Shown: positions 1 through 64,000 of the stretch, piece by piece | Layout of the letters: every line of letters begins with the position of its first letter | Position numbering within the stretch: the first letter of the stretch is position 1 | Source: Planctomycetota bacterium | GTDB lineage: Bacteria; Planctomycetota; Planctomycetia; Gemmatales; Gemmataceae | Reading direction: 5' to 3' | NCBI GenBank assembly: GCA_021781415.1 | Contig: JAJXWW010000176.1 | Location: 1 to 64,000 of the forward strand | Length of the DNA: 64,000 bases | Translations under genes and position numbers: made by a program | The notes under the pieces: model-generated | What the model was told of the DNA's origin: nothing | The model's input: only the letters and a program-made list of their open reading frames with translations | The model's database searches: none

Positions 1-164
1 CGCCTTGGGGGAACTGCACCCGGCGGCTGACGCCGCCGGTTCGCCTTGGGGGAACTGCACCCGGCGGCTGACGCCGCCGGTTCGCCTTGGGGGAACTGCA
101 CCCGGCGGCTGACGCCGCCGGTTCGCCTTGGGGGAACTGCACCCGGCGGCTGACGCCGCCGGTT
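1..164. repeat. Four tandem copies of a 41-bp hairpin repeat
   Basis: Four identical 41-bp units start at 1, 42, 83 and 124, and four bases of a fifth follow. Each unit holds a perfect hairpin, read on the minus strand as CCGGCGGC-GTCA-GCCGCCGG (8-bp stem, 4-nt loop). The array may extend past the left edge of the window. It ends about 98 bp before the histidine kinase start. There are no spacers between units, so it is not a CRISPR array. A related hairpin occurs at 6301-6564. Confidence 0.95.
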
Positions 165-261
165 CGCCGAAAAGTTGGCCTCCATTTGTATCTCGTCTTT
201 TGGTAGAGTTCCGTGGCTTCAAGTGCCGGACAATGTTGTCGGAGGGGTTCGAGGAACAGGG

Positions 262-2103
262 ATGTTCCCGGACGGACGGCTCGGCGACGGATCGGGGGAG
301 GGTGAGGGCGTGGCCTCGCGTTGGCGGATTCGCCACAAATTGATGCTCGGTCTCGGCTTGGTGCTGACGACGATGGTACTGCTCTTGGCGGGAACCATTC
401 GCAACATCTGGTCGAACTATCTCGACATGAGCAGCCTGCGCGTGATGACCTCCCAACTGCACGATGCCGAAGAACTCCGCGTCGCGGTCGGCGAGATCAC
501 GCGGCTCATCGAGAGAAAGAAGCTCCAAGGCCACGACACGCCCGAACTACCACGATACGACGGCAAGAAAGAAGTCGAGTCCCACCAAAGTTTGAAATTG
601 CCCCCGCTTCCCGACGATCTGGCCGATGGACTGTCCAAGGCGAAACGCAAAGCGCCGACAACACCCGAACAAGCCATCGAGAAGGCCAACGAATACCTCA
701 ATATCTGTGAAGGGGCTCTGCTCGGACACGAAGCTGCCCGAAACACAAAAGTAGAACTGGAGCTGTTGCAAATCCTTCGTTCCAAGTTCGACACGCTCGG
801 CAAACAGTGGAATCGTCCGGACGATCGCAAAAAGGCGAGTTCGCTCGATGTCTCGATGGAGCCGAACCTGGACGATGGCAAAATTGATGGCGAACAAGAA
901 GAACAATGTGCGAAATTGATGGGAGAGATCGTCCACATCGCCGGCGACGTGCGCGATCACATTGAGGGAGACATCCGCGACCGCATCGGCAATTCGCGGG
1001 GCAATTATCAGATCACTCTCTGGATCGTCGTGCCTTCGAGCATCGTCGGCTTGTTGCTCGTCATCGGCCTGTTAAGTTCTTTCTACGCTTGGGTCTTTCA
1101 TCCGATCCGCGATTTGGAGGCCGGCGTCAATCGCGTGGCCAAGGGCGATTTGGAACATCGCATCGAGTTGCACAGCGGCGACGAGATGGAAGATCTGGGC
1201 GTGGCCTTTAACGACATGATGGGACGATTGCAAGAGTTGTACGGCGATCTGGCGCGTCAAGTCAATGAGCGTAGCCGTCAGCTGGTGCGTTCGGAACGAT
1301 TGGCCAGCGTCGGCTTCTTGGCGGCGGGCGTGGCGCACGAGATCAACAATCCCTTGGCCAGCATCGCCTTTTGCAGCGAGGCGTTGGAAGCCCGGCTCAA
1401 CGATCTACTTCGCAATCTGCGAGCGAACGGCCGATCCGACGAGGAACACGAGGTTTTCAGCAAGTATCTGAGAATGATCCAAGAAGAAGCGTTCCGCTGC
1501 AAGAACATCACGGAGCGTCTGTTGGCATTCAGCAGGCCCGGCGAACGCCGCCGCGAAAAGGCCGACCTGCGCGAACTGGTACAACTCGTTCTCGATGTGA
1601 CGCAGCATCTGCCCAATCATCGCGGCAAAGAGATTCAATTCGAGATGAACGCCGACCGCCTCGCCGCCGGCGAGCCGATCTGCGCATGGGTCAACGGCGA
1701 AGAGATAAAGTCGGTCGTCCTCAATCTCGTCGTCAACGCCCTGGACAGCATGAATGAGGGCGGCAAATTGACGATCCGACTCGGCCAGCGCGGCGACATG
1801 GCCGAGTTACAGTTCACCGATACTGGTTGCGGTATGAATCAAGAAGTGTTAGAGAACATCTTCGAGCCGTTCTATACCCGCAGCCGCACCGGCAAGGGTA
1901 CGGGCTTGGGATTGACGATCACGCATCGCATCATCACGCAACACGGCGGCGAGATTGAAGCGAGCAGCCCCGGCCCGAATCGAGGCAGCACGTTCATTGT
2001 GCGGCTGCCAGTGAGAGAGGCGGAAGGGGCGCACGTTCTGCCAGGCCCGGGCCTAACGCCCGGTAAGAACGAGGAGGCAACCGCGTCGGCCCGCGCGGCG
2101 TAA
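262..2103 (+). CDS. Membrane sensor histidine kinase (HAMP-HisKA-HATPase)
   Basis: A 613-residue inner-membrane sensor kinase that should autophosphorylate and pass phosphate to the NtrC-type regulator encoded next. It has a transmembrane helix near residues 27-47, an extracytoplasmic sensor region of roughly 230 residues, a second helix, a HAMP segment, a HisKA H-box (GVAHEINNPLAS, His359) and an HATPase domain with N, G1 (DTGCGM) and G2 (GTGLGL) boxes. The NtrB/ZraS-like H-box fits the sigma-54 activator partner. ATG 262 is chosen because GAGG lies 7 nt upstream; an in-frame extension to 175 is possible but lacks a ribosome site. The signal sensed is unknown. Confidence 0.93.
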   Translation: MFPDGRLGDGSGEGEGVASRWRIRHKLMLGLGLVLTTMVLLLAGTIRNIWSNYLDMSSLRVMTSQLHDAEELRVAVGEITRLIERKKLQGHDTPELPRYDGKKEVESHQSLKLPPLPDDLADGLSKAKRKAPTTPEQAIEKANEYLNICEGALLGHEAARNTKVELELLQILRSKFDTLGKQWNRPDDRKKASSLDVSMEPNLDDGKIDGEQEEQCAKLMGEIVHIAGDVRDHIEGDIRDRIGNSRGNYQITLWIVVPSSIVGLLLVIGLLSSFYAWVFHPIRDLEAGVNRVAKGDLEHRIELHSGDEMEDLGVAFNDMMGRLQELYGDLARQVNERSRQLVRSERLASVGFLAAGVAHEINNPLASIAFCSEALEARLNDLLRNLRANGRSDEEHEVFSKYLRMIQEEAFRCKNITERLLAFSRPGERRREKADLRELVQLVLDVTQHLPNHRGKEIQFEMNADRLAAGEPICAWVNGEEIKSVVLNLVVNALDSMNEGGKLTIRLGQRGDMAELQFTDTGCGMNQEVLENIFEPFYTRSRTGKGTGLGLTITHRIITQHGGEIEASSPGPNRGSTFIVRLPVREAEGAHVLPGPGLTPGKNEEATASARAA

Positions 2104-2120
2104 CGGACGGCGAGTGGGAG

Positions 2121-2180
2121 TCGCGTGAGCGTCCCAAGTGTTTCGCCTTGGGGCGATTTCGTCGCGGGGCGCTCACGCGA
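2121..2180. promoter_or_regulatory. 11-bp perfect inverted repeat before the NtrC-type gene
   Basis: Arms at 2121-2131 (TCGCGTGAGCG) and 2170-2180 are perfect reverse complements separated by 38 bp. The repeat lies between the kinase stop and the likely start of the response regulator. It could be an operator, an mRNA hairpin modulating regulator translation, or a decayed intergenic repeat. No U-tract follows, so a rho-independent terminator is unlikely. Confidence 0.5.
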
Positions 2181-2202
2181 TCCTGCTCGCCCGAATAACG
2201 GA

Positions 2203-3672
2203 ATGGAAGCCATGCCAGAGATTACTCTCAATCGAACCTCTGCCCGCGATCGCGTCGAGACGCATCGCTGCTTGCGGGTACTCTTCGTCGATGACGAGAA
2301 GCCGCTGCAAGAATTGATGCGCTCCGAGTTGCCTCGCTTGGGCCACGAGGTAACGATCTGCCCCGACGGGAAGACGGCGATAAAGACGCTGGAGAAGAGT
2401 ACCTTCGACGCTGCCATTCTCGATCTGCGGATGCCGGGCATGAGCGGAATTGAGGTGTTAGAGCATCTCAAAAAGATCAGTCCCGATACCGAAGCCGTGG
2501 TGATGACCGGCCACGCCACGATGGAAACGGCCATCGAAGCGGTGCGTTTGGGCGCGCTCGATTACATGACCAAACCGTGCAAGCTGGCTCAAATCGAGGC
2601 CGTGCTGTGCAAGGTGGCCGAGAAGCGGGAGTTGAAACACAAGAACCTCGCGCTCCAGACGCGCGTGCAGGCCGCCGAGGGCCCGAGCATCCTCGTCGGC
2701 AAATCGCCGGCGATGGCCGCCGTCCATCGTCTCATCGACACCATCGCGCCGACCGATTCGACCGTGTTGATTCTCGGCGAGACCGGTACCGGCAAAGAGT
2801 TAGCCGCGCGCACGCTGATGCAAAAGAGCAAGCGCGGCGACATGCCGTTCGTGCCGGTCAACTGCGGCGCGCTGGCCGAGCATCTCGTCGAGAGCGAACT
2901 GTTCGGCCATCGCAAAGGCGCGTTTACCGGAGCCGACCGCGATCACAAGGGACTGTTTGAAGTGGCCAACGGCGGCACGCTGTTTCTCGACGAAGTCGGC
3001 GAGCTAAACAAAAACATTCAGGTCAAGCTGTTGCGCTTCTTGGAATCGGGTGAGATTCGCCGCGTCGGCGATACCCAGCCCTTCCGAACCGACGTGCGCG
3101 TTCTCTGCGCCACCAACCGCGATTTGCGTACGATGATCCGAGAAGATGAGTTCCGCGAGGATCTGTACTTCCGCATCAACACGTTTGAAGTACGCCTGCC
3201 TCCCTTGCGCGAACGGCGTCAGGACATACCGGAGTTGGCGCGTCATCTTTTAGCCCGTGCCGCCCGCCGTCCCGCCGATCAGGTGGCCGATTTGCTTACT
3301 CCGGAAGTCATCGACTTGCTGCTCGAACACGAATGGCAGGGCAACGTCCGCGAAATGGCGAACGTGATGGAACACGCCTACATCCTCGCCGGCGGCGGTC
3401 CCATCATGCCGGAGCATATGCCGCACTCGGTTCGCAGTCCCAGCCTCGAAACCTCGACGTTGAAATTGTCGGACTCCCTAGCCGTGGCACCCTCGACGAG
3501 CATTCCCGGTTCGCCGCGCACCCTGCGCGAGATCGAGATGGAGCATCTCTTGCGCGTGCTGGAGAAGCACGGCGGCAGCAAGACGAAAGCCGCCGAGGAA
3601 CTGGGGATCAGCCTCAAAACGATGTACAACAAGCTGAATCAACTCCAAGAGGACCGAAAATCCGCCGGTTGA
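2203..3672 (+). CDS. NtrC-family sigma-54-dependent response regulator
   Basis: A receiver domain (phospho-acceptor Asp in AILDLRMPG, switch Lys in YMTKP) is followed by an AAA+ sigma-54 activation domain and a C-terminal Fis-type helix-turn-helix (KTKAAEELGISLKTMYNKL). The AAA+ part has Walker A GETGTGKE, the GAFTGA loop that contacts sigma-54, Walker B TLFLDEVGEL and the R-finger region, so it should be a competent activator. It forms a two-component pair with the kinase upstream. Start choice is uncertain: ATG 2203 and ATG 2212 both lack a strong Shine-Dalgarno, and an upstream GTG at 2125 would run through the inverted repeat. Its target promoters (-24/-12 type) were not identified here. 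Confidence 0.93.
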   Translation: MEAMPEITLNRTSARDRVETHRCLRVLFVDDEKPLQELMRSELPRLGHEVTICPDGKTAIKTLEKSTFDAAILDLRMPGMSGIEVLEHLKKISPDTEAVVMTGHATMETAIEAVRLGALDYMTKPCKLAQIEAVLCKVAEKRELKHKNLALQTRVQAAEGPSILVGKSPAMAAVHRLIDTIAPTDSTVLILGETGTGKELAARTLMQKSKRGDMPFVPVNCGALAEHLVESELFGHRKGAFTGADRDHKGLFEVANGGTLFLDEVGELNKNIQVKLLRFLESGEIRRVGDTQPFRTDVRVLCATNRDLRTMIREDEFREDLYFRINTFEVRLPPLRERRQDIPELARHLLARAARRPADQVADLLTPEVIDLLLEHEWQGNVREMANVMEHAYILAGGGPIMPEHMPHSVRSPSLETSTLKLSDSLAVAPSTSIPGSPRTLREIEMEHLLRVLEKHGGSKTKAAEELGISLKTMYNKLNQLQEDRKSAG

Positions 3673-3848
3673 TCGGCAAGGGGGGACGGTTTCGCACTAC
3701 GCATCCTTCGGAGAGGGCGTCGAGCCGCGCTTGAAGAAGCCGACCGAACGCCCTCCACCCGAGTCGATCCGCGCTTCCATTCGCTAAATTTATCGATAAC
3801 CTGAGAGAACTCGATGAATGAGTGATTTCTGGATCGAGGATTCATTGC

Positions 3849-4580
3849 ATGTCCGACAACTTCGTTACCGTGGCCAAATTCCAGAGGACATTCGAGGCTC
3901 AGTCGGCAAAAAACCTGCTGGAAAACGAGGGTATCGAGTCTACGATCGGCGGAGCGATTTCATCGGATATGCTGTTCGGTAGTCTCGCCCTCGGCGATCA
4001 GATTGTCTTGCAGGTGCGTGAAGAAGATGCACAACGAGCCGCCGGTGTTCTGGCCTCGGCTGCCGCGGAAGCGCAGCTGGACGACGACTGGGAAGAGAAG
4101 GCCGAGTCAGGCGTTTGGATCTGCTCCATCTGCGGCGAACCCATTAGCAATCGACTGTCCATCTGTCACTCGTGTCGAACGCCGATAGAAGGCATTCGCG
4201 CCGAGGCACCGAGCGACCCTCGCGCGATTCGGGCGGATCGAGTCTCGGTGACGACCGGCCACACAATCTCGAAACGCGAGGAATCGGTTCCATCGGCCGT
4301 CGAGAAGAACGCGCCTTCCTCCGAACGGGAGGAACCGGACGACGACCGCGAGTTGCCCACGAGCATCGGGGATGCTCTTTGCCGCAAGGCATTCCTGTCG
4401 ACGGTCTTCGGTATAATGTTTCCCATCTTGCTGCCGATTGCATGGGTGCTACTCTTTCGGGCCGCGATGATTCCAACCGACGAAACGAGTGCGAAAGGGA
4501 CGCGCTACTTCTATGCCGGTTTAGCCGTCAACTTCTCGATCGTTTGCGCGCTCTGTTTATTTTTTCTCTACATCGGATGA
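3849..4580 (+). CDS. DUF2007-like membrane protein with zinc ribbon
   Basis: A 243-residue protein. Residues 1-75 resemble the DUF2007 putative signal-transducing domain (VTVAKFQRTFEAQSAKNLLE). A four-cysteine zinc ribbon follows (CSICGEP and CHSC), then an acidic, charged linker and two hydrophobic helices at the C-terminus. ATG 3849 has GAGGA 8 nt upstream. It probably sits in the inner membrane with the N-terminal half in the cytoplasm. It follows the NtrC-type gene on the same strand after a 176-bp gap that holds nothing else I recognise. Function unknown. Confidence 0.8.
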   Translation: MSDNFVTVAKFQRTFEAQSAKNLLENEGIESTIGGAISSDMLFGSLALGDQIVLQVREEDAQRAAGVLASAAAEAQLDDDWEEKAESGVWICSICGEPISNRLSICHSCRTPIEGIRAEAPSDPRAIRADRVSVTTGHTISKREESVPSAVEKNAPSSEREEPDDDRELPTSIGDALCRKAFLSTVFGIMFPILLPIAWVLLFRAAMIPTDETSAKGTRYFYAGLAVNFSIVCALCLFFLYIG

Positions 4581-4613
4581 TGAACATCGGGAATCGTTCG
4601 CATCGTTCCGGTT

Positions 4614-5468
4614 TTATTGTCTGGCCAAGCGATGGAATTGCTCGCGCAATTGCCGCGTGATAGGCCCGGGCTTGCCGTTGCCGATGAGCCGTCCGTCGCA
4701 TTCGACGATGGGAGCGACTTCGGCGGCGGTCCCGGTCAGAAAACATTCGTCGGCACTATAAATGTCGTGTCGAGTCAAAGCCATTTCTTGAACGGTAATC
4801 TGGGCCGCGCGCGCCAGTTCGATGACGGCGTTGCGGGTGATGCCTTCGAGAATTCCAGCGACGAGATGCGGCGTCCGCAAGATACCGCGCTTGACGAGAA
4901 ATAGGTTGTCGGCGGTGCATTCCGCCACTTCGCCGTTGTGATTGAGCATGATCGCTTCTTGGCAACCGGCTCGAACCGCTTCGATCTTGGCGAGAATGTT
5001 ATTGAGATAATTCAGCGATTTAATTCGAGCGTTGAGCGCATTGGGATGATTGCGAATGATGGACGACGTGACGATGCTCAGCCCTCGTTCGTAGGACTCG
5101 GCCGAATAGAGCGCGATGTCATCGACGATGACAATGATTTGCGGATTCGAGCAGCGCTTGGGATCGAGTCCGAGAGTGCCCGCGCCGCGCGTCACGACGA
5201 GACGAATGTAACCGTCGATCTTGGCATTCGCTCGAATGGTGTCGAGAACGGCCTGCGACATTCGTTCGGGGGGAAGGGGAATCTCCAGCGCGATGTGGCG
5301 CGCGCTTTCGTAGAGGCGTTCGATGTGTTCGTCGAGACGGAATGCCTTGCCGCCATAGATGCGGATGCCCTCGAATACACCGTCTCCGTAGAGTAGACCA
5401 TGATCGAAGACGCTGATTTTGGCGTCGTCTTTGTCGAACAGCTTCCCGTTGATCCAAACCTTGCTCAT
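4614..5468 (-). CDS. ilvE: Branched-chain amino acid aminotransferase (class IV, PLP)
   Basis: Catalyses the PLP-dependent transfer between branched-chain 2-oxo acids and glutamate, the last step of Leu/Ile/Val synthesis. The 284-residue protein has the class IV fold signatures: FDHGLLYGDGVFEG near the N-terminus, the PLP-binding lysine K150 (NARIKSLNYLNN) and the late EITRNAVIELA/TGTAAE-like block. The length matches the short IlvE form common in planctomycetes and archaea. ATG 5468 has GAGGA upstream. It is 27 bp downstream of lolD and may be read from the same transcript. A D-amino-acid aminotransferase is the main alternative, but the sequence fits IlvE better. Confidence 0.93.
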   Translation of the reverse strand: MSKVWINGKLFDKDDAKISVFDHGLLYGDGVFEGIRIYGGKAFRLDEHIERLYESARHIALEIPLPPERMSQAVLDTIRANAKIDGYIRLVVTRGAGTLGLDPKRCSNPQIIVIVDDIALYSAESYERGLSIVTSSIIRNHPNALNARIKSLNYLNNILAKIEAVRAGCQEAIMLNHNGEVAECTADNLFLVKRGILRTPHLVAGILEGITRNAVIELARAAQITVQEMALTRHDIYSADECFLTGTAAEVAPIVECDGRLIGNGKPGPITRQLREQFHRLARQ

Positions 5469-5495
5469 GGGTGTTCCTCGCGGTCGCATCCCCCG

Positions 5496-6275
5496 TCAAC
5501 ATTCGACGTCCGAGGACAGACAAACTCCGGCAGCGGAGCGACGATTGGCGATTGAGGCGGCCGATTCTCCGTTCGTGTCTTCCACGCGGCCCTTCACCAA
5601 GCGAACGAACCGATCCGTGTTGGCAACAATCTCCATGTTATGCGTTACCATCACGATTGTCAGCCGTTCTTGCCGGTTCAAGTCGCGCAGTAGGCGAACG
5701 ATCTCTTCGCCCTTGTCGGCGTCGAGATTGCCGGTCGGTTCGTCGGCGAGCAGCACGCGCGGCTTGTTGATGAGCGCCCGCGCGATGGCGGCGCGTTGCA
5801 TCTCGCCGCCGGATAGTTCGCGCGGCTTGTGGCGCAGGCGATGTCCCAGGCCGACGCGATCGAGCAGTTCGGTGGCGGTCTGCTTGAGCGCGCGGCGCTC
5901 GCGGAACCAACCGCGCATCGGCAGCGCGATCATCTTCGGCATCAACACATTTTCAAGCGTGCTAAGCTCCGGCAGTAGGTGATAGAATTGGAAAATGAAT
6001 CCGAACGTCTGATTCCGCAGTCGATCGCGCTGCTCGGCAGGTTGATTGTCGATGCGTTCTCCCTCGAAGAGAACGCGCCCTTCATCGGGTTTGTCGAGCG
6101 TGCCGAGGACATGCAACAGGGTGCTTTTGCCGCTGCCGGAACTGCCGACGATGCTAAGAAATTCGCCGGCATACACTTCGAGATCCAACCCATTCAACAC
6201 CGGAACCTCAATCGCGTGCTTGCGATAGGCTTTGTGTACGTTAATCGCAGCCAACAGAGGCAAATGATCGAGCAT
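5496..6275 (-). CDS. lolD: LolD-type ABC transporter ATP-binding protein
   Basis: A 259-residue ATPase of the MacB/LolD group. It powers release of outer-membrane lipoproteins from the inner membrane to the carrier. Walker A GSSGSGKST is at 44-52, the Q-loop is in FIFQFYHLLPELS, the signature is LSGGEMQR, Walker B is VLLADEPTGNLD and the H-loop is VTHN. AGGAG lies 8 nt before ATG 6275. The C-terminal tail is about 25 residues longer than usual. It is downstream of a LolC/E permease on the same strand, but a 66-bp repeat array lies between the two genes. Confidence 0.92.
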   Translation of the reverse strand: MLDHLPLLAAINVHKAYRKHAIEVPVLNGLDLEVYAGEFLSIVGSSGSGKSTLLHVLGTLDKPDEGRVLFEGERIDNQPAEQRDRLRNQTFGFIFQFYHLLPELSTLENVLMPKMIALPMRGWFRERRALKQTATELLDRVGLGHRLRHKPRELSGGEMQRAAIARALINKPRVLLADEPTGNLDADKGEEIVRLLRDLNRQERLTIVMVTHNMEIVANTDRFVRLVKGRVEDTNGESAASIANRRSAAGVCLSSDVEC

Positions 6276-6300
6276 TGCAAAACTCCTGTTTCTTCACTCG

Positions 6301-6564
6301 TTCCCACGCAGGACGGCGAACCGGCAGCGTTAGCTGCCGGGTGTCTGTCTCCGCGTCTTCTCCTCGTTCCCACGCAGGACGGCGAACCGGCAGCGTTAGC
6401 TGCCGGATGTGTGTCTCCGCGTCTTCTCCTCGTTCCCACGCAGGACGGCGAACCGGCAGCGTTAGCTGCCGGGTGTGTGTCTCCGCGTCTTCTCCTCGTT
6501 CCCACGCAGGACGGCGAACCGGCAGCGTTGGCTGCCGGGTATCTGTCTCCGCGTCCCGTCCTCG
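6301..6564. repeat. Four tandem copies of a 66-bp hairpin repeat
   Basis: Units start at 6301, 6367, 6433 and 6499 with exact 66-bp spacing; the last is diverged at its end. Each holds an 8-bp-stem hairpin CCGGCAGC-GTTA-GCTGCCGG (loop GTTG in unit 4). The hairpin and its flanks (GAACCGGC before, GCCGGGTG after) match the 41-bp repeats at 1-164, with one compensated base pair changed. The array fills most of the 329-bp gap between the permease and lolD. Confidence 0.95.
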
Positions 6565-6604
6565 GCGCTCGGTGGCTCGCAGTGCGGAGCGTGGGATCGA
6601 GAGA

Positions 6605-8014
6605 TTACTCGTACCGCAGCGCACGCACCGGATGCAGCAAGGCTGCCCGCAAGGCCGGCAACACGCTAAACAACACGGCGATGGCTATCGCCCCCACATT
6701 GATGAGCAGCAGGCTAGCCACATTGAGATCCGTGGGGATCTCATTGAAATAATAGACGGAGCGATCGAACAATTCGTGGCCAGTCCATCGAGTGAGGAAT
6801 TGTTCGATCTCATTGATGTTCAGGGTGATATACACGCCGAAGAACGAACCCAACATCGCGCCGACCACGCCCAGCAGCAAGCCGTAAGTTAAGAAGATGT
6901 TCAGCACCCCGGTGTTCGAGGCTCCGAGCGCTTTGAGGATTCCGATGTCGCGCGTTTTTTCGACGACGATCATCGAGAAAATGGCGAGGATGCCAAAGCC
7001 GGCCACGGCGATAATCATAAACAGAAGCACGTTCAAGATGCCCTTTTCGATGCTGATGGCGGCCAACAGCGGGCCTTGTTTGTCTTCCCAGGTATGCACG
7101 CTCAGACCCCAATGGGCGGGCAACAAGGATTGCAAGCGTTCCTTGACGGCGTGCAAATCGCGATAATCCTTGATGCGGATTTGCAAACTGGTCGCTCGGT
7201 TATCCATGCCGCGCAGACGCTGCAATTCGTCGATGGGCACAAAGACATAATTGGCGTCGTATTCACTCATTTCCGAGCGGAAATAATCGCACACCGCACA
7301 GCGCCATTCGACCGGCTTCATTCCCTGCCCGCTGATCGTCGTCACCCATACGTCGTCGCCGGGATCGAGCGTGCGGACCTCTTGTGCCGCTTCCTCCGGT
7401 TTCATTTTGGCTCGAAAGTGAGCGACGGCATAACCGACGATGATGGTGGAGGGCGGCAATTCGCGCGAAGGAGGAGGATCGGGAACCGGCGAGCCGTCCT
7501 TCGGTTTCGGCAGCATCGACCGCGCGATTTCGTCGAGGCGTCGCGGTGGATGAAAGAGACTGTTCCTCTCAAGGGCTTCCCGACTCAGCGCGAACGAAGG
7601 CTTTCCCTTATGAAGCATCAAATGTTCCGCGAAGCCTCCCACCCGCGCCCGCCCTTCCGGATCGACGCCGATAATGTGAACGGGTCGAGCGATGGGAGAA
7701 CCGTTGCAATTGAATTGGATCATCCCGAAAATTTCCAACGTCGGCGTCATGGCTTCGATGCGTTCGCTGAGAAAGGGGTCGGACTGAATGAGGGCCATTT
7801 TGCCTTCGGGATTGGCAAAGCCCTGAAAGTCGCGGGCCTCGACCACAATATCGGACAACAGACCGTGCAACCGCTCGCGCAGCTTGGTGCTGAAGCCGGC
7901 CATGACGCTGTTGACCACGATGAGCGTGGCCACTCCCAACATCACGCTGATGATGCATACCAAGGCTAAATAGCGCGTCAGTAAATAGCGCCAGCACAAC
8001 AGCAACTTATACAC
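6605..8014 (-). CDS. lolC: LolC/LolE-type lipoprotein-release permease
   Basis: A 469-residue inner-membrane permease that partners the LolD ATPase in lipoprotein export. It has one N-terminal transmembrane helix (YLALVCIISVMLGVATLIVV), a long periplasmic MacB-like domain, and three C-terminal helices of the FtsX/MacB family. The cytoplasmic coupling motif DIGILKALGAS is typical of FtsX-like permeases. GAGGTGAG precedes ATG 8014. Only one permease gene is present, so a homodimer (LolF-like) is plausible. LolC and LolE cannot be told apart from this sequence alone. Confidence 0.9.
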   Translation of the reverse strand: MYKLLLCWRYLLTRYLALVCIISVMLGVATLIVVNSVMAGFSTKLRERLHGLLSDIVVEARDFQGFANPEGKMALIQSDPFLSERIEAMTPTLEIFGMIQFNCNGSPIARPVHIIGVDPEGRARVGGFAEHLMLHKGKPSFALSREALERNSLFHPPRRLDEIARSMLPKPKDGSPVPDPPPSRELPPSTIIVGYAVAHFRAKMKPEEAAQEVRTLDPGDDVWVTTISGQGMKPVEWRCAVCDYFRSEMSEYDANYVFVPIDELQRLRGMDNRATSLQIRIKDYRDLHAVKERLQSLLPAHWGLSVHTWEDKQGPLLAAISIEKGILNVLLFMIIAVAGFGILAIFSMIVVEKTRDIGILKALGASNTGVLNIFLTYGLLLGVVGAMLGSFFGVYITLNINEIEQFLTRWTGHELFDRSVYYFNEIPTDLNVASLLLINVGAIAIAVLFSVLPALRAALLHPVRALRYE

Positions 8015-8038
8015 GTCTCACCTCAACAAATATATTTT

Positions 8039-8195
8039 ACCACGGAACACACGGAACACACGGAAAAGAATGGAACGAAGAGACAATTATTCATTTCTCG
8101 TTCTTCCGCGTTGACTCCGATACGATCCTTTTTTTATCTCTTTTCCGTGTCTTCCGTGTCTTCCGTGTCTTCCGTGTCTTCCGTGTGTTCCGTGG
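8039..8195. repeat. 9-bp CGGAA tandem repeats in inverted orientation
   Basis: Three 9-bp units (ACCACGGAA, then CACACGGAA twice) at 8039-8065 face five and a half TTCCGTGTC units at 8143-8195. The two blocks are reverse complements and could form a long stem around a 77-bp centre. The right block lies 4 bp past the lysS stop and may act as a transcript end. The left block is upstream of the permease gene, next to an AT-rich stretch (TAAAATATATTT on the minus strand) that could contain its promoter. Confidence 0.85.
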
Positions 8196-8199
8196 TGAT

Positions 8200-9768
8200 T
8201 CATTTTTTCTCCGGACGAAGCAGGGGGAACAGAATGACATCGCGGATGGTCGGTGTATTGGTCAGCAGCATGACCAAGCGGTCGATGCCGATGCCGAGTC
8301 CGCCCGCCGGCGGCATTCCGTGGCGCAGGGCGCGGATAAAATCCTCGTCCATCTTCGCCATCGAATCCTCTTCGGGCAACCCGGCCAATTGCATTCGGAA
8401 CGTCTCTTCCTGCACGATCGGATCGTTCAACTCCGTATAGGCGTTGGCCAACTCCATGCCGCGAACGTACAACTCGAAGCGTTCGGCGATGGCCGGATTG
8501 TCGCGCTTTCGCTTCGTTAGAGGACAAAGCGGAGCGGGATAATCGTATACGAACACCGGGCCGATGAGTTTGTCCTCGACGCATTGCTCGAACAGATGAT
8601 GCACGATGACCGCGGGATCTTTGCCCGCGGTCGGAAATCCCTTGTCCTCGGCGGCGCGGCGCACGGCGTCGGCATCGTTCATCGGTACGCCGACGTGTTC
8701 GGCAAACAACTCCGCATAGCTCTTGCGCTGCCAGGGCCGCGCAAAGTCGATGCGATGTTCGCCGAACGGCAGTTGCATCTCGCCACCGAGAACTTGCACG
8801 CAGGCGACGATCAGTTCCTCGGTCAGATCCATCATGGAGCGATAATCGCCGTAGGCTTGATACAACTCCATCATGGTAAATTCGGGATTGTGCCGGGGAC
8901 TGATGCCCTCGTTGCGGAAGACGCGGCCAATCTCGTAGACTTTTTCAATGCCGCCGACCAACAATCGTTTCAAGTGCAATTCCAGGGCGATGCGCAAATA
9001 GAGGTCGATGTCCAAGGCGTTGTGGTGCGTGGTGAAGGGCCGGGCCGCCGCTCCTCCCGCGATGGCGTGCAACGTCGGCGTCTCCACCTCCCAAAAACCT
9101 CGGTCGTCCAACAAACGACGGAGGGTGCGAACGATCTGGATGCGTTTGCGCGCCCGGTCGAGCGTCTCCGGGTTGTAAATCAAGTCGAGATAGCGGTGGC
9201 GAAGGCGATGCTCCAGATCGTGCAAACCGGCGAACTTGTCCGGATGCGGCAGCAGCGACTTGCCGAGGAACGTCAGCTTGTCGGCGAACACCGTGGGTTC
9301 GCCGCGCTTGGTCTTGCCGAACGCGCCGTCCACACCCAACAGATCGCCGAGATCGAGTTGCTGCGCCAGTTGCCAACCGACCTCGCCGACTTGCTTCTGT
9401 CCGATCATCACCTGAATTCGGCTGCTCAGATCGGCGACCTTTTCGACTTCTCCTTCGCGTTCGCCCTTAATCTCGCGGAAAGTCGGCGTGCCGGACCAAT
9501 CCTTGAGATCGAGAAAATGAACCTTGCCACCTTCTCGGCGGCTGACGATGCGTCCGGCAATGCGCACGCGCGGACGCTGATCTTCCGGCCCATCGCCGGG
9601 GAGGGCAAGAACGGCCGCGAGGGACTGTTGCCCGTCGAAGCGAGCGCCCCACGGATCGAGTCCGAGCGCCTCAATGGCGTGTAGTTTCTCCTGTCGAACG
9701 GCCTCGAAGGTGTCTTGGGGTACGGTCACGCTTGTCGCCTTCCCATTAAATCCAGCAAGAGAGTGCAT
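8200..9768 (-). CDS. lysS: Lysyl-tRNA synthetase, class II
   Basis: Charges tRNA-Lys with lysine. It has the N-terminal OB-fold anticodon-binding domain, then the catalytic domain with GGAAARPF and HHNALD, motif 2 (FRNEGISPRHNPEFTMMELY) and motif 3 (GLGIGIDRLVMLLT). Length is 522 residues from ATG 9768; a TTG at 9828 would add 20 residues and neither start has a clear ribosome site. Relative to my recollection of the E. coli protein, the OB domain carries an extra stretch of about 23 charged residues. Monocistronic or first gene of the lysS-lol-ilvE strand. Confidence 0.95.
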   Translation of the reverse strand: MHSLAGFNGKATSVTVPQDTFEAVRQEKLHAIEALGLDPWGARFDGQQSLAAVLALPGDGPEDQRPRVRIAGRIVSRREGGKVHFLDLKDWSGTPTFREIKGEREGEVEKVADLSSRIQVMIGQKQVGEVGWQLAQQLDLGDLLGVDGAFGKTKRGEPTVFADKLTFLGKSLLPHPDKFAGLHDLEHRLRHRYLDLIYNPETLDRARKRIQIVRTLRRLLDDRGFWEVETPTLHAIAGGAAARPFTTHHNALDIDLYLRIALELHLKRLLVGGIEKVYEIGRVFRNEGISPRHNPEFTMMELYQAYGDYRSMMDLTEELIVACVQVLGGEMQLPFGEHRIDFARPWQRKSYAELFAEHVGVPMNDADAVRRAAEDKGFPTAGKDPAVIVHHLFEQCVEDKLIGPVFVYDYPAPLCPLTKRKRDNPAIAERFELYVRGMELANAYTELNDPIVQEETFRMQLAGLPEEDSMAKMDEDFIRALRHGMPPAGGLGIGIDRLVMLLTNTPTIRDVILFPLLRPEKK

Positions 9769-9911
9769 CGCGGGTGAGTCATGGATTGTAATAACTGGCT
9801 CAACCCTGTCAATCGCAGCGTGCGGCAACCCGAGGGTCTCCCTCGACGGAGAACCGAGTTTGCGTTATCATCAATCCTAGAAGAAAGACCAACATCCACG
9901 GGAATCCGGCG

Positions 9912-10178
9912 ATGGATAGAGCGACTCTTCCCCTTGGCGTCTTAAACCGGCTCCTCGATCCGGTGGGCAGTTGCCTGTCTGCCCAAGCCGCCCAGGAATT
10001 GGTTAATTTACGGGCCGATGAAACGGTTCAGGCTCATGTCCGTGAACTGGCGGAAAAGTGCAATGAAGGCACGCTCTCTGTCGAAGAGCGGGCCGAATAT
10101 GAAGCCTGCGTCATGGCCTCGAACATCGTGGCCATTCTCCAAGCCAACGCCCGAACACGCCTCCGAACCCTATCGTGA
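9912..10178 (+). CDS. Small protein of the type paired with HNH endonucleases
   Basis: An 88-residue, mostly helical acidic protein (motifs LLDPV, LRADE and SVEERAEYEACV). From memory, this small family is frequently encoded directly upstream of an HNH endonuclease in planctomycetes and cyanobacteria, with start/stop overlap. Here its TGA overlaps the GTG of a truncated HNH reading frame (10175-10270), so the partner has been lost. Function unknown; a chaperone, inhibitor or antitoxin-like role is conceivable but unproven. Confidence 0.75.
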   Translation: MDRATLPLGVLNRLLDPVGSCLSAQAAQELVNLRADETVQAHVRELAEKCNEGTLSVEERAEYEACVMASNIVAILQANARTRLRTLS

Positions 10179-10270
10179 TAGACGAATCCACGCGAGAACT
10201 GGTTCGGCAACGCGCGGGACAACGCTGCGAATACTGCCTGCTGCGCGACGAACCTTCGCTCCACGAATAG
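10175..10270 (+). pseudogene. Truncated HNH endonuclease, N-terminal 31 codons only
   Basis: GTG 10175 overlaps the stop of the 88-aa gene and opens a 31-codon frame ending at TAG 10268-10270. It contains RELVRQRAGQRCEYCLL, the zinc-binding N-terminal block of this HNH nuclease group. The catalytic HIEH/H-N-H region and the second CxxC are absent, and no remnant of them is visible before the next gene at 10284. It therefore looks like a 3'-deleted relic. Confidence 0.7.
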
Positions 10271-10283
10271 GGAATATCTGCTT

Positions 10284-11606
10284 ATGAGTACACCCCTCGA
10301 TCGCTTCTCGGATGTAGTCGTCATCGGCGGCGGTCCCGCCGGTAGTACTGTCTCAACGCTGTTGGCCCAGCACGGCTGCAAGGTCCAACTGTTCGAGCGC
10401 GATCGCTTTCCGCGCTTTCACATCGGCGAATCGCTGATCCCGGAAACCTACTGGGTGTTTCAGCGTCTCAACATGCTCGACAAGATGAAGGCCAGCGCTT
10501 TCGTCAAGAAATACAGCGTTCAGTTCGTCAATTCGCAGGGCAAGGAATCGGCTCCGTTCTATTTCCACGACAACAAGCCGCACGAATGCTCGCAGACGTG
10601 GCAGGTTATCCGCAGCGAGTTCGACACCCTGATGCTGGATAATGCCCGTCAACACGGTGTCGCAGTCCATCAACCGGCCCGCGTACTCGATGTGCTGTAC
10701 GATGGCGAGCGTGCCATTGGGGTGCGCGTCCAAGCGGAGGACGGTTCGACCCATGAAGTGCGGGCGAAAGTGGTCGTCGATGCCAGCGGCCAAAGCACGA
10801 TGCTGCAAAATCGCCTCAAGCTGCGCGTCTGGGATCCGGTGTTGAACAAGGGCGCGATTTGGACGTATTGGGAGGGAGCCTACCGCGACAGCGGGCGCGA
10901 TGAGGGCGCGACGGTAGTGATTCAGACGACAAACAAGCAGGGCTGGTGGTGGTACATCCCGCAGCACGACAACACGATGAGCGTCGGCGTCGTCGCGCCG
11001 TTCGAGTATCTTTTCGAGGGACGCGGCAGCCACGAACAGACGTACAACGAAGAGGTGGCCGCGTGTCCCGCCGTGCAGAAACGCATCGCCGGGGCCAAGC
11101 GCTCGACGGGCTATTTTGCCACAAAAGACTACTCCTATCGCTCGAAACAAGTGTCCGGCGACGGCTGGGTGTTGATCGGCGACGCCTTCGGATTTCTCGA
11201 TCCGCTGTATTCGTCCGGCGTGCTGCTGGCGCTGAAATCCGGCGAGTTGGCCGCCGACGCCATCGCCGACGGCTTGGCCAAGAACGATGTCTCCGCCGCT
11301 CAGCTCGGCCGCTGGGGCGAGGCGTTCAACCGAGGCGTCGATCGCATGAGGCGTCTCGTGTGCGAGTATTACGATGGGTTCAGCTTCGGCAAGTTCGTCA
11401 AGACGTATCCGCATCTGCGCGGCAAGGTCACGGACCTCTTGATCGGCGATCTATTCGAGGACAAGGTCGATGAGGTCTGGGGGCCGATGGAGTCACTGTA
11501 TCCGCCGGAGAAGAACAAGATCCCCATGTGGCAACAAGGGACGTCGGCCGAGGCCTTGGCGGACAAAGTGAACGAACTATTCCTTCCTCCGGGCGATCTG
11601 CGCTAA
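10284..11606 (+). CDS. Flavin-dependent halogenase-like FAD oxidoreductase
   Basis: A 440-residue single-component flavoprotein. It has an N-terminal Rossmann site GGGPAG (15-20), the GESLIPE block (48-54), a second FAD motif (VLIGDAFGFLDPLYSSGV) and the WxWxIP motif (WWWYIP, 221-226) that marks FADH2-dependent halogenases. FVKKY at 73-77 may correspond to the region carrying the catalytic lysine in PltA/CmlS-type enzymes, which is an inference. The family also overlaps geranylgeranyl-reductase-like oxidoreductases, so the substrate is open. No flavin reductase or biosynthetic cluster is adjacent; it stands alone before hrpB. Confidence 0.8.
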   Translation: MSTPLDRFSDVVVIGGGPAGSTVSTLLAQHGCKVQLFERDRFPRFHIGESLIPETYWVFQRLNMLDKMKASAFVKKYSVQFVNSQGKESAPFYFHDNKPHECSQTWQVIRSEFDTLMLDNARQHGVAVHQPARVLDVLYDGERAIGVRVQAEDGSTHEVRAKVVVDASGQSTMLQNRLKLRVWDPVLNKGAIWTYWEGAYRDSGRDEGATVVIQTTNKQGWWWYIPQHDNTMSVGVVAPFEYLFEGRGSHEQTYNEEVAACPAVQKRIAGAKRSTGYFATKDYSYRSKQVSGDGWVLIGDAFGFLDPLYSSGVLLALKSGELAADAIADGLAKNDVSAAQLGRWGEAFNRGVDRMRRLVCEYYDGFSFGKFVKTYPHLRGKVTDLLIGDLFEDKVDEVWGPMESLYPPEKNKIPMWQQGTSAEALADKVNELFLPPGDLR

Positions 11607-11632
11607 AATCGAGCCTGCCGCCCATTCGATTT

Positions 11633-11697
11633 AGAGTCCGTCTCAAAAGCCCGTCTCCTCCTGAGTACAGGGGAGACGGGCTTTTGAGACGGACTCT
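11633..11697. terminator. Perfect 26-bp inverted repeat between two plus-strand genes
   Basis: Arms 11633-11658 and 11672-11697 are perfect reverse complements with a 13-nt loop containing CTGAGTACAG. The stem carries runs AAAAGCCC and GGGCTTTT. It lies 26 bp after the flavoprotein stop and probably ends its transcript. The loop and right arm match the end of the repeat at 57440-57470, so it also belongs to the CTGAGTACAG repeat family. Confidence 0.75.
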
Positions 11698-11745
11698 TAG
11701 CCGCGCGGGGCGGATCGAGATGGGTTCGTCGCGCCGAACGGTTCC

Positions 11746-14274
11746 ATGAGACGAATTCCTCTACCCATTGATCCGGTCCTTCCGGAACTTGTTGCCGCGC
11801 TGCGGCAGCAGAGCAACGTCGTACTGCGCGCGCCGACGGGAGCGGGCAAGACGACGCGCGTGCCGCCCGCTCTTCTCGATGCGAGATTGGCGGAAGACGG
11901 ACGCATCCTCATGCTGGAGCCGCGACGGCTCGCCGCGCGCGCCGCCGCCCGGCGCATGAGCGACGAGCGCGGTGGCAAACTCGGCGAAGAGATCGGCTAT
12001 CAGGTGCGTTTCGATCGTCGGTGCGGCTCCCAGACGCGCATTCTCGTCGTCACGCCGGGCATTCTCTTGCGCTTCTTGCAAGACGATCCGTATCTCGAAT
12101 CGACGGGCCTCGTCGTTTTCGACGAATTTCACGAACGCGGTTTGGAGAGCGATTTGGCTCTCGGCATGGCTCGTCTGGTGCAGCAGACGGTGCGGCCGGA
12201 GTTGCGCATCGTCGTCATGTCGGCGACATTGGCCGTCGAGTCGGTTTCGGCGTATCTCGGCGACTGTCCGGTCGTAGTCAGCGAGGGACGGCTCCACCCG
12301 GTGGAGATCGTTTATGAGGCGAAGCCGGAACGACAGGCATGGCCTCTCGCGGTAGCCAACGTCGTGGAGCGCACCCTCGAACGCACGCCGGGAGATTTGC
12401 TCGTTTTCCTACCCGGATTGCAGGAGATAAAACAAACGGCGCGCCATCTCGAAGCCGTGGCGGCGGAGCGCGATTTGGCCGTGCTGCCACTGCACGGCGA
12501 CTTGCCGTCGGAGCGGCAAGACGCGGCTCTGCTGCCACAGGCTCGGCGCAGAATCGTGTTGGCGACGAACGTGGCGGAAACGTCGGTCACCGTCGAGGGC
12601 GTCAGCGGCGTCGTCGATTCCGGTTTGGCGCGGCAACTCGTCTTCGATCCGCGCGTCGGTTTGGATCGTTTGCAGTTGACGCCGATCTCGCGCGCCTCCG
12701 CCGACCAACGCGCGGGACGCGCCGGACGAACGCAGTCCGGTGTCTGCGTGCGTCTGTGGAGCGCCGGCGCACATCGTTCGCGTTCGGAGCAGACGGAGCC
12801 GGAGATTCGCCGCGTCGATCTCGCGCCTGCCGTGTTGCATTTGTCGTCTCTGGGTGAGACGGACGCGCTGCGCTTTCCCTGGTTGGAAGCGCCGAAGGAA
12901 GCGACCGTCGCCCAAGCACTCGCGCTGTTGCGTCGTCTCGGCGCGATGGCGGAGAGCGGCGTCACCGAGTTGGGCCGCGCGATGGTTCGCCTTCCGGTGC
13001 ATCCGCGCTTGGCGCGGTTGCTGATCGAGGGACAGCGGCTCGGTGCGGCGAAGCGTGTCGCTTTGGCCGCGGCTCTTTTAGGCGAACGCGATCCGTTTAC
13101 TCGCTCATTCGAGGATTCTTCGTTTGCTTCCGCTCCCCGCCATGCCACATCCTCTGACATACTCGACCGCGTCGAAGCGCTGGAGGAATTGGAGCGAAGC
13201 GGCCACAACGCTACGTCGCGCGGGACGCTGCATCGCGCCGCCGCTCATTTCATTCTCCGCGCCCGCGATCAGTTGTTGCGCTCCCTCCGTGTGCGTTCCT
13301 CTATTTCTTCGCTACGGCAAGATGAGGGAGTATTGCGTTCGCTATTAGCGGCATTTCCAGATCGCGTGGCTCGGCGGCGCGAAGGAGGCAGTCGGCGCGG
13401 CGTTATGGTCGGCGGACGCGGCGTGAGACTCGCGCCATCGAGCGGCGTTCACGAGGCCGAGTTTTTTCTGTGCATCGACGTGGATGCGGGACAGAAAGAA
13501 TCGTGGGTGCGCCAAGCCTCGGCCATCGAACGCGCCTGGCTGCCGTCCGAATGTGTGACAACGGCGATAGAAATTGCCTTCGATACGGAGACGGAGCGCG
13601 TGACGGCGAAGCGGCGCGTGCGTTTCACCGATCTGACGATCGAAGAGACGGACGCTCCCTTACCCGATGGCGAGGAATCGGCGCGCGTTCTCGCCAAAGC
13701 GGCGGCGCTGCACTTGGAGCGCGTCGTTCCCGCCGACGATTCGCCCGCCGGGCTGTACCGCACGCGCGTCCGCTGTCTGCGCGAGTGGATGCCGGAATTG
13801 CAATTGCCCGCTCTGGATGATGCCGATGTTCGCGAACTACTAACGTGGCTTTGTCCCGGTCGCCGTTCGTTCGCCGATCTTCGCAAAGCCGAATGGCTAC
13901 AAGCGTACCAGGGACGGCTGACTCATTCGCAACGGCAAGCGCTGGAGCGCGAGGCTCCGGAGCGATGGGAAGTCCCTTCGGGCAGCCGCATCGCGCTAGG
14001 CTACGAACTCGGCCGTCCACCGATTCTCGCGGTGCGCATTCAAGAATTGTTCGGTTTGACGGAGACGCCTCGCCTCGCCGCCGGTCGAATCCCCGTTCTG
14101 TTGCATCTCCTCGCGCCCAACTATCGACCGCAACAAGTGACCGACGATTTAGCGAGTTTCTGGACGAATACCTATCCCCAGGTGCGCAAGGAGCTGCGAG
14201 CGCGGTATCCCAAACACGCCTGGCCGGAAGATCCGTGGAGCGCGACGGCGGAGAGCCGCCCGCGCCGAAGATAG
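11746..14274 (+). CDS. hrpB: ATP-dependent RNA helicase HrpB
   Basis: An 842-residue DEAH/RHA-type helicase, close to the usual 810-840. It has Walker A GAGKT (32-36), DEFH in motif II (typical of HrpB instead of DEAH), SAT in motif III, motif VI QRAGRAGR, then helicase-associated domains and the HrpB C-terminal domain (FWTNTYPQVRKELRARYPKHAWPEDP). The role is RNA unwinding, not well defined in bacteria. No Shine-Dalgarno is evident before ATG 11746. A 9-codon frame from 11719 ends on a TGA overlapping this ATG, but it may be chance. Confidence 0.95.
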   Translation: MRRIPLPIDPVLPELVAALRQQSNVVLRAPTGAGKTTRVPPALLDARLAEDGRILMLEPRRLAARAAARRMSDERGGKLGEEIGYQVRFDRRCGSQTRILVVTPGILLRFLQDDPYLESTGLVVFDEFHERGLESDLALGMARLVQQTVRPELRIVVMSATLAVESVSAYLGDCPVVVSEGRLHPVEIVYEAKPERQAWPLAVANVVERTLERTPGDLLVFLPGLQEIKQTARHLEAVAAERDLAVLPLHGDLPSERQDAALLPQARRRIVLATNVAETSVTVEGVSGVVDSGLARQLVFDPRVGLDRLQLTPISRASADQRAGRAGRTQSGVCVRLWSAGAHRSRSEQTEPEIRRVDLAPAVLHLSSLGETDALRFPWLEAPKEATVAQALALLRRLGAMAESGVTELGRAMVRLPVHPRLARLLIEGQRLGAAKRVALAAALLGERDPFTRSFEDSSFASAPRHATSSDILDRVEALEELERSGHNATSRGTLHRAAAHFILRARDQLLRSLRVRSSISSLRQDEGVLRSLLAAFPDRVARRREGGSRRGVMVGGRGVRLAPSSGVHEAEFFLCIDVDAGQKESWVRQASAIERAWLPSECVTTAIEIAFDTETERVTAKRRVRFTDLTIEETDAPLPDGEESARVLAKAAALHLERVVPADDSPAGLYRTRVRCLREWMPELQLPALDDADVRELLTWLCPGRRSFADLRKAEWLQAYQGRLTHSQRQALEREAPERWEVPSGSRIALGYELGRPPILAVRIQELFGLTETPRLAAGRIPVLLHLLAPNYRPQQVTDDLASFWTNTYPQVRKELRARYPKHAWPEDPWSATAESRPRRR

Positions 14275-14294
14275 CGCGACGACGGCCCGTACCA

Positions 14295-17200
14295 TCAGTT
14301 CGCGGAGTTCGGACGCAAAATATAGATGCAACCATCGAGAAGACCGAGCGCGAGATGGCGTCCGTCGGCCGCCAGAGCGGCGGCATGAATGGGCATGGGC
14401 ACGACGATGGCGCGATTGTTGTTTCCGCCGCCCATCTCTCGGACGATGACGCGACCGTCTTTGCCCGCCGTGTAAAGTTGTTTGCCGTCGGGCGAAAAAG
14501 CGATGAACGTAATCTCTGTTTCATGCCCCGGCCAACTGCCTCGCTCTCGCCCTTTAGCGGCGTCGAACAGCCGCGTTCGTCCGTCTTTGCCTGCCACGGC
14601 TAAAATCTTGCCGTCGGGGCTGAACCTTAAGACCGAGGCGCAACCGTCGGGTGACTTCAACGTGAGATGGTCCGCGACGTTCTCGATGTGCCAAAGATGA
14701 ACGATGCCGCTGGTACTCGACGCGGCGAAGCGTCGTCCATCGGGGCTGACTGCCAGCGCATGAATTGTTTCGCCTTCGGGAACGCCCACGACTCGTTTCA
14801 CTTCGTCCGTTTCCACGTCCCGAAACCGAATGAGTCCTCCCAATTCGCTGGCAATCAGCATTTTGCCGTTGGGTGTGTAGGCGGCGTGTCGCATCCCGTC
14901 TGGAGTCGAGCGTACTTCCTTGCCTGTATCAATGTCCCAGAAAGTGCGTCGTTCGCCGTCGTTGCCGGTCACCAGGATTCGTCCTTGGGGATCGAGCGCC
15001 CCCGATGCGAATCCGAGAGGCACGGACAGAGCGGCGCGCTCCCGTGCCGGCGGTTCTTTCATATCCCACAAACGCACGGTGCCATCGCGGCTCATCGAGA
15101 TCAGCGTGCGATCGTCCGGCGTAAACATCAGCCCTGTAACGATCTGTCCGTGTCCGGGAGCGATAAAGCGTTGGCGCGGCGGCATGTCGCCGACGTTCCA
15201 GAGGTGAATCGTGCCCCCTGTGCCCGACGTCGCCAACGTGCGGCCGTCCGGCGAAAAGGAAACGCTCCACGTCATCTCGTTGTGATCCGGTACGGATGCG
15301 AGTTGCTTCAATTGTCGTTCCGATATGTCCCATATGCGCCAGTGCGCGCTCCAAAAACCAGATGCCAGGCGCTTGCCGTCTGGAGAGAAGGCGACCTCGT
15401 TGGACGCCTCGCCGAGCCAGGAGCCGCCCGTCAATTCTTTCGGCTGTTTCTCGGTCATGTCCCACAAACGCACCGTATAGTCGTGCTGTCCCGAAGATGC
15501 CAACAGTTTTCCATCCGGGCTGAATGCCACGGAGACGACCCAGTAGGCGTGGTTGGTGAGGACGGCGCGCTCGCGGGGTTGTTCTTGGGAGAGATCCCAA
15601 ATGCGGATCGTCTTATCGATACTACAAGTCGCCAGGGTTTTGCTGTCGGGCGAGAAAGCGGGCTTGTTTTGACAATCCGTGTGCCCCTTGAGTACGGCTC
15701 GTTCCTTCGGTTGTCCGGAGATGTCCCAGAGACGCACCGTGGGAGGCTGCGAGTCACAGGTGAGTGCCAATAATCTTCCGTCCGGAGAAAGGACTCCCCA
15801 TCCAAGACGTCCCGGAAAATCCTTTAGAACAACTTTCCGGATCGGCTTCTCTCCGCTCACGTCCCATCCAATCGCGCTGGCCAATCCGCAGGTGACGAGC
15901 ATCTTACCGTCGCGGCGAAAATCGAAGCGCGTCAGCGGTTCGTCTGCTTTCAAGACGGCCTTCACACTCAAATCCTCTGGGCTGAGCAAGCGGACTATGC
16001 CCTCGGCGGCATTACAGGCCAGCAATCGCCCATCGGAACTCCACTGAACGAGCGTGGTATGGGAATGCCCAACCCAGCTGCGGTGATCGCCTAGAACGGC
16101 CAAGAGTTCCTTCGGTTGATTGTCCACTTTCTGAAATGGCGACAGCGGCGAGATATTCCAACGATCCAGCGGGGACGGCATCGTTGCCTGCACTTCCGCC
16201 GCCTCGATCGCCCAGCGCGTACCAGGATGCGCCAAGCGAAAACCGATTAGCTCGTCGCGAAACTTGGAGCGATCCACGCCTTCTGTCTCACCGTGCGTCC
16301 GCAGAGTCTTCCACTCTTTCTCGGCCGCGTCGGTGATGGAAACGCCTGGATTCGGCGTCTTCTCCGCGCGGGGACTATCTTTCGCTTTGCCTTTCCAGAC
16401 TATGGCCGATACGATGACAGCTAGGATGCCCGCTCCAACCGCCGCACCGATGTAAGTGCGCCTTTTTCGATCCGCTATTGAATTCTGCGTTTGCCTCTTC
16501 TCCTCCACTAGCACGGTATCGTCGCGCAGATCGGCGAAGGGAGTCCTTTCCAATCGTTCGACCGGCAAGCGCGGCAGCGGCGGTCGAATCGGCGCGGCCA
16601 CCTCTCCCGTGGACATCGCGGCGGCGCGAGCGCCTGGCTTTCGTGCCGCCGTCAGGGCGACGAGGAACTCCGCTGGAGTCGCATAACGGTCGGCGGGGCG
16701 CTTGGCCATCAATTGGTGGATTACAGCAACAATCGCTTCGGGCACATCGGGACGAAACTCCGTCGGGGGGCGAGGCAAATCGGTCTGGTGTCGAATGAGT
16801 TTTTCCATGAGAGTGCCGCCGGGGAACGGCACTCGCCCTGTCAGCAAGAAATAAAAGGTGCAACCCAGACTGTATAAATCGGCGCGAATGTCTGCCGAAT
16901 GCGAGTCCATCGCCTGTTCCGGCGCGATGTAGTCCGGCGTGCCCATGACGACGCCTTGTTCCGTTAGCGAGGTACTCGACAGTTCCCCGTTCGCGTCGGA
17001 ACGCAACCGGGCCAAACCCATGTCCAGCACCTTCACCGCATTGGTCTCCGTCACCAGCAAAAGGTTGTGCGGCTTGATGTCGCGGTGGACCATACCGCGT
17101 TCGTGGGCGTGTTGAATTCCCTCGGCCGCTTGACGAATGAAGTCGCACGCCGTCTCGACCGGCAGCGGTCCCTTTTGTTTCACATATTTGGCGAGATCGA

Positions 17201-17663
17201 CGCCTTCGATATACTCCATGGCGAAGAAATGCGTACCGTCGTCTTCGTCGGCGTCGAGAGCGCGGACGATATTGGGATGCGACAGCTGCGCCGCCGCTCG
17301 GATTTCACGTTGAAACCGGCGCACGGCATCGTTACTGGTGAGCCGTTCCTTGCGAATAACCTTCAAGGCGTCGATGCGTCCGAGCTTGCGATGTCGTGCC
17401 TTGAAGACCTGTCCCATACCGCCTTCGCCGATCCGTTCCAACAGAACGAACGAACCGAGGACCAATTGTCGGCCTCGTCCCTGAAACAATTGGTTGACCT
17501 GATAGGGCGTCAGCCAACCGCGCCGCACCATTTCGCCAGCCAATCCGCGCGCGTCGAAAGCGTTACCGCTTGTGAGCCGTTCGACTTCGGCCAACTGTTC
17601 CGGCTCCAACAGTGGGACTCGACGCAGTACTTCCAACAATTCGGAAACCGAGGAGATGGTCAT
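14295..17663 (-). CDS. Ser/Thr protein kinase with 14 WD40 repeats
   Basis: A 1122-residue membrane receptor kinase. Residues 1-70 form a short module ending GWLTPYQVNQLF. The kinase domain (about 72-335) has P-loop GEGGMGQVFKA, catalytic HRDIKPHN, DMG in place of DFG, and APE. A proline-rich linker leads to one transmembrane helix near 406-426, and the remainder carries 14 WD40 blades (FSPDGKxLA pattern), enough for two seven-bladed propellers, predicted outside the cytoplasm. The N-terminal module and kinase domain are paralogous to the kinase at 48638-49870. It converges with hrpB with a 20-bp gap. Ligand and substrates unknown. Confidence 0.93.
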   Translation of the reverse strand: MTISSVSELLEVLRRVPLLEPEQLAEVERLTSGNAFDARGLAGEMVRRGWLTPYQVNQLFQGRGRQLVLGSFVLLERIGEGGMGQVFKARHRKLGRIDALKVIRKERLTSNDAVRRFQREIRAAAQLSHPNIVRALDADEDDGTHFFAMEYIEGVDLAKYVKQKGPLPVETACDFIRQAAEGIQHAHERGMVHRDIKPHNLLLVTETNAVKVLDMGLARLRSDANGELSSTSLTEQGVVMGTPDYIAPEQAMDSHSADIRADLYSLGCTFYFLLTGRVPFPGGTLMEKLIRHQTDLPRPPTEFRPDVPEAIVAVIHQLMAKRPADRYATPAEFLVALTAARKPGARAAAMSTGEVAAPIRPPLPRLPVERLERTPFADLRDDTVLVEEKRQTQNSIADRKRRTYIGAAVGAGILAVIVSAIVWKGKAKDSPRAEKTPNPGVSITDAAEKEWKTLRTHGETEGVDRSKFRDELIGFRLAHPGTRWAIEAAEVQATMPSPLDRWNISPLSPFQKVDNQPKELLAVLGDHRSWVGHSHTTLVQWSSDGRLLACNAAEGIVRLLSPEDLSVKAVLKADEPLTRFDFRRDGKMLVTCGLASAIGWDVSGEKPIRKVVLKDFPGRLGWGVLSPDGRLLALTCDSQPPTVRLWDISGQPKERAVLKGHTDCQNKPAFSPDSKTLATCSIDKTIRIWDLSQEQPRERAVLTNHAYWVVSVAFSPDGKLLASSGQHDYTVRLWDMTEKQPKELTGGSWLGEASNEVAFSPDGKRLASGFWSAHWRIWDISERQLKQLASVPDHNEMTWSVSFSPDGRTLATSGTGGTIHLWNVGDMPPRQRFIAPGHGQIVTGLMFTPDDRTLISMSRDGTVRLWDMKEPPARERAALSVPLGFASGALDPQGRILVTGNDGERRTFWDIDTGKEVRSTPDGMRHAAYTPNGKMLIASELGGLIRFRDVETDEVKRVVGVPEGETIHALAVSPDGRRFAASSTSGIVHLWHIENVADHLTLKSPDGCASVLRFSPDGKILAVAGKDGRTRLFDAAKGRERGSWPGHETEITFIAFSPDGKQLYTAGKDGRVIVREMGGGNNNRAIVVPMPIHAAALAADGRHLALGLLDGCIYILRPNSAN

Positions 17664-17820
17664 GCGAATTTACTCGGCTGGATACGGATTATTCGATTCG
17701 TTCTATCGAAAGCCATATTATTTCGTCCAGAGGAATACCAACGGACGATGCTGGAAGAGGGCGACATTCGCGTTGTCCATTCAGGCTGTTTGCCGACCGA
17801 GTGTACGATAGAATAAAGAT

Positions 17821-18939
17821 ATGGGCAACACCTTCGGACATCTGTTTCGCGTAACCACAGGCGGCGTCAGCCACGGTCCCGGATATGCGGTCATTATCGA
17901 TGGCTGTCCGCCGGGATTGCCGTTGAGCGTGGAGGATCTGCTTCCCGATCTGCGCCGCCGCCGGCCCGGACAATCGAAGATCGTCACCCAGCGCAAGGAA
18001 GACGATGCGCCGGAGATCTGGTCCGGCGTCTTCGAGGGCCATACGGACGGCACGCCCATCACCATCCTATTCCGCAACACCGATCAGCGCAGTCCCGACT
18101 ACGGCGACATTAAGGATAAATATCGTCCGGGGCATGCCGATTTCACGTTCGACGCCAAGTATGGCTTCCGCGATTATCGCGGTGGCGGACGTTCCAGCGC
18201 CCGCGAGACCATCTGCCGCGTCGCCGCCGGAGCTATCGCCAAGAAGTTGCTGGCTCGCCTCGGCATCCGCATCCTCGGCTACGTCAAACAAGTCGGCGAC
18301 GTATACGCGAATATCCCAGACCCAACGGCCGTGACGCTGGAACAGGTCGAGGCCACCCCGGTGCGCTGTCCCGATGCCGTCGCCGCGGCGCGCATGATCG
18401 ACTTGATCGACGAAGTACGCAAAGATCAAGACTCCATCGGCGGAGTGAGTGAGTTGGTCGCCGTCGGTGTTCCCCCCGGCTGGGGTGAACCCGTGTTCGA
18501 CAAACTCAAGGCCGATCTCGCCAAAGCTTTGTTGTCGTTGCCGGCGGTGATGGCCTTCGAGTACGGCGCGGGCTTCGCAGTGGCCTCGGCGCGGGGCAGT
18601 GCCAACAACGATGTGTTCGTTCGTAAAGAGGAACGCATCGGCACATCGACGAATCGACACGGTGGAATGCTCGGCGGGATCAGCAGCGGCGAGCCGATCG
18701 TCTGCCGCGTCGCCATCAAACCGACCAGCAGCCTCTCGCGCCCGCAATCCACCGTGACGCGAGCCGGAGAACCGACCGAGATCGCCACGCGCGGACGACA
18801 CGATCCGTGCCTCCTACCGCGTTTCGTGCCGATGGGCGAAGCCATGATGGCCCTGGTACTAGTCGATCATTGGCTGCGTTGGCGCGCCCAATGCAGCACG
18901 GAGGAAACCAATCGAGCGACCGTCCATCGGCTACAATGA
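17821..18939 (+). CDS. aroC: Chorismate synthase
   Basis: Converts EPSP to chorismate, the last common step of aromatic synthesis, using reduced FMN. The 372-residue protein has the three family signatures: GHTDGTP with [15 protein letters not shown], and [15 protein letters not shown]. It is transcribed divergently from the WD40 kinase across a 157-bp gap. Only a weak AAAG precedes ATG 17821. No other shikimate gene is nearby, as is usual for planctomycetes, whose biosynthetic genes are scattered. Confidence 0.97.
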
Positions 18940-18972
18940 CCGTGTCGGAACCCAAGATGCCCTGGAGGATTG

Positions 18973-19869
18973 ATGAGCGACCCGCGACCGTTGCATCGAC
19001 TGTTTGGTTTGTCTTGGATGGACTTTTTCCGTGGCACCGCCATAACCGTGGAGACGGAGATCGATCTGTCGTTGAAGCAGCAGTTTCTCGATTTGGTCAT
19101 CATCCGCAAAGGTATGGAGCCGATCCTCCGGCTTCTTCCCGACGGTTTCGACGATTTGGCGTCTCACAATTTGTTGAGTTTCAAGTCGCACCAAGAGGCG
19201 TTGGACGAGTGGACGTTGTGCGAGTTCGTGGGTCATTTTGTGAATTATCGCAAGCAGTATAGTCCGTCGATGCAGAATCTTCTGCCTCGTGACGCCTTTC
19301 GTTTGTTTGCGGTGTGCGTTCGTTTTCCACGCGATTTGGCGCGTTCGGTGGCGTTGACGAGAGTTCGTCCGGGCGTTTACGAGGTTCGGGTGTTGACGTT
19401 GACGATCCGTGTGATTGTGGTGAGCGAGTTGCCTTTGACGGAAGGCAATGCGATGTTGCATTTGTTTGCGGCGAGCGAGGAGCGTGTTCGTTTTGGCCGC
19501 GAGCATTATCGTCCGCATTCTGCGGAGAGCAGTACGTTGTTGTATCAGTTGTTGAAGACGTATAGCGAGGATCCGACCATGGCCGACAAGCTGCAAGAGT
19601 TTGTGCGTCAGAGTATCGATGAGTTTCTGGCCAGCTTGCCCCCGCAGGAGCGACTCAAAGGGTTGCCCGTTGAGGAACGCCTGAAGGGTCTAGCCGCAGA
19701 GGAGCGTCTCAAAGGGTTGCCCGCCGAGGAACGGCTGAAGGACGTGCCTGCGCAGGAGCGATTGAAGGGTTTGTCTGCCGAGGAAGTGGTGAAGGGGCTT
19801 CCGCCGGAGACGCTGGAAGCGTTGATTCGCCGCCTCAAGGCCAACGGCTCGTCGCCGCAATCGGCCTGA
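18973..19869 (+). CDS. Rpn-like putative nuclease with nonapeptide repeat tail
   Basis: A 298-residue protein. Residues 1-210 resemble the Rpn/PD-(D/E)XK-like proteins abundant in Gemmataceae and cyanobacteria (ETEIDLSLKQQFLDLVII, then ALDEWTLCEFVGHFVNYRKQ). The tail holds about seven nonapeptide units of the type LPAEERLKG (DNA about 19630-19815), then a short helix. GGAGG lies 4 nt before ATG 18973. Codon use differs from neighbours: the core is rich in T-ending codons such as GTT, CGT and TTG, suggesting a mobile or separately evolving family. Catalytic residues cannot be assigned with certainty. Confidence 0.65.
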   Translation: MSDPRPLHRLFGLSWMDFFRGTAITVETEIDLSLKQQFLDLVIIRKGMEPILRLLPDGFDDLASHNLLSFKSHQEALDEWTLCEFVGHFVNYRKQYSPSMQNLLPRDAFRLFAVCVRFPRDLARSVALTRVRPGVYEVRVLTLTIRVIVVSELPLTEGNAMLHLFAASEERVRFGREHYRPHSAESSTLLYQLLKTYSEDPTMADKLQEFVRQSIDEFLASLPPQERLKGLPVEERLKGLAAEERLKGLPAEERLKDVPAQERLKGLSAEEVVKGLPPETLEALIRRLKANGSSPQSA

Positions 19870-19983
19870 TTTGGAGAGTCTTCGATCGATGACTTTGGGG
19901 TGGCGGCCCGCAGATTGCGGTTGCTCACACCGTTGCTTGCGGCGTCCGCGTGCCATGAAGGCAAAACATTCGAGCGATGCGAA

Positions 19984-21180
19984 CTAATCCATCGCTTCCC
20001 CAACTTCGGCGAACTTCGCTCCCACTTCGTAGACGCCGGACATGAGTTGGCGACAGCGGACGATGCGCGCCGCGAGGCACAGGGTTTGGCTGTCGCCGCG
20101 CGGCAGGGTCAGCGTCGCGGATTCCAACGGTAACGGCCCGCTGCTTAGGAATGAGATGCCTCCCTTGGAAAGATCGCGTCCGAAGCCGACGTAGGTGGTC
20201 TGTCTGCCACCTACTTCGATGCCGATTTGCCCGGTGTATACCGCGCGCGGATGAAGGCGACGTTCGTCGCCGCAGGCGGTTTTCTCGGTTAGCTGCTCCA
20301 ACAGCGCTTCGAGATCCCTCTCGACATTGTCGTGCGCGGTTGACTCGACGCCGGGAGACGCAAGCTGGAATCGGCATCCCAGTTCGACCGCGTCATCTCC
20401 ACGCGCTTGGCAATGCCTTACTTCGGCGGGAACGTACAGCATTTCCCCCTGCCAGTCGATGCCTACGAGAACGCGCTCGCAGTCGGCCAAGCGGCGCTGC
20501 AAGATGGAGATGCCCCCGGACGAGAGGTTCTTCGCCATCGCTTCGTGAGCGGCATCCCAATCTACGGTGCCGTCCGCATCAATGGGCGCGACGCGGACGG
20601 GACGCTGAACGGACAAACGCGGAGCGGAGCGCTTCTCCGCCCCGGATTCCCGATTCAGTGTCAGAATGGCACGGCGTCCCCTGAGTTCGAAGGATAAATC
20701 GTCGAGAAAAGCGCGCATGAGCAGCAGGCCGCGCCCGCTGGCCAAAATTAAGCCCGGATCGTCCGAGCAAGCGCGGGATAAGACGCGCTCGACATCGAAC
20801 CCCTTGCCCTGATCGGTAAGAATCCAGCGGCAGCACTCGCCATCGTACTCGACGCGCACTTCGACGAGGCGCTCGGCATAGCGCGGGTCGGCGGCTCGCT
20901 CGGCCAATGCCGCCGTGAAGGCGTTGTCGCCTCGCTCTTTCAGATCGGAAGACAACTCCAGGTTGCCGTGAATCACCGAATTCGTCAGCGCTTCGTGCAG
21001 CACGAGCGTGAGTTTATTCGCGCGGACGGGGTGGCACGCCCCACAGAGAATGGCTTTTTGTTTGAGGTATTCAACCGTCGGCTCGATCCATTCCGGTAGA
21101 CTGGGGATGTGCAACGAGGTTTGTTCGGTCGCTACCGCCGTTGGAAGCGAGGGAGATTGCGGTGAGTGGGTCATCTGCAT
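19984..21180 (-). CDS. Anti-sigma-type ATPase fused to two PilZ domains
   Basis: About 398 residues. The N-terminal part is an RsbW/SpoIIAB-like HATPase_c_2 domain with N-box HEALTNSVIHGN, G1 DQGKGFD and G2 SGRGLLLM. Two PilZ domains follow, each with both c-di-GMP motifs: RSAPR with NLSSGGIS, then RLHPR with DLSKGGIS. The predicted role is a cytoplasmic switch in which c-di-GMP controls a kinase or partner-sequestering ATPase. No sigma factor, anti-sigma antagonist or GGDEF/EAL gene is adjacent. Start uncertain: GTG 21216 or ATG 21180/21174, none with a strong ribosome site. Confidence 0.85.
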   Translation of the reverse strand: MQMTHSPQSPSLPTAVATEQTSLHIPSLPEWIEPTVEYLKQKAILCGACHPVRANKLTLVLHEALTNSVIHGNLELSSDLKERGDNAFTAALAERAADPRYAERLVEVRVEYDGECCRWILTDQGKGFDVERVLSRACSDDPGLILASGRGLLLMRAFLDDLSFELRGRRAILTLNRESGAEKRSAPRLSVQRPVRVAPIDADGTVDWDAAHEAMAKNLSSGGISILQRRLADCERVLVGIDWQGEMLYVPAEVRHCQARGDDAVELGCRFQLASPGVESTAHDNVERDLEALLEQLTEKTACGDERRLHPRAVYTGQIGIEVGGRQTTYVGFGRDLSKGGISFLSSGPLPLESATLTLPRGDSQTLCLAARIVRCRQLMSGVYEVGAKFAEVGEAMD

Positions 21181-21292
21181 CTCAAAGCCAAACGACGAGG
21201 GGGGACCGGACGACACTTTGACCGCCGAGGAGCGGCGGGCATTTCAATCCTAGCTCAGAATTCGAGGCAGAGCAAAACTGCGACCTCACCCT

Positions 21293-21366
21293 TCGCTTCG
21301 ATGGAAGCGAGACGAACCCACCCCGTTTCCATGTCCTAGATGGGTCGAAGCAAAGAGAGACCCACC
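21293..21366. repeat. GGGTC-type short hairpin repeats
   Basis: TGGGTC at 21341-21346 pairs with GACCCA at 21359-21364 around a GAAGC-containing loop, and a related stretch (GAAGCGAGACGAACCCACC) ends near 21323. Both resemble the hairpins at 32130, 47219 and 63242. They occupy the gap between the PilZ gene and the end of the sulfatase gene. Confidence 0.55.
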
Positions 21367-21378
21367 GAGTGCATCCGC

Positions 21379-22893
21379 TTATTTGTCCTTCTTCGCCGGC
21401 GCTGGAACGTCGTGCGGCTTCAGGCAATACTCCAGCAACCGATGCACGTCACCGTCTTTGGGGATGAGTTCCGGTTGGCGCGCCGTGCGCTTCATGTGGT
21501 CGGCCAACTGCGCGGTGAACTCGTCGATGAGCCGCGCATGTTCGGGTTTCGAGGCCAGATTTGTCGTTTCGTCGGGATCGCTCTCCTCGTCGTAGAGTCG
21601 AATCGTTCGTCCCGGCAGCGGTCGTCCCGTCGCGTAGCCGTCTTGCCGTTCGCGTTTGCCGGTGCCATAGATGAACTTCCAGCGCGCGGTGCGAATCATC
21701 GCTTCCTCGTTTTCCGAATACTCGACCACAACGCGCTCGCGGTGTCGATCTCGCTCGCCGCGCACCAGGGGGGCCATACTCTTACCCTGCACACTGGTCG
21801 GGATCGTCACTCGGCAGAAGTCCAGAACCGTCGGGGCGATGTCGATGAATTCGACCAGCGCTTGGGTGCTGCGTCCCGCCTCAATGTGATCCGGCCAACG
21901 CATTAGCAACGGAGCGCGCACGGCCGGTTCGTAGCAGCAATGCTTCTCGAATCGACCGTGTTGACCGAGCATGTATCCATGATCGCCGGTGTAGATCACC
22001 AGCGTATCGGCGGCGCGATCCGACTTTTTCAAGGCATCGAGTACGATGCCGACGTTCTTGTCCATGAATTCGGTCGAAGTGTAGTAGGCCGCGGCGATGC
22101 CTTGTTTCTCGCGGTCGCTAAGGTTCCGAAAGATCTCCGGGATCTGTGCCTCGTCTTCCTTTCCCAGCTTGGGTACGGCAAATTGTTCGGGACGATACTT
22201 GCCCCGATACTCGATGGGAAAGCGAAACGGCGAATGCGGCTCGTAAAAGCTGACCATGAGAAAGAACGGTTTGTCGCGCCGTTCGTTGAGATAATCGACG
22301 GCTCGACGCGCGAAGAACGTCCCGGACATATCTTCGTCGCGCGCTCCATGGGGCAGAACGGCGCTATTGAGCCAAACGGAAGCCGGATCGCGGAACGGAC
22401 GCCACGCCGGCTGAACCTCAATGTCTTTCGGCAGGGGTTTAGGCGGATGGGTCTTGAGATAGCGCGCGTGCTGGGGCACGTCGATGCGAAGCTCGAACCC
22501 GTGGGAGAGATTGCTGTTGAAGTGCATCTTGCCGATGGCCGCGGTGTTGTAGCCGGCGGCGTGCAGCACGGTCGCCAGAGTTCGCTCGCCTTCGGGCAGC
22601 GGCGTTTGCAACAAGGTCACGCCCAAGGTGCGCGGATAGCGTCCCGTGAGAAACGACTGCCTCGACGCCGTGCATACTGGCGAATTGCAATAGGCGCGGT
22701 CGAAGCGCATCCCCTCGGCGGCCAAACGATCCAGATTCGGGGTGCGGACGATCTTATTGCCGTAGGCTCCGCACACATAGGGAGCGTGATCGTCGGCACA
22801 AATCCACAAGATGTTCGGACGCTTCGGCGCTTCAGCGCGCGCCAGGCCCGATGTGAGGGCGGCGCACAGCACGGCGAAGGTTGCAAAACGCAT
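21379..22893 (-). CDS. Secreted sulfatase (formylglycine type)
   Basis: A 504-residue arylsulfatase-family enzyme, probably hydrolysing sulfate esters of polysaccharides or other exogenous substrates. A signal peptide (MRFATFAVLCAALTSGLARA) is followed by metal-binding DD (34-35) and the FGly motif CTASR (C74-R78), which sulfatase-maturing enzyme would convert. A later TGDHGYMLGQHG block supplies further metal ligands. GAGGAGA precedes ATG 22893. An open frame extends upstream to 23370 but lacks sulfatase homology. Planctomycetes carry many such enzymes; the substrate cannot be read from sequence. The maturase gene is not in this window. Confidence 0.93.
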   Translation of the reverse strand: MRFATFAVLCAALTSGLARAEAPKRPNILWICADDHAPYVCGAYGNKIVRTPNLDRLAAEGMRFDRAYCNSPVCTASRQSFLTGRYPRTLGVTLLQTPLPEGERTLATVLHAAGYNTAAIGKMHFNSNLSHGFELRIDVPQHARYLKTHPPKPLPKDIEVQPAWRPFRDPASVWLNSAVLPHGARDEDMSGTFFARRAVDYLNERRDKPFFLMVSFYEPHSPFRFPIEYRGKYRPEQFAVPKLGKEDEAQIPEIFRNLSDREKQGIAAAYYTSTEFMDKNVGIVLDALKKSDRAADTLVIYTGDHGYMLGQHGRFEKHCCYEPAVRAPLLMRWPDHIEAGRSTQALVEFIDIAPTVLDFCRVTIPTSVQGKSMAPLVRGERDRHRERVVVEYSENEEAMIRTARWKFIYGTGKRERQDGYATGRPLPGRTIRLYDEESDPDETTNLASKPEHARLIDEFTAQLADHMKRTARQPELIPKDGDVHRLLEYCLKPHDVPAPAKKDK

Positions 22894-22998
22894 GCGATTC
22901 TCTCCTCGACTCAGAGGGTCTTTGCTCGGCGACCGGCAGCGCGAAGCACCGAGAGGTACGAATCGTAACGCGCTCTCGGTATCTCGCTCCTTTTCTAT

Positions 22999-23027
22999 TT
23001 GTACTCCGTGGCAGGTTAGGATAAACT
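22999..23027 (+). promoter_or_regulatory. Possible sigma-70 promoter for the lysine-rich secreted protein
   Basis: TTGTAC (22999-23004), a 17-bp spacer and TAAACT (23022-23027), about 50 bp before ATG 23078. The match to consensus is moderate (4 of 6 in the -10 box). Confidence 0.35.
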
Positions 23028-23077
23028 GAATCTTAATTGACGGGCCACTTTTTGTCTTGTTGCGTAGGGAGTGGATC

Positions 23078-23881
23078 ATGCGAATCGTATCACGCCTTGT
23101 CGCCTTCGCTTGTTTGATTTGCTTGCTCGGTCTGCCCGTTTTCGGCGCGGACGAGAAGGATAAGAAGGCCGATCCTCCCAAGCAGGACGTCAAGAAGGGC
23201 GACTTGAAAAAAGACGAGCCGGCCAAAAAGGATGTACCAGCCAAAAAAGAAACCGACAAGAAGACTCCCAAGATGCCGATCCCCAAGGGAAAATTCAAGG
23301 GCATCGACACCGATCCGGCCGCCGCCGAAAAGAAGATGATGAGAAAAGCGTCGGTGGGTGCCACCGTCATGTCGGTCTACGAAGACAAGAAAATGCTTCG
23401 CTTGAAGTTGACCATTCCGTATGTGAGAGTAAATCAGGGGCAATTGCAGAATTACTACAACGCTCAGATGAGCATGATGCGAGCCACGAACGCTCAAGGG
23501 GTCAACAGCGCCCTCCAACAAATGATGCAGGCCGAAGCACAAATCTACGAAATCGCCACCACGGAGAAAGAAGTGGAGTGGGCGGCGGCGGATGAGATCA
23601 AGGTGCGCATGCAAAATCCTCCCGCGCGCTTCGACGACAAAGGGCGCGTCAAACGCTACACGGCAAAGGAGTTAAAAGAGTTGCGAGGAACGGACAAGCT
23701 ACCCGGCTTCCCCGGCGAATTCTCCGACATAAAGAACGGGCAAATCGTTCAGGTGACCCTGCTCCAAAAGAAGACCGCTCCTCGCCCGAAGCGCGGCAAG
23801 GACGGCGAGGGCGATCTCCTCGACGACAACCTACCCAAAATATCGCAGATTATCATTGTGCGCGAGCCGATGAATCCATAA
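23078..23881 (+). CDS. Secreted lysine-rich hypothetical protein
   Basis: A 267-residue protein with a signal peptide (cleavage probably after PVFGA), a repetitive Lys/Asp/Pro linker (residues about 25-70, KKDEPAKKDVPAKKE) and a compact C-terminal region with predicted beta strands and a Gln/Met-rich helix (QLQNYYNAQMSMMRA). GGGAGTG precedes ATG 23078. It is transcribed divergently from the sulfatase. I recognise no domain. The charged linker suggests attachment to, or extension across, the envelope. Confidence 0.75.
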   Translation: MRIVSRLVAFACLICLLGLPVFGADEKDKKADPPKQDVKKGDLKKDEPAKKDVPAKKETDKKTPKMPIPKGKFKGIDTDPAAAEKKMMRKASVGATVMSVYEDKKMLRLKLTIPYVRVNQGQLQNYYNAQMSMMRATNAQGVNSALQQMMQAEAQIYEIATTEKEVEWAAADEIKVRMQNPPARFDDKGRVKRYTAKELKELRGTDKLPGFPGEFSDIKNGQIVQVTLLQKKTAPRPKRGKDGEGDLLDDNLPKISQIIIVREPMNP

Positions 23882-23962
23882 TCGAAGCGCGCTCGCGCGT
23901 CCGCAAGGCGGGTCTCCCCGTAGAATGAAACGATGGATCTTTGTCTGCGAGGAGACCCCTTT

Positions 23963-24388
23963 ATGGCCGTCAATCCCAACGGCGTCCCGTCGGGGCGTCG
24001 TTCGATGCTGAAGTCGAAGCTTCACCGTGTCACCGTGACCCATGCCGATGTCGATTACGAAGGCAGTCTGACCCTGGACGCCGAGTTGCTGGCGGCTGCG
24101 GACATTCTGCCGTTCGAGGAGGTTCACGTCTGGAACGTGACGCGCGGCACGCGGCTGCGAACGTATGCGCTGGTGGCGGAGTCCGGTTCCGGCGTGGCGT
24201 GCGTCAACGGCGCGGCCGCCCACTTGGCACAACCCGGCGATCTGATCATCGTCGCCACCTTCACCCAAATGGACGAAGCCGCCGCCCACGCGCATCGCCC
24301 TAAAGTCGTTCTCGTCGGACCCGACAACCGCATTCGCCACGCGGATGCCGAAGAAATAGCCGGCCCGCTCCGCCGTCAAGAGAATTAG
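23963..24388 (+). CDS. panD: Aspartate 1-decarboxylase proenzyme
   Basis: Decarboxylates L-aspartate to beta-alanine for pantothenate. The proenzyme self-cleaves at Gly34-Ser35 (YEGSLTLD) to give the pyruvoyl group. K19 in [16 protein letters not shown] corresponds to catalytic Lys9 of the E. coli protein. The 141-residue form starts about ten residues earlier than usual; ATG 23963 has GAGGAGA upstream, while internal ATG 24005 would give the classical start. The stop is 4 bp from the next gene, so the two are cotranscribed. Confidence 0.94.
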
Positions 24389-24392
24389 CTCT

Positions 24393-25508
24393 ATGAAGAT
24401 CGTCGATGTCCATATAATCGGCCTATCGGGCGGCACTGTCGACGGCGGATGGCCGCAAGGCAATAGGCCCGAAGAAGATCTCAATACCCTTCTCGAAGTG
24501 CAAACCGACGAAGGATTGAGCGGCGTCGGCAGCGCCATGACGAGCAAGAGTCTCATCGTGGCTGCCGTCGATCTGCTGCGTCCGCATCTGATCGGCGAAC
24601 GCGCCGACGAACCGGCGCGGGTGAGTGAGAAACTGCGTCAAGCGATGTTCTGGCAGGGTCGCGGCGGCGCGGTCGAACACGCCATCAGCGGCATCGACAT
24701 CGCGTTGTGGGATCTGATGGGCAAAGCGTGCGGGCAACCCGTCGGACGGTTGCTCGGCGGATGTTATCGACGCCGCGTCAAGCCGTATGGCTCGGTTCTG
24801 TTCGACGAACCGGAGCCGCTGCGCGACACCTTGGGGCAAACCGTGGCGCGCGGCTTTCGCGCCATCAAGTTGGGCTGGCGACCGTTCGGCAGACGCGACC
24901 GTCGCACGGACGAACTGCTGGTGAAGACGGCGCGCGACGCGGTTGGTCCGGATGTGGAGCTGATGGTCGATGCGGGAGGCAGCGAACAGTTTTGGCCGCA
25001 CGGCTACAAATGGGCGTTGGAAACGGCGAAGATGCTCGCCGACTATCGCATCGTTTGGTTCGAGGAGCCGCTGCCGCCGGACGATCTCGAAGGCTACATC
25101 GAACTACGCCGTCATTCGCCGGTCCCCATCGCCACCGGCGAAGTGCTGACGCGGCGGCAGAGCTTTCGTCCGTTTCTCGAACGGCAGGCAGTGGACATCG
25201 TGCAACCCGACTGTACCAAGTGCGGCGGGCTGACCGAGGCCTGGCGCATCGCCTGGATGGCTTACGAGCATAACGTCCAATGGGTGCCGCACGGCTGGAA
25301 CACGGCCATTGGGTTGGCCGCCGATCTGCATCTCTCCGCCGCGATGCCCGTCGCGCGCTACGTCGAATACCTCACTCCGTCGCCGTACCTCGACGAAATC
25401 ATCCCCGACCCGTTCCGACCGGATGCCGAAGGGTATCTGCCCATACCCGACGCTCCCGGTCTGGGTATCGAGTTGAACCGCGACGCGCTGAAGCGATACG
25501 GACGTTAA
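24393..25508 (+). CDS. Mandelate racemase/muconate-lactonizing-type enolase superfamily enzyme
   Basis: A 371-residue member of the MR/MLE group. An N-terminal capping domain is followed by a barrel with the catalytic lysine region (FRAIKLGW), metal ligands in MVDAGG, WFEEPLPP and ATGE, and a late HGWN block that could hold the general base. The reaction is proton abstraction alpha to a carboxylate, probably on a sugar acid. The specific substrate (galactonate, glucarate, mandelate-like) cannot be assigned. It is coupled to panD (4-bp gap), an unusual pairing with no obvious pathway link. Confidence 0.88.
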   Translation: MKIVDVHIIGLSGGTVDGGWPQGNRPEEDLNTLLEVQTDEGLSGVGSAMTSKSLIVAAVDLLRPHLIGERADEPARVSEKLRQAMFWQGRGGAVEHAISGIDIALWDLMGKACGQPVGRLLGGCYRRRVKPYGSVLFDEPEPLRDTLGQTVARGFRAIKLGWRPFGRRDRRTDELLVKTARDAVGPDVELMVDAGGSEQFWPHGYKWALETAKMLADYRIVWFEEPLPPDDLEGYIELRRHSPVPIATGEVLTRRQSFRPFLERQAVDIVQPDCTKCGGLTEAWRIAWMAYEHNVQWVPHGWNTAIGLAADLHLSAAMPVARYVEYLTPSPYLDEIIPDPFRPDAEGYLPIPDAPGLGIELNRDALKRYGR

Positions 25509-25586
25509 GGCGGTAGCGATGTCGAGATTCTCTCGCGCCTTTGCCCCTTCGCCATGCGAGCGCGAGCGTCTGTTGTGGCGAAACCT

Positions 25587-25616
25587 TTGACTGAGACGGT
25601 CGATTTCATGTAAAAT
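25587..25616 (+). promoter_or_regulatory. Sigma-70 promoter of the OmpR/kinase operon
   Basis: TTGACT (25587-25592), an 18-bp spacer and TAAAAT (25611-25616) give a near-consensus promoter. Transcription should start near 25623, so the first usable ATG is 25661. This excludes the upstream in-frame ATG at 25619 and leaves a leader of about 38 nt. Confidence 0.7.
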
Positions 25617-25660
25617 GAATGGTAGACCTCTTCGCCTCACCTTTGAATCGCGACACGATT

Positions 25661-26332
25661 ATGAATGTTCTCGTGGTGGAAGACGATCCGGTAATCGGCA
25701 AATCTCTGTCGAAAGGTTTATCGGAGGCCGGACATGGCTGCGTGTGGGTTAAGGACGGTAAGAATGGCCTGGAACACTGTCTCAGCCAGCGTTTCGATGC
25801 CATTCTGCTCGACTTGCTCTTGCCCGGAATACCAGGGCTGGAAGTGCTGCACCGCATCCGCCTCGCCGGCGTGCGGACGCCGATTCTGCTGTTAACGGCC
25901 TTGGGGGCGGTGGAAGAGCGCGTCCGAGGGCTGAAGACCGGCGCGGACGATTACATCGTCAAGCCGTTCGCGCTCCCGGAGCTGATGGCGCGCTTGGAGG
26001 CGGTATGCCGAAGAGCGAGCGATCGACCTTCGGCGGTTGTCACGGTCGGCGATCTCAGCCTCGATCTGACCACGCGCCGCGTGGTCAAAGACAACGTCGA
26101 ATTCGATCTGACGCCGACGGAGTTCAGCATCTTGGAGCTGTTGATGCGCCACGCCGGGCAAGTCGTCACGCGCAAGATGCTGTGCGAACACCTTTGGGAC
26201 ACCGATTGGGAAGGCACGACCAACGTCATCGAAGTTCACATCAATCGCGTTCGCAAGAAGCTGGATCGAGAGGGATTCCCTTCACTCATTCAAACGATAC
26301 GAGGGCGCGGCTATGCGCTTCGGGCTACTTAG
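25661..26332 (+). CDS. OmpR-family response regulator
   Basis: A 223-residue regulator. The receiver domain has DD at 8-9, phospho-acceptor D51 (ILLDLLLPG), T/A and K switch residues (LLTALG, YIVKPF), and a C-terminal winged-helix DNA-binding domain (RGRGYAL ending). It most resembles CusR/QseB/TctD-type regulators. The start fits both the family pattern (MNVLVVEDD) and the promoter just upstream. The 3' end overlaps the kinase gene by 20 bp, so the pair is translationally coupled. Confidence 0.95.
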   Translation: MNVLVVEDDPVIGKSLSKGLSEAGHGCVWVKDGKNGLEHCLSQRFDAILLDLLLPGIPGLEVLHRIRLAGVRTPILLLTALGAVEERVRGLKTGADDYIVKPFALPELMARLEAVCRRASDRPSAVVTVGDLSLDLTTRRVVKDNVEFDLTPTEFSILELLMRHAGQVVTRKMLCEHLWDTDWEGTTNVIEVHINRVRKKLDREGFPSLIQTIRGRGYALRAT

Positions 26333-27761
26333 ACACCTGCCGCGGACGCTGCGCTTTCAACTGACCTTCTGGAACACCATCGTCATTTTGGTGCTGGTGG
26401 GCGCGGCCTTGTGGGGAGTGCGCGAGGGGTTGCGCTGGACGCTGCTCAACGAACAGGATCGCGCGCTGGCCGAGGACGTTCGGCAGGTGGAACTGACCAT
26501 CGACGCTTTCGGTGCGGATTGGGACAAGGTGGCGACCGAGTTGGGACCGAAAGTCGAGAGCAACAGCGATCGCGGCTGGTTCGTGCGCATTTTCTCGACG
26601 GCGGGCGATCTCTTGTGGTCGAGCGAACATGCGCCGGAACTGAGCGTGCCGGTGGCGCGAGCGGTTCGCGCGGGAGCGTACAGTCGAGAGAATTATCGGC
26701 TCCTACAACAGCCCATACCCGCCGGGGGGCACTCGCCGCCGTTGATTGTGCGCGTCGGCGTGCGCCGCGATCCCATCGACGAAGACATCCTGCGCCTCAC
26801 GGAAATGATGCTGACGGCCTTTGCCTTTATCCTCGTCATGGCTCCGCTGAGCGGATATTGGCTGGCGGGTCGAGCGACGAGGCCGTTGGTTACGATCTTG
26901 CAAACGACCGAACGGTTGCATCCGGACAACCTCAGCGAACGGCTGCCACTCCGCGGCAGCGGTGACGAACTGGATCAACTGTCGATAACACTCAACGGCA
27001 TGCTCGATCGTTTGGCAGATCATCTGGAGCAACAGCGTCTATTCGTCGCCAACGCCGCTCATGAATTGCGGTCGCCGTTGACCGCCATGCGCACCGCCAT
27101 CGAAGTCGCCCTCGAACGCGATCGCAGTTCGACCGAGTATCGAGAACTGTTGGCCGACACCATCGAAGAGTGTAGCGGCTTGAGCAATCTCATCAATCAT
27201 TTGCTGTTGCTGGCCGAGGGGGACGCCGGCCTGTTGCACGCCGATGGCGAAGTGAGCCTCGACGAACTGATTCTTCGCGCCGTCGATATGTTTCAGGGCA
27301 TCGCCGAACAGCGCGGCGTCCGACTGCAAGCGGAAGCGTCCGAGGGCATCCTCGTTTCCGGCAATCGGGTTCACCTGCTCGAGGTCATCCATAACCTCGT
27401 CGATAACGCTCTGAAGTTCACGCCGGCGGGAGGCAGCGTTTCCGTGGGGGCGCGGCCAGCCTCCGAAGGGAAAGAGGTGCAACTTTTCGTCCGCGACACG
27501 GGAGAGGGTATCCCCGCCGAGGATCTGCCCAAGGTCTTCGAACGCTTTTATCGCGCGGACAAATCGCGCCACCGCGATCGACCCGTCGGTGGCAACGGGC
27601 TGGGGTTGAGCATCTGTCGGGCAATTGTCCACTCTTACGGTGGACAAATCGCCGTCACTAGCACGTTGGGCAAAGGAACCACGGTGACGGTAACTCTCCT
27701 CGCCTTGGATGCTAGACGAACAGCTTTACCGGCTATTTCGTCAAAAGTGGACGCTAACTGA
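26313..27761 (+). CDS. Sensor histidine kinase of the CusS/QseC type
   Basis: A 482-residue inner-membrane kinase and cognate partner of the OmpR regulator. It has a transmembrane helix near 20-40, a periplasmic sensor of about 130 residues, a second helix ([19 protein letters not shown]), HAMP, HisKA with H250 ([11 protein letters not shown]) and HATPase with N-box [13 protein letters not shown]1 DTGEGIP and G2 NGLGLSI. The start overlaps the upstream gene by 20 bp. The 3' end overlaps the convergent DUF1501 gene by 8 bp. The signal is unknown; no metal-efflux or target operon is adjacent. Confidence 0.94.
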
Positions 27762-29217
27762 GGATTTCTCGTATCGGATTGCCGTAGTCTATTTCCAAAC
27801 GTTTGCGGCCCGGCCCGGCCAAGCGGCGTGGATCGAGGCCGAGCTGGTGTAATACCGTGGCGTGCAAATCGGTTACGTAATGGCGGTTCTCAACGGCGTG
27901 GAAGCCGAGTTCGTCGGTCGCGCCGTGAACGACGCCGCCTTTGACGCCGCCGCCGGCCAACCACGCCGAGAAGCCAAACGGATGATGGTCCCGGCCATCG
28001 CCGCTTTGTGCCCCGGGAGTCCGGCCAAACTCGCTGCCCCAGCAGACCATTGTCTCGTCGAGCAGACCGCGACGTTTCAGATCTTTTAAGAGTCCGGCAA
28101 TCGGCTGATCGACCTGGCCGCACAAACGGCTGTGGTTCGCCTTCAGGCCGCTGTGCGCGTCCCACGCCCCCGCGCCGCCGTTGCTGCCATGAAACACTTG
28201 GATGAAGCGCACCCCCCGCTCCACCAATCGCCGCGCCGCCAGGCACAACTGAGCGAAGCCGCTCGTTTCGGGTCGATCCAGGCCATAGAGCAGTTGGGTC
28301 TCTTTGGTTTCGCGCTGGAACTGGAACACCTCCGGCAGAGCCGACTGCATTCGGAAGGCCAATTCGTAGGACTTGATCCGCGCGCGCAGCGCCGGATCGT
28401 CGGGGTATTCGATGCCCGACAAACGATTGAGTCGGCCCAATAAATCGAACTCGGCCTTCTGCTCTTCGCGGAACTTGTCTGCGCCCGGCGAGGCGAAGGG
28501 AAGAGGATTTTTCGGATCGACTTTGAGCATTACTCCCTGATGCTCCGGCCCCAGATAAGAGGAACCGTGGCCGTTGACGCCGGCGCAGCAGTCGGCCAAC
28601 GGCGTGCCCAGTACCACGAATTGCGGCAGATTGTCGTTGAGCGAACCGAGGCCGTAATGCACCCACGAGCCGATGGTCGGAAACACGCCCTCCAGATTAT
28701 GGCGTCCCGTATGATATTGCAGCTGCGCGCCGTGGTTATTGTCGGTCGTCCACATGGAACGAACCACTGCCAGGTCGTCGATGCAATCGCCGACGTGAGG
28801 CCACCAATCGCCGACCTCGATGCCGCTTTGTCCGCGTTTGCGATAGCCGACCTGCAACGGATAGAGTTTCTGTCGCATTTGGCCGTTGGCGTCGTCGGGA
28901 ACCACGACGCGAAGATTGTCCTTGAGAAACGACTTGTTGAGCGCGTCCTTGAAGGGCGTCTCGGCGATGGTTTTCCCGGCGTACTTCGTCAGAGCCGGCT
29001 TGGGATCGAAACTCTCAACGTGGCTGACGCCGCCGACCATGAAGAACCAGATGACGCTCTTGGCTTTCGGTTCGAGGTGCGGCTTGCCGTTGGGCGGACT
29101 CCAATCGGCGGCATCGGCGCGAACGACACCGTCGCGGTGCAGCATCGCCGCCAGCGCCAGGCCGGTGAATCCCATGCCGAGGTCGGCCAAGAACGAACGT
29201 CGGTTTGTGCTAAACAT
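27754..29217 (-). CDS. DUF1501 Tat-exported protein
   Basis: A 487-residue sulfatase-fold protein of the DUF1501 family, very abundant in planctomycetes and typically encoded beside DUF1549/DUF1553 haem proteins, as here. It has an N-terminal twin-arginine signal ([20 protein letters not shown]), then conserved blocks [27 protein letters not shown] and the C-terminal SEFGRTP...GRDHHP motif. It lacks the sulfatase FGly motif. It is 36 bp downstream of the haem protein, so the two are probably cotranscribed. Exact function unknown; a role in periplasmic degradation is often assumed. Confidence 0.92.
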
Positions 29218-29253
29218 GGCGTTCAACTCATCAAGGAAGCCAAAAACTATGCG

Positions 29254-32016
29254 TCAGCGAATCGTGACGAAATCGTTGTGATTCATCAGAACGTGGACGA
29301 GATTTTCACGCGCGCGTTGGCCGGCGTCCCCCGCCGGAGGCGTCGCAGCGGACGGAGGGCCTACTTCCGCGGTCAACTTCTTTCTATCGGATAAAAGCGA
29401 TCTTTGTTCACCGAGAAACTGCCGGCACGCCGTCAGCTCTTGCTCGGTCGGCTTACGGCACAATACCTGCTCGAAAGCGGCGAGGATAAACGCCTCATTC
29501 TCCTCGGTTCCGATTCTTTGTGATAGAGTGCGGGCCAGCGTTCGCGCTTGTGTCAGTGCAAGAGAGCTATTGGCCAAAGCGAGCGCCTGCTGCGGCACGA
29601 TGCTCTCATTGCGGCGATAGCACTCGTTCACGCTGGCGGCGTCAAACAGCGTCAAAAACTCCATCTGTTTCTCGGCGGCGTGGCGGAAGTACAAACTGCG
29701 CCGCCGCGAGGCGAGGCCAAGATGATGATCGAGATCCGGCCCGCCCATCGTTGGATCGAGTTGCCCGGCGACATACAAAAGGCTGTCGCGCACCACTTCG
29801 CCTTCGACCCGGCGGACGTTGCTTCGCCAGAGGAAACGATTGTCGCGGTCGCGCCGGAGGTTGGCCTGGTCGTTCCGGGAGTCCAGACGATACACGCGGC
29901 TGAGGACGATCCGCCGGTGGATGTGTTTCATGCTCCAAGCGTGCGTCATGAACTCGTCGGCAAGCCAATCGAGCAGCGCGGGATGGGTCGGCGGTTGTCC
30001 GTTGCGTCCGAAGTCGAACTCCGTGGGTACGATTCCCTTGCCGAAATGACGCAGCCAAATGTGATTCACGGCCACACGCGCGGCCAACGGATTGCGTCGA
30101 TCGGTAATCCAGCGAGCCAGCGCCAAACGCCGACCCGTGCTGGTGTTGGGAAACGTGGGCAGATTGCGTTTGACGTAGTTGGTGGTCAACGGTTGTTTCA
30201 ACTCCGCCTCCACCTTCGCTCGCTGAGTTGTCGCGTCGTTATATTTCTTGAGCGCCGCCGCTTGGTTTTTCGCCGAGGCGAAGAGAAGCTCCAAGCGAGC
30301 TGCGCGTTCAAGACGTCGCGCTTCGAGCCGAGCAACCATGCGTTGTGCTTTGGTGGTATCGAGGGCCGCTTGTTTCCACGCATCGGAATCCCTGGGGCCC
30401 TCTTCTTCCATTCGTTCGACGCGCAACACGTCTCTCAAAGCCGAGAGGCGAGCGCGGGCAATCTGTTCGTCTATTTGAGCCAAGGCGGACGACTCGAACG
30501 TGCGATGCACCAACGGCACTTCCGTCAGCACGAAAAACGGCTGTTTCCAGCCGAACCCGGCGGCGGCCGCTACGGCACGGCGATGAGCCGTGGTTGCCTC
30601 CGCCCTAGCCTTTTCGATGGCCGCTTCGCCGGCGGCGAGCGTTTCCCGAAGGACAAACGGACGGCGATCGGGTTGAATTTCGGAGCGCGGCATCGAGACG
30701 GGATGAATCTCGAAGGAACCACCGAGCGCCGCGGGTGTCGCCGGCGGAATCGAGCGCGACTTATCGGGGTTGCGTTCGTCCCCGCGAACGAACAGATAAG
30801 TCGGCGAGGTCGCAACAGCGTCGTAGATGCGCGGAATGCCGTCCGTTTTCACGTCGACCGCGCCGGGCACGCGATCGGTGCGAATCTGTTCCGGCTCAAA
30901 AATAGCGCGGAAGGCATAAAACTCCTTCTGCGAAAGCGGATCGAAGAAATGATCGTGGCAGCGCGCGCAGTTCAGCGTGACGCCAAGGAATGCCTTGCAA
31001 GTGTGTTCGACCGTGTTTTCCATCCACACGTTGCGATTAAACTTGTACCAATTGCGGACGAGAAAGCCGGTGGCGCGAACGGCGTCGGCATCTCCAGGAC
31101 TCAGTTCGTCGGCGGCCAGCATCTCCCGAACCATCCGGTCGTAACCCTTGTCGGCATTGAGCGATTCGACGATCCAATCCCGCCAATGCCAAATATGCGG
31201 TTGACTGTCGCGCACCTCGGTACCGTAGCCGGCCCAGTCGGCATAACGCCAGACGTCCATCCAATGCCTTCCCCAGCGTTCGCCGTAGCGTGGATCGGTC
31301 AACAAGCGATCCACCACCTTTTCGTAAGCGTTCGGCGAGCGGTCATCGAGAAAAGCGTGCAGTTCGTCGGCGGTAGGCGGTAGGCCAATGAGATCGAGCG
31401 TCACGCGCCGCAAGAGAACGGTTCTCGGTGCCTCGGGGCGAGGAGCTAAGCCGAATCGCTCATGTTCGGCGGCGATAAAGGCGTCGATAGGGTTGCTCTG
31501 CCAATCTTTGTTCCTCGCGACGGGAATCGGCGGGCGCTTCACCGGCTCGAAGGGTTTCCATGCGTAGACGCCGTTCCGCCGCGCGCGCAGCTCAACCAGT
31601 GTTCTACGAGCGCGCCTCACTTCTTCGGCACTGGGTTTGTCGGCTGGGTCCGCGGGAGAGTGGCCACCGATTATTTCCAAGAAATTTGCCACGCCGTCGC
31701 CATCGCTGTCTTCGTCGGCGCTGGCTTCGAGGCGAGCAATAATATCGGAGTCTTTGCCTGCTTTGCGAAACTCCTTACGCAGCGCGGCCAGACGCGCGCC
31801 GAATACGTTATGCGGTTTCTCCTCGTCGCTGGAGCCTGGTTTATCGGCAAGATGGCAGGTTCGGCAATCGTGAAGTTTCTTAGACAGTTCAGGCCCGAAG
31901 TAATCGAGAAGCGCGCGTTTGTGTGCGGGTTTGGCGGAAGCGACGGCCGGCATCGTCAGCAATGCCGACAGTATCCAGATCGGATATTTCCAACGAAGAT
32001 CATACGACCAGGGCAT
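29254..32016 (-). CDS. DUF1549/DUF1553 secreted haem-binding protein
   Basis: A 920-residue planctomycete-type cytochrome. A signal peptide (to about residue 28) is followed by a haem-binding CRTCH (51-55), a calcium-loop segment (DEDSDGDGVANFLEI, about 105-119), the DUF1549 domain (LLRRVTLDLIGLPPT, DPRYGERWGRHWMDVWRY) with a second motif CARCH, a coiled central region, and the DUF1553 domain (RLALARWITDRRNPLAARVAVNHIW). GAGGAACC precedes ATG 32016. It presumably works with the adjacent DUF1501 protein in the periplasm or paryphoplasm; substrate unknown. Confidence 0.93.
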   Translation of the reverse strand: MPWSYDLRWKYPIWILSALLTMPAVASAKPAHKRALLDYFGPELSKKLHDCRTCHLADKPGSSDEEKPHNVFGARLAALRKEFRKAGKDSDIIARLEASADEDSDGDGVANFLEIIGGHSPADPADKPSAEEVRRARRTLVELRARRNGVYAWKPFEPVKRPPIPVARNKDWQSNPIDAFIAAEHERFGLAPRPEAPRTVLLRRVTLDLIGLPPTADELHAFLDDRSPNAYEKVVDRLLTDPRYGERWGRHWMDVWRYADWAGYGTEVRDSQPHIWHWRDWIVESLNADKGYDRMVREMLAADELSPGDADAVRATGFLVRNWYKFNRNVWMENTVEHTCKAFLGVTLNCARCHDHFFDPLSQKEFYAFRAIFEPEQIRTDRVPGAVDVKTDGIPRIYDAVATSPTYLFVRGDERNPDKSRSIPPATPAALGGSFEIHPVSMPRSEIQPDRRPFVLRETLAAGEAAIEKARAEATTAHRRAVAAAAGFGWKQPFFVLTEVPLVHRTFESSALAQIDEQIARARLSALRDVLRVERMEEEGPRDSDAWKQAALDTTKAQRMVARLEARRLERAARLELLFASAKNQAAALKKYNDATTQRAKVEAELKQPLTTNYVKRNLPTFPNTSTGRRLALARWITDRRNPLAARVAVNHIWLRHFGKGIVPTEFDFGRNGQPPTHPALLDWLADEFMTHAWSMKHIHRRIVLSRVYRLDSRNDQANLRRDRDNRFLWRSNVRRVEGEVVRDSLLYVAGQLDPTMGGPDLDHHLGLASRRRSLYFRHAAEKQMEFLTLFDAASVNECYRRNESIVPQQALALANSSLALTQARTLARTLSQRIGTEENEAFILAAFEQVLCRKPTEQELTACRQFLGEQRSLLSDRKKLTAEVGPPSAATPPAGDAGQRARENLVHVLMNHNDFVTIR

Positions 32017-32129
32017 GACGGTTCCTCGGAGGCAGGCGCGACGGCGGAAGGAAGGATGGATTGACTATACGCATTGAGACGCCGTTGCTCAAGATCCATC
32101 CCTGAATTCCAGAAGATTGTGGCGAGGCG

Positions 32130-32164
32130 GCAGGGTGGGTCGATCGTCGCGAGACCCACCCTGC
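32130..32164. terminator. GGGTGGGTC hairpin upstream of the haem-protein gene
   Basis: Perfect 12-bp arms at 32130-32141 (GCAGGGTGGGTC) and 32153-32164 with an 11-nt loop. It lies just past the stop (32209) of the propeller-PHP gene on the minus strand and probably ends or attenuates that transcript. Similar hairpins occur at 21341, 47219 and 63242, so it is one of a dispersed family. Confidence 0.65.
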
Positions 32165-32208
32165 GCCTGGAGATAAAAGCAGGAAGCGAGGATGGAAGGG
32201 AAATCGGC

Positions 32209-35064
32209 CTACTCCGCGGGTCGAACCCAGATGGGAGACGACCACGCCATCTGTCGGTCCTTTTGCACCACGCGCACATAGTAGTAGCTCACCTTGCCGT
32301 CTTTCTTCGGTTGCGCGTCTTCCCAATGGAACTTCGCTTCTTCGCCGCCTTTTGCGGGGCGATGGGTGTGGACCACTTCGCCGTCGCGCAGTACTTCCAC
32401 ACGGTCGAGGGGAGAAGTGCCGAGTACGACCACATCCAGCGACGGCTTGGCGGTGCGGACTTCATCGCCCATCACGTTCGCACCCATGCGCACGTCCAGA
32501 ACGATGTTGTCCGTGGCGGCGTAGCTGTGACGTTTCTTGAGCGCCTCGATTAACCCCTTGCGGCTAAACTCCTCGGCCAAGATGCAGGCGTAGCTGATGT
32601 GCGTCGAAACGTGATCGCTCGACGCCTGGAAGCCGAGACGATACCCCTTTTCCAACGCCAAGGAGACGTATCCGTCTTTGCGATAAGGTCCATGTACGCG
32701 ATCCGCTTTGTCGTCAATACTGCGCGGTGCGCCGGGCGCTTCGTAGGACGAATCGAACCCCTGGAACAGTTCGACGACGGGCTCAAGCGCGTTGTCGTGT
32801 TCGTTCCAGTTGGTGCCTTGATCGGTGGCCGAGGTGTGCAGCGTGCAGATGCCTCCGGTTCGGCGCAGATAGTCGTACACTTTGCCGGTATCCTCGGCCA
32901 TTTGTTTCGGGATGCCGGGGCGCGGCAACGGCAGCGTGCGATGGCCTCGCTCCGTCCACAAGATATTACGATGCCCATTGGGATAGGGCACGCTGCGTTC
33001 GTAGCCGTACATCGAGATGAACGCTCGTGGGACCGTATACAGATCGTTGGCCTTTTGCGTCCGCCACCAGGGATATTCCTTATCGCCTCCCATGTTGTGG
33101 TCGGTGACGAAGATAAAATCGAAGGCGGCGGCATCGAGGGCGTAGCGGTGCAGATCCATCAACGAGCCATCGCCCACGCCGTCGGGCGAAATATCGGTGT
33201 GACGGTGCATGTCACCTCGATAGATGCGTAATGTCCGCCCGCCGGATTCGATCTTGTAAGCGCGAATGCGTTGGACCTGCTCGGCCTCGCGCGGATGGAC
33301 GCGCTTCACTTCACGCGAAGCGAGTCGAAGTTCGCGCCAGCGCGGGTCGGCGGGCTTCCCGACTCCGTGCAATCGGCTGACGGCGACGCTGAGGTTCTTC
33401 TCCATGAGCGCGCCCGGAGGGAACCAGCCGCGATTGTCGCTGGCATAGGCGAAGTAGACGCTGCCCTTGGGATCGCGCTGCGGCGACAGGCGCATATCGT
33501 TGCGGCCCGCCGACTCCGGCAGCGCGACGGGACTGCTCCAACGGTCGCCGAGGAACGCCGTGGCGTATACATCCCAGCGGCCGCGCGCCGCCCAATCGTC
33601 CGCGCGGGGGACTAGCGTCGTCCGATGTCGAAACGCTAGCCACATGCGCCCCTCGGTGTCGCCTTGCAGACACGGCAACTCGCTGAACGCGCGCAACTCC
33701 GACGGCAACGCTTTCACCAAGTCGGCTTCGGGTTCTTGCCATTTGTCATCGACTAAACAGGCGATGCGCAGACTTCGATCGTGATAGAGGCGCGTTCCGG
33801 CGTTTGCGGTCACTTGATGGCCGGCGTCCTTGCCCCATTGCGGCCCCGATTGATCCCAGGCCACCCACAAGCGGCCGGCGCGATCGCACGCCAGACTCGG
33901 ATGCGCCTGAAACACCGGCGACTTATCGGGACAGAGGATTTCACCGAGCTTCGGCGACGGCCCGCCGGATAGCGAACGGACGCGTATGCCATAGTCGCCG
34001 CTCTCGTAGCTATCCCATGCCACCCATACGCGATCTGTTTTGGGGTCGGATGTCACGACTGGGTTCCAATCGTTGGCCTTGGACGCGCTCACTCGGATCG
34101 TGTCGTGCCAGCCGTCGCCATCGACGCAGCGCGCAAACACATCGGCTTGGCCGTCGCGGAATCCCTGCCACACCAACCAGGCTCGACCGCGCTGGTCGGT
34201 CGTCATCGTGTGCCAAATGTCGGGTCCAGGATCGTCGGTGAGACGAATCTCCTCGCCGAGTTTGCCGTCTTGGTAGGGACGCGCGAACAGATCCCAATTG
34301 CCCGCGCGCTGACTCGACCAAACGATCCACAGTGTATTGCCGTGCGTACTCGCCAAAGCCACCCGAAAGTGATCTCCCGCCCCGGCCACTTCCTTCGGCT
34401 CCGACCATGCGCCCTCCGAACCGTCGCGCTCCGAGAGCAGTACGCGATCCTTTTCTTGTCGATAGGCTACCCAGGCGAGGGATTGTTTGCCGGTCTTGTA
34501 ACGCACCCAGAAGGCGGGATAGTCGTCCTGCACGGGATTCGCCGCTTTCGCTCCCGCCGCCGGACGCAGCACGCTGGTATCGGGCAACCGTTCGACGCGC
34601 GCTTGCCCATCGAGGAACATTTTCGACTCGCCTAAAGATACCTCTTCGCTCTTGAAGTGAATCTCACCGGCGGGAAGTGCGACGGTAAGCGCCGGCGCTT
34701 CGCCTCGAACCGTCACGGTCACGCCGTTGGGCCACGGCTTTTTCGGCACCGGCTTCACTTTGCCCTTGGAGTCTTCCAGCGGGATGCGTTCGCCGGGGAC
34801 GATCCGCTCGTGGGTGTGGCACTTCCAGCCGCTTTTCCCTTCGACGGCATCCTTCTCCTCGAAGCGCCAACCGTCGATGGCCGCGACCTCGCCTCCCGAT
34901 ATTTCTACTTTGCCGCTCCAATTAGTCGATTGTGTGTCCTTTAGCCCGAAGGTGATTCGGAAAACGTGGCGCGGCGGCTCGTTCTGCTTCTGCGAGGCAG
35001 CCACGACTATCATTCCCACGACGGCAACGATGGCGACGGTGAACCGACGAAGACGCGCGGACAT
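32209..35064 (-). CDS. Secreted beta-propeller protein with C-terminal PHP phosphoesterase domain
   Basis: A 951-residue protein with an N-terminal membrane/signal helix. Residues about 150-590 hold repeated strands with Asp-box-like patterns (RAWLVWQG, RVWVAWDS, RLWVAWDQ), suggesting a sialidase-like propeller. From about residue 615 lies a PHP-type metallophosphoesterase: GDMHRHTDISPDG, FVTDHN, TLHTSATD and SSDH supply the metal ligands. A short C-terminal Ig-like stretch follows. GGGGAG precedes ATG 35064. It heads the minus-strand run ending in the DUF1549/1553 and DUF1501 genes. The substrate is unknown. Confidence 0.82.
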   Translation of the reverse strand: MSARLRRFTVAIVAVVGMIVVAASQKQNEPPRHVFRITFGLKDTQSTNWSGKVEISGGEVAAIDGWRFEEKDAVEGKSGWKCHTHERIVPGERIPLEDSKGKVKPVPKKPWPNGVTVTVRGEAPALTVALPAGEIHFKSEEVSLGESKMFLDGQARVERLPDTSVLRPAAGAKAANPVQDDYPAFWVRYKTGKQSLAWVAYRQEKDRVLLSERDGSEGAWSEPKEVAGAGDHFRVALASTHGNTLWIVWSSQRAGNWDLFARPYQDGKLGEEIRLTDDPGPDIWHTMTTDQRGRAWLVWQGFRDGQADVFARCVDGDGWHDTIRVSASKANDWNPVVTSDPKTDRVWVAWDSYESGDYGIRVRSLSGGPSPKLGEILCPDKSPVFQAHPSLACDRAGRLWVAWDQSGPQWGKDAGHQVTANAGTRLYHDRSLRIACLVDDKWQEPEADLVKALPSELRAFSELPCLQGDTEGRMWLAFRHRTTLVPRADDWAARGRWDVYATAFLGDRWSSPVALPESAGRNDMRLSPQRDPKGSVYFAYASDNRGWFPPGALMEKNLSVAVSRLHGVGKPADPRWRELRLASREVKRVHPREAEQVQRIRAYKIESGGRTLRIYRGDMHRHTDISPDGVGDGSLMDLHRYALDAAAFDFIFVTDHNMGGDKEYPWWRTQKANDLYTVPRAFISMYGYERSVPYPNGHRNILWTERGHRTLPLPRPGIPKQMAEDTGKVYDYLRRTGGICTLHTSATDQGTNWNEHDNALEPVVELFQGFDSSYEAPGAPRSIDDKADRVHGPYRKDGYVSLALEKGYRLGFQASSDHVSTHISYACILAEEFSRKGLIEALKKRHSYAATDNIVLDVRMGANVMGDEVRTAKPSLDVVVLGTSPLDRVEVLRDGEVVHTHRPAKGGEEAKFHWEDAQPKKDGKVSYYYVRVVQKDRQMAWSSPIWVRPAE

Positions 35065-35111
35065 GGAAAACTCCCCGGAACCTGGTGCAGCGCGACGAAG
35101 CCCTTTTGGGC

Positions 35112-35294
35112 GCTATTAGCTGTACAGCGCTACTCTCGGATTCTCCCCTCTCCCCTGTACTCAGGGGAGAGGGGTTGGGGGTGAGGGGTAAGAGGCTGAG
35201 GGAGACGCCGAAACCACTCGTTTTCACCAAACCCCTCACCCCCGACCCCTCTCCCCTGAGTACAGGGGAGAGGGGAGTAGCGCTGTGCTATTAG
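35112..35294. mobile_element. MITE-like element (copy A) flanked by 8-bp direct repeats
   Basis: GCTATTAG at 35112-35119 and again at 35287-35294 flanks a 167-bp interior whose ends carry inverted ACAGCGCTACTC. Inside are two palindromes built on CCCCTCTCCCCTG(TACTC)AGGGGAGAGGGG. No protein is encoded. A homologous copy in the opposite orientation is at 47263-47442. It fills most of the 360-bp gap between the propeller-PHP start and the EF-G-like stop. Confidence 0.8.
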
Positions 35295-35424
35295 AACGTC
35301 CGAGGCGCGACAATGCAACCGAGTTTCGCCGACTCTCGGCAAAATCGAGAGGCGCACGCCAGCGCATCGCTCCGCCGCCGGGCGAGAACACCTCGGCAGA
35401 GCGATGTCCGGCATCGAACGAGAG

Positions 35425-37554
35425 CTATTCGTCCTCGTCCGCGCCGAGTTTGGCCTTGCTGACGATCTGCTGTTGGACGTTGGCGGGAACGGTGTCGTAG
35501 TGTTTGAACTCCATGTGGAACGACCCTTGACCCTGCGTGATGCTGTCGAGTTGCGAGGCGTAGCGCGTCACCTCGGCCAGTGGGGCGAGCGCGGTGATGA
35601 CGGCTAAATCGCCCGGTAGACTGTCTTGATTCTCGATCCGCGCGCGCTTGGTGTTGAGGTCGCCGAGAATGGCCCCGGTGTACTTGGTGGGCACGGTGAC
35701 TTCCAACTCGACAATCGGTTCGAGCAGCACCGGATGGGCGGCGAGGAAGGCGTTCTTGAAGGCGATGCGGCCGGCCGTTTTGAAGGCCGCTTCCGAGCTA
35801 TCGACCGGGTGATCCTTGCCGAAGTAGACTTCGACGGCCACGCCTTCAATGCGATAGCCGGCGAGCGCGCCGCGCTCCAAAAGTTCCTTGCACCCCTTCT
35901 CGACCGCCGGTACGAACTGATTGGGAATGGTCCCGCCGACGATGGTATCGATGAAGGCGAAATGGTGGATCGGCTCGAAGTGCGCCGCCCGCATCTTCTC
36001 GAACTTTTCCTTGTTGGCAAAGCGTTCCAAGAGATGCGCTTGATCTTCGATGTCGCGGGGCAGGGGATAGACGCGCAAATGCACTTCGCCGAATTGTCCT
36101 CGACCGCCGGACTGCTTCTTATGGCGATGCTGCCCCTCCGCGTTCGTGGTGATGGTCTCGCGGTAGGGAATCTTCGGTTCGTGGGCGACGATCTCCAGGT
36201 CGAAACGTCGTTTCAGTCGATTGATGAGTACGTCCAGATGCAGCTGGCTCATGCCGGTGATGACCAGTTCCTTGGTCTGCATGTCGCGGGTGACGTGGAA
36301 GGTCGGATCTTCGTTGGCGATCTTCTGCAAACTGCCGGAGATCTTTTGTTCGTCGCCGCGCGCTTTCGGCTCGACGGCCAGCCCGAACATCGGAGTGGGG
36401 AAAGCGAGCGGCGGCAACTTGGGCGCGCCGGCATGATTGCTCACCGTGTCGCCGATGTGCAGATCTTCGATCTTGGTGACGGCGAAAATGTCTCCGGGCA
36501 GCGCTTCCGGGATGTTGGCGTGCTTGCTTCCTTGCATCAGCAGCAATCCCGCCGCTCGCGCCGATTTGCCGGTGCGAGCGTTAAAGAGCGGTTGATCCGG
36601 CTTGTAGCTACCCGAAAAGACGCGGATAAAACTCAAATTGCCGACGAACTTATCGGTGACGGCCTTGAATACCTGACCGACGAACTCGCCGGAGGACGAC
36701 GGTTCCAGAGTAACCTCGGCGTCTCCTTTCTTGGCGGCGCGGCATTTACCTTGTTCGGGAGACAGCGCGTAAGCCGTCAGGCCGTCGAGTAGCTCGGCGA
36801 TACCGAGATCCTTCTTGGCGGCAGTACAAAAGACGGGTACGACGGTTCCCGCCACGATGGCTTTGGGCAGAGCGGCGGCCAACTCATCGTTGCCGATGCT
36901 CCCTTCGAGCAGGTATTTTTCCATGAGGGCATCGTCGGCTTCGACGACGGCATCGATCAGTTGCGAACGGGCGGCGCTCAGATCGACCGCGCAGCCTGCC
37001 GGAGCGGTAGCCGGAGGGTTGACGACACTGACGACACCGCCGATTTTGGGACCGACGCCGATCGGGGCATTGAACAAGACGCAGGCTTTGCCGAAGGTAT
37101 TGCGGATCGTCTGAAATAACTCCTCGAATTTGACGTTGTCGCCATCGAGTTTGTTGACGACCAGCATGCGTGCCAATCCGCGTTTGCCGGCCTCGGCGAA
37201 CATGCGGCGCGTATTGACTTCCACGCCGTTGGCCGCCGATACGACGAGCAAGACGTTCTCGACGGCGCACAGCGCTCCCAGTGCCGCGCCGAAGAAAGCG
37301 GGATCGCCCGGCGTATCGAGTAAATGAACTTGTTTGCCTTGGTGTTCGAGGTGGAGGACGCTGGTATCGATGGAGAAGCGTCGTTTGTGTTCTTCTTCGT
37401 CGTAATCGGAGATGCTGCTGCCGTCGTCCACGCTGCCTCGTCGATCGACGGCTTTGGCTTGAAACAACAGGGCGTCGGCGAGCGATGTCTTCCCCGACGC
37501 CCGATGTCCAGCGAGCGCGATGTTGCGGATGTCACGCACCTGATAGTTCGACAT
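35425..37554 (-). CDS. Elongation factor G-like GTPase (EF-G paralogue)
   Basis: A 709-residue translational GTPase with the EF-G domain order. P-loop GHRASGKT is at 16-23, G3 is DTPGD (80-84) and G4 is NKLD (134-137). Domains II-V follow, including the GMSQLHLDVLINRLKRRF and GGRGQFGEVHLRVYP blocks. The catalytic His of G3 (DxPGH) is Asp84 here, and the switch I region is short. Both features are seen in the EF-G2/EF-G-like subgroup rather than canonical EF-G. GAGGAG precedes ATG 37554. Probably cotranscribed with hisA (42-bp gap). Function is likely ribosome-associated but distinct from translocation. Confidence 0.92.
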   Translation of the reverse strand: MSNYQVRDIRNIALAGHRASGKTSLADALLFQAKAVDRRGSVDDGSSISDYDEEEHKRRFSIDTSVLHLEHQGKQVHLLDTPGDPAFFGAALGALCAVENVLLVVSAANGVEVNTRRMFAEAGKRGLARMLVVNKLDGDNVKFEELFQTIRNTFGKACVLFNAPIGVGPKIGGVVSVVNPPATAPAGCAVDLSAARSQLIDAVVEADDALMEKYLLEGSIGNDELAAALPKAIVAGTVVPVFCTAAKKDLGIAELLDGLTAYALSPEQGKCRAAKKGDAEVTLEPSSSGEFVGQVFKAVTDKFVGNLSFIRVFSGSYKPDQPLFNARTGKSARAAGLLLMQGSKHANIPEALPGDIFAVTKIEDLHIGDTVSNHAGAPKLPPLAFPTPMFGLAVEPKARGDEQKISGSLQKIANEDPTFHVTRDMQTKELVITGMSQLHLDVLINRLKRRFDLEIVAHEPKIPYRETITTNAEGQHRHKKQSGGRGQFGEVHLRVYPLPRDIEDQAHLLERFANKEKFEKMRAAHFEPIHHFAFIDTIVGGTIPNQFVPAVEKGCKELLERGALAGYRIEGVAVEVYFGKDHPVDSSEAAFKTAGRIAFKNAFLAAHPVLLEPIVELEVTVPTKYTGAILGDLNTKRARIENQDSLPGDLAVITALAPLAEVTRYASQLDSITQGQGSFHMEFKHYDTVPANVQQQIVSKAKLGADEDE

Positions 37555-37596
37555 GGAATGGCACTCCTCTGCGATGATAGTTGGATTCCGGAAGAA

Positions 37597-38328
37597 TTAT
37601 TGTTCCCGTCCTGCCTCCCGTCCCCGTTGAATTGCAACCCTCAAGTCGATCCTTCCCTCGTACAGCGCGCGGCCGATAATACATGCGGGCAAGCCGTGCC
37701 GCGCCAGCCGAACGACATCTTCCACCGTCGTCACCCCTCCGGAGGCGATGACCGGCACGGCGACGGCGGCGGCCAACTCGGCGGTGGCCTCGACGTTCGG
37801 GCCTTCGAGCATGCCGTCGCGGCTGATGTCGGTGTACACGATGGCGGCCAACGGCCAGGAGGCGCAAGAACGCGCTAGATCGAGTGCGGATCGATCCGAC
37901 TCCTTTTCCCATCCTTGAATGGCCACGCGCCCTTGGCGAGCGTCGATTCCCAGGCAGACGCGGCCCGGAAATCGGCGGCACATGCTCTCGCATCCCGCCG
38001 GATCGAGCAAGGCCCGCGTGCCGAGGATAACGCGCTCGACGCCCCAGGAGAGCGCCTCGCGGATATGCTCCTCGCTGCGCAGACCGCCGCCGAGCTGACA
38101 GGGCACGCCCGCCGCTTGCACGATGCGCCGCACGCTGTCGCCGTTGACCGGATGTCCTTGGCGCGCTCCGTCGAGATCGACGAGATGAAGGTAGTCCGCT
38201 CCCTGCTCGACCCAGCGTCGGGCCACCTCCGCGGGGTCGTCGCCGAACACGGTCTCTTGAGCGTAGTCGCCTTGCCGCAGCCGCACGCATTGGCCGCCGC
38301 GTAAATCGATGGCCGGCAGAATCTGCAC
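37597..38328 (-). CDS. hisA: ProFAR isomerase HisA
   Basis: Isomerises ProFAR to PRFAR in histidine synthesis. A 243-residue TIM barrel with catalytic Asp8 (ILPAIDLRGG) and the second catalytic Asp in YTDISRDGM, phosphate-binding loops QLGGGLRS and IASGGV, and C-terminal GRALYEGRI. The start is GTG 38328, supported by GGAGG 9 nt upstream; a long open extension upstream is not homologous. No other his gene is in the window. Confidence 0.95.
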   Translation of the reverse strand: MQILPAIDLRGGQCVRLRQGDYAQETVFGDDPAEVARRWVEQGADYLHLVDLDGARQGHPVNGDSVRRIVQAAGVPCQLGGGLRSEEHIREALSWGVERVILGTRALLDPAGCESMCRRFPGRVCLGIDARQGRVAIQGWEKESDRSALDLARSCASWPLAAIVYTDISRDGMLEGPNVEATAELAAAVAVPVIASGGVTTVEDVVRLARHGLPACIIGRALYEGRIDLRVAIQRGREAGREQ

Positions 38329-38541
38329 GGGAGAGAGCCTCCGATCCAGAGAAAAAGCATTTCGCGCCACTGTAGGGGGAGACGAGGCAATTTGCAAGGG
38401 TCCGTGAAGATTTGTTGAAGTGCCTCGCCTCCGAAGTCGTGTCAAACTGTCCGGATTGCGACCGTTGTAGCGAGAAATCCGCGAGCGATTCGCCGATCCG
38501 ACCGATAAGGGTTGAAGAAGAATTCTCGGAGGATTTCGCGC

Positions 38542-39618
38542 ATGGTACCCGTGCGTCGAGGAATGCTCGTGGCGGTTTGCTGGGCAGGGGTGTGGTGGAC
38601 CTGCTGCGCCTGCGCCCAATCCACGCTTCCACCCTCGGACGGCGTCGGCGAACCGCTTCCCACCCCATCGCGCGTTCCGGACGCGCTCGGCGAACCGTCT
38701 CCCACTCTACCGAGCTTGCCCTCTTCGCCACCTTCTCTCTTCGCTCCACCTCCGACGACGCTGACGCAAACTCCCCCGTTGGATGCGCCGATTCTCACTC
38801 CCGCCGGACAAGTTGCCGGTTGGTTCGTCAACTTCGATGTGGGCTTGATCGTCCCGCACGTTGGCTCGCATCTTAACAGCGGCTCGAATCTGAGCGATAC
38901 GTTTAGCAACCCCGTCACGCTCCCCATCGCTCCGATGCATTGGGTTCCCAGCCCCTTTTTGCGCGCGGGCTATCGTTTCGCCAACGGGTCGGGAGATGTG
39001 CGCCTCGATTGGCGTTCGGTGGCCAGTCAAGGCGATACATGGCTCCCCGCGTTCGACTCGGCGGGAGCGGGGTATCTCCGCAGTCAAATCGACGTGCAAT
39101 ATGCGAGTCTGACCTATGGAGCGAGCGAATTTCTGACCAACGATCCGAAGGTGAATCGCACCTGGACGGCACGTTTCGGCGTGAGTGCCGCCGACGTGTT
39201 CTTCGACTCCACCGCGCAGGGCCGACAGATTCTCCTTCAGTCGGCGAGCAACAGCTTTGCCGGAGTCGGGCCGACCGTCGGCTTCGGATTCTGGAAGCCG
39301 GTCCCGGAGTGGCACCTGACCTTGTACGGTGAATTGGACGCGACGGGAATGATCGGCTTCACGCGCCAACGGTTCGGCGAGTCGGCGCTCGTTGGCGATC
39401 AGAACGTCAGCGAATTCGTTTCGGTCGGACAACAGAGCAACGGGGTGGGGATTCTCGGCGCGGAGGGCGGCCTCAGTTTCACGCCTTGCGAGGAGCGTTC
39501 GTGGAGATTCACGTTGGGCTATCAATGGCAGCGTTGGTGGTGGGTCGGCGCGACCAACGATTCCAACGCGGCCTTGACGCTGCAAGGCTTGTTCTTCCGC
39601 ACCGAATGGCGTTATTGA
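38542..39618 (+). CDS. Outer-membrane beta-barrel protein
   Basis: A 358-residue exported protein. The signal peptide ends near ACA-QS, a Pro/Ser-rich linker (about 28-85) follows, and then alternating amphipathic strands end in an aromatic residue (FFRTEWRY), as expected for an outer-membrane barrel. It resembles planctomycete BBP7/Lpg1974-type pore proteins, an assignment from general pattern only. GGAGG precedes ATG 38542. It is 56 bp upstream of the TolC-type gene and probably cotranscribed. Confidence 0.78.
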   Translation: MVPVRRGMLVAVCWAGVWWTCCACAQSTLPPSDGVGEPLPTPSRVPDALGEPSPTLPSLPSSPPSLFAPPPTTLTQTPPLDAPILTPAGQVAGWFVNFDVGLIVPHVGSHLNSGSNLSDTFSNPVTLPIAPMHWVPSPFLRAGYRFANGSGDVRLDWRSVASQGDTWLPAFDSAGAGYLRSQIDVQYASLTYGASEFLTNDPKVNRTWTARFGVSAADVFFDSTAQGRQILLQSASNSFAGVGPTVGFGFWKPVPEWHLTLYGELDATGMIGFTRQRFGESALVGDQNVSEFVSVGQQSNGVGILGAEGGLSFTPCEERSWRFTLGYQWQRWWWVGATNDSNAALTLQGLFFRTEWRY

Positions 39619-39674
39619 TTCACAGGCTCGATTGGGGCAGTAAATCGGCCTCACGGTTTCGAGAGGACAACGTA

Positions 39675-40931
39675 ATGGGTCGAGGGTTTGCCATTGCCGT
39701 ATGCCTCGTGGGGCTTTTGTCGCCGACTCTGACGGCGCAAACGCTTCTACCTCCGGCCCTGCGCGAACGAGGCGAACCACTGACCTTGCAACGTCTCGAA
39801 GAATTGGCCGATCAGTATCACCCTATCTTGCCGCGCGACCGCGCGCAAATCGACGCCGCGCGCGGCGTGGCCACGCAGGCCGGCATGTGGAACAATCCGC
39901 GCTTCGACACCAACAACCCGCAGGTCTTCAACGGGCGCAACACGGCGCTCAACGCCGGTTTCCAGCAGGAAATCCCGGTCATGGGCAAGAAACGGCTCGA
40001 TCAGGCCGCAAGCAACGAAGTCGCGCGCCAGCAGGAATACAACCTCTCGCAAGATCGTTATTCTCTTTTAACGTCGATTCGGCAACAGTTCTATCAAGTG
40101 CTGAGCGATCAACGGCGGATTCAGGTATTGACGGAGATGGTCGAGGTCTTGGAGAAATCGTATCGGGCAGGCGAGGAATTGAAGAAGGGCGGTTTAGCCG
40201 CCGAGATCGACCTGGTGCCGTTGCGCATCGAATGGCGTCGCGCCGTGGGAAATCTACAAGCGAGCGAACGACTGCTCGCCAGCGACCGCAAGCAATTGAG
40301 CGATCTCGTCGGTCTCCCCGGTCTGGTGGACCGCGATGTCATGGGGCAGTTCAGCGGCGATTATCCGATCTTTTACGAAGATCAGATCAATCGCTATGTG
40401 ACGCAGCAGCACACGCAGGTGCGCATCGCCCAAGCGGTGATCGCGCAAACGAAAGTGCAACTGCGCCGCGCCGAAGTCGAGCCTTTTCCCAATCCGTATA
40501 TGGGGCCGGCGTATCAGTATGGGTTGGTGCCCGGACTCGAACAGTTCTGGTTCAACATTCAGTTCGACATCCCCGTCCTCAACCGCAATCAGGGCGGCAT
40601 CCGAGCGGCGCGCGGCAACGTCCGCGCCTCGGAGGAAAACCTCGTCGCCATTCAGTACAATTTACTCAATCAGGCCCACAACCTCATCGGCCAGTACGAA
40701 AGCGCCCGCGCGGTGGTCGGTGAGTACGAGAAGAATATCTTGCCCGACAGCCGCGACGGCTTGCAAAAGGCCCTCGACGCCTACAGCAAGCGTACCATGG
40801 ATCTGGCGACCTTTTTGACCGTTCAGCGCAGCGTGGTGCAAGCCAATTCGGACTACCTGGATGCCCTAAACAATCTGTGGTCCAGCGCCGTGCAGTTGGC
40901 GGGTTTGTTACAATTGGACAGGTTTCGTTGA
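39675..40931 (+). CDS. TolC/CzcC-family outer-membrane efflux channel
   Basis: A 418-residue channel subunit of the RND/ABC efflux type. Signal peptide to about residue 20, then two OEP repeats with long helical hairpins (SLLTSIRQQFYQVLSDQRRIQVLTEM) and strand segments QEIPVMGKKRLDQA and FDIPVLNRNQGGIRAARG, characteristic of CzcC/CusC. GAGAGG precedes ATG 39675. No membrane-fusion or RND pump gene is adjacent, so it must pair with a pump encoded elsewhere. Confidence 0.92.
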   Translation: MGRGFAIAVCLVGLLSPTLTAQTLLPPALRERGEPLTLQRLEELADQYHPILPRDRAQIDAARGVATQAGMWNNPRFDTNNPQVFNGRNTALNAGFQQEIPVMGKKRLDQAASNEVARQQEYNLSQDRYSLLTSIRQQFYQVLSDQRRIQVLTEMVEVLEKSYRAGEELKKGGLAAEIDLVPLRIEWRRAVGNLQASERLLASDRKQLSDLVGLPGLVDRDVMGQFSGDYPIFYEDQINRYVTQQHTQVRIAQAVIAQTKVQLRRAEVEPFPNPYMGPAYQYGLVPGLEQFWFNIQFDIPVLNRNQGGIRAARGNVRASEENLVAIQYNLLNQAHNLIGQYESARAVVGEYEKNILPDSRDGLQKALDAYSKRTMDLATFLTVQRSVVQANSDYLDALNNLWSSAVQLAGLLQLDRFR

Positions 40932-41009
40932 GCCGTGTCGTGGCCGGACTACGACAACCGCCCCGACCGGCCCCATCCCCATCGATCGACCGCAAGTGGA
41001 GAGTTCGCC

Positions 41010-41993
41010 GTGTCTCGCAAGAAGAAAAAATCGCATCCCCGCAAACCGTCGCACTCGGAAAGATCGTTTCGTGTCGTCCCCCTCGACGACTTCGAGTTCG
41101 AGAAGCATTGCGAGGCAGAGTCGTTCGCCGAATATCACGTTCTGTTCGACAAGCTGTGGAGCTTTCCATTCTCCGGCATGTTCGTTCGCCCGTTGGAGAA
41201 CGGGCGGTTCGAGGTTGCGCCGGTAGCAGTCGTCCGGCTAATGCCGCTTGAGGAGGACGACCCCGAGGAAGGCATCCAAGTTGAAGCCATCTTCGCCGAG
41301 GGCAACCAAATCGTGCCACTCTACAACATTCGACGGGGTGCGATCGACGGGAACGACGATCCGCTCCTCGAAGCCTACTGCGAGTGGTACGACGAGCGTC
41401 TGGAAGGGAGCGAGATAAAGCAAACAGCTGGCCCATTCGAAGCCGACGGCACGTTCGACTTAAAAGGTTTGTCGATTCATATCGTGCGTGCATTCGTATA
41501 TGGTGCCGGTGCGGGCGGCGCGACGGGCGGCATCTTCATGGCCGTTCCGCGCGCGGACACGGGCGGCACGATCGGCGCGGTTGCTTTCGGCTTATTTGGG
41601 ATCGCATTCTTCTTATACGCCGTTCTCCAAGGAGCCTCGGCGAGGACTAAAATTCTTGGCCTCGTCCTATTCGCTTTGCTGGGGGCTTTCGTGGGAGGGA
41701 CGTTTGGTCTGTCGATTGGAATCCTCCTCGTCGCTTACATGGGAACGATTCCCGGAGGTCTGGCGGGCTGGGCTATTGGGCGATGGTTGCTCCGAACGCC
41801 GGTCAAAGTCAGCGGTATGTGGGCGATCGCGGGGTCGCTTTTCGGCGGCCTCGTTTATGCGTATGCCATCAATGCAGACGCCGTTCGTTCGGGATTCGGA
41901 ATCGGACTTTTGCTGGGAATCGCCATTTTAATTCTGATGGCCGGCTTGTTCGTGGTGTCCTCCATGGCCGTGCTGTGGCCGAAGTCTGAATAG
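41010..41993 (+). CDS. Glycine-rich polytopic membrane protein
   Basis: A 327-residue protein. About 165 hydrophilic residues rich in Asp/Glu precede five or six closely spaced helices containing GxxxG and GG motifs (GAGAGGATGGIFMAV, LLGAFVGGTFGLSIGILL). GTG 41010 is preferred because GGAGAG sits 6 nt upstream; GTG 40935 would add 25 His/Arg/Pro-rich residues. Codons are more AT-rich than in the TolC gene before it. No family recognised; the soluble part may be a cytoplasmic sensor. Confidence 0.7.
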   Translation: MSRKKKKSHPRKPSHSERSFRVVPLDDFEFEKHCEAESFAEYHVLFDKLWSFPFSGMFVRPLENGRFEVAPVAVVRLMPLEEDDPEEGIQVEAIFAEGNQIVPLYNIRRGAIDGNDDPLLEAYCEWYDERLEGSEIKQTAGPFEADGTFDLKGLSIHIVRAFVYGAGAGGATGGIFMAVPRADTGGTIGAVAFGLFGIAFFLYAVLQGASARTKILGLVLFALLGAFVGGTFGLSIGILLVAYMGTIPGGLAGWAIGRWLLRTPVKVSGMWAIAGSLFGGLVYAYAINADAVRSGFGIGLLLGIAILILMAGLFVVSSMAVLWPKSE

Positions 41994-42001
41994 TCGCCGC
42001 T

Positions 42002-42658
42002 CTAGGATAATCCCTGCCGAGATTCCTTGAGCCGACTCTCGAATTTGTTTCGCAGCACGGCGGCCAAATGGCGGACGCGGAGCGCTCGCTGCATCAGCGC
42101 GCGGTTGGTCTTGTCGTGGACCATGAGGCGAAAGAGTTCCGTCACCGTCAGGCGATTCTCGTCTCGATGGACGATTTCGACCGCGTCTCCCGCGCCAATG
42201 TCGCCTTCTTCCAGCACGGACAGGTAATAGCCGGGACGATTGCTTGCCAGAAAGCGCGCAACCATGTCGGCATCCTCGAATCGAATGCCGAGTTTGAAAC
42301 ACGGCAGACGCGGCTGCGTGACGGCGAGTCGCACCGAACCGAGTTGCCATTCATCGCCGATATGCACGGCATCCTCCGGCAGCCCTTCGACGGTAAGATT
42401 CTCGCCGAAGATGCCAAACGGCAACTCGCGACCGGACAACCGTTCGCTCCAATACGAGTAATTCTCGATGGGATAGGCATAGACGGCTTTGTCGGGTCCG
42501 CCATGAACCGATAGATCGGCTTGACCGTCTCCGGCCAGATTGTGACGGCGCACCGCGACGCGGCCTCCAATCGGTTCTTTATGAATGCCGGTGCGCACGA
42601 GATCGGTGCCGCGCCGCACATCGCGGGGTAGACCGACGTTGACCGAGACAACACGCAT
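42002..42658 (-). CDS. MOSC-domain protein (YiiM-like)
   Basis: A 218-residue MOSC protein, related to YiiM and the C-terminal domain of molybdenum cofactor sulfurase. It has HGGPDKAVYAYP, FGIFGENLTVEG, the conserved cysteine in LPCFKLGIRF and the C-terminal three-helix extension of the YiiM type. GAGGA precedes ATG 42658. The likely role is Moco-dependent N-hydroxyl reduction or sulfur transfer. It is the last of four minus-strand genes after the TPR/J-like group, but no functional link is evident. Confidence 0.92.
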   Translation of the reverse strand: MRVVSVNVGLPRDVRRGTDLVRTGIHKEPIGGRVAVRRHNLAGDGQADLSVHGGPDKAVYAYPIENYSYWSERLSGRELPFGIFGENLTVEGLPEDAVHIGDEWQLGSVRLAVTQPRLPCFKLGIRFEDADMVARFLASNRPGYYLSVLEEGDIGAGDAVEIVHRDENRLTVTELFRLMVHDKTNRALMQRALRVRHLAAVLRNKFESRLKESRQGLS

Positions 42659-42761
42659 CACATTGAAGTCCTCCGCGCGCTCGGAAGGCACATCCACGCA
42701 TTGTACCCTCCGAGTGGGACTTCGAGAAAGCGCCTCGCGGCATTTATCTATTTTTCGATCC

Positions 42762-43559
42762 CTATTGTGCGTTTCGTTGGCCCTGGCGGCGCGGGATACG
42801 AAGGTGGCGAACCGAAGCGCTGGCATCCTCGTCGTCCACGAACGTTGGGCTTTCGTCGCGGCTCTCCGCCTCTTTGAGGACGCGAACGAACGGCAACAAA
42901 ACCGGTCGCTCGCCAGTCTCGTCGTCGCTCCCGTTCTCGCGCCGCTGGGCATCGGTGCGGCAGCGCGCTCGATGGAAGCGAAACTCGTCCCATAGTTTGC
43001 GATAGCGCGGCGAGTGCGCGTTGCGAAACAGGGCGCGTTGCAGCGTCGATCGCGCTTCGTCGGTACGTCCGCACAGACGTAGCCCTTTCACCAGCTTGCT
43101 CAGCACCTCGACATCTCCCGGTTCGCGCTCGGATGCCTCGCGCAAGCGCGACAACCCTTCGTCGGTCTGACCCAACCGCAGCAGCAAGTGACCGTAATCG
43201 GCAAGGCAGTGAGCGTGGCCGGGATCGAGTTCCAGCGCTCGGCGATAATGGACGCCGGCTCGTTCGAGATCGCCCCCTTCCTCGCCACCGAGAGCCACGG
43301 CCAGCAAGTAATGGTAGCGTGCGCTATCGGGTTGGTGGCGCAGAGCGGCGGCAAGGTGTCGGCGGGCATTCTTGTATTTGCGGCGCTTCAGATAGATGTC
43401 GGCGAGACGCGCTTGGGTCTCTTCGGCGGCATCGCTGGAAAGATGGCGAAACTTCGCCAAGCGCGTCAAAACCGATAAGGCATCCCGGTGCCGGCCGACT
43501 TCCTGATAGCGTCGGCCCAACGCGAGAACGCGATCGACGAGATTCAATGTGTTTATCAT
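42762..43559 (-). CDS. TPR-repeat protein
   Basis: A 265-residue cytoplasmic protein with about four TPR units (LGRRYQEVGRHRDALSVL, YHYLLAVALG...YRRALELDPGHA, LADYGHLLLRLGQTDEGL) and a charged, disordered C-terminus rich in Asp/Glu/Arg. GGAGG precedes ATG 43559; in-frame codons upstream to 43625 are not needed. It follows the J-like gene after 120 bp on the same strand. Likely a protein-interaction adaptor. Confidence 0.8.
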   Translation of the reverse strand: MINTLNLVDRVLALGRRYQEVGRHRDALSVLTRLAKFRHLSSDAAEETQARLADIYLKRRKYKNARRHLAAALRHQPDSARYHYLLAVALGGEEGGDLERAGVHYRRALELDPGHAHCLADYGHLLLRLGQTDEGLSRLREASEREPGDVEVLSKLVKGLRLCGRTDEARSTLQRALFRNAHSPRYRKLWDEFRFHRARCRTDAQRRENGSDDETGERPVLLPFVRVLKEAESRDESPTFVDDEDASASVRHLRIPRRQGQRNAQ

Positions 43560-43679
43560 GACGCTGCCTCCATGCAGCAAGGAAAAGAACTTTCCGCGAA
43601 CGCCTATCATAACCTCGCTCCGCATTCAAGCAAGCTGAAACGGCGTTCAGGCCGCACGGGACGGCGCTTGAAACACCGT

Positions 43680-44126
43680 TTACGCTCCCGGATCGAAGAG
43701 GAGATTCCGCCACGCCGCTTCCGCCGTCTGTCGTTCGATCTCCTCTGGCGAGTCGTTGACATCGATTGCCTCGAACGGCAAAGGGGGCGACTGCAATTCC
43801 TTGGCGGCCAGGACGCATAACGCTTCTTCAAACTCTCCGATGTCCAAGGCCGGACGCTGTGTCGACGGATCCGGTGCAACGGGACGACGAAAGCTCGAGG
43901 CGAAGCGTTCCAAGCTCGGATGGTCGTAACACGGCGCATCGTGGGCAAGAAGGGCAAACAGTTGGCGATCCTCAGCGCGAGTTGTCAGCGCCTGCGCGGC
44001 CCGCCGGAGGGCGTCGAGCGCCGCTTCGTCGGGGGCGCGTTGCCGCAGGCGTCCGGCCTGACGCACGATCTCCTCCTCGGAAGCGGAGGGGTCCAAACGC
44101 AGTTCTTCAAACGGATTGCGATTCAC
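43680..44126 (-). CDS. J-domain-like small protein lacking HPD
   Basis: A 148-residue protein. The first 60 residues follow the start of a J-domain (NPFEELRLDPSASEEEIVRQ, then helices), but the HPD tripeptide that stimulates Hsp70 is replaced by APD in QRAPDEA. The C-terminal half is helical and acidic, ending with a conserved-looking LPFEAIDVNDSPEEIERQ. Its ATG overlaps the stop of the 974-aa gene (ATGA), indicating translational coupling. No DnaK or GrpE gene is present nearby. The J-domain assignment is an inference from pattern. Confidence 0.65.
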   Translation of the reverse strand: MNRNPFEELRLDPSASEEEIVRQAGRLRQRAPDEAALDALRRAAQALTTRAEDRQLFALLAHDAPCYDHPSLERFASSFRRPVAPDPSTQRPALDIGEFEEALCVLAAKELQSPPLPFEAIDVNDSPEEIERQTAEAAWRNLLFDPGA

Positions 44127-47047
44127 TTTTCCGATTCCTCCGTCGTCGTCTCGCCGAGTAGATCGCGGACATTGTTGTTGGCGGGGTTCCAGCGCAGCGC
44201 TTCGCGGTAGAGGGCGCGTTTGCCAGCGGGATCGTCGGCGACAAACCCGCGAAACTTCCAGAACTCCGACAGTGCCGCGCGCGCCGTCAGATCACCGGGC
44301 CGCTCGTCGATGCGCCGCGCCAATTGCAAGGCGAAGGGGGTAAAGCGTTCGACCTGGTTCCGTAACGTCGCCGCATCGTTTTGGTGGTACAGATCGAGGA
44401 ACCAATCGTTGCAGATTTCGACCAGCGCGGCCAGAAGGCGCGGATGGTCGCGGTCCAAACTGAGCAGCCTACGCAGATGCGTCAACCCCTTCTCGTAGTC
44501 GGCCCGCCAGCCTTCGGGGATCGCTCCGAAACGCATGGACTCGCGGGTCGTCAACAGGTATTCCGTGGCCAACTCCTCGCGGAACCGCTCGACGCACTCG
44601 GTCAACTCGCCTCTCAAGGCGTCGTCGATTCGACCGGCCAGCGCGGGCAGTTCGCGGACCATGTTGGCGTAACGCCGGGCGGCATCGACGCTATTGCGAG
44701 CCAGTAAGTCGTTGATGCGCCGTCGATGCCGTTGCAGCAAGGAATCGAAGAGGATGCGGCGGGCTTCGGGCGAGTCGGCGACAAACCGCAGCCAGCAGTG
44801 CCACGACCGCCGCCATGCCGATTCGGCTTGCTCGATCTCGCCGCGCTCTTCGCGTTCGAGAGCCGTTCGCCGCATCAACAAGGCGAGATGATGGGCCAAG
44901 CGAGGCGAGAGGTCGTCTCGTTCGCTCATCGTCTCCAAACGACCGAGAGCGGCCATCGGATCGCCCGAATCGAGCGCTTCCAACACGTCGGCACTGTCCG
45001 GTCTGGCCTCCAAGGCAACGACCACGTCCACGATCGCTCCGGGTGGCTGCGAGGCGTCGGCCAAGGTCTGCGCGCGGGCGAGCCGTTGCAACTGAGGCAG
45101 CGCATCCCGCACCGTTTGACTGTTGGGCGTGCCGTCGAGGGTGGGATCGCGCTCCAGCGCGCGGCGGACAAACGCCAGCGCTTCGCGGGCGTCTTCGCGT
45201 GCCAGCGCGCGCGCCGCACGGTGCAAAAACCAAGGCACGGCCGCCACACCGGTCGGCGGTTCCGCCTCGCCGCTGCGCAGCGGTGTCAAACCGGCGTGAG
45301 TCAGCAAGGACGCCGCCTCTTGGCCCAACGACGACGGCTCCCACAAGCCGAGCCAGCGCGCCAACACCCGCTGCCAACCCGGCGGTCCAGACGCGCAGAT
45401 GGAATCCAACGCCCGCAGCACGAAAGGCGGAGGCGTCGCCAAGCCGCGCCATGCTTCCGTTGCTTCGAGCAGTTCGGCCACGGTTCGGTCGTCGCCGCGC
45501 TCGAATGCCTCTTGTACGAGCAACGATTGTGCCATCCCTCTCCAATGCGGCAGCGAAAGCATTGGGCGCAGTTCGTCGCGCCACGCCGCCGCGTCGGGGG
45601 CATTCGGATCGAGCCGTCGCGCCGCGCGCCACAGGCGCGCCGCGGGTTGATCGCTCTCGCTCCGAATCGTTTGCAACAACGCATCGGGTTCGAGTCGCAA
45701 CCGCTGCCGTTCGATCGGCGAACGCAACTCCTCGGTTAAATCCGTCCGTTGCGACCACTCGAGAAACAGCTGTCGATTTTCGAGGTCCGTAAAGTGGCTT
45801 ATAGCCCACTCCACGGCCGCGCGGAAAGCGTTGCGTCCTTCGGCATCGGCGCACGACTTCGCGGACCATTTGCGCACGGTCTCGACATCGACGCCGCGCG
45901 CTTGCAGGAAGCTGGCGAGCGATTGAAAATGCTTGCAGGCGGCTTCTTGGTATCCTTGGGTTTCCGCCAGCCGCAGCGCGTCGAGCAACTCAGCCGGGCT
46001 GGCTTCGCGGCGTCGAAACCGTTCGAGAGCCGACCGAGCGCGGCAGCGCACGGCGAGAAACAGCCCCGGTTGTTGCGAGAGCAATTCCGCGCCGTCTTCG
46101 ATTCCCAAACACACCAGAGCGTAGCGCGCGAAGGGTTGAACCGAAGGATTGTTCTCGGCAACGCGATAGGCGGCGATTGCTTCTTCGATTCGTCCGTCGC
46201 GTCGCAGCTGTTGGCCTCGAACAAAATCGCGCAGAGACGGCGATACCTTTCCATCGTCGCAACTCCGACCGCCGAGCCGGCTCTCGATCCGCGCGGACCA
46301 GTCTTGCATCGCCGCCGGGGGGTACAGTCCCGCCTGAGCCTGATTTAGCCAGGCCCGCGCCTTGTCGGCTCGATTCGGATGGGCCGCGATCCAGGCCAAC
46401 AAGAGCAAGCGTTCGACCCAGGCCACCGCAGTCGTTGGCGTCCACTCGCCGAGCAATCGCTCTGCCTGCGTCCACTCGTCGCGCTTCAACAACATACGGG
46501 CTTCGAGCAACGGCCCCTCGGCGCATCCGGCAACGCGCCGATTGCCGCGCACCGATTTCCATACTTGCTCGGCGCGATCGACTCGTCCCGCCCGAGCCAA
46601 CAGATCGACGAACCAAGCCGCCGCGCGCGGCAAGCCGCCCAGCGTCTTCAGGACGTTCTCGAACTCGCCCAACGCTTCGCCGTGTCCCTCCGCCAGGCGC
46701 ACGCGCGCCCGCCAATAAGCCGCCTCGGCCAGTGCCTCCGTGGCATTCTGCTCGCGGGCATGGCGCATCACTTCGCTCCATTGCACCGTCGCCGCGTCCG
46801 GTTCGTCGTTCAGCCAACGCAGCCAGCCGACCGTGAAGAGGCGCTCGCGCTCCAAGTTGGGATCGCTAAACGGGGCGGTGAGAAGTTCCAATGCGCGCGC
46901 GCGTTCGAGCGTCATGGCCGGCGTGTAGGCATCGAGCAATTTACGAATCCGGGAGAGAACAACGCGCGCCGTCGTCTCCGGATGAAAGGGGGCAAATGTC
47001 TCGCGCGAGGACTCGGCACTGCGCGAATGGCCGGACGCTTGATACAT
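44123..47047 (-). CDS. Large helical-repeat (TPR-like) protein
   Basis: A 974-residue soluble protein made of Ala/Arg/Leu-rich helices with degenerate TPR-type pairs (YWRARVRLAEGHGEALGEFENVL, WFVDLLARAGRVDRAEQVW, ALAFVRRALERDPTL, final RALYREALRWNPANN). No enzymatic motif or signal peptide. GAGG lies about 5 nt before ATG 47047. It is the first gene of a four-gene minus-strand run and overlaps the J-like gene by 4 bp, so the two products may form a complex. Function unknown. Confidence 0.72.
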   Translation of the reverse strand: MYQASGHSRSAESSRETFAPFHPETTARVVLSRIRKLLDAYTPAMTLERARALELLTAPFSDPNLERERLFTVGWLRWLNDEPDAATVQWSEVMRHAREQNATEALAEAAYWRARVRLAEGHGEALGEFENVLKTLGGLPRAAAWFVDLLARAGRVDRAEQVWKSVRGNRRVAGCAEGPLLEARMLLKRDEWTQAERLLGEWTPTTAVAWVERLLLLAWIAAHPNRADKARAWLNQAQAGLYPPAAMQDWSARIESRLGGRSCDDGKVSPSLRDFVRGQQLRRDGRIEEAIAAYRVAENNPSVQPFARYALVCLGIEDGAELLSQQPGLFLAVRCRARSALERFRRREASPAELLDALRLAETQGYQEAACKHFQSLASFLQARGVDVETVRKWSAKSCADAEGRNAFRAAVEWAISHFTDLENRQLFLEWSQRTDLTEELRSPIERQRLRLEPDALLQTIRSESDQPAARLWRAARRLDPNAPDAAAWRDELRPMLSLPHWRGMAQSLLVQEAFERGDDRTVAELLEATEAWRGLATPPPFVLRALDSICASGPPGWQRVLARWLGLWEPSSLGQEAASLLTHAGLTPLRSGEAEPPTGVAAVPWFLHRAARALAREDAREALAFVRRALERDPTLDGTPNSQTVRDALPQLQRLARAQTLADASQPPGAIVDVVVALEARPDSADVLEALDSGDPMAALGRLETMSERDDLSPRLAHHLALLMRRTALEREERGEIEQAESAWRRSWHCWLRFVADSPEARRILFDSLLQRHRRRINDLLARNSVDAARRYANMVRELPALAGRIDDALRGELTECVERFREELATEYLLTTRESMRFGAIPEGWRADYEKGLTHLRRLLSLDRDHPRLLAALVEICNDWFLDLYHQNDAATLRNQVERFTPFALQLARRIDERPGDLTARAALSEFWKFRGFVADDPAGKRALYREALRWNPANNNVRDLLGETTTEESEK

Positions 47048-47170
47048 GCGGACCTCAAGGATGATTGGCTGCTCCGTCTCGGATATTGCTCCTCATCCTA
47101 CTCTTTTGAAATCGCAATGTCCGTGCGTTGCCGAGCGAAATCGACCTTAAGGATCTAACCCGAATAGGTC

Positions 47171-47197
47171 ACCACGGAGATCGCGGAGATCGCGGAG
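47171..47197. repeat. Three 9-bp CGGAG repeats
   Basis: ACCACGGAG followed by two ATCGCGGAG units, then an A-rich stretch. Same 9-bp period and ACCACGGA start as the repeat at 8039. Confidence 0.7.
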
Positions 47198-47218
47198 AAA
47201 AAACAAAAAGTAATTCGT

Positions 47219-47250
47219 AGGGTGGGTCGAAGCGCAGCGAGACCCACTCC
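47219..47250. repeat. GGGTGGGTC short hairpin repeat
   Basis: GGGTGGGTC pairs with GACCCACTC around GAAGCGCAGC. Same family as 32130-32164. It lies in the 449-bp gap upstream of the 974-aa gene; that gap holds this hairpin, the 9-bp repeat and MITE-like copy B, and no gene. Confidence 0.6.
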
Positions 47251-47262
47251 ACAACACCCCTC

Positions 47263-47442
47263 ATTAGCAGTACAGCGCTACTCCCCTCTCCCCTGTATAC
47301 AGGGGAGAGGGGCCGGGGGTGAGGGGTTTGGTGAAAGCGAGTGGTTTCGGGGTCTCCTTTCGTCTCTTACCCCTCACCCCCAACCCCTCTCCCCTGAGTA
47401 CAGGGGAGAGGGGGGAATCCGAGAGCAGCGATGTACAATTAG
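47263..47442. mobile_element. MITE-like element (copy B), opposite orientation to copy A
   Basis: ATTAG direct repeats at 47263-47267 and 47438-47442 flank a 170-bp interior homologous to the reverse complement of 35120-35286. It carries the same two GAGAGGGG palindromes, the same central GAGTGGTTTCGG and the same asymmetric CTCGGATTC at one end. No coding capacity. It lies just past the stop of the barrel gene at 47497. Confidence 0.8.
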
Positions 47443-47496
47443 AGAGGTTATTCCGAACCAAATCCGAAAGGCTTCCGCTCGTTTTTTCTGTCGGCA

Positions 47497-48417
47497 CTAA
47501 AACTGGAGTGCGCAGGTGAGTTGCCACTGGCCGGGAGCGGCGCGGGCGGGACCGAGGGGAAGTAGGACCGCGCTGGAAACCCACCAGCTATCGTTGAGGT
47601 GCCACGTCAATCCAGGCAACACATCGTAGTTCGGCAGCCAACGAAGACTGTCGCGAGTGGAGGCGAATTGCCCCAGCGCGCCCAGCGAGAAATAGAGATT
47701 GCGCAGACTCTCCGGTCCCTCGTCGAGAAGCGGATGTTGCAAGGCCAGGCCGTATTGGAAATTGCGCCGCAGCGGATACGCTCCGATGTCGCCGACGTTG
47801 TTCAGAGGCACGTTTTTGGAAACGAATCCTTGCAGGGCGAGTCGGTCGTTGACGGCGTGGAATACGCCGAACGATGGGCTGAACACGGTAGGCCCGTTGG
47901 GCAATCCGCCGAACTGCGAGCCGGTGGGCGTCACCGCTTGAACGCCGATCGAACAACTCGTCGTGGGTGAATCGAACAGAGTCACCTGCGAGTTGACGCG
48001 ATAATAGCCGAAACCGCCTGGATCGCCGGGACGGCGCAAATCGAAGTACGGATTGTCCGCGCCCATGCCGAATTGTATCCACTCCGGCCCCGCGTTTTCG
48101 ACCGTGGCTGGGCCGGCGTTGACTCCGGGAAAGTGTGTGACACCCGGCAGATCGAAATCGTCGTCGTGCATCCCAATCGGATCGGCGAGGAACCCCGGCG
48201 CGATGCGAAACAGATGCAGACGAGGGATGCGATTGCTCGACGATGCCGCCGATTCCGAGAGCGTGGCATTCGACGCGAGATTGGTCTCCCACATGCGGAG
48301 TAGGGATGTATCCTCGGACGCCGGCAGCTGCGCCATGGAGGACGGGGGCGGCAAAGCGAACCCGCACAACACGAAGAACGCTGCTCCGAACCGATTGGGG
48401 ATAGAGAATTCGTTCAT
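47497..48417 (-). CDS. Predicted outer-membrane beta-barrel protein
   Basis: A 306-residue exported protein with a signal peptide (FGAAFFVLCGFALPPPSSMAQ), then Gly/Phe/Asn-rich alternating strands and a C-terminal aromatic (LTCALQF) typical of barrel insertion signals. Repeated phrases LGALGQFAS and PGLTWHLNDSWWVSSAVLLPLG look like late strands. ATG 48417 has only a weak ribosome site. No family recognised; similar in kind to the barrel at 38542 but not an obvious duplicate. Confidence 0.72.
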   Translation of the reverse strand: MNEFSIPNRFGAAFFVLCGFALPPPSSMAQLPASEDTSLLRMWETNLASNATLSESAASSSNRIPRLHLFRIAPGFLADPIGMHDDDFDLPGVTHFPGVNAGPATVENAGPEWIQFGMGADNPYFDLRRPGDPGGFGYYRVNSQVTLFDSPTTSCSIGVQAVTPTGSQFGGLPNGPTVFSPSFGVFHAVNDRLALQGFVSKNVPLNNVGDIGAYPLRRNFQYGLALQHPLLDEGPESLRNLYFSLGALGQFASTRDSLRWLPNYDVLPGLTWHLNDSWWVSSAVLLPLGPARAAPGQWQLTCALQF

Positions 48418-48525
48418 GGTAGCTCGTGGAAGAAGGCCAACGAGCGCCTCGGTCAACACCGATTCCGAGGCAAACGGCGCACGGAAGGCATATCGACCAC
48501 TCGGCGAGAAAACAAGAGCAAGAAT

Positions 48526-48607
48526 CAGTAGTTCTGAGTTCTGAGTTCTGAGTTCTGAGTTCTGAGTGCCGAGTCTTTTTCCTTCTGCTCAGAACTCAGA
48601 ACTACTG
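48526..48607. repeat. TTCTGAG tandem repeats forming a 20-bp stem
   Basis: Five TTCTGAG units from 48531 face CTCAGAACTCAGAA on the other side. Arms 48526-48545 and 48588-48607 are perfect 20-bp reverse complements around a T-rich centre. It lies between the kinase stop (48638) and the barrel start (48417) on the same strand and could end the kinase transcript. Confidence 0.8.
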
Positions 48608-48637
48608 AGAATCTAACGCCATCGCCAACGGTTCGGA

Positions 48638-49870
48638 TCATAGGAGACATACGAGCAACGCGAAAAGCAGAAGCGAGATAGCGACGACGGCGATAATCCA
48701 AAGGGGGAATGGTCGCGATCGCTGCTTCGAGAAGTCGCGCGGCGATTCGATTTTCCTTGGGTCGTCGGAGACCAAATCGGCGAACGGCGACGGCGAGTCG
48801 TCGTTCGCCGGCGGCGAGACGATGGGCACGGGGCGGGAGATTGGCTGAGGCAAGAAAGCGGCCAAATCGACGATCAATTCCGCCGGAGTTTGATAGCGCT
48901 CGTCCGGACGCTTGGCCATGAGCTTGCCGACGAGCGCGGCGAGAGGAGCGGGTATTTCCGGACGCAAACTTAGAAGAGGCGCGGCGGTGTCGCACGAGTG
49001 TGCCAGCAACTTGGCCATCGGATCGTCGCCGGAGAACGGCGGCCGGCCGGCAAGCAGATAATAGAACGTGCAGCCGAGACTATAAAGATCGGAGCGGATG
49101 TCGGCGCGGCGCGAGTCGATGGCCTGTTCTGGAGCGATAAAGTCGATGGTTCCCATGACGACGCCCAAGCGCGTCAGGCGCTTTGCTTGCGTCTCTCCTT
49201 CCTCCTCCTCGCGGAGCCGGGCCAGTCCCATGTCGAGTATTTTGACGACGCCGGCTTTGGATCGCATCAGATTGGCCGGCTTGATGTCGCGGTGGACCAT
49301 GCCGTTCTCGTGAATGTGCTGTAACCCCAAAGCAACTTGCCGGATGCAACCGCACGCCTCCAGCACCGGCATCGGGCCGCTCTGTTTCACCAGACGCGAC
49401 AAATCGACTCCTTCGACGTACTCCATCGCAAAAACATTCGTCGCGCCGATCTGTTCGGCGTCGTAGGCGTGAACCACGTTGGGATGCGACAGGCACGCGC
49501 ACGCCTGAATCTCTTGATAAAAACGATGGACAATATCCGATTTGTTGATGCGTTCCTTGCGCAACACCTTGAGGGCGACAATGCGTCCGAGGCGCGTCTC
49601 GCGGGCTTTGAAAACCTGGCCCATGCCTCCTTCGCCGAGCCGTTCGAGGAGCAAATAATGGCCGAGTACCAAGTCGGCGGCACGATCTTTGAAAATGCAA
49701 TTCACTTGATAGGCGGTGAGCCAACCGAGTCGAAGCAGGTCGCGGGCCAGAGCCAAGGCATCGTCGGGACGAGTCGGCAGCGAGCGCTCCACGTCGTCGA
49801 GTTGCTCCGCCTCCAATATGCGGTTGCAGCGCAGGGTCTCGACGAGTCCGCGAGCGGTTGCAATGGCCAT
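48638..49870 (-). CDS. Ser/Thr protein kinase, membrane-anchored
   Basis: A 410-residue kinase. The N-terminal module (about 1-65) ends GWLTAYQVNCIF. The catalytic domain (about 68-330) has GEGGMGQVFKA, catalytic Lys in VALKVL, HRDIKPANL, DMG instead of DFG, and APE (FIAPEQ). A Pro-rich linker leads to a single C-terminal helix (LWIIAVVAISLLLFALLVCLL) with no extracellular domain. It is paralogous over the first 330 residues to the WD40 kinase at 14295. GGAAGA precedes ATG 49870. Confidence 0.93.
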   Translation of the reverse strand: MAIATARGLVETLRCNRILEAEQLDDVERSLPTRPDDALALARDLLRLGWLTAYQVNCIFKDRAADLVLGHYLLLERLGEGGMGQVFKARETRLGRIVALKVLRKERINKSDIVHRFYQEIQACACLSHPNVVHAYDAEQIGATNVFAMEYVEGVDLSRLVKQSGPMPVLEACGCIRQVALGLQHIHENGMVHRDIKPANLMRSKAGVVKILDMGLARLREEEEGETQAKRLTRLGVVMGTIDFIAPEQAIDSRRADIRSDLYSLGCTFYYLLAGRPPFSGDDPMAKLLAHSCDTAAPLLSLRPEIPAPLAALVGKLMAKRPDERYQTPAELIVDLAAFLPQPISRPVPIVSPPANDDSPSPFADLVSDDPRKIESPRDFSKQRSRPFPLWIIAVVAISLLLFALLVCLL

Positions 49871-50086
49871 TCGGTTCTTCCGGCAAGCCGACAAGGGAGC
49901 GACACCTTTCGATAGTATATCGCTGGCAAAGAAGCCGCAAGCCGACCTCCGCGCGACGTATTCGTTGAGACGAACGTCCCTTTGCCCCTTAAAATAAACG
50001 GCACCTTCGCGGGAACTTTCGTTCCTTGCCCTATAGAGAACTGTACGGCGCGACCGTATCCCTTCTTGCACTGAGGAGATGGACCG

Positions 50087-50776
50087 ATGTTGCCGATGGA
50101 TGCACCGATGAACCGGCGGAACCTACTGCGCGGTGGAATGACGCTGGGAACCCTGGCGCTCTTCGCCCCCGGCGTCTTTGCCGAAGAACTATCGCGCACG
50201 CCGCGCATGACCGAAGGACCGTTTTATCCCGACAAGTTGCCTCTCGACACCGACAACGATTTACTCGTGGTCAACGATGCCATCACGCCGGCGGTCGGAG
50301 AGATCACCCATCTAACCGGGCGCGTTCTCAGTGCCAGCGGCGAACCGGTTCGCGGCGTCGTCGTGGAAATCTGGCAGGTGGACAACAAGGGCGTCTACCT
50401 TCACACCGGCGACAGCGGCCGCCGTCAGCGCGATACCAATTTCCAAGGCTTCGGACGCTGCGCCGCCAGCGGCAGGGGCGAGTATTACTTCCGTACCATC
50501 AAGCCGGTTCCCTATCCCGGACGCACGCCGCACATCCACGTCCGCGTCAAAAAGGGAAGCCGCGAGTTGCTGACGACGCAGCTATTCATCGATGGACACC
50601 CGCAAAACGGTCAAGACGGCATCTTCCGCAGCATCCGCGATCCGCTCGACCGCGAGTTGGTGTTGGTCGAATTTAAGCCGATTGAAAAATCGAAACTCGG
50701 CGAGCTATCGGCTCAATTCGACATCGTACTCGGCGTCACGCCCCCAGAAGGCCCCGAAGCGACGCGCAAGCGGTAA
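50087..50776 (+). CDS. Exported intradiol ring-cleavage dioxygenase-like protein
   Basis: A 229-residue non-haem Fe(III) dioxygenase of the protocatechuate 3,4-dioxygenase beta/catechol 1,2-dioxygenase fold. An N-terminal twin-arginine signal (NRRNLLRGGMTLGTLALFA) suggests export. Iron ligands are visible as Tyr104 (GVYLHT), Tyr143, His149 and His151 (YPGRTPHIHVRV). GAGGAG lies 8 nt before ATG 50087. Exported single-subunit members with Tat signals are common in planctomycetes and their substrates are uncertain. Divergent from the kinase across 216 bp. Confidence 0.9.
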   Translation: MLPMDAPMNRRNLLRGGMTLGTLALFAPGVFAEELSRTPRMTEGPFYPDKLPLDTDNDLLVVNDAITPAVGEITHLTGRVLSASGEPVRGVVVEIWQVDNKGVYLHTGDSGRRQRDTNFQGFGRCAASGRGEYYFRTIKPVPYPGRTPHIHVRVKKGSRELLTTQLFIDGHPQNGQDGIFRSIRDPLDRELVLVEFKPIEKSKLGELSAQFDIVLGVTPPEGPEATRKR

Positions 50777-50823
50777 TACCTTTTAGTGACTCTACAGATA
50801 ACTTTTGTCTCAAGGAGAAGACC

Positions 50824-51537
50824 ATGCGTCTGGTTTGTGGATTCACCGTTCTCGGTCTCAGCTTCGGCCTGCTGACGTTGGCCGTCGCTCAGCAACCCAA
50901 GGAACGCCCGCCGAGCAAAGAAGGCAAGGCGGCGAGCAACGATCTCGTCGCACGCATGATGGCGTTCGACAAGAATAAGGACGGCAAACTCACCAAGGAA
51001 GAGATTACCGATCGCCGTCTGTTGCGGTTGTTCGATCATGCCGACGCCAATAAAGACGGCGTGGTGACCAAAGAAGAGTTGGCGACATTGGCCAAGAGCA
51101 TGGCCGGAGACAACGAGGTTCCGCGGGGTAAAGAACGAGACGGCTTCGGACCTCCCGGTGGTCCGGGTGGATTTGGACCTCCTCCGGGTGGACCGGGCGG
51201 TCCGGGTGGTCCGGGCGGCTTCGGCCCTCCCGGTGGTCGTGGTCCGGGTGGATTCGGCCCGCCGCCTCCCGGACAGATCTTACCGCCTTTCTTGCAAGAG
51301 CGCTTGAAGCTCAGCGACAAGCAGAAGAAGCAGCTTGACGCTTTGCAAAAGGAAGTCGATGACAAACTCGGCAAGATTCTGAACGACGAACAAAAGAGCC
51401 AACTCAAAGAAATGCGCAGAGGCTTCGGTCCCGGTGGTCCCGGTGGTCCCGGTGGTCCCGGTGGACGCGGACGACCGGGTGGTCCCGGCGGTCGTGGACC
51501 GGGAGGCCCGCCGCCCATCGACCGCGAGGAACGCTAA
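50824..51537 (+). CDS. Secreted EF-hand protein with Gly-Pro-rich segments
   Basis: A 237-residue exported protein. Signal peptide to about residue 22, two EF-hands (D49-E60, DKNKDGKLTKEE; D74-E85, DANKDGVVTKEE), a collagen-like GGPGG/GFGPP stretch (about 107-155), a helical segment with LSDKQKKQLDALQKEVDDKL resembling Spy/LTxxQ proteins, and a second GGPGGPGG tail. AAGGAG precedes ATG 50824. The genes for the dioxygenase and this protein are 47 bp apart and may be cotranscribed. Likely a periplasmic calcium-responsive or matrix protein. Confidence 0.82.
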   Translation: MRLVCGFTVLGLSFGLLTLAVAQQPKERPPSKEGKAASNDLVARMMAFDKNKDGKLTKEEITDRRLLRLFDHADANKDGVVTKEELATLAKSMAGDNEVPRGKERDGFGPPGGPGGFGPPPGGPGGPGGPGGFGPPGGRGPGGFGPPPPGQILPPFLQERLKLSDKQKKQLDALQKEVDDKLGKILNDEQKSQLKEMRRGFGPGGPGGPGGPGGRGRPGGPGGRGPGGPPPIDREER

Positions 51538-51568
51538 TCGGTAGGCTCTACCAAGCGATTGCACCCCT

Positions 51569-51609
51569 GAAGCGTCCGCGAGGGATAGGACCTCTCTCAC
51601 GGACGCTTC
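51569..51609 (+). terminator. Stem-loop after the EF-hand gene
   Basis: GAAGCGTCCG (51569-51578) pairs perfectly with 51600-51609; the intervening GAGGGA...TCTCTC can extend the stem. It lies 32 bp after the stop. There is no T-run, so it may be an mRNA-stabilising hairpin rather than a classical terminator. Confidence 0.55.
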
Positions 51610-51718
51610 GGGTCGATGGATGATGTCGTGGCTTTGGAGCGCAGAGTGGGGACGCCATCCGCGGAACCCGCTACACTAAAAGGAGGATTTCCACGACTCC
51701 GTAAATGAAGCGCCGACC

Positions 51719-53221
51719 ATGCATGCGACCTATCCTTGCCCCAACCCTGTCTGCACGCATTCGTTTGCTTCCACGGCTATAAAGGGAGCCGCGAAGCTGG
51801 TTTGTCCCAAGTGCGGCACGGTGTTCCACTTTGCCGCCGGCTCGGCGGAAGCCGCTCGCCCCAATGCGGGGAAGAAGACGATTCCTCCCCCCAGCAAACC
51901 CGCCGCCGCGCCGCCGCCCCCTCCTCCACCGCCGCCGTCTCAAGTACCGATCGCTCGGCCCATCGCTTCCCCGTCCGTGCCCCTCGCCGTTCCCGTGCAA
52001 TCGCCTCCGGCAGCGGCGCATTTGGATTTCTCTTCGACGGCGGATGTCGTCGTTCCTCGAACGAAACACCTTGCCAAACCGAAAGCGAAACGGCACGGAT
52101 CGCGCTGGGTCGTGTTTGCCGTCGTCGGTCTCTTCGGTCTCGCGCTGGCCGTATGGGCGGGCATGTGGCTGAAGCATTTCTTCAAAAAGGCGCAAATCGA
52201 GGACGATCCGGCATTCGTGGCCGAGAAGTACAACGCGCGCTTCGCCATGCCAGGAAAGTCTTGGCAGCGCGATAAAGACATTCAAATGAAGTTGCACGTT
52301 CACATCGGCATGAAATCGACTGAGAGCAACAACTATCTGGGCATCTTGTTTCGGAATTACGGAACCCGTGCGCCCAGCGACGCCGAGATGCTCGACGAGG
52401 TACTCGGCAAGCTGAAGACCTACTTTCAAGGTCTGGAATGGGAGATGAAGCCGCAAGAGGACGGAGCGACTCTGGCGGGGCGGCCGGCGCGGGTTCTGGA
52501 ATTTCAGGGCGACACCGTCGACTCGGTGACGATGAACGGCGAATGCTATTCGACGACGTACCGCGGGCAAGGCTATTGGTTCTTCACGTGGGCACCGTTG
52601 GGCGACTTGCAAGAAAACGGCGAGGCGATTCGAGCGGATTGGGCGAGGCTGCGACAAGGATTGGCGACGCTGAATCAGCGCGGCGGTTGGAAAGAGAAGC
52701 CGCGCGAGACGGTGCCGTTCGTGGGAAAACAGGCGAAATATCGGCTCGCCTACGTGAAAGGACTGTGGACACTGGAAAGGCCGGAGGAGGACGACGGCCC
52801 CCTCGATCTCTTGCTTCGCGGCCACGAGCCGGACCCCGATCGCAAACCGCTAGCCGGCAAAGACGCCGTCTTCCAGGTTCTCGTGTTGCCCAAGCAAGCC
52901 GATCTCAAAGCGGCAACGGCAGCGGCCCTCGACTTCGTGCAACAGCGCGAGAAGAAGCTCTACGAACAGATGAAAATGGAAGCAATCAAAGACAAGAATG
53001 GCGTCGTGAACCGCGATGCGGACATCGGCAAGGAACCCGGCCATCTGAGTAAATGGCGGATGAAATGCACCGAAGACCTCGAACGATTCCTCCTCGTCGC
53101 GGTGGTAAATCGACCGGAGGGCGCGATCGTTTTATTGGGCGAATGTCTGTGGGAACGCCACGATTTTTGGGATCAAGAGTTCACGGCCCTGCTCGGTTCG
53201 TTCAAGGCACGGGAGCGTTAA
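51719..53221 (+). CDS. Zinc-ribbon single-pass membrane protein
   Basis: A 500-residue protein. The N-terminus has an MJ0042-like zinc ribbon (CPNPVC...CPKCGTVF), then a Pro-rich linker (about 55-120), a transmembrane helix (WVVFAVVGLFGLALAVWAGMWL, about 140-160) and a 340-residue soluble region with no recognised domain (GKSWQRDKDIQMKL, LGDLQENGEAIRADWARLRQG). No ribosome site is close to ATG 51719; AGGAGG at 51681 is too far. The final 20 bp overlap the convergent PEGA gene. Confidence 0.75.
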   Translation: MHATYPCPNPVCTHSFASTAIKGAAKLVCPKCGTVFHFAAGSAEAARPNAGKKTIPPPSKPAAAPPPPPPPPPSQVPIARPIASPSVPLAVPVQSPPAAAHLDFSSTADVVVPRTKHLAKPKAKRHGSRWVVFAVVGLFGLALAVWAGMWLKHFFKKAQIEDDPAFVAEKYNARFAMPGKSWQRDKDIQMKLHVHIGMKSTESNNYLGILFRNYGTRAPSDAEMLDEVLGKLKTYFQGLEWEMKPQEDGATLAGRPARVLEFQGDTVDSVTMNGECYSTTYRGQGYWFFTWAPLGDLQENGEAIRADWARLRQGLATLNQRGGWKEKPRETVPFVGKQAKYRLAYVKGLWTLERPEEDDGPLDLLLRGHEPDPDRKPLAGKDAVFQVLVLPKQADLKAATAAALDFVQQREKKLYEQMKMEAIKDKNGVVNRDADIGKEPGHLSKWRMKCTEDLERFLLVAVVNRPEGAIVLLGECLWERHDFWDQEFTALLGSFKARER

Positions 53222-53732
53222 ATCCGACCGGCGGCGTTTCGGGCACGGTTCGCGGTGGAGGCAAGGTTCCCTCCGGCGGCGGAGGCGGAGGAGGAACAGG
53301 AGCGGAAGCCACGGGCCGAGGCGGAGCGGGAATACCGATGTATTGACCGCGCGATCGCAACTCTTCGGCGCGCGTGCGGACCTCTTCCAGGGGAATCGAC
53401 TTCAAGGGACGCATGGTATAGTGAATCTGCCGCACGTCGCGCAGCTTGAAGGGATAGATGTTCTCGGTGACAAAATCGATGCCGGGCAGATCGAACCAGG
53501 GGGCATTGTAAGGCTCCACCACGTTTAAGGTCTCATAGCCTTCTTTCATCAACGTGAACTTCTGCTTGCCATAATAGATAAGATAGCCGTCGGCCGGCGT
53601 GGGGCCGAGATAGCGGCCATTGTAATAACAAACTGCGCCGGGCGGGTCGGAGAAGACCGTGAAGCGGCGTTCGACGCATCCGGTCGTCGCGCTCAGAAAT
53701 AGCAGCGCCGTCAGCCACGCGATTCGCTTCAT
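53202..53732 (-). CDS. PEGA-domain lipoprotein
   Basis: A 176-residue predicted lipoprotein: signal MKRIAWLTALLFLSATTGC with the lipobox cysteine at 19, a PEGA domain (VFSDPPGAVCYYNGRYLGPTP...MKEGYETL), and a Pro-rich C-terminal tail (PPPPPPEG). GGGAG precedes ATG 53732. It should be sorted by the Lol system encoded at 5.5-8.0 kb. PEGA domains often decorate surface-exposed or peptidoglycan-proximal proteins. Confidence 0.85.
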   Translation of the reverse strand: MKRIAWLTALLFLSATTGCVERRFTVFSDPPGAVCYYNGRYLGPTPADGYLIYYGKQKFTLMKEGYETLNVVEPYNAPWFDLPGIDFVTENIYPFKLRDVRQIHYTMRPLKSIPLEEVRTRAEELRSRGQYIGIPAPPRPVASAPVPPPPPPPEGTLPPPRTVPETPPVGFNAPVP

Positions 53733-53861
53733 GCTTACTCCCAACCTTGGCAATTCGCGCTGGGATATAGTCGCGGTACACAACGATTTCAAGAGCAAAC
53801 GATCGTCCGGGGACGGTGGAACGGTTTACGACGCGGATTCCCCAATCTCCTCCTCCAATCC

Positions 53862-53897
53862 TTTCTCCCTGAGTTACAGGGAGAGAGGTCGGGGGCA
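53862..53897. repeat. Decayed copy of the CTGAGTACAG repeat
   Basis: TCTCCCTGAGTTACAGGGAGAGAGGTCGGGGGC-like stretch matching the palindrome and GTCGGGGGT flank of the repeats at 35112, 47263 and 57095. It lies in the 170-bp gap between the PEGA gene and the stop of the WD40 gene. Confidence 0.65.
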
Positions 53898-53902
53898 AGA
53901 AA

Positions 53903-56900
53903 TTACGGGCAATCGAGGAGGTACAAGGTCGTGTCGCCGTTGGCGGTCGCCAACTGCTTCCCATCCGGCGTGAATGCCAAGACGTTGACGAAGGGCCGGG
54001 GATCGGGCGATAAGATGGGCATGTGCGTATCCCACGAACGCAACTCCTTGCCCTCGGCGAGATCCCACAGTTTGACGACGTTATCCACGGCCGTCGTAGC
54101 GAACCGTTTGCCGTCGGGACTGATGGCCACGGCGACGATCTTTTGCTTGTGCGCGGCAATGGCGTGCAGCATTTTCCGTTCGGACAGTTGCCAAACTTTC
54201 ACTTGCCCCTTGTCGTCGGCCGTCACCAGGAACTTCTTGTCTGGCGTCAGAGACAGATCCATGATTTTGCGACCCTTTTCGTGCGCCACCAGATCGTCGC
54301 CGACGCGCTGTCGTTTGCCGACATCCCACAGATGGACGATGCCATCGTCTCTTCCCGCGGCGGCAAGCGTGCCATCGACGCTGAAGCTGAGCGAATTGAT
54401 CGAGGCGTGATCCCTGAGCGTGAGGGAAGCGATTTGTTTGCCGTCGCCCGCTCCGTAGGTGGCGATTTCGGCCAAGGCCAGCCAAGCGAGAACTCGTTTG
54501 CCGTCGGCACTCGTCGCCAACGCCGGTACGTCGCGGGACTCCAGTTGTTGTCCCTCGCTGCGAATCGTGAGTTTCTCCTTGCCCGTCGCCGTTTCCCAGA
54601 GTTTGATCGTACCCTCCTTGTCGGCGGAAACAATCGTTTTACTATCTGCAAAGAAGGCTAAAGAGTTAATCTCCTTGGCGTGCCCTTCGAGAACGAACAA
54701 CTGGCGGCCGGTTTGCATCTCCCACAGTCGGACGGTTCGATCGGCGCTGCCCGAGGCGATGAGCTTGCCGTCGGGACTGACGGCGAGGGCGATAACCTCA
54801 CGAAGATGGCTGGAGACTCCCGTGTTTTGCTGTCCGGCCAACTCCCAGAGTTTGACGCTGCGATCGACGCTGGCCGAGACGAGATAATGTCCGTCGGGGC
54901 TAAAGGCCACCGAACTAATCCAGTTGGAGTGCCCCTGATAAGAGTGTAATTCGATGCCGCCGTCCACGTCCCAGAGTTTCACGACTTGATCGCCGCCGCC
55001 GGAGGCGAGCATTCGTCCGTTGGGACTGAAGGCCACCGAACTGACGACGGCGTTGTGCCCCTCCAATTTCTTGAGCGGCTGGGTTCCCTTGGCGACGCTC
55101 CACAAGAGAAGCCTGCGGTCGCCGCCGCACGAGGCCAAGGTGGTTCCGTCGGGACTAAAGACCACCGCGCTGACGGCCGCGCCGTGGCCGATCAGCGTCC
55201 GCTCTTCCGCCATGGTTTCGGCGTTCCACAATTTGACCAAGCGATCGCCTCCCGCCGAGGCCAAATGCTTGCCGTCGCGGCTCCAGGCGACGGCGGTTAC
55301 AACCAGGTTGTGTCCGGTCAAGGAATGCAACTCCTTGCCCGTTGCCGTGTCCCAAACCTTGACGCGATGATCGGCTCCGCCGGAAACGAGGTATTTGCCA
55401 TCGGGGCTGAAGGCGGCCGAAGTGACGGCGGAGGTATGGCCGGTGAAGGTGCGAATCTCTTGCCCCGTGGCGGCGTCCCACAGCTTTAGGGTCTTGTCGC
55501 CGCTGCATGTGACAATGGTCGAGCCGTTGGGGCTATACGCCGCCGCCGTCACGGGCGAACGATGCCCCTTGAGAACCAGTTCCTCTTTCCCAGAGGGGAT
55601 CGGCCAGACGCGCGCCACTTTGTCGGAGCCGGCCGAGACAACGTGCTTGCCATCGGGACTGAAGAGCGCCGACCACACTTTGCCTTGGTGTTCGCCCAAT
55701 TCTCGGTAGTGTTCGTCGCTGCCAACGTCCCAGAACCGCACCGTCTGATCCATGCTGCCGGAGGCGAGGAATTGATCGTCGGGGCTAAAGGCCAAACAGG
55801 TGACGCCGCTGGTATGGCCTCCTTGAAGCGCGCGAAGCAATTGCCCGGAGGTCGTATCCCAGATGCGAACGCTGGCATCGTCGCTGCCGGTGGCCAGATG
55901 CTTGCCGTCCGCCGAGAATGCGATGCTGCTCACGGGCTTATTGTGCCCGGCATAGACGAGGCGCTCGCTGCCGTTGAGGAGGGAAAAGAGGCGGGCGGAG
56001 TCGGGGCCGCCGGTTCCAACCGCCAGCGACTTGCCGTCGGGGTGGATGGCAAGACACGAAAGATCGCCGCGCGGCAGGACGGTGATCCATCGAACGCTGC
56101 CCTGCATCGCGTCCCAACAGCGGATCGCCTTGTCGCCGCCGATGGAGACGAGCGATTTGCTGTCTGGAGTGAAGGCGACGGATTTGATGACCGAACTGTG
56201 ACCGCGCAAGTCGTGCTTTACGGTTCCCCCCGCCAAATCGTAAACCCAAACGTGCTTTTCCACTCCACCTGCCGCCAACCACTTCCCGTCGGGGCTAATG
56301 GCCAAGGTGTTGAGCGATTCCTTGTGCGAGGCAATGGTTCTCTCCAGTTTTCCCGTGGAGGCATTCCAGAGCTTGATGTCGTTGCTGTTATTGTCGGTCG
56401 AGGCGATGGATTTGCCGTCGGGATGGAAGGCGAGCGCATAAACGGCTCCCGTGTGGCCGGTGAATTGGCTGATCTCTCGACCCGTGGCGGACTCCCAGAC
56501 GCGAACCACGCCGTCGCCGCTGGCCGTGGCAAAGCGTTGCCCATCGGGACGAAAAGCCAAGGCAAGGACCGGTCCCGTGAACCTCAATCGGCTGTCGCCG
56601 AACACCCGGGCGAGATGCGGCGGCAGATGGGGTGCCAGCACCGGCAGACTCCAACGCGCCCTTCGGAAGTTCGCCCGCGCTTCCAGCAACCGCCCCGCTT
56701 TCAGAGCATCGTCGCCCTGTTGGGCGAGTTTGTCCGCTCGCTCGTACCATTCGGGCGAGAATTGCTTGGTTCGCCCCTCCTTCTCGGCGGCATCCCGTTC
56801 TTCTCGATACTTTGTCTGAAGCGGCTGGACCTTCTCGGCGGTGAGTTTGTCCGAGGTTTCTGCCGCTCGCGCATGAATCAAGGCCCACAGCGCCAGGCCG

Positions 56901-56965
56901 ACGAATCCGACGAGGAACAAGCTTGAGCGCGGAAAAGAGAAGCGAATTCGATTCGCGGTCGGCAT
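53903..56965 (-). CDS. WD40-only protein with 21 blades
   Basis: A 1020-residue protein with an N-terminal membrane anchor or signal helix (SSLFLVGFVGLALWALIHARAAE), a helical region with coiled-coil character (residues about 35-110, REERDAAEKEGRTK), then 21 WD40 repeats that I count by their FSPDGKxLASG/WD signatures. Twenty-one repeats would make three seven-bladed propellers. No kinase domain is attached. GGAG lies 9 nt before ATG 56965; ATG 56980 is an alternative. Probably an exported scaffold. Confidence 0.9.
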   Translation of the reverse strand: MPTANRIRFSFPRSSLFLVGFVGLALWALIHARAAETSDKLTAEKVQPLQTKYREERDAAEKEGRTKQFSPEWYERADKLAQQGDDALKAGRLLEARANFRRARWSLPVLAPHLPPHLARVFGDSRLRFTGPVLALAFRPDGQRFATASGDGVVRVWESATGREISQFTGHTGAVYALAFHPDGKSIASTDNNSNDIKLWNASTGKLERTIASHKESLNTLAISPDGKWLAAGGVEKHVWVYDLAGGTVKHDLRGHSSVIKSVAFTPDSKSLVSIGGDKAIRCWDAMQGSVRWITVLPRGDLSCLAIHPDGKSLAVGTGGPDSARLFSLLNGSERLVYAGHNKPVSSIAFSADGKHLATGSDDASVRIWDTTSGQLLRALQGGHTSGVTCLAFSPDDQFLASGSMDQTVRFWDVGSDEHYRELGEHQGKVWSALFSPDGKHVVSAGSDKVARVWPIPSGKEELVLKGHRSPVTAAAYSPNGSTIVTCSGDKTLKLWDAATGQEIRTFTGHTSAVTSAAFSPDGKYLVSGGADHRVKVWDTATGKELHSLTGHNLVVTAVAWSRDGKHLASAGGDRLVKLWNAETMAEERTLIGHGAAVSAVVFSPDGTTLASCGGDRRLLLWSVAKGTQPLKKLEGHNAVVSSVAFSPNGRMLASGGGDQVVKLWDVDGGIELHSYQGHSNWISSVAFSPDGHYLVSASVDRSVKLWELAGQQNTGVSSHLREVIALAVSPDGKLIASGSADRTVRLWEMQTGRQLFVLEGHAKEINSLAFFADSKTIVSADKEGTIKLWETATGKEKLTIRSEGQQLESRDVPALATSADGKRVLAWLALAEIATYGAGDGKQIASLTLRDHASINSLSFSVDGTLAAAGRDDGIVHLWDVGKRQRVGDDLVAHEKGRKIMDLSLTPDKKFLVTADDKGQVKVWQLSERKMLHAIAAHKQKIVAVAISPDGKRFATTAVDNVVKLWDLAEGKELRSWDTHMPILSPDPRPFVNVLAFTPDGKQLATANGDTTLYLLDCP

Positions 56966-57094
56966 GGTCGAAGACTCCATCGGTTGTCGGGGCACTCGCG
57001 GTAAGTTTTGAGTATAAAAGGCACAATGTCCTTTCGGCAAGCACGGTTTCACTTGTACGACGACCTTGCCTCGGCTAAGAGACGATCCGCAAAG

Positions 57095-57463
57095 CCCCCC
57101 TCGCCCCTGTATTCAGGGGAGAGGGGTCGGGGGTGAGGGGCGAGAATACTCGGAGAAAATCACCCCCCTCACCCCAACCCCTCTCCCCCTGAGTACAGGG
57201 GGAGAGGGGCTTATGCGAACCCCCCCTCGCCCCTGTATTCAGGGGAGAGGGGTCGGGGGTGAGGGGCGAGAATACTCGGAGAAAATCACCCCCCTCACCC
57301 CAACCCCTCTCCCCCTGAGTACAGGGGGAGAGGGGCTTATGCGAACCCCCCCTCGCCCCTGTATTCAGGGGAGAGGGGTCGGGGGTGAGGGGCGAGAATA
57401 CTCGGAGAAAATCACCCCCTCACCCCAACCCCTCTCCCCCTGAGTACAGGGGGAGAGGGGCTT
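57095..57463. repeat. Three tandem copies of a 126-bp GAGAGGGG palindromic repeat
   Basis: Units begin at 57095, 57221 and 57347; the third is one base shorter. Each has two palindromes (CCCTGTATTCAGGGGAGAGG and CCCCCTGAGTACAGGGGGAG) separated by GAATACTCGGAGAAAATCAC. They are related to the elements at 35112 and 47263 but lack their ATTAG ends. The rest of this 811-bp gap (to 57776) holds no gene I can support. Confidence 0.92.
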
Positions 57464-57776
57464 TTGGGACGGCCCATGAGGATGAGCGCGTTTCTGAAAT
57501 CATCCTCGAAGAGATTGCACCGAAGTCGAGGAAGGAACCTCAATGGTGGTTCCATTTGCCGCCCTGAAATCGCTACATCTTCGAGACGCCTTACCTTCCT
57601 CCCAAACGCTGCCTCCCGAACAACGGGGAGAGGTTCCGCGTCTCTCTAAGCGAGGCGCGACCGCAGAGGCGGATTCGGACGTGAAAAACATTTTGCTTAT
57701 GCTAAAATCAATTTAGTGGCAAAACGAATGCGTATGGGCCGCGTTCGCGCGGCGGACAACTCCTGGACTAAGACTC

Positions 57777-59933
57777 ATGGACCGCCAAGCCGAGCCGGCA
57801 GCCTTCGCCAAAGCCTGCGCCTACCTCAACTATCGAAAGACCGCCAAGTGGACGGCCTTGGCGGCGGGGACCGGTACTGGCGTCGTCTACGTTGCCCTCC
57901 TCGTCGTCTTGTGGCTGTTCGTCGACTTGATGGTCTATCGCGGCCGGCTGCCCACCTCCCTCAGCCTCACGCCGTTGCAACAGACGCGGTTTTTTAACGA
58001 ATGGAATGCGCTCGATTCCGACGCGAAGAAAGATCGTTTGGAAGCCATCGAACTCGACGGTGAGAAAGTCCAACAACTTCTATCGATCGACGATCTTGCC
58101 GCCTCGTCGCGCGAAGATCGTCGGACGATCTGGCGCGCGCACGTTGGGCACATCATTGAGGGCCGCATCGGAGTCGGCGCGCTGTCCACGGTCGACGGGA
58201 CCGAAGGCGTCGATTTTACGGCGGATGTCGGCATTACCAGTTTGGTCGTCCGTTCTCATGCGGAAGGACGCATCGTCACGCCGATGTTGGCGGCGGCGGC
58301 GCGCTGGGTTCCGTGGATGCGCAATGCCAACGGCGGCGGCGTCATCTCGCCCTATCTGATCGGCCTACTCCTGAGCGGCATTGGATTGGCGCTGCTCGGC
58401 GCGGTGCTGATGTATCTGATGCGCGAGATGGCGGCGCGGGCGAGCATTGAGGCCGCCACGCGCCTGCGCCGCGCCGTCTATCACCACACGTTTCGCTTGG
58501 GCACGCTGGCCATTCGCGCTCTAGGACCGTCCGAGGCGGTGAGCATGTTCGCACGGCACATTGAGGCCGTCCATGATGCGCTCTACACGCGCCTTACGGT
58601 ATACTACCGTGCGCCGATCAAGTGCGCTTTGTTGATCGCCTTCGCGCTCTTCGTCCAATTTTGGCTGGCGCTGGCGTCCCTCATGTTGGCCATTTTAGTA
58701 TGGTTGGTCGGCGGGCAAGTGGCGGCGTACTTCCGGCGTCAGGGGCGCACGGCCACGCATCAAGCGTCGGAACATTTGACCATCATGCGCGAAAGCCTCA
58801 TGCTCATGCGTCTGGTCAAATGTTACATTATGGAGCCGTTCAACCAGAATCGCGTCGAACGCCAGTTGACGCGCTACACCCGCGTGCAGATGATTCGCTA
58901 TCGAGGCGATGCCATCTATCAGCCGTTGCTGGTGCTGCTCGGTTTGCTGTGCGTGCTGTTGCTGTTGTTCGTGGCCGGCATCCTCGTGTTGTCGGGGCAG
59001 CTGACGGTGGCACAGTTGGCCGCCATGAGTACGGCCCTCGTCAGCCTCTATCGCCCCTTGGAACGCTGGATCGAAGCGCGGCGGCTCATTCGACGCGGCC
59101 GCGATTCCGCCGACAACGTCTTCAAATTTCTCGAACGGCGCGGCGAAGTGGGGCAGGTCGTCGGCGCGGAGTTCTTGCCTCCGCTGGCCAAACAGATCGA
59201 GTTCGACAACGTCACCCTGCGCGAACCGGGCAGCGGGCGATTGCTGCTCGAAGAAGTGTCGCTCGTCATTCCCGCCGGAAAGCGCATCGGCCTGATCGGC
59301 GCGGACGATCTGGAAAAACACGCTCTCGTTTATCTGATACCGCGCTTGCTCGATCCCACCAACGGCGAGATCCGCGTCGATCAACACAATCTCCGCTGGG
59401 TCACGCTCGACTCGCTGCGCGCGCAGATCGGCACGGTGCTGATGCACAACCTCGTCTTCCACGACACGGTGGCCAACAACATCGGCTGCGGCGACAACGC
59501 CTTTACGCTCGGTCAAATCATCGAAGCCGCCAAGGTGGCCCACGCGCACCACTTCATCCAAAAGCTGCCGCAAGGCTACGAGACACCCATCGGCGAGCTG
59601 GGCCATTCGCTGTCGATCAGCGAGCAATTTCGCATCGCCCTCGCCCGCGCGATCTTGCGCGATCCCGCGCTGCTGATTATCGAAGAGCCGGAGGCTGCGT
59701 TCGACGAAGAGACCAAGGCGCTGCTCGACGACACCTGGACGCGCGTTCTGCCGGGGCGCACCGTCGTGTTCTTGCCCCATCGCATCTCGACGATTCGTTC
59801 TTGCGATACGTTGATCCTGTTACACAAAGGCCGCGTCCACGCCACCGGCATCCACAAGGAACTGCTCGCCCAAAACCAGCTGTATCGCCATCTCCATTAC
59901 ATCGAGTTCAACGAAATGGTCGAACAGGTGTAG
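57777..59933 (+). CDS. ABC exporter-like protein with degenerate nucleotide-binding domain
   Basis: A 718-residue half-transporter fold. A first helix pair, a roughly 140-residue extracytoplasmic insert (about 55-190), then the ABC type-1 membrane domain (from about 197) and a C-terminal ATPase-like domain (about 455-710). The ATPase motifs are altered: Walker A reads GADDLEKHA (Lys514 kept, glycines and Ser/Thr lost), the signature is LSISE (612-616) instead of LSGGQ, Walker B is IIEEPEAAFD (E636-E637), and the Q-loop glutamine is absent. The H-loop His668 (PHRIS) and overall fold remain. It may not hydrolyse ATP, or may need an active partner. Next to the CysQ-like gene. Confidence 0.88.
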   Translation: MDRQAEPAAFAKACAYLNYRKTAKWTALAAGTGTGVVYVALLVVLWLFVDLMVYRGRLPTSLSLTPLQQTRFFNEWNALDSDAKKDRLEAIELDGEKVQQLLSIDDLAASSREDRRTIWRAHVGHIIEGRIGVGALSTVDGTEGVDFTADVGITSLVVRSHAEGRIVTPMLAAAARWVPWMRNANGGGVISPYLIGLLLSGIGLALLGAVLMYLMREMAARASIEAATRLRRAVYHHTFRLGTLAIRALGPSEAVSMFARHIEAVHDALYTRLTVYYRAPIKCALLIAFALFVQFWLALASLMLAILVWLVGGQVAAYFRRQGRTATHQASEHLTIMRESLMLMRLVKCYIMEPFNQNRVERQLTRYTRVQMIRYRGDAIYQPLLVLLGLLCVLLLLFVAGILVLSGQLTVAQLAAMSTALVSLYRPLERWIEARRLIRRGRDSADNVFKFLERRGEVGQVVGAEFLPPLAKQIEFDNVTLREPGSGRLLLEEVSLVIPAGKRIGLIGADDLEKHALVYLIPRLLDPTNGEIRVDQHNLRWVTLDSLRAQIGTVLMHNLVFHDTVANNIGCGDNAFTLGQIIEAAKVAHAHHFIQKLPQGYETPIGELGHSLSISEQFRIALARAILRDPALLIIEEPEAAFDEETKALLDDTWTRVLPGRTVVFLPHRISTIRSCDTLILLHKGRVHATGIHKELLAQNQLYRHLHYIEFNEMVEQV

Positions 59934-60021
59934 CGAAATCACCCGGCCTCCGACGCAGACGATTCGCCCTTTGTGGGCGAACCGGCTGCGTTCGTCGCCG
60001 AGGTCGCATCGAAAGGAACGC

Positions 60022-60837
60022 ATGACGCAACCGCGCGAATTACAGGCCGCCTTGGAGGCGGCGCGGCACGCCGAACGAGTCGTTCTCGAAGCCTACACGC
60101 GCTTCCAGGCCATCCCCGACGCGCCCATCGACATTTCCACCGAGGCGGATCGACAGGCCCAAGAAACCATCTTGAGCTATCTCAAAAGCGTTTTTCCTGG
60201 CGATGCGCTGTGCGCCGAAGAACGGACGCCGTCCTTGGAAGGGACGGCGAGCGTCGGTTCGCGCCTCTGGGTCGTCGATCCGATCGACGGAACGCGCGGC
60301 TTCGCCCGCAAGAACGGCGAGTTTTCCGTGATGATCGCTTTCGTCGAAGCAGGCCGACTCGCCGTCGGCGTCGTCGCGGAACCGGCCAAGGGACGCCTCA
60401 CCTATGCGGCGCGCGGCCAAGGTTGTTGGCGGCAAGACGGCGCGGGCGAACCGATCGCTTGCCGCGTCTCGGCCACGAGCGAATTGGCGGCGTCGGCGAT
60501 GGTGCAAAGCCATTCCCGAACTCCCGATGTGCCGTCGCGCATGGCTCAGGCCATCCGTCCGAACCGCGTGGTCGAGACATATTCCGCCGGCGTGAAGCTC
60601 GCGCTGGTGGCGCGCGGCGAAGTCGATCTGTACGTCAACGACTACACGCAATTTCACGACTGGGACATCGCGGCGGGCCACTTGTTAGTGACCGAGGCCG
60701 GCGGTGTTGTGACGGGGCTACACGGCGAAGCCTTGCAATACGGACTGCCGGAAGCCTGGCAACGCTTCGGACTTCTCGGCAGCAACGGTATCGTTCACGC
60801 CGAGGCGCTGAAGAGGCTGGAACACGTTCAACTATAA
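60022..60837 (+). CDS. Inositol-monophosphatase family phosphatase (CysQ-like)
   Basis: A 271-residue Mg2+- and Li+-sensitive-type phosphatase. Metal ligands are in AEE (65-67) and DPIDGT (86-91), with the second signature WDIAAGHLLVTEAGG. The pattern RLWVVDPIDGTRGF fits 3'(2'),5'-bisphosphate nucleotidase (CysQ/HAL2) or histidinol-phosphatase of the same family more than inositol monophosphatase proper. AAAGGA precedes ATG 60022. It converges with ung, overlapping by 6 bp. Confidence 0.9.
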   Translation: MTQPRELQAALEAARHAERVVLEAYTRFQAIPDAPIDISTEADRQAQETILSYLKSVFPGDALCAEERTPSLEGTASVGSRLWVVDPIDGTRGFARKNGEFSVMIAFVEAGRLAVGVVAEPAKGRLTYAARGQGCWRQDGAGEPIACRVSATSELAASAMVQSHSRTPDVPSRMAQAIRPNRVVETYSAGVKLALVARGEVDLYVNDYTQFHDWDIAAGHLLVTEAGGVVTGLHGEALQYGLPEAWQRFGLLGSNGIVHAEALKRLEHVQL

Positions 60838-61506
60838 ATTCGGCAATTGCCATTCGATCGGAGTCTCGCCCAACTCCACGAGCGCGCGGTTAACGGCCGA
60901 GAAGCATTTGCTGCCGAGGAATTTCTTGAACGACAACGGCGAGGGATGCGCGGCCGTCACGATGCGATGACGCTCTTTGTCGATTAACTTGATCTTTTTC
61001 TGTGCATAAGCTCCCCACAAGAGAAAAACGAGCGGGCGCGCTCGGTCGTTCAGGGCGCGAAGAACGGCGTCGGTGAACTTCTCCCAGCCTTTGTCCTTGT
61101 GCGAATTCGCTTCGTGTTCGCGGACGGTGAGGACGGCATTGAGGAGCAGCACGCCTCGTTCGGCCCAAGGGATGAGACAACCGTTGTTGGGGATCGCGCA
61201 GCCGAGATCGTCGCGCAGTTCCTTGAACACATTGCGCAGCGACGGCGGCGGCGGCACGCCGGGACGAACCGAGAAGCACAATCCGTGAGCTTGGCCGTCG
61301 TCGTGATAAGGATCTTGCCCAAGCAGAAGCACTTTGACGCGCTCGAAGGGAGTTAGGCGAAAGGCGTTGAACACATCGTCTTCGGGAGGAAAAACGCGAT
61401 GCGCCGCGCGCTCGGAGTCGACGAATTCCTGGAGTCGCTGAAAATAGGGCTGCGTCCATTCGCTCGAAAGAACGGCCTCCCAATCCGAGGGAACTTCGAC
61501 GCGCAT
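60832..61506 (-). CDS. ung: Uracil-DNA glycosylase, family 1
   Basis: Removes uracil from DNA to start base-excision repair. The 224-residue protein has the water-activating motif GQDPYH (63-68, Asp65), the uracil-binding GLCFSV, and the DNA-minor-groove HPSPLS loop with catalytic His. ATG 61506 is preferred over GTG 61518 because GAGG lies 11 nt upstream of it and overlaps the GTG. Gene order with the DUF2203-like gene suggests cotranscription. Confidence 0.96.
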   Translation of the reverse strand: MRVEVPSDWEAVLSSEWTQPYFQRLQEFVDSERAAHRVFPPEDDVFNAFRLTPFERVKVLLLGQDPYHDDGQAHGLCFSVRPGVPPPPSLRNVFKELRDDLGCAIPNNGCLIPWAERGVLLLNAVLTVREHEANSHKDKGWEKFTDAVLRALNDRARPLVFLLWGAYAQKKIKLIDKERHRIVTAAHPSPLSFKKFLGSKCFSAVNRALVELGETPIEWQLPNL

Positions 61507-61529
61507 GAAAGCAACCACCTCAAAGCCCT

Positions 61530-61588
61530 CGGAGCCTTACAGGGTAGGCGAGGGTTTCGATTCCCCTCGCTTGCACTGCAAGGCTCCG
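61530..61588. other. Nested stem-loop in the 93-bp gap before ung
   Basis: Outer arms CGGAGCCTT (61530-61538) and 61580-61588 are perfect complements; inner arms GCGAGGG (61548-61554) and CCCTCGC (61564-61570) close a 9-nt loop. The structure occupies the ung leader on the minus strand, ending 23 nt before the ATG. It could affect ung translation or end the upstream transcript. It resembles a tRNA T-arm only by chance (see rejected list). Confidence 0.6.
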
Positions 61589-61599
61589 ATTCCGCCGCA

Positions 61600-62157
61600 T
61601 CAGACGACGCGCGTTGCTGCCGCAGACCCCCTTTGCATCGAGGTCACGGGACGGCGGGTCTCTTCGGGATCGCTCTGGAACCGCCAGAAGCGCAACGGCT
61701 GGGCGTCGAACAGATCGAAAACGTACCACGCCAGTTGGTCGTTGTGAACGAACGGCACGAGCGCTTGCCCTTGGATGGGATCGAGAGTATAAATATCCAT
61801 TACTTGCAATTCGTCGAGCGCACCGTGGAAGCGGTCGTCGGCGCGATGGGCCTCTTTCTCGGCTTCGTGTTGAGCGATGAGGTCGGCTCGATTGGGCCGT
61901 CCGGGACGATTGGCGAGGCGTTTGACGCGATGGTGGTGCAGCAAAGCCTCGAGCGCATGTTCGCGCAGAGAACGAAGGATGGACGTGATATAGGGCGCGG
62001 CCGTCCGAGCTTGTTGGTAGGTCCAGACTTGGATGGTTTGCGCCCGCTCCTTGGCACCTTTCGGTTGACGTTTCACGGTAAGCCTCTCCTGCTGGGAGTT
62101 ATGCGAGGTCGAACCGGCACCCCCGTTGGTCGGCGCGCTCGCAATGTGTTTTTCCAC
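61600..62157 (-). CDS. DUF2203-like hypothetical protein
   Basis: A 185-residue soluble protein. Helical segment TYQQARTAAPYITSILRSL and the late block ALVPFVHNDQLAWYVFDLF...RFWR recall the DUF2203 layout (helix pair, then a strand-turn with WH/W), an assignment made from memory. GTG 62157 is the first start; AGGGAGA is 13 nt away, so the true start may be slightly downstream. It may be transcribed with ung. Function unknown. Confidence 0.6.
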   Translation of the reverse strand: MEKHIASAPTNGGAGSTSHNSQQERLTVKRQPKGAKERAQTIQVWTYQQARTAAPYITSILRSLREHALEALLHHHRVKRLANRPGRPNRADLIAQHEAEKEAHRADDRFHGALDELQVMDIYTLDPIQGQALVPFVHNDQLAWYVFDLFDAQPLRFWRFQSDPEETRRPVTSMQRGSAAATRVV

Positions 62158-62177
62158 TCGCGGGGCACTTTCTCCCT

Positions 62178-62194
62178 CCTACAATTATTGTAGG
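62178..62194. promoter_or_regulatory. 17-nt palindrome in the divergent promoter region
   Basis: CCTACAAT-T-ATTGTAGG is a perfect 8-bp inverted repeat around one base. Both strands read TACAAT, a fair -10 box, so it may serve as a shared bidirectional -10 or as an operator between the DUF2203-like gene and the M50 protease gene. No good -35 box is seen on either side. Confidence 0.45.
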
Positions 62195-62341
62195 CGAGAC
62201 TTTGAACTCCGGAGTGACGAGAAGCAACGAAACTTGAGAATAAATCGCTTTCGTTTGAAAAAAATCCGCTTCGGTGAACCATTCTCGCGCACAAGCATAA
62301 TAGTCGCCCTCGCTAGACCTTCACAACGAAAGCAGGACCGT

Positions 62342-63205
62342 ATGCTGCGTTCCTTCAAAATAGGCAAACTGTTCGGAATTCCGCTCTACGTCCATACGAC
62401 ATTCTTCCTGTTGCCGGCGTGGATGCTGCTCACCAACCGCGAGGGTGGACCGATTAACGCCCTGTTCGTTCTCCTGGGTTTGGCTGCCGTCTTCAGCTGC
62501 GTCGTATTGCACGAACTCGGCCATGCTCTTGTGGCGCGCTGGTTTGGCATCGGCACCGAAAGCATCACGCTCTTCCCCATCGGCGGCGTTGCCCGGTTGC
62601 AACGCATGAGCGACAAGCCATTCGAGGAGATCTGCATAGCCGTCGCGGGTCCGGCGGTCAATCTCATTCTGGCCCTAACCATTTTTCCGTTGGTGGCTCT
62701 CAATGCCCAGCTCGGCATCGGTCTCGGGAACACGTTCTACCATCCCGATTTGGGGGCGGGCATTGCGTTGGCGCGCGTGGTCTATTGGTTGTGGGCGGCC
62801 AACGTCGGACTGCTGTTGTTTAATCTGCTGCCTTGTTTTCCGATGGACGGCGGCCGCGTGTTGCGGGCCGTCCTCTCGATCTGGAAGGGGCAATTGCGCG
62901 CTACCGAGATCGCCGTGCGGATCGGTCTGTTCGTCGCGTTCTTCATTGCCTGCCTATCCGTCCCGGCTCGCAGTCCCATGCCGATCTTTCTCGCTCTCTT
63001 CGTTCTCTTCGCCGGACAGATGGAATTGATGGGGTTGCGTCAACTCGAAGCCCGTCGTCGCGCGGCTCGGTTCGCCCTGCCCGTGATCGTCGAGGACGAC
63101 CCGACTTCGGCACCGCCGTTCTCCGGCATCGCTTGGGACAGTCGGGCCAGAGTTTGGGTAATGTGGCACAACGGACAGATCGTTGGCCATTGGGGAGCAA
63201 ATTAA
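62342..63205 (+). CDS. Site-2-protease-type M50 membrane metalloprotease
   Basis: A 287-residue polytopic zinc protease of the short S2P group without PDZ domain. It has HELGH (57-61), the second metal-binding motif LLPCFPMDGGR with Asp ligand, and about five helices. The C-terminal cytoplasmic tail (about 235-287) carries no CBS domain. Roles in this family include intramembrane cleavage of anti-sigma factors. AGCAGGA precedes ATG 62342. Divergent from the DUF2203-like gene; 88 bp before mlaE. Confidence 0.92.
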   Translation: MLRSFKIGKLFGIPLYVHTTFFLLPAWMLLTNREGGPINALFVLLGLAAVFSCVVLHELGHALVARWFGIGTESITLFPIGGVARLQRMSDKPFEEICIAVAGPAVNLILALTIFPLVALNAQLGIGLGNTFYHPDLGAGIALARVVYWLWAANVGLLLFNLLPCFPMDGGRVLRAVLSIWKGQLRATEIAVRIGLFVAFFIACLSVPARSPMPIFLALFVLFAGQMELMGLRQLEARRRAARFALPVIVEDDPTSAPPFSGIAWDSRARVWVMWHNGQIVGHWGAN

Positions 63206-63241
63206 GTGCGAACGAGCCGTGCCAACGGACGAAGTTAAGTA

Positions 63242-63268
63242 GTGTGGGTCGCACTGGCGAGACCGACC
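63242..63268. repeat. Diverged GGGTC hairpin repeat
   Basis: GTGTGGGTCGCACTGGCGAG followed by ACCGACC is a diverged member of the hairpin family at 32130 and 47219, between the protease and mlaE genes. Confidence 0.45.
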
Positions 63269-63293
63269 TTACTCAACCCTGTGGGAGAGCGAC

Positions 63294-64000
63294 ATGGCCA
63301 CGGTCCTCCGCGAACCGCTCCATCTCTGGCAATTCGGCCGGCGCAAGATCGCCGATGCCGTGGACGATCTCGGCGATCTCTCCGTGTTCGCGCTGCGGAT
63401 CGTCTTCGGCCTACGCCACCGTTCGAGCTATAATACCATCGTTCCCATCTGCCACAGCATCGGCGTGCAAAGCATCCCCGTGGTGATGATTACCGGGGCG
63501 TTCATCGGCATGGTGTTGGCCGTGCAGGCGTACTCCGAGTTTGCCCATCTGGGATTGGCGACGCGATTGGGACAGATTATCAACATCTCGGTAGTGCGCG
63601 AACTCGGGCCGGTTCTTGCCGCCGTCATGTTGGCAGGGCGCGTCGGCAGCGCCATGGCCGCCGAGTTGGCCACCATGCGCATCACCGAACAGATCGATGC
63701 CCTGGCGTGCTTGGGAACCAATCCCATCCATTATCTCGGCGCGCCCCGATTTCTTGCGTGTGTGATGCTCATCCCGTTGTTGACGATCTTGGCGAATTTC
63801 ATGGGCGTTCTGGGCGGCGCGCTCATTTGCATCGACGTATACCACGTCGAAGCCCACTACTACTGGGAGAACACACGCGGATTCGTGGAGATGTGGGATT
63901 TGATGACCGGATTGATTAAGCCGACGTTCTTCGGCGCGGCCATCGCCGTCATCTGCTGCCATCGCGGATTCTACAGCGAAGCGGGAGCCGAAGGCGTGGG
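63294..64000 (+). CDS. mlaE: MlaE-family ABC permease (5' part)
   Basis: The first 235 codons of a YrbE/MlaE permease, running off the window. It should transport phospholipids between outer and inner membrane with MlaF (ATPase) and MlaD (MCE protein), expected just downstream. Conserved blocks: ITGAFIGMVLAVQAY, VVRELGPVLAAVMLAGRVGSAMAAELATM and EQIDALACLGTNP. GGGAG precedes ATG 63294. The N-terminal segment (LHLWQFGRRKIADAVDDLGD) is the usual amphipathic helix. Confidence 0.94.
   Translation, partial: MATVLREPLHLWQFGRRKIADAVDDLGDLSVFALRIVFGLRHRSSYNTIVPICHSIGVQSIPVVMITGAFIGMVLAVQAYSEFAHLGLATRLGQIINISVVRELGPVLAAVMLAGRVGSAMAAELATMRITEQIDALACLGTNPIHYLGAPRFLACVMLIPLLTILANFMGVLGGALICIDVYHVEAHYYWENTRGFVEMWDLMTGLIKPTFFGAAIAVICCHRGFYSEAGAEGV

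Follow-up and report, generated by a model that had tools for sequence, protein, structure and literature searches.

A single reading frame encodes an RsbW-like ATPase joined to two PilZ domains

Within the 64-kb stretch of DNA analyzed here (the window), positions 19984 to 21180 of the minus strand hold an uninterrupted open frame that runs from an ATG at 21180 to a stop at 19984 and encodes 398 amino acids plus the stop. Open-frame reading and Pfam together identify it as a HATPase_c_2-PilZ-PilZ gene. In-frame alternative starts lie at 21174 (ATG) and 21216 (GTG). The first-pass annotation had given exactly these coordinates; the strand, which it had not given, is minus, and all features of the gene below are on that strand.

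The N-terminal part of the protein is an RsbW-like Bergerat/HATPase_c_2 domain (20647 to 21126; residues 19 to 178), recognized by Pfam PF13581 (residues 46 to 175, E 3.8e-12, 46.8 bits against a cut-off of 27.4) and by fold matches. A motif check found the three boxes of an RsbW-like ATPase to be intact, as the first-pass annotation had claimed. These are the N-box VLHEALTNSVIHGN (20962 to 21003; residues 60 to 73), with E63 and N67 in HEALTNSVIHGN; the G1-box TDQGKGFD (20794 to 20817; residues 122 to 129); and the G2-box ASGRGL (20725 to 20742; residues 147 to 152). Across a family alignment of 22 rows, made up of the window protein and 21 further loci (L067 to L087), E63 and N67, D123, G125 and G127, and the SGRG segment (S148 to G151) are invariant in 22/22 rows. 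The equivalog cut-offs for SpoIIAB and RsbW orthologs were missed (TIGR01925, 22.1 of 135 bits; NF003144, 11.4 of 145 bits). No REC domain was matched by Pfam in the window protein, and none of the 22 rows matches one at an E value of ≤0.001.

An AlphaFold2 model built from the 22-row alignment (mean pLDDT 76, pTM 0.45) gives good domains, while the arrangement of the domains is not fixed. In a comparison of this model with known structures (VIA-align), residues 7 to 180 have the SpoIIAB/RsbW/LvrC fold. The best match is LvrC (residues 7 to 178; Z 18.0, rmsd 3.4, 165 residues); the Z score is 15.8 for SpoIIAB and 15.2 for RsbW. The last HATPase strand of the model comprises residues 170 to 176.

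The Pfam PilZ model matches two stretches of the protein (whole-protein E 1.3e-17, 64.4 bits against a cut-off of 22.5). The first domain, PilZ1 (20353 to 20637; residues 182 to 276), is the best Pfam PilZ stretch and carries the RxxxR motif RSAPR (20617 to 20631; residues 184 to 188) and the (D/N)xSxxG motif NLSSGG (20512 to 20529; residues 218 to 223). The second, PilZ2 (20005 to 20268; residues 305 to 392; PF07238 genome-search match 19996 to 20265), carries RLHPR (20245 to 20259; residues 308 to 312) and DLSKGG (20158 to 20175; residues 336 to 341), so that the motif pair reported for both domains from the first reading is indeed present in each. In the model, residues 178 to 273 share the fold of PA0012:c-di-GMP (Z 11.0, rmsd 2.2, 81 residues) and residues 306 to 396 that of BcsA:c-di-GMP (Z 10.8, rmsd 2.9, 90 residues; both VIA-align). 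When the window protein was shuffled 20000 times, two ordered RxxxR/(D/N)xSxxG pairs with PilZ-like spacing arose 9 times.

Comparison with a same-genus copy (94% identical) yields an overall dN/dS of 0.108, indicative of purifying selection, with values of 0.079 for the HATPase domain, 0.069 for PilZ1, 0.099 for PilZ2, and 0.389 for the linker. The intact motifs, together with the low dN/dS in each domain, argue that the gene is real and that all three domains are maintained.

Next to the gene in the window are a co-oriented sulfatase gene upstream and, downstream, a convergent gene for which Pfam gave no match; neither offers a pointer to a partner. A sulfatase gene also lies upstream of the fusion at two other loci (L085 and L086), but at 31% identity; we treated this shared neighbor as chance, the carrier genomes presumably being rich in sulfatases. 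The convergent neighbor (18970 to 19869, plus strand) contains an in-frame tandem repeat at 19643 to 19785 with a period of 27/54 bases and EERLKGL-type units. Elsewhere in the window, the product of the frame at 14295 to 17663 (minus strand; 1122 amino acids) combines a serine/threonine protein kinase with a long WD40 propeller. Upstream of the fusion, L083 has a gene for a serine/threonine protein kinase and L084 the apparent end of one.

The fusion forms a single group among planctomycete HATPase proteins

In 84,980 species genomes, a scan turned up 294 relatives. The best 80 of these correspond to 79 distinct loci, 21 of which (L067 to L087) align into the PilZ region and carry the fusion; the scan used two short HATPase-domain peptide patterns, and fusions with a diverged HATPase domain or from other phyla could be missed. 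The records of 20 of the 21 loci are labeled Planctomycetota or a subgroup of it (Gemmataceae, Planctomycetaceae, Planctomyces, Phycisphaerae, and the like), and the remaining one, L083, is labeled just "bacterium" and groups with a planctomycete in the HATPase tree. All carriers with an informative label thus belong to Planctomycetota, where they fall into two classes. Viral contigs scanned with the fusion protein gave zero matches.

At closer range, some match to the protein was present in 30 of 41 related genomes, and a match over both halves of the protein in 7 (G000, which is the window's own genome, and G002, G006, G007, G014, G023, and G034). Among 392 genomes of the phylum, at least 2 have full-length matches (G000 and G388), a lower bound since four candidates were scored per genome.

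All 22 rows match both PilZ and HATPase_c_2 (E ≤ 0.001 for HATPase_c_2). The fetched loci contain 131 HATPase frames: 90 REC-HATPase, 22 HATPase-PilZ, and 19 that are neither by the models used. In a tree of the HATPase domain with 127 rows, including the window protein and 86 REC-HATPases, all 22 rows with PilZ group in a single clade (support 99/97), separate from the common REC-HATPase proteins; the clade appears in 98% of bootstrap trees from a bootstrap that was not fully settled. From this grouping, a single origin of the fusion, followed by vertical descent through two planctomycete classes, is the most likely history. Its derivation from a REC-HATPase via exchange of the input domain is plausible, the deep branches of the tree being weak.

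The C-terminal PilZ domain is the common element of the family

The number of PilZ domains varies within the family: 16 of the 22 rows have two, and 6 (L082 to L087) have the C-terminal one only. PilZ2 is present in 22/22 rows, each of which keeps both arginines of RxxxR and the (D/N)xSxxG motif, and this conservation marks the C-terminal site as the common element of the family. Of the 16 rows with a PilZ1 domain, 15 keep both of its motifs, the exception being strain Pan216, in which the second motif reads HLSKDL. Because PilZ1 is absent from 6/22 rows and damaged in 1, two-site cooperativity would be a feature of lineages and not of the core design. The first-pass annotation had pointed to two sites allowing cooperative binding; such cooperativity is possible in most of the family, judging from the motifs, but it cannot be a general principle of it.

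In the two-site forms, the PilZ1 RxxxR motif begins 8 residues past the last HATPase strand (176 to 184). Given this short distance, binding of c-di-GMP at PilZ1 could order the linker beside the ATP domain.

A SpoIIE-type phosphatase gene adjoins the fusion in Phycisphaeraceae-type loci

Four loci that group in the tree, L077 (strain syqfu) and L078 to L080 (labeled Phycisphaeraceae or Phycisphaerales), are here termed Phycisphaeraceae-type loci. In 3/3 of those that could be tested (L080 ends at the fusion gene), the next gene downstream is co-oriented and encodes a SpoIIE-type phosphatase, with gaps of 67 nt (L077), 113 nt (L078), and 121 nt (L079) and a downstream product of 396 amino acids. 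The L077 protein matches SpoIIE (PF07228, E 3.3e-29) over its C-terminal half; its N-terminal region has no Pfam match and looks like a degenerate receiver domain. The adjoining SpoIIE/RsbU-type phosphatase in all three loci points to a partner switch. Outside the Phycisphaeraceae-type loci, a phosphatase HMM had no hit anywhere in the window or at the remaining loci that were searched.

A relative of this phosphatase (G000 copy as query, E ≤ 1e-40) is encoded in 19 of the 41 related genomes and is thus more widely spread than the fusion. It occurs in 7/7 fusion carriers versus 12/34 noncarriers (Fisher P = 0.0022, relatedness ignored) and, within the window's own family, in 6/6 carriers versus 11/19 others (P = 0.07, relatedness again ignored). 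We regard linkage and co-occurrence as supportive of a shared pathway, though not as proof of one.

Preceding the fusion gene in 4/4 Phycisphaeraceae-type loci is a gene for a protein of 109 to 129 amino acids with two apparent membrane spans (L077, 5496 to 5858; L078, 5469 to 5858; L079, 5442 to 5825; L080, 3604 to 3933), a possible third operon member; the L077 protein has no Pfam match. No STAS gene is adjacent to the fusion at the loci. The one linked STAS gene lies in L068 (2943 to 3746), about 2.2 kb upstream of the fusion and separated from it by opposite-strand genes; its FHA-STAS product would link the reading of phospho-threonine to a STAS domain.

Carrier genomes encode candidate parts of a proposed c-di-GMP-linked partner switch

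The window's genome has 5 GGDEF matches (3 of them strong), 4 HD-GYP-type matches (PF13487), and no EAL match, along with 8 SpoIIE and 7 STAS matches. Free-standing STAS proteins that contain a YLSSAALG segment are encoded in G000, G002, G006, G007, G023, and G034; we take the serines of this segment to sit at the position of the SpoIIAA phospho-serine. The genome search also lists 9 PilZ matches in G000, with only the C-terminal domain listed at the fusion locus. A second tandem-PilZ protein of this genome (L177; G000:C23:41169-41798) has two over-cut-off matches and, by eye, no HATPase part. In G034, two PilZ matches (G034:C1:3256886-3257599) fall inside one 1206-amino-acid open frame.

A candidate c-di-GMP-controlled kinase and the alternatives

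Our leading reading, to which we give about an even chance from the domains, motifs, and gene neighborhoods, is that the fusion protein is a c-di-GMP-controlled serine/threonine kinase of the RsbW type acting in a partner-switching pathway. The substrate bound and phosphorylated by the HATPase dimer would be a free-standing STAS protein, and a SpoIIE phosphatase resembling RsbU would reverse this phosphorylation. Occupation of the PilZ module by c-di-GMP would order the linker and alter how readily the STAS protein reaches the ATP site. In this scheme, c-di-GMP may either activate or inhibit, and the pathway may end at a sigma factor or at some other protein. In the usual planctomycete relatives, this role would fall to a phosphorylatable REC domain; the fusion would therefore swap a two-component input for a second-messenger input. 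Extended to the family, the proposal is one of c-di-GMP-gated RsbW-type kinases in which the REC-to-PilZ exchange brings c-di-GMP directly into a STAS/SpoIIE switch, and this too we consider a roughly balanced proposition.

The first-pass annotation had left the choice between an anti-sigma and a serine-kinase switch. The adjoining phosphatase in the Phycisphaeraceae-type loci favors the kinase half of that description, and the literal anti-sigma half has fared less well. As a true anti-sigma factor, the HATPase dimer would sequester a sigma factor and be armed or disarmed by c-di-GMP on PilZ, a logic like that of RsiG built from unrelated domains. The closest folds, SpoIIAB, RsbW, and LvrC, are called anti-sigma factors, and the authors of the LvrC study propose a REC-regulated anti-sigma role for it (PMC13269768). 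However, the window protein scores far under both equivalog cut-offs; no sigma factor was seen among the neighboring proteins scanned, which are part of all neighbors; and a strict model of the SigB/F/G family (SigBFG) found none over its cut-off in the carriers G000, G034, and G388, where weaker matches are many, a cut-off passed by 1 of 14 control genomes. An exact sigma-70 consensus is absent from the window, which is uninformative. On balance, we consider direct sequestration of a sigma factor unlikely, if still worth keeping in view.

The phosphatase neighbor itself can be read in another way. RsbT is a HATPase relative, and the HATPase domain of the fusion might, like RsbT, bind and switch on the SpoIIE-type phosphatase encoded beside it, with c-di-GMP controlling the contact. 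RsbT activates RsbU (PMC12143880). But the adjacency is limited to one family, the N-terminal region of the phosphatase could be its own input, and the best fold matches are to the RsbW/SpoIIAB group (RsbT is missing from the match list, which excludes nothing), and we judge such a co-activator improbable. Hardly more probable is that the PilZ domains have lost c-di-GMP sensing and serve for structure or docking. Some PilZ domains are known as adaptors (PMC7288161), and the loss or damage of PilZ1 in seven rows would fit; against this stand the complete conservation of the PilZ2 motifs, the near-complete conservation of those of PilZ1, and a PilZ1 dN/dS that gives no sign of relaxed selection. 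An annotation break or an assembly join of separate genes, which the first-pass annotation had named as a way in which its reading could fail, has no point in its favor and is close to inconceivable, since independent assemblies, two of them records labeled as complete chromosomes (Pan216 and syqfu), carry the same fusion in a single open frame, as the window does.

If the kinase reading is true, the protein would be a concrete candidate for a c-di-GMP effector in planctomycete regulation and would offer a ready test of second-messenger control over a Bergerat kinase. The natural one-site and two-site forms could then be compared to see if a second site brings cooperativity or a threshold.

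Comparison with known systems

Partner switches are usually driven by stress-sensing phosphatases. c-di-GMP is already tied to sigma control via RsiG, and it lies on the output side of the SiaABC switch. In an RsbW-like kinase gated by PilZ, c-di-GMP and the partner switch would meet in one protein, with control running in the direction opposite to Sia. In Pseudomonas aeruginosa, the kinase SiaB and the PP2C phosphatase SiaA act on SiaC in a system tied to c-di-GMP (PMC7278518). SiaB is likewise a HATPase-fold kinase (Z 9.9 versus the window protein model), but no PilZ domain is described for it (PMC7278518), and the SiaA/SiaB/SiaC/SiaD switch controls c-di-GMP synthesis, whereas in the fusion c-di-GMP would control the switch kinase.

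In the actinobacterial RsiG-WhiG system, c-di-GMP acts directly on a sigma/anti-sigma switch, which also occurs in single- and twin-site forms (PMC8325347, available portion). RsiG is a coiled coil with its own motif, for which that portion describes no ATPase, PilZ, or kinase, in contrast to the ATPase-plus-PilZ build of the fusion. c-di-GMP also binds CckA, a HATPase-containing kinase (PMC7288161), but there it sits on the HATPase_c domain itself, and CckA is a histidine kinase, not of the RsbW type like the fusion. With SpoIIAB and RsbW of Bacillus, the fusion has in common the fold and the N, G1, and G2 boxes; it differs in a longer stretch between the N-box and the G1-box, in its additional PilZ domains, and in falling below the equivalog cut-offs.

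The first-pass annotation had known of no characterized protein with this domain order, and our literature search agrees: no paper on a PilZ-HATPase_c_2 protein was found, in a search that covered literature other than subscription journals and preprints and judged some candidates by title and the start of the abstract. The closest characterized proteins are LvrC, TciR, SiaB, and RsiG. Pfam holds 221 PilZ architectures, and HATPase_c_2 is not named among the partners in the available part of the review that counts them (PMC7288161); the fusion may well be listed among these architectures without having been studied.

LvrC of Leptospira (PDB 9qih) is the best match to the HATPase fold, with 21% identity over the 165 aligned residues, and its chain, labeled SenB in that entry, is also the best PDB sequence match to the family profile (E 3e-11). 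Like the fusion, LvrC joins a sensory domain to an RsbW-like output domain, but LvrC takes its input through a REC domain at the N terminus, which LvrB phosphorylates (PMC13269768), while input to the fusion would come through C-terminal PilZ. The same holds for TciR of Vogesella indigofera and other REC-RsbW proteins, which combine an RsbW-like output with a sensory domain and have REC at the N terminus without PilZ, where the fusion has PilZ without REC. According to the TciR study, the kinase residues of TciR are conserved, and no protein of REC-RsbW architecture had, to its authors' knowledge, been functionally characterized before (PMC12826045). Since this output domain is already paired with REC in LvrC and TciR, the fusion varies a known design and does not represent a new kind.

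Follow-up and report, generated by a model that had tools for sequence, protein, structure and literature searches.

A planctomycete protein family with the type IV ABC-exporter fold and without ATP-binding and signature motifs

We identified a family of full-length proteins that have the type IV ABC-exporter fold and lack ATP-binding and signature motifs, that were found in one class of Planctomycetota only, and that are under purifying selection. That this family, here called pseudo-ABC, exists is well supported, while its mechanism is something that we infer from the properties described below. One member is encoded within a 64,000-nucleotide stretch of planctomycete DNA, referred to here in its entirety as the window.

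An exporter fold with altered ATPase motifs

The pseudo-ABC gene of the window (57777..59933, + strand, as are all features of the gene given below) begins with ATG and encodes 718 amino acids without an internal stop. Its product matches two Pfam families above their cut-offs, PF00664 (aa 193–425) and PF00005 (aa 491–638), and these matches, a structural model and matches in the PDB all indicate a single chain in which an ABC membrane domain is followed by a nucleotide-binding domain (NBD), the arrangement that defines a type IV ABC exporter. The AlphaFold model, computed from a 41-row alignment (mean pLDDT 85.5, pTM 0.77), contains the long exporter helices with the six-helix exporter fold kept, an NBD, and an all-helical insert; its nearest solved structures are MsbA, ABCB10 and TM287/288. 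Against TIGR02203, the model for the MsbA lipid A exporter, the protein scores 286.7 bits, below the cut-off of 602.

A large extracytoplasmic insert near the N-terminus, anticipated in the original prediction from the sequence of the window, appears in the AlphaFold model as a helical domain between TM1 and TM2 (approximately aa 56–189; 57942..58343). It is poorly conserved, and a sequence search against the PDB found no relative of it. The remainder of the transmembrane domain (TMD) extends over approximately aa 190–452 (58344..59132), as delimited by PF00664 and the model, and the NBD fold, delimited by PF00005 and the model, over approximately aa 473–711 (59193..59909).

The same prediction had listed the departures from a functional ATPase within these 718 intact codons, and the sequence and family alignment agree with it at each position. 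Walker A is degenerate, reading GADDLEKHA (G508–A516; 59298..59324); the Q-loop glutamine is replaced by methionine (M556; 59442..59444); the signature is degenerate, reading LSISE (L612–E616; 59610..59624); and Walker B reads LLIIEE (E636–E637; 59670..59687), having glutamate in place of aspartate and keeping the catalytic glutamate. The H-loop histidine is kept (H668; 59778..59780), as is a lysine, K514, at the Walker A lysine position. The loss of the Q-loop glutamine is a feature of the window genus and some other lineages rather than of the family.

Motif loss across the family

We compared these motifs in two samples. The first, drawn from 84,980 species genomes and seeded with the peptide patterns [ED]AAKxAHAH and [QK][FY]RIALARA, consists of 47 named members together with 37 canonical exporters that come from several phyla. 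All 47 members are from Planctomycetota (Gemmataceae, Isosphaeraceae, Planctomycetaceae and unclassified lineages). Conservation within the seed patterns, for example at F/Y618, is in part a product of ascertainment in this set; neither pattern covers the positions of Walker A, Walker B or SGG. The second sample was obtained by searching 59 related genomes with the whole protein and no motif seeding, and overlaps the first in some genomes.

Within a single alignment, Walker A (GxxxxGK[S/T]) was found in none of the 47 homologues and in all 37 canonical exporters, and the signature SGG in none of the 47 as opposed to 36 of the 37. The Walker B aspartate is likewise absent from all 47 homologues, being glutamate in 45, and present in all 37 canonical proteins. 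At least one acidic residue occupies P-loop positions 509–515 in every homologue but in only two of the 37 canonical exporters. In place of the lost motifs the family has a consensus of its own (D510 in 42/47, E636 in 45/47, P638 in 45/47), and it invariably retains the X-loop glycine and the LARA arginine (47/47 each), while the H-loop histidine is variable (21/47). Since the departures in Walker A, the signature and Walker B are found in all 47 homologues and in no aligned canonical exporter, they can be attributed neither to chance nor to decay.

The second sample gave the same picture. An orthologue was detected in 50 of the 59 genomes, only canonical paralogues being found in the other nine, and the motifs were degenerate in every orthologue whose NBD was read, whereas paralogous exporters recovered by the same search were normal. 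Orthologues with a normal Walker A and LSGGQ, which would have made the window gene a decaying copy, were sought and not found.

Some elements of the ATP site do persist, and one might therefore propose that pseudo-ABC is an ATP-sensing gate that still binds the nucleotide without hydrolysing it. The residues K514, H668 and E637 kept in the window protein may be compatible with residual nucleotide binding, and across the family the lysine is retained in 23 of 47 homologues, the Q-loop glutamine in 28, the catalytic glutamate in all 47 and the D-loop aspartate in 45. However, no homologue retains the P-loop glycines that follow G508, and the positions expected to meet phosphate carry on average 2.3 acidic residues; the A-loop aromatic residue is missing from the window protein and from most homologues; and the lysine is not conserved. 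Judged on these residues, a gate of this kind seems rather unlikely, and pseudo-ABC probably neither binds nor hydrolyses ATP usefully.

Conservation is unevenly distributed along the chain. Mean pairwise identity among homologues is 51.5% in the NBD, 31% in the TMD and 22% in the insert; the NBDs of the canonical exporters share 50%, a value that is not like-for-like because these controls span many phyla. The NBD is thus more strongly constrained than either the TMD or the insert, which suggests that what counts in the protein is its cytoplasmic part, as a surface for docking or regulation.

Selection, origin and taxonomic range

Substitution rates, estimated by the Nei–Gojobori method, indicate purifying selection. 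The window gene and its closest orthologue (dS 0.25) give a dN/dS of 0.099 over the whole gene and of 0.020 within the NBD; for a second pair (dS 0.72) the values are 0.080 and 0.034, respectively, wider pairs being near saturation. In a quick IQ-TREE phylogeny of 71 rows, the root of which is not known, a single branch with SH-aLRT support of 100 separates the pseudo-ABC proteins from the canonical group, and five fast-evolving pseudo-ABC members lie on long branches. As the tree allows one origin, a single loss of the motifs in a common ancestor is the simplest reading.

These results also bear on whether the window gene might be a decaying, pseudogene-like copy. The motifs are indeed lost in the window genome, and five lineages have an extremely divergent homologue. 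But the reading frames are intact, the losses are shared by all orthologues, new consensus residues have arisen, and dN/dS is about 0.10 in the window's own lineage; given the orthologues, the selection and the tree, we reject decay as highly improbable. The original proposal that the altered motifs are not the result of random decay is thus strongly supported.

Among 148 planctomycete genomes, members scoring at least 543 bits were found solely within the window's class, in 13 of its 16 genomes including that of the window, and the best matches outside the class score no more than 408 bits, a separation made by score. Carriers include the cultured planctomycetes Singulisphaera and Paludisphaera (L078, L080). 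A gap defined by score would miss very diverged members. In four same-family relatives (L145, L147, L148 and L149), pseudo-ABC has diverged to 21–30% identity, while the neighbouring permease, DXS and NAD kinase genes have not.

Genomic neighbourhood and candidate partners

The original prediction had suggested that the protein could be the inactive half of a heterodimer. The canonical half would then be the product of a gene at another locus. Exporters often form heterodimers in which one site is degenerate (PMC7756269), and the window's genome contains many canonical exporters. We found, however, no canonical half-exporter recurring near pseudo-ABC in 61 loci (1.06 Mb). Furthermore, known degenerate-site exporters retain one intact composite site (PMC7756269), whereas the loss of both Walker A and the signature would leave a pseudo-ABC homodimer without a complete ATP site and would place a broken element in each site of a heterodimer with a canonical half. 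Weakened on both counts, the heterodimer proposal now appears improbable.

What does recur is a permease. A gene for an ABC-2 permease (PF12679) lies immediately upstream, on the same strand, in 35 of 48 pseudo-ABC loci, and pseudo-ABC directly follows this permease in 32 of the 50 genomes in which pseudo-ABC occurs. In the other 18 the two genes are apart, some of these cases being short contigs. In the window's genome the permease is on another contig (C56), away from pseudo-ABC, so this lead could not be seen from the window. The predicted fold of the permease is NosY-like (mean pLDDT 72.7, with the first 89 residues disordered). It thus resembles NosY of the NosDFY system in fold and Pfam family; unlike NosY, it has no adjacent NosF-type ATPase, its neighbour being a pseudo-ABC exporter, and a search of its neighbourhoods for an ATPase found none that recurs. 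The permease is an orphan in this sense. It has a conserved cytoplasmic loop, EEIEGKTAITLLSKPINRRQF, and the cytoplasmic loop of ABC-2 permeases is their usual site of contact with an NBD; for this reason it is the best candidate partner of pseudo-ABC. In four genomes with very diverged members (G017, G021, G024 and G031), an intact exporter-like reading frame of 620–705 aa still follows the permease.

These findings fall short of proving a partnership. All 59 related genomes carry the permease, and about nine of them lack pseudo-ABC; the genes are separated in the window's clade; and a comparison of relative rates did not support close co-evolution of the two proteins, the permease not being fast where pseudo-ABC is very fast. 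Such a difference in rates could be accommodated if pseudo-ABC were a standalone ATP-independent conduit or lipid scramblase and the permease merely a chromosomal neighbour, as could its conservation in the window genus even when apart from the permease, and its retained six-helix exporter fold. Yet gene order with the permease is maintained across the class, the most diverged members included, and an NBD with 51% mean identity, far above the 31% of the TMD, would be odd for a pure conduit; we consider this explanation unlikely.

Several other genes accompany the permease. A small acylphosphatase gene often precedes it (L072–L092 and other loci), and in loci of the Gemmataceae type DXS and NAD kinase genes are found farther upstream. 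In other planctomycete classes, relatives of the NosY-like permease at eight loci (L159–L164, L166 and L167) are also without an adjacent ATPase, and these orphan relatives suggest that an ATPase-less permease is ancient. Most of the relatives from other classes precede a metallophosphoesterase-like gene, and some follow a ParB-like gene, giving the order ParB, permease, phosphoesterase.

Just downstream of pseudo-ABC in the window is a gene of the inositol-monophosphatase family (59971..60837, + strand; PF00459; likely start near 60022), for which the best NCBIfam match is CysQ, below its cut-off. Neighbourhood clusters place such a gene downstream of pseudo-ABC in many other Gemmataceae-type loci. 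Just upstream, between pseudo-ABC and an opposite-strand WD40-repeat gene, is a 126-bp tandem repeat (57095–57463; 2.9 copies, 99% match). Elsewhere the window contains a Ser/Thr protein kinase gene with a hydrophobic C-terminal segment (48638–50071; PF00069) and, truncated where the window ends, the beginning of a gene for an MlaE-family lipid ABC permease (63294–64000; TIGR00056 above cut-off).

Discussion

Pseudo-ABC resembles MsbA and other type IV (ABCB-like) exporters in its TMD–NBD fold, its PF00664 and PF00005 domains, its X-loop, its D-loop and its ALARA helix, and differs from them in lacking Walker A, the signature and the Walker B aspartate, and in its long TM1–TM2 insert. With TM287/288, TmrAB, PatAB, TAP and MsRv1273c/72c it shares the exporter fold and non-canonical ATP-site residues; in those systems one composite site is intact, while pseudo-ABC loses both contributions and has no partner half encoded nearby. 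Pdr5, in which NBS1 is degenerate, is comparable in that the loss is spread over Walker A, Walker B, the signature and the H-loop, but Pdr5 is an ATPase whose single chain also carries a canonical second site (PMC7756269). Our literature survey, which covered mostly open-access papers, turned up exporters in which one site is degenerate and the other works, and no account of the pseudo-ABC family.

As no complete ATP site would form in either type of dimer, we infer an ATP-independent role. Our preferred interpretation, tentative and with somewhat less than even confidence, is that pseudo-ABC is a scaffold, regulator or passive conduit, and that its most likely partner is the orphan NosY-like permease, whose gene immediately precedes it in most genomes. 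A non-transport regulator, the other role named in the original prediction, may still apply. An exporter-like dimer would be held together by the retained TMD–NBD coupling surfaces (X-loop, helical subdomain and D-loop) and would act in the membrane, possibly serving the permease, whose conserved cytoplasmic loop could provide the contact. The extracytoplasmic insert would then serve in sensing or binding, in a form that varies between lineages. A more specific version, in which pseudo-ABC is a non-ATPase, NBD-like docking partner and the two proteins form a class-wide two-permease complex without an ATPase of its own, is conceivable and, in our estimate, unlikely; if true, it would represent an "ABC transporter" operating without ATP at its own sites.

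The annotation "ABC transporter ATP-binding protein/permease" is misleading for pseudo-ABC genes. Degenerate ATP sites in ABC exporters have so far been known mainly alongside one remaining working site, and exporters kept throughout a class without either contribution to an ATP site would separate, in a testable manner, a scaffold role from ATP hydrolysis.
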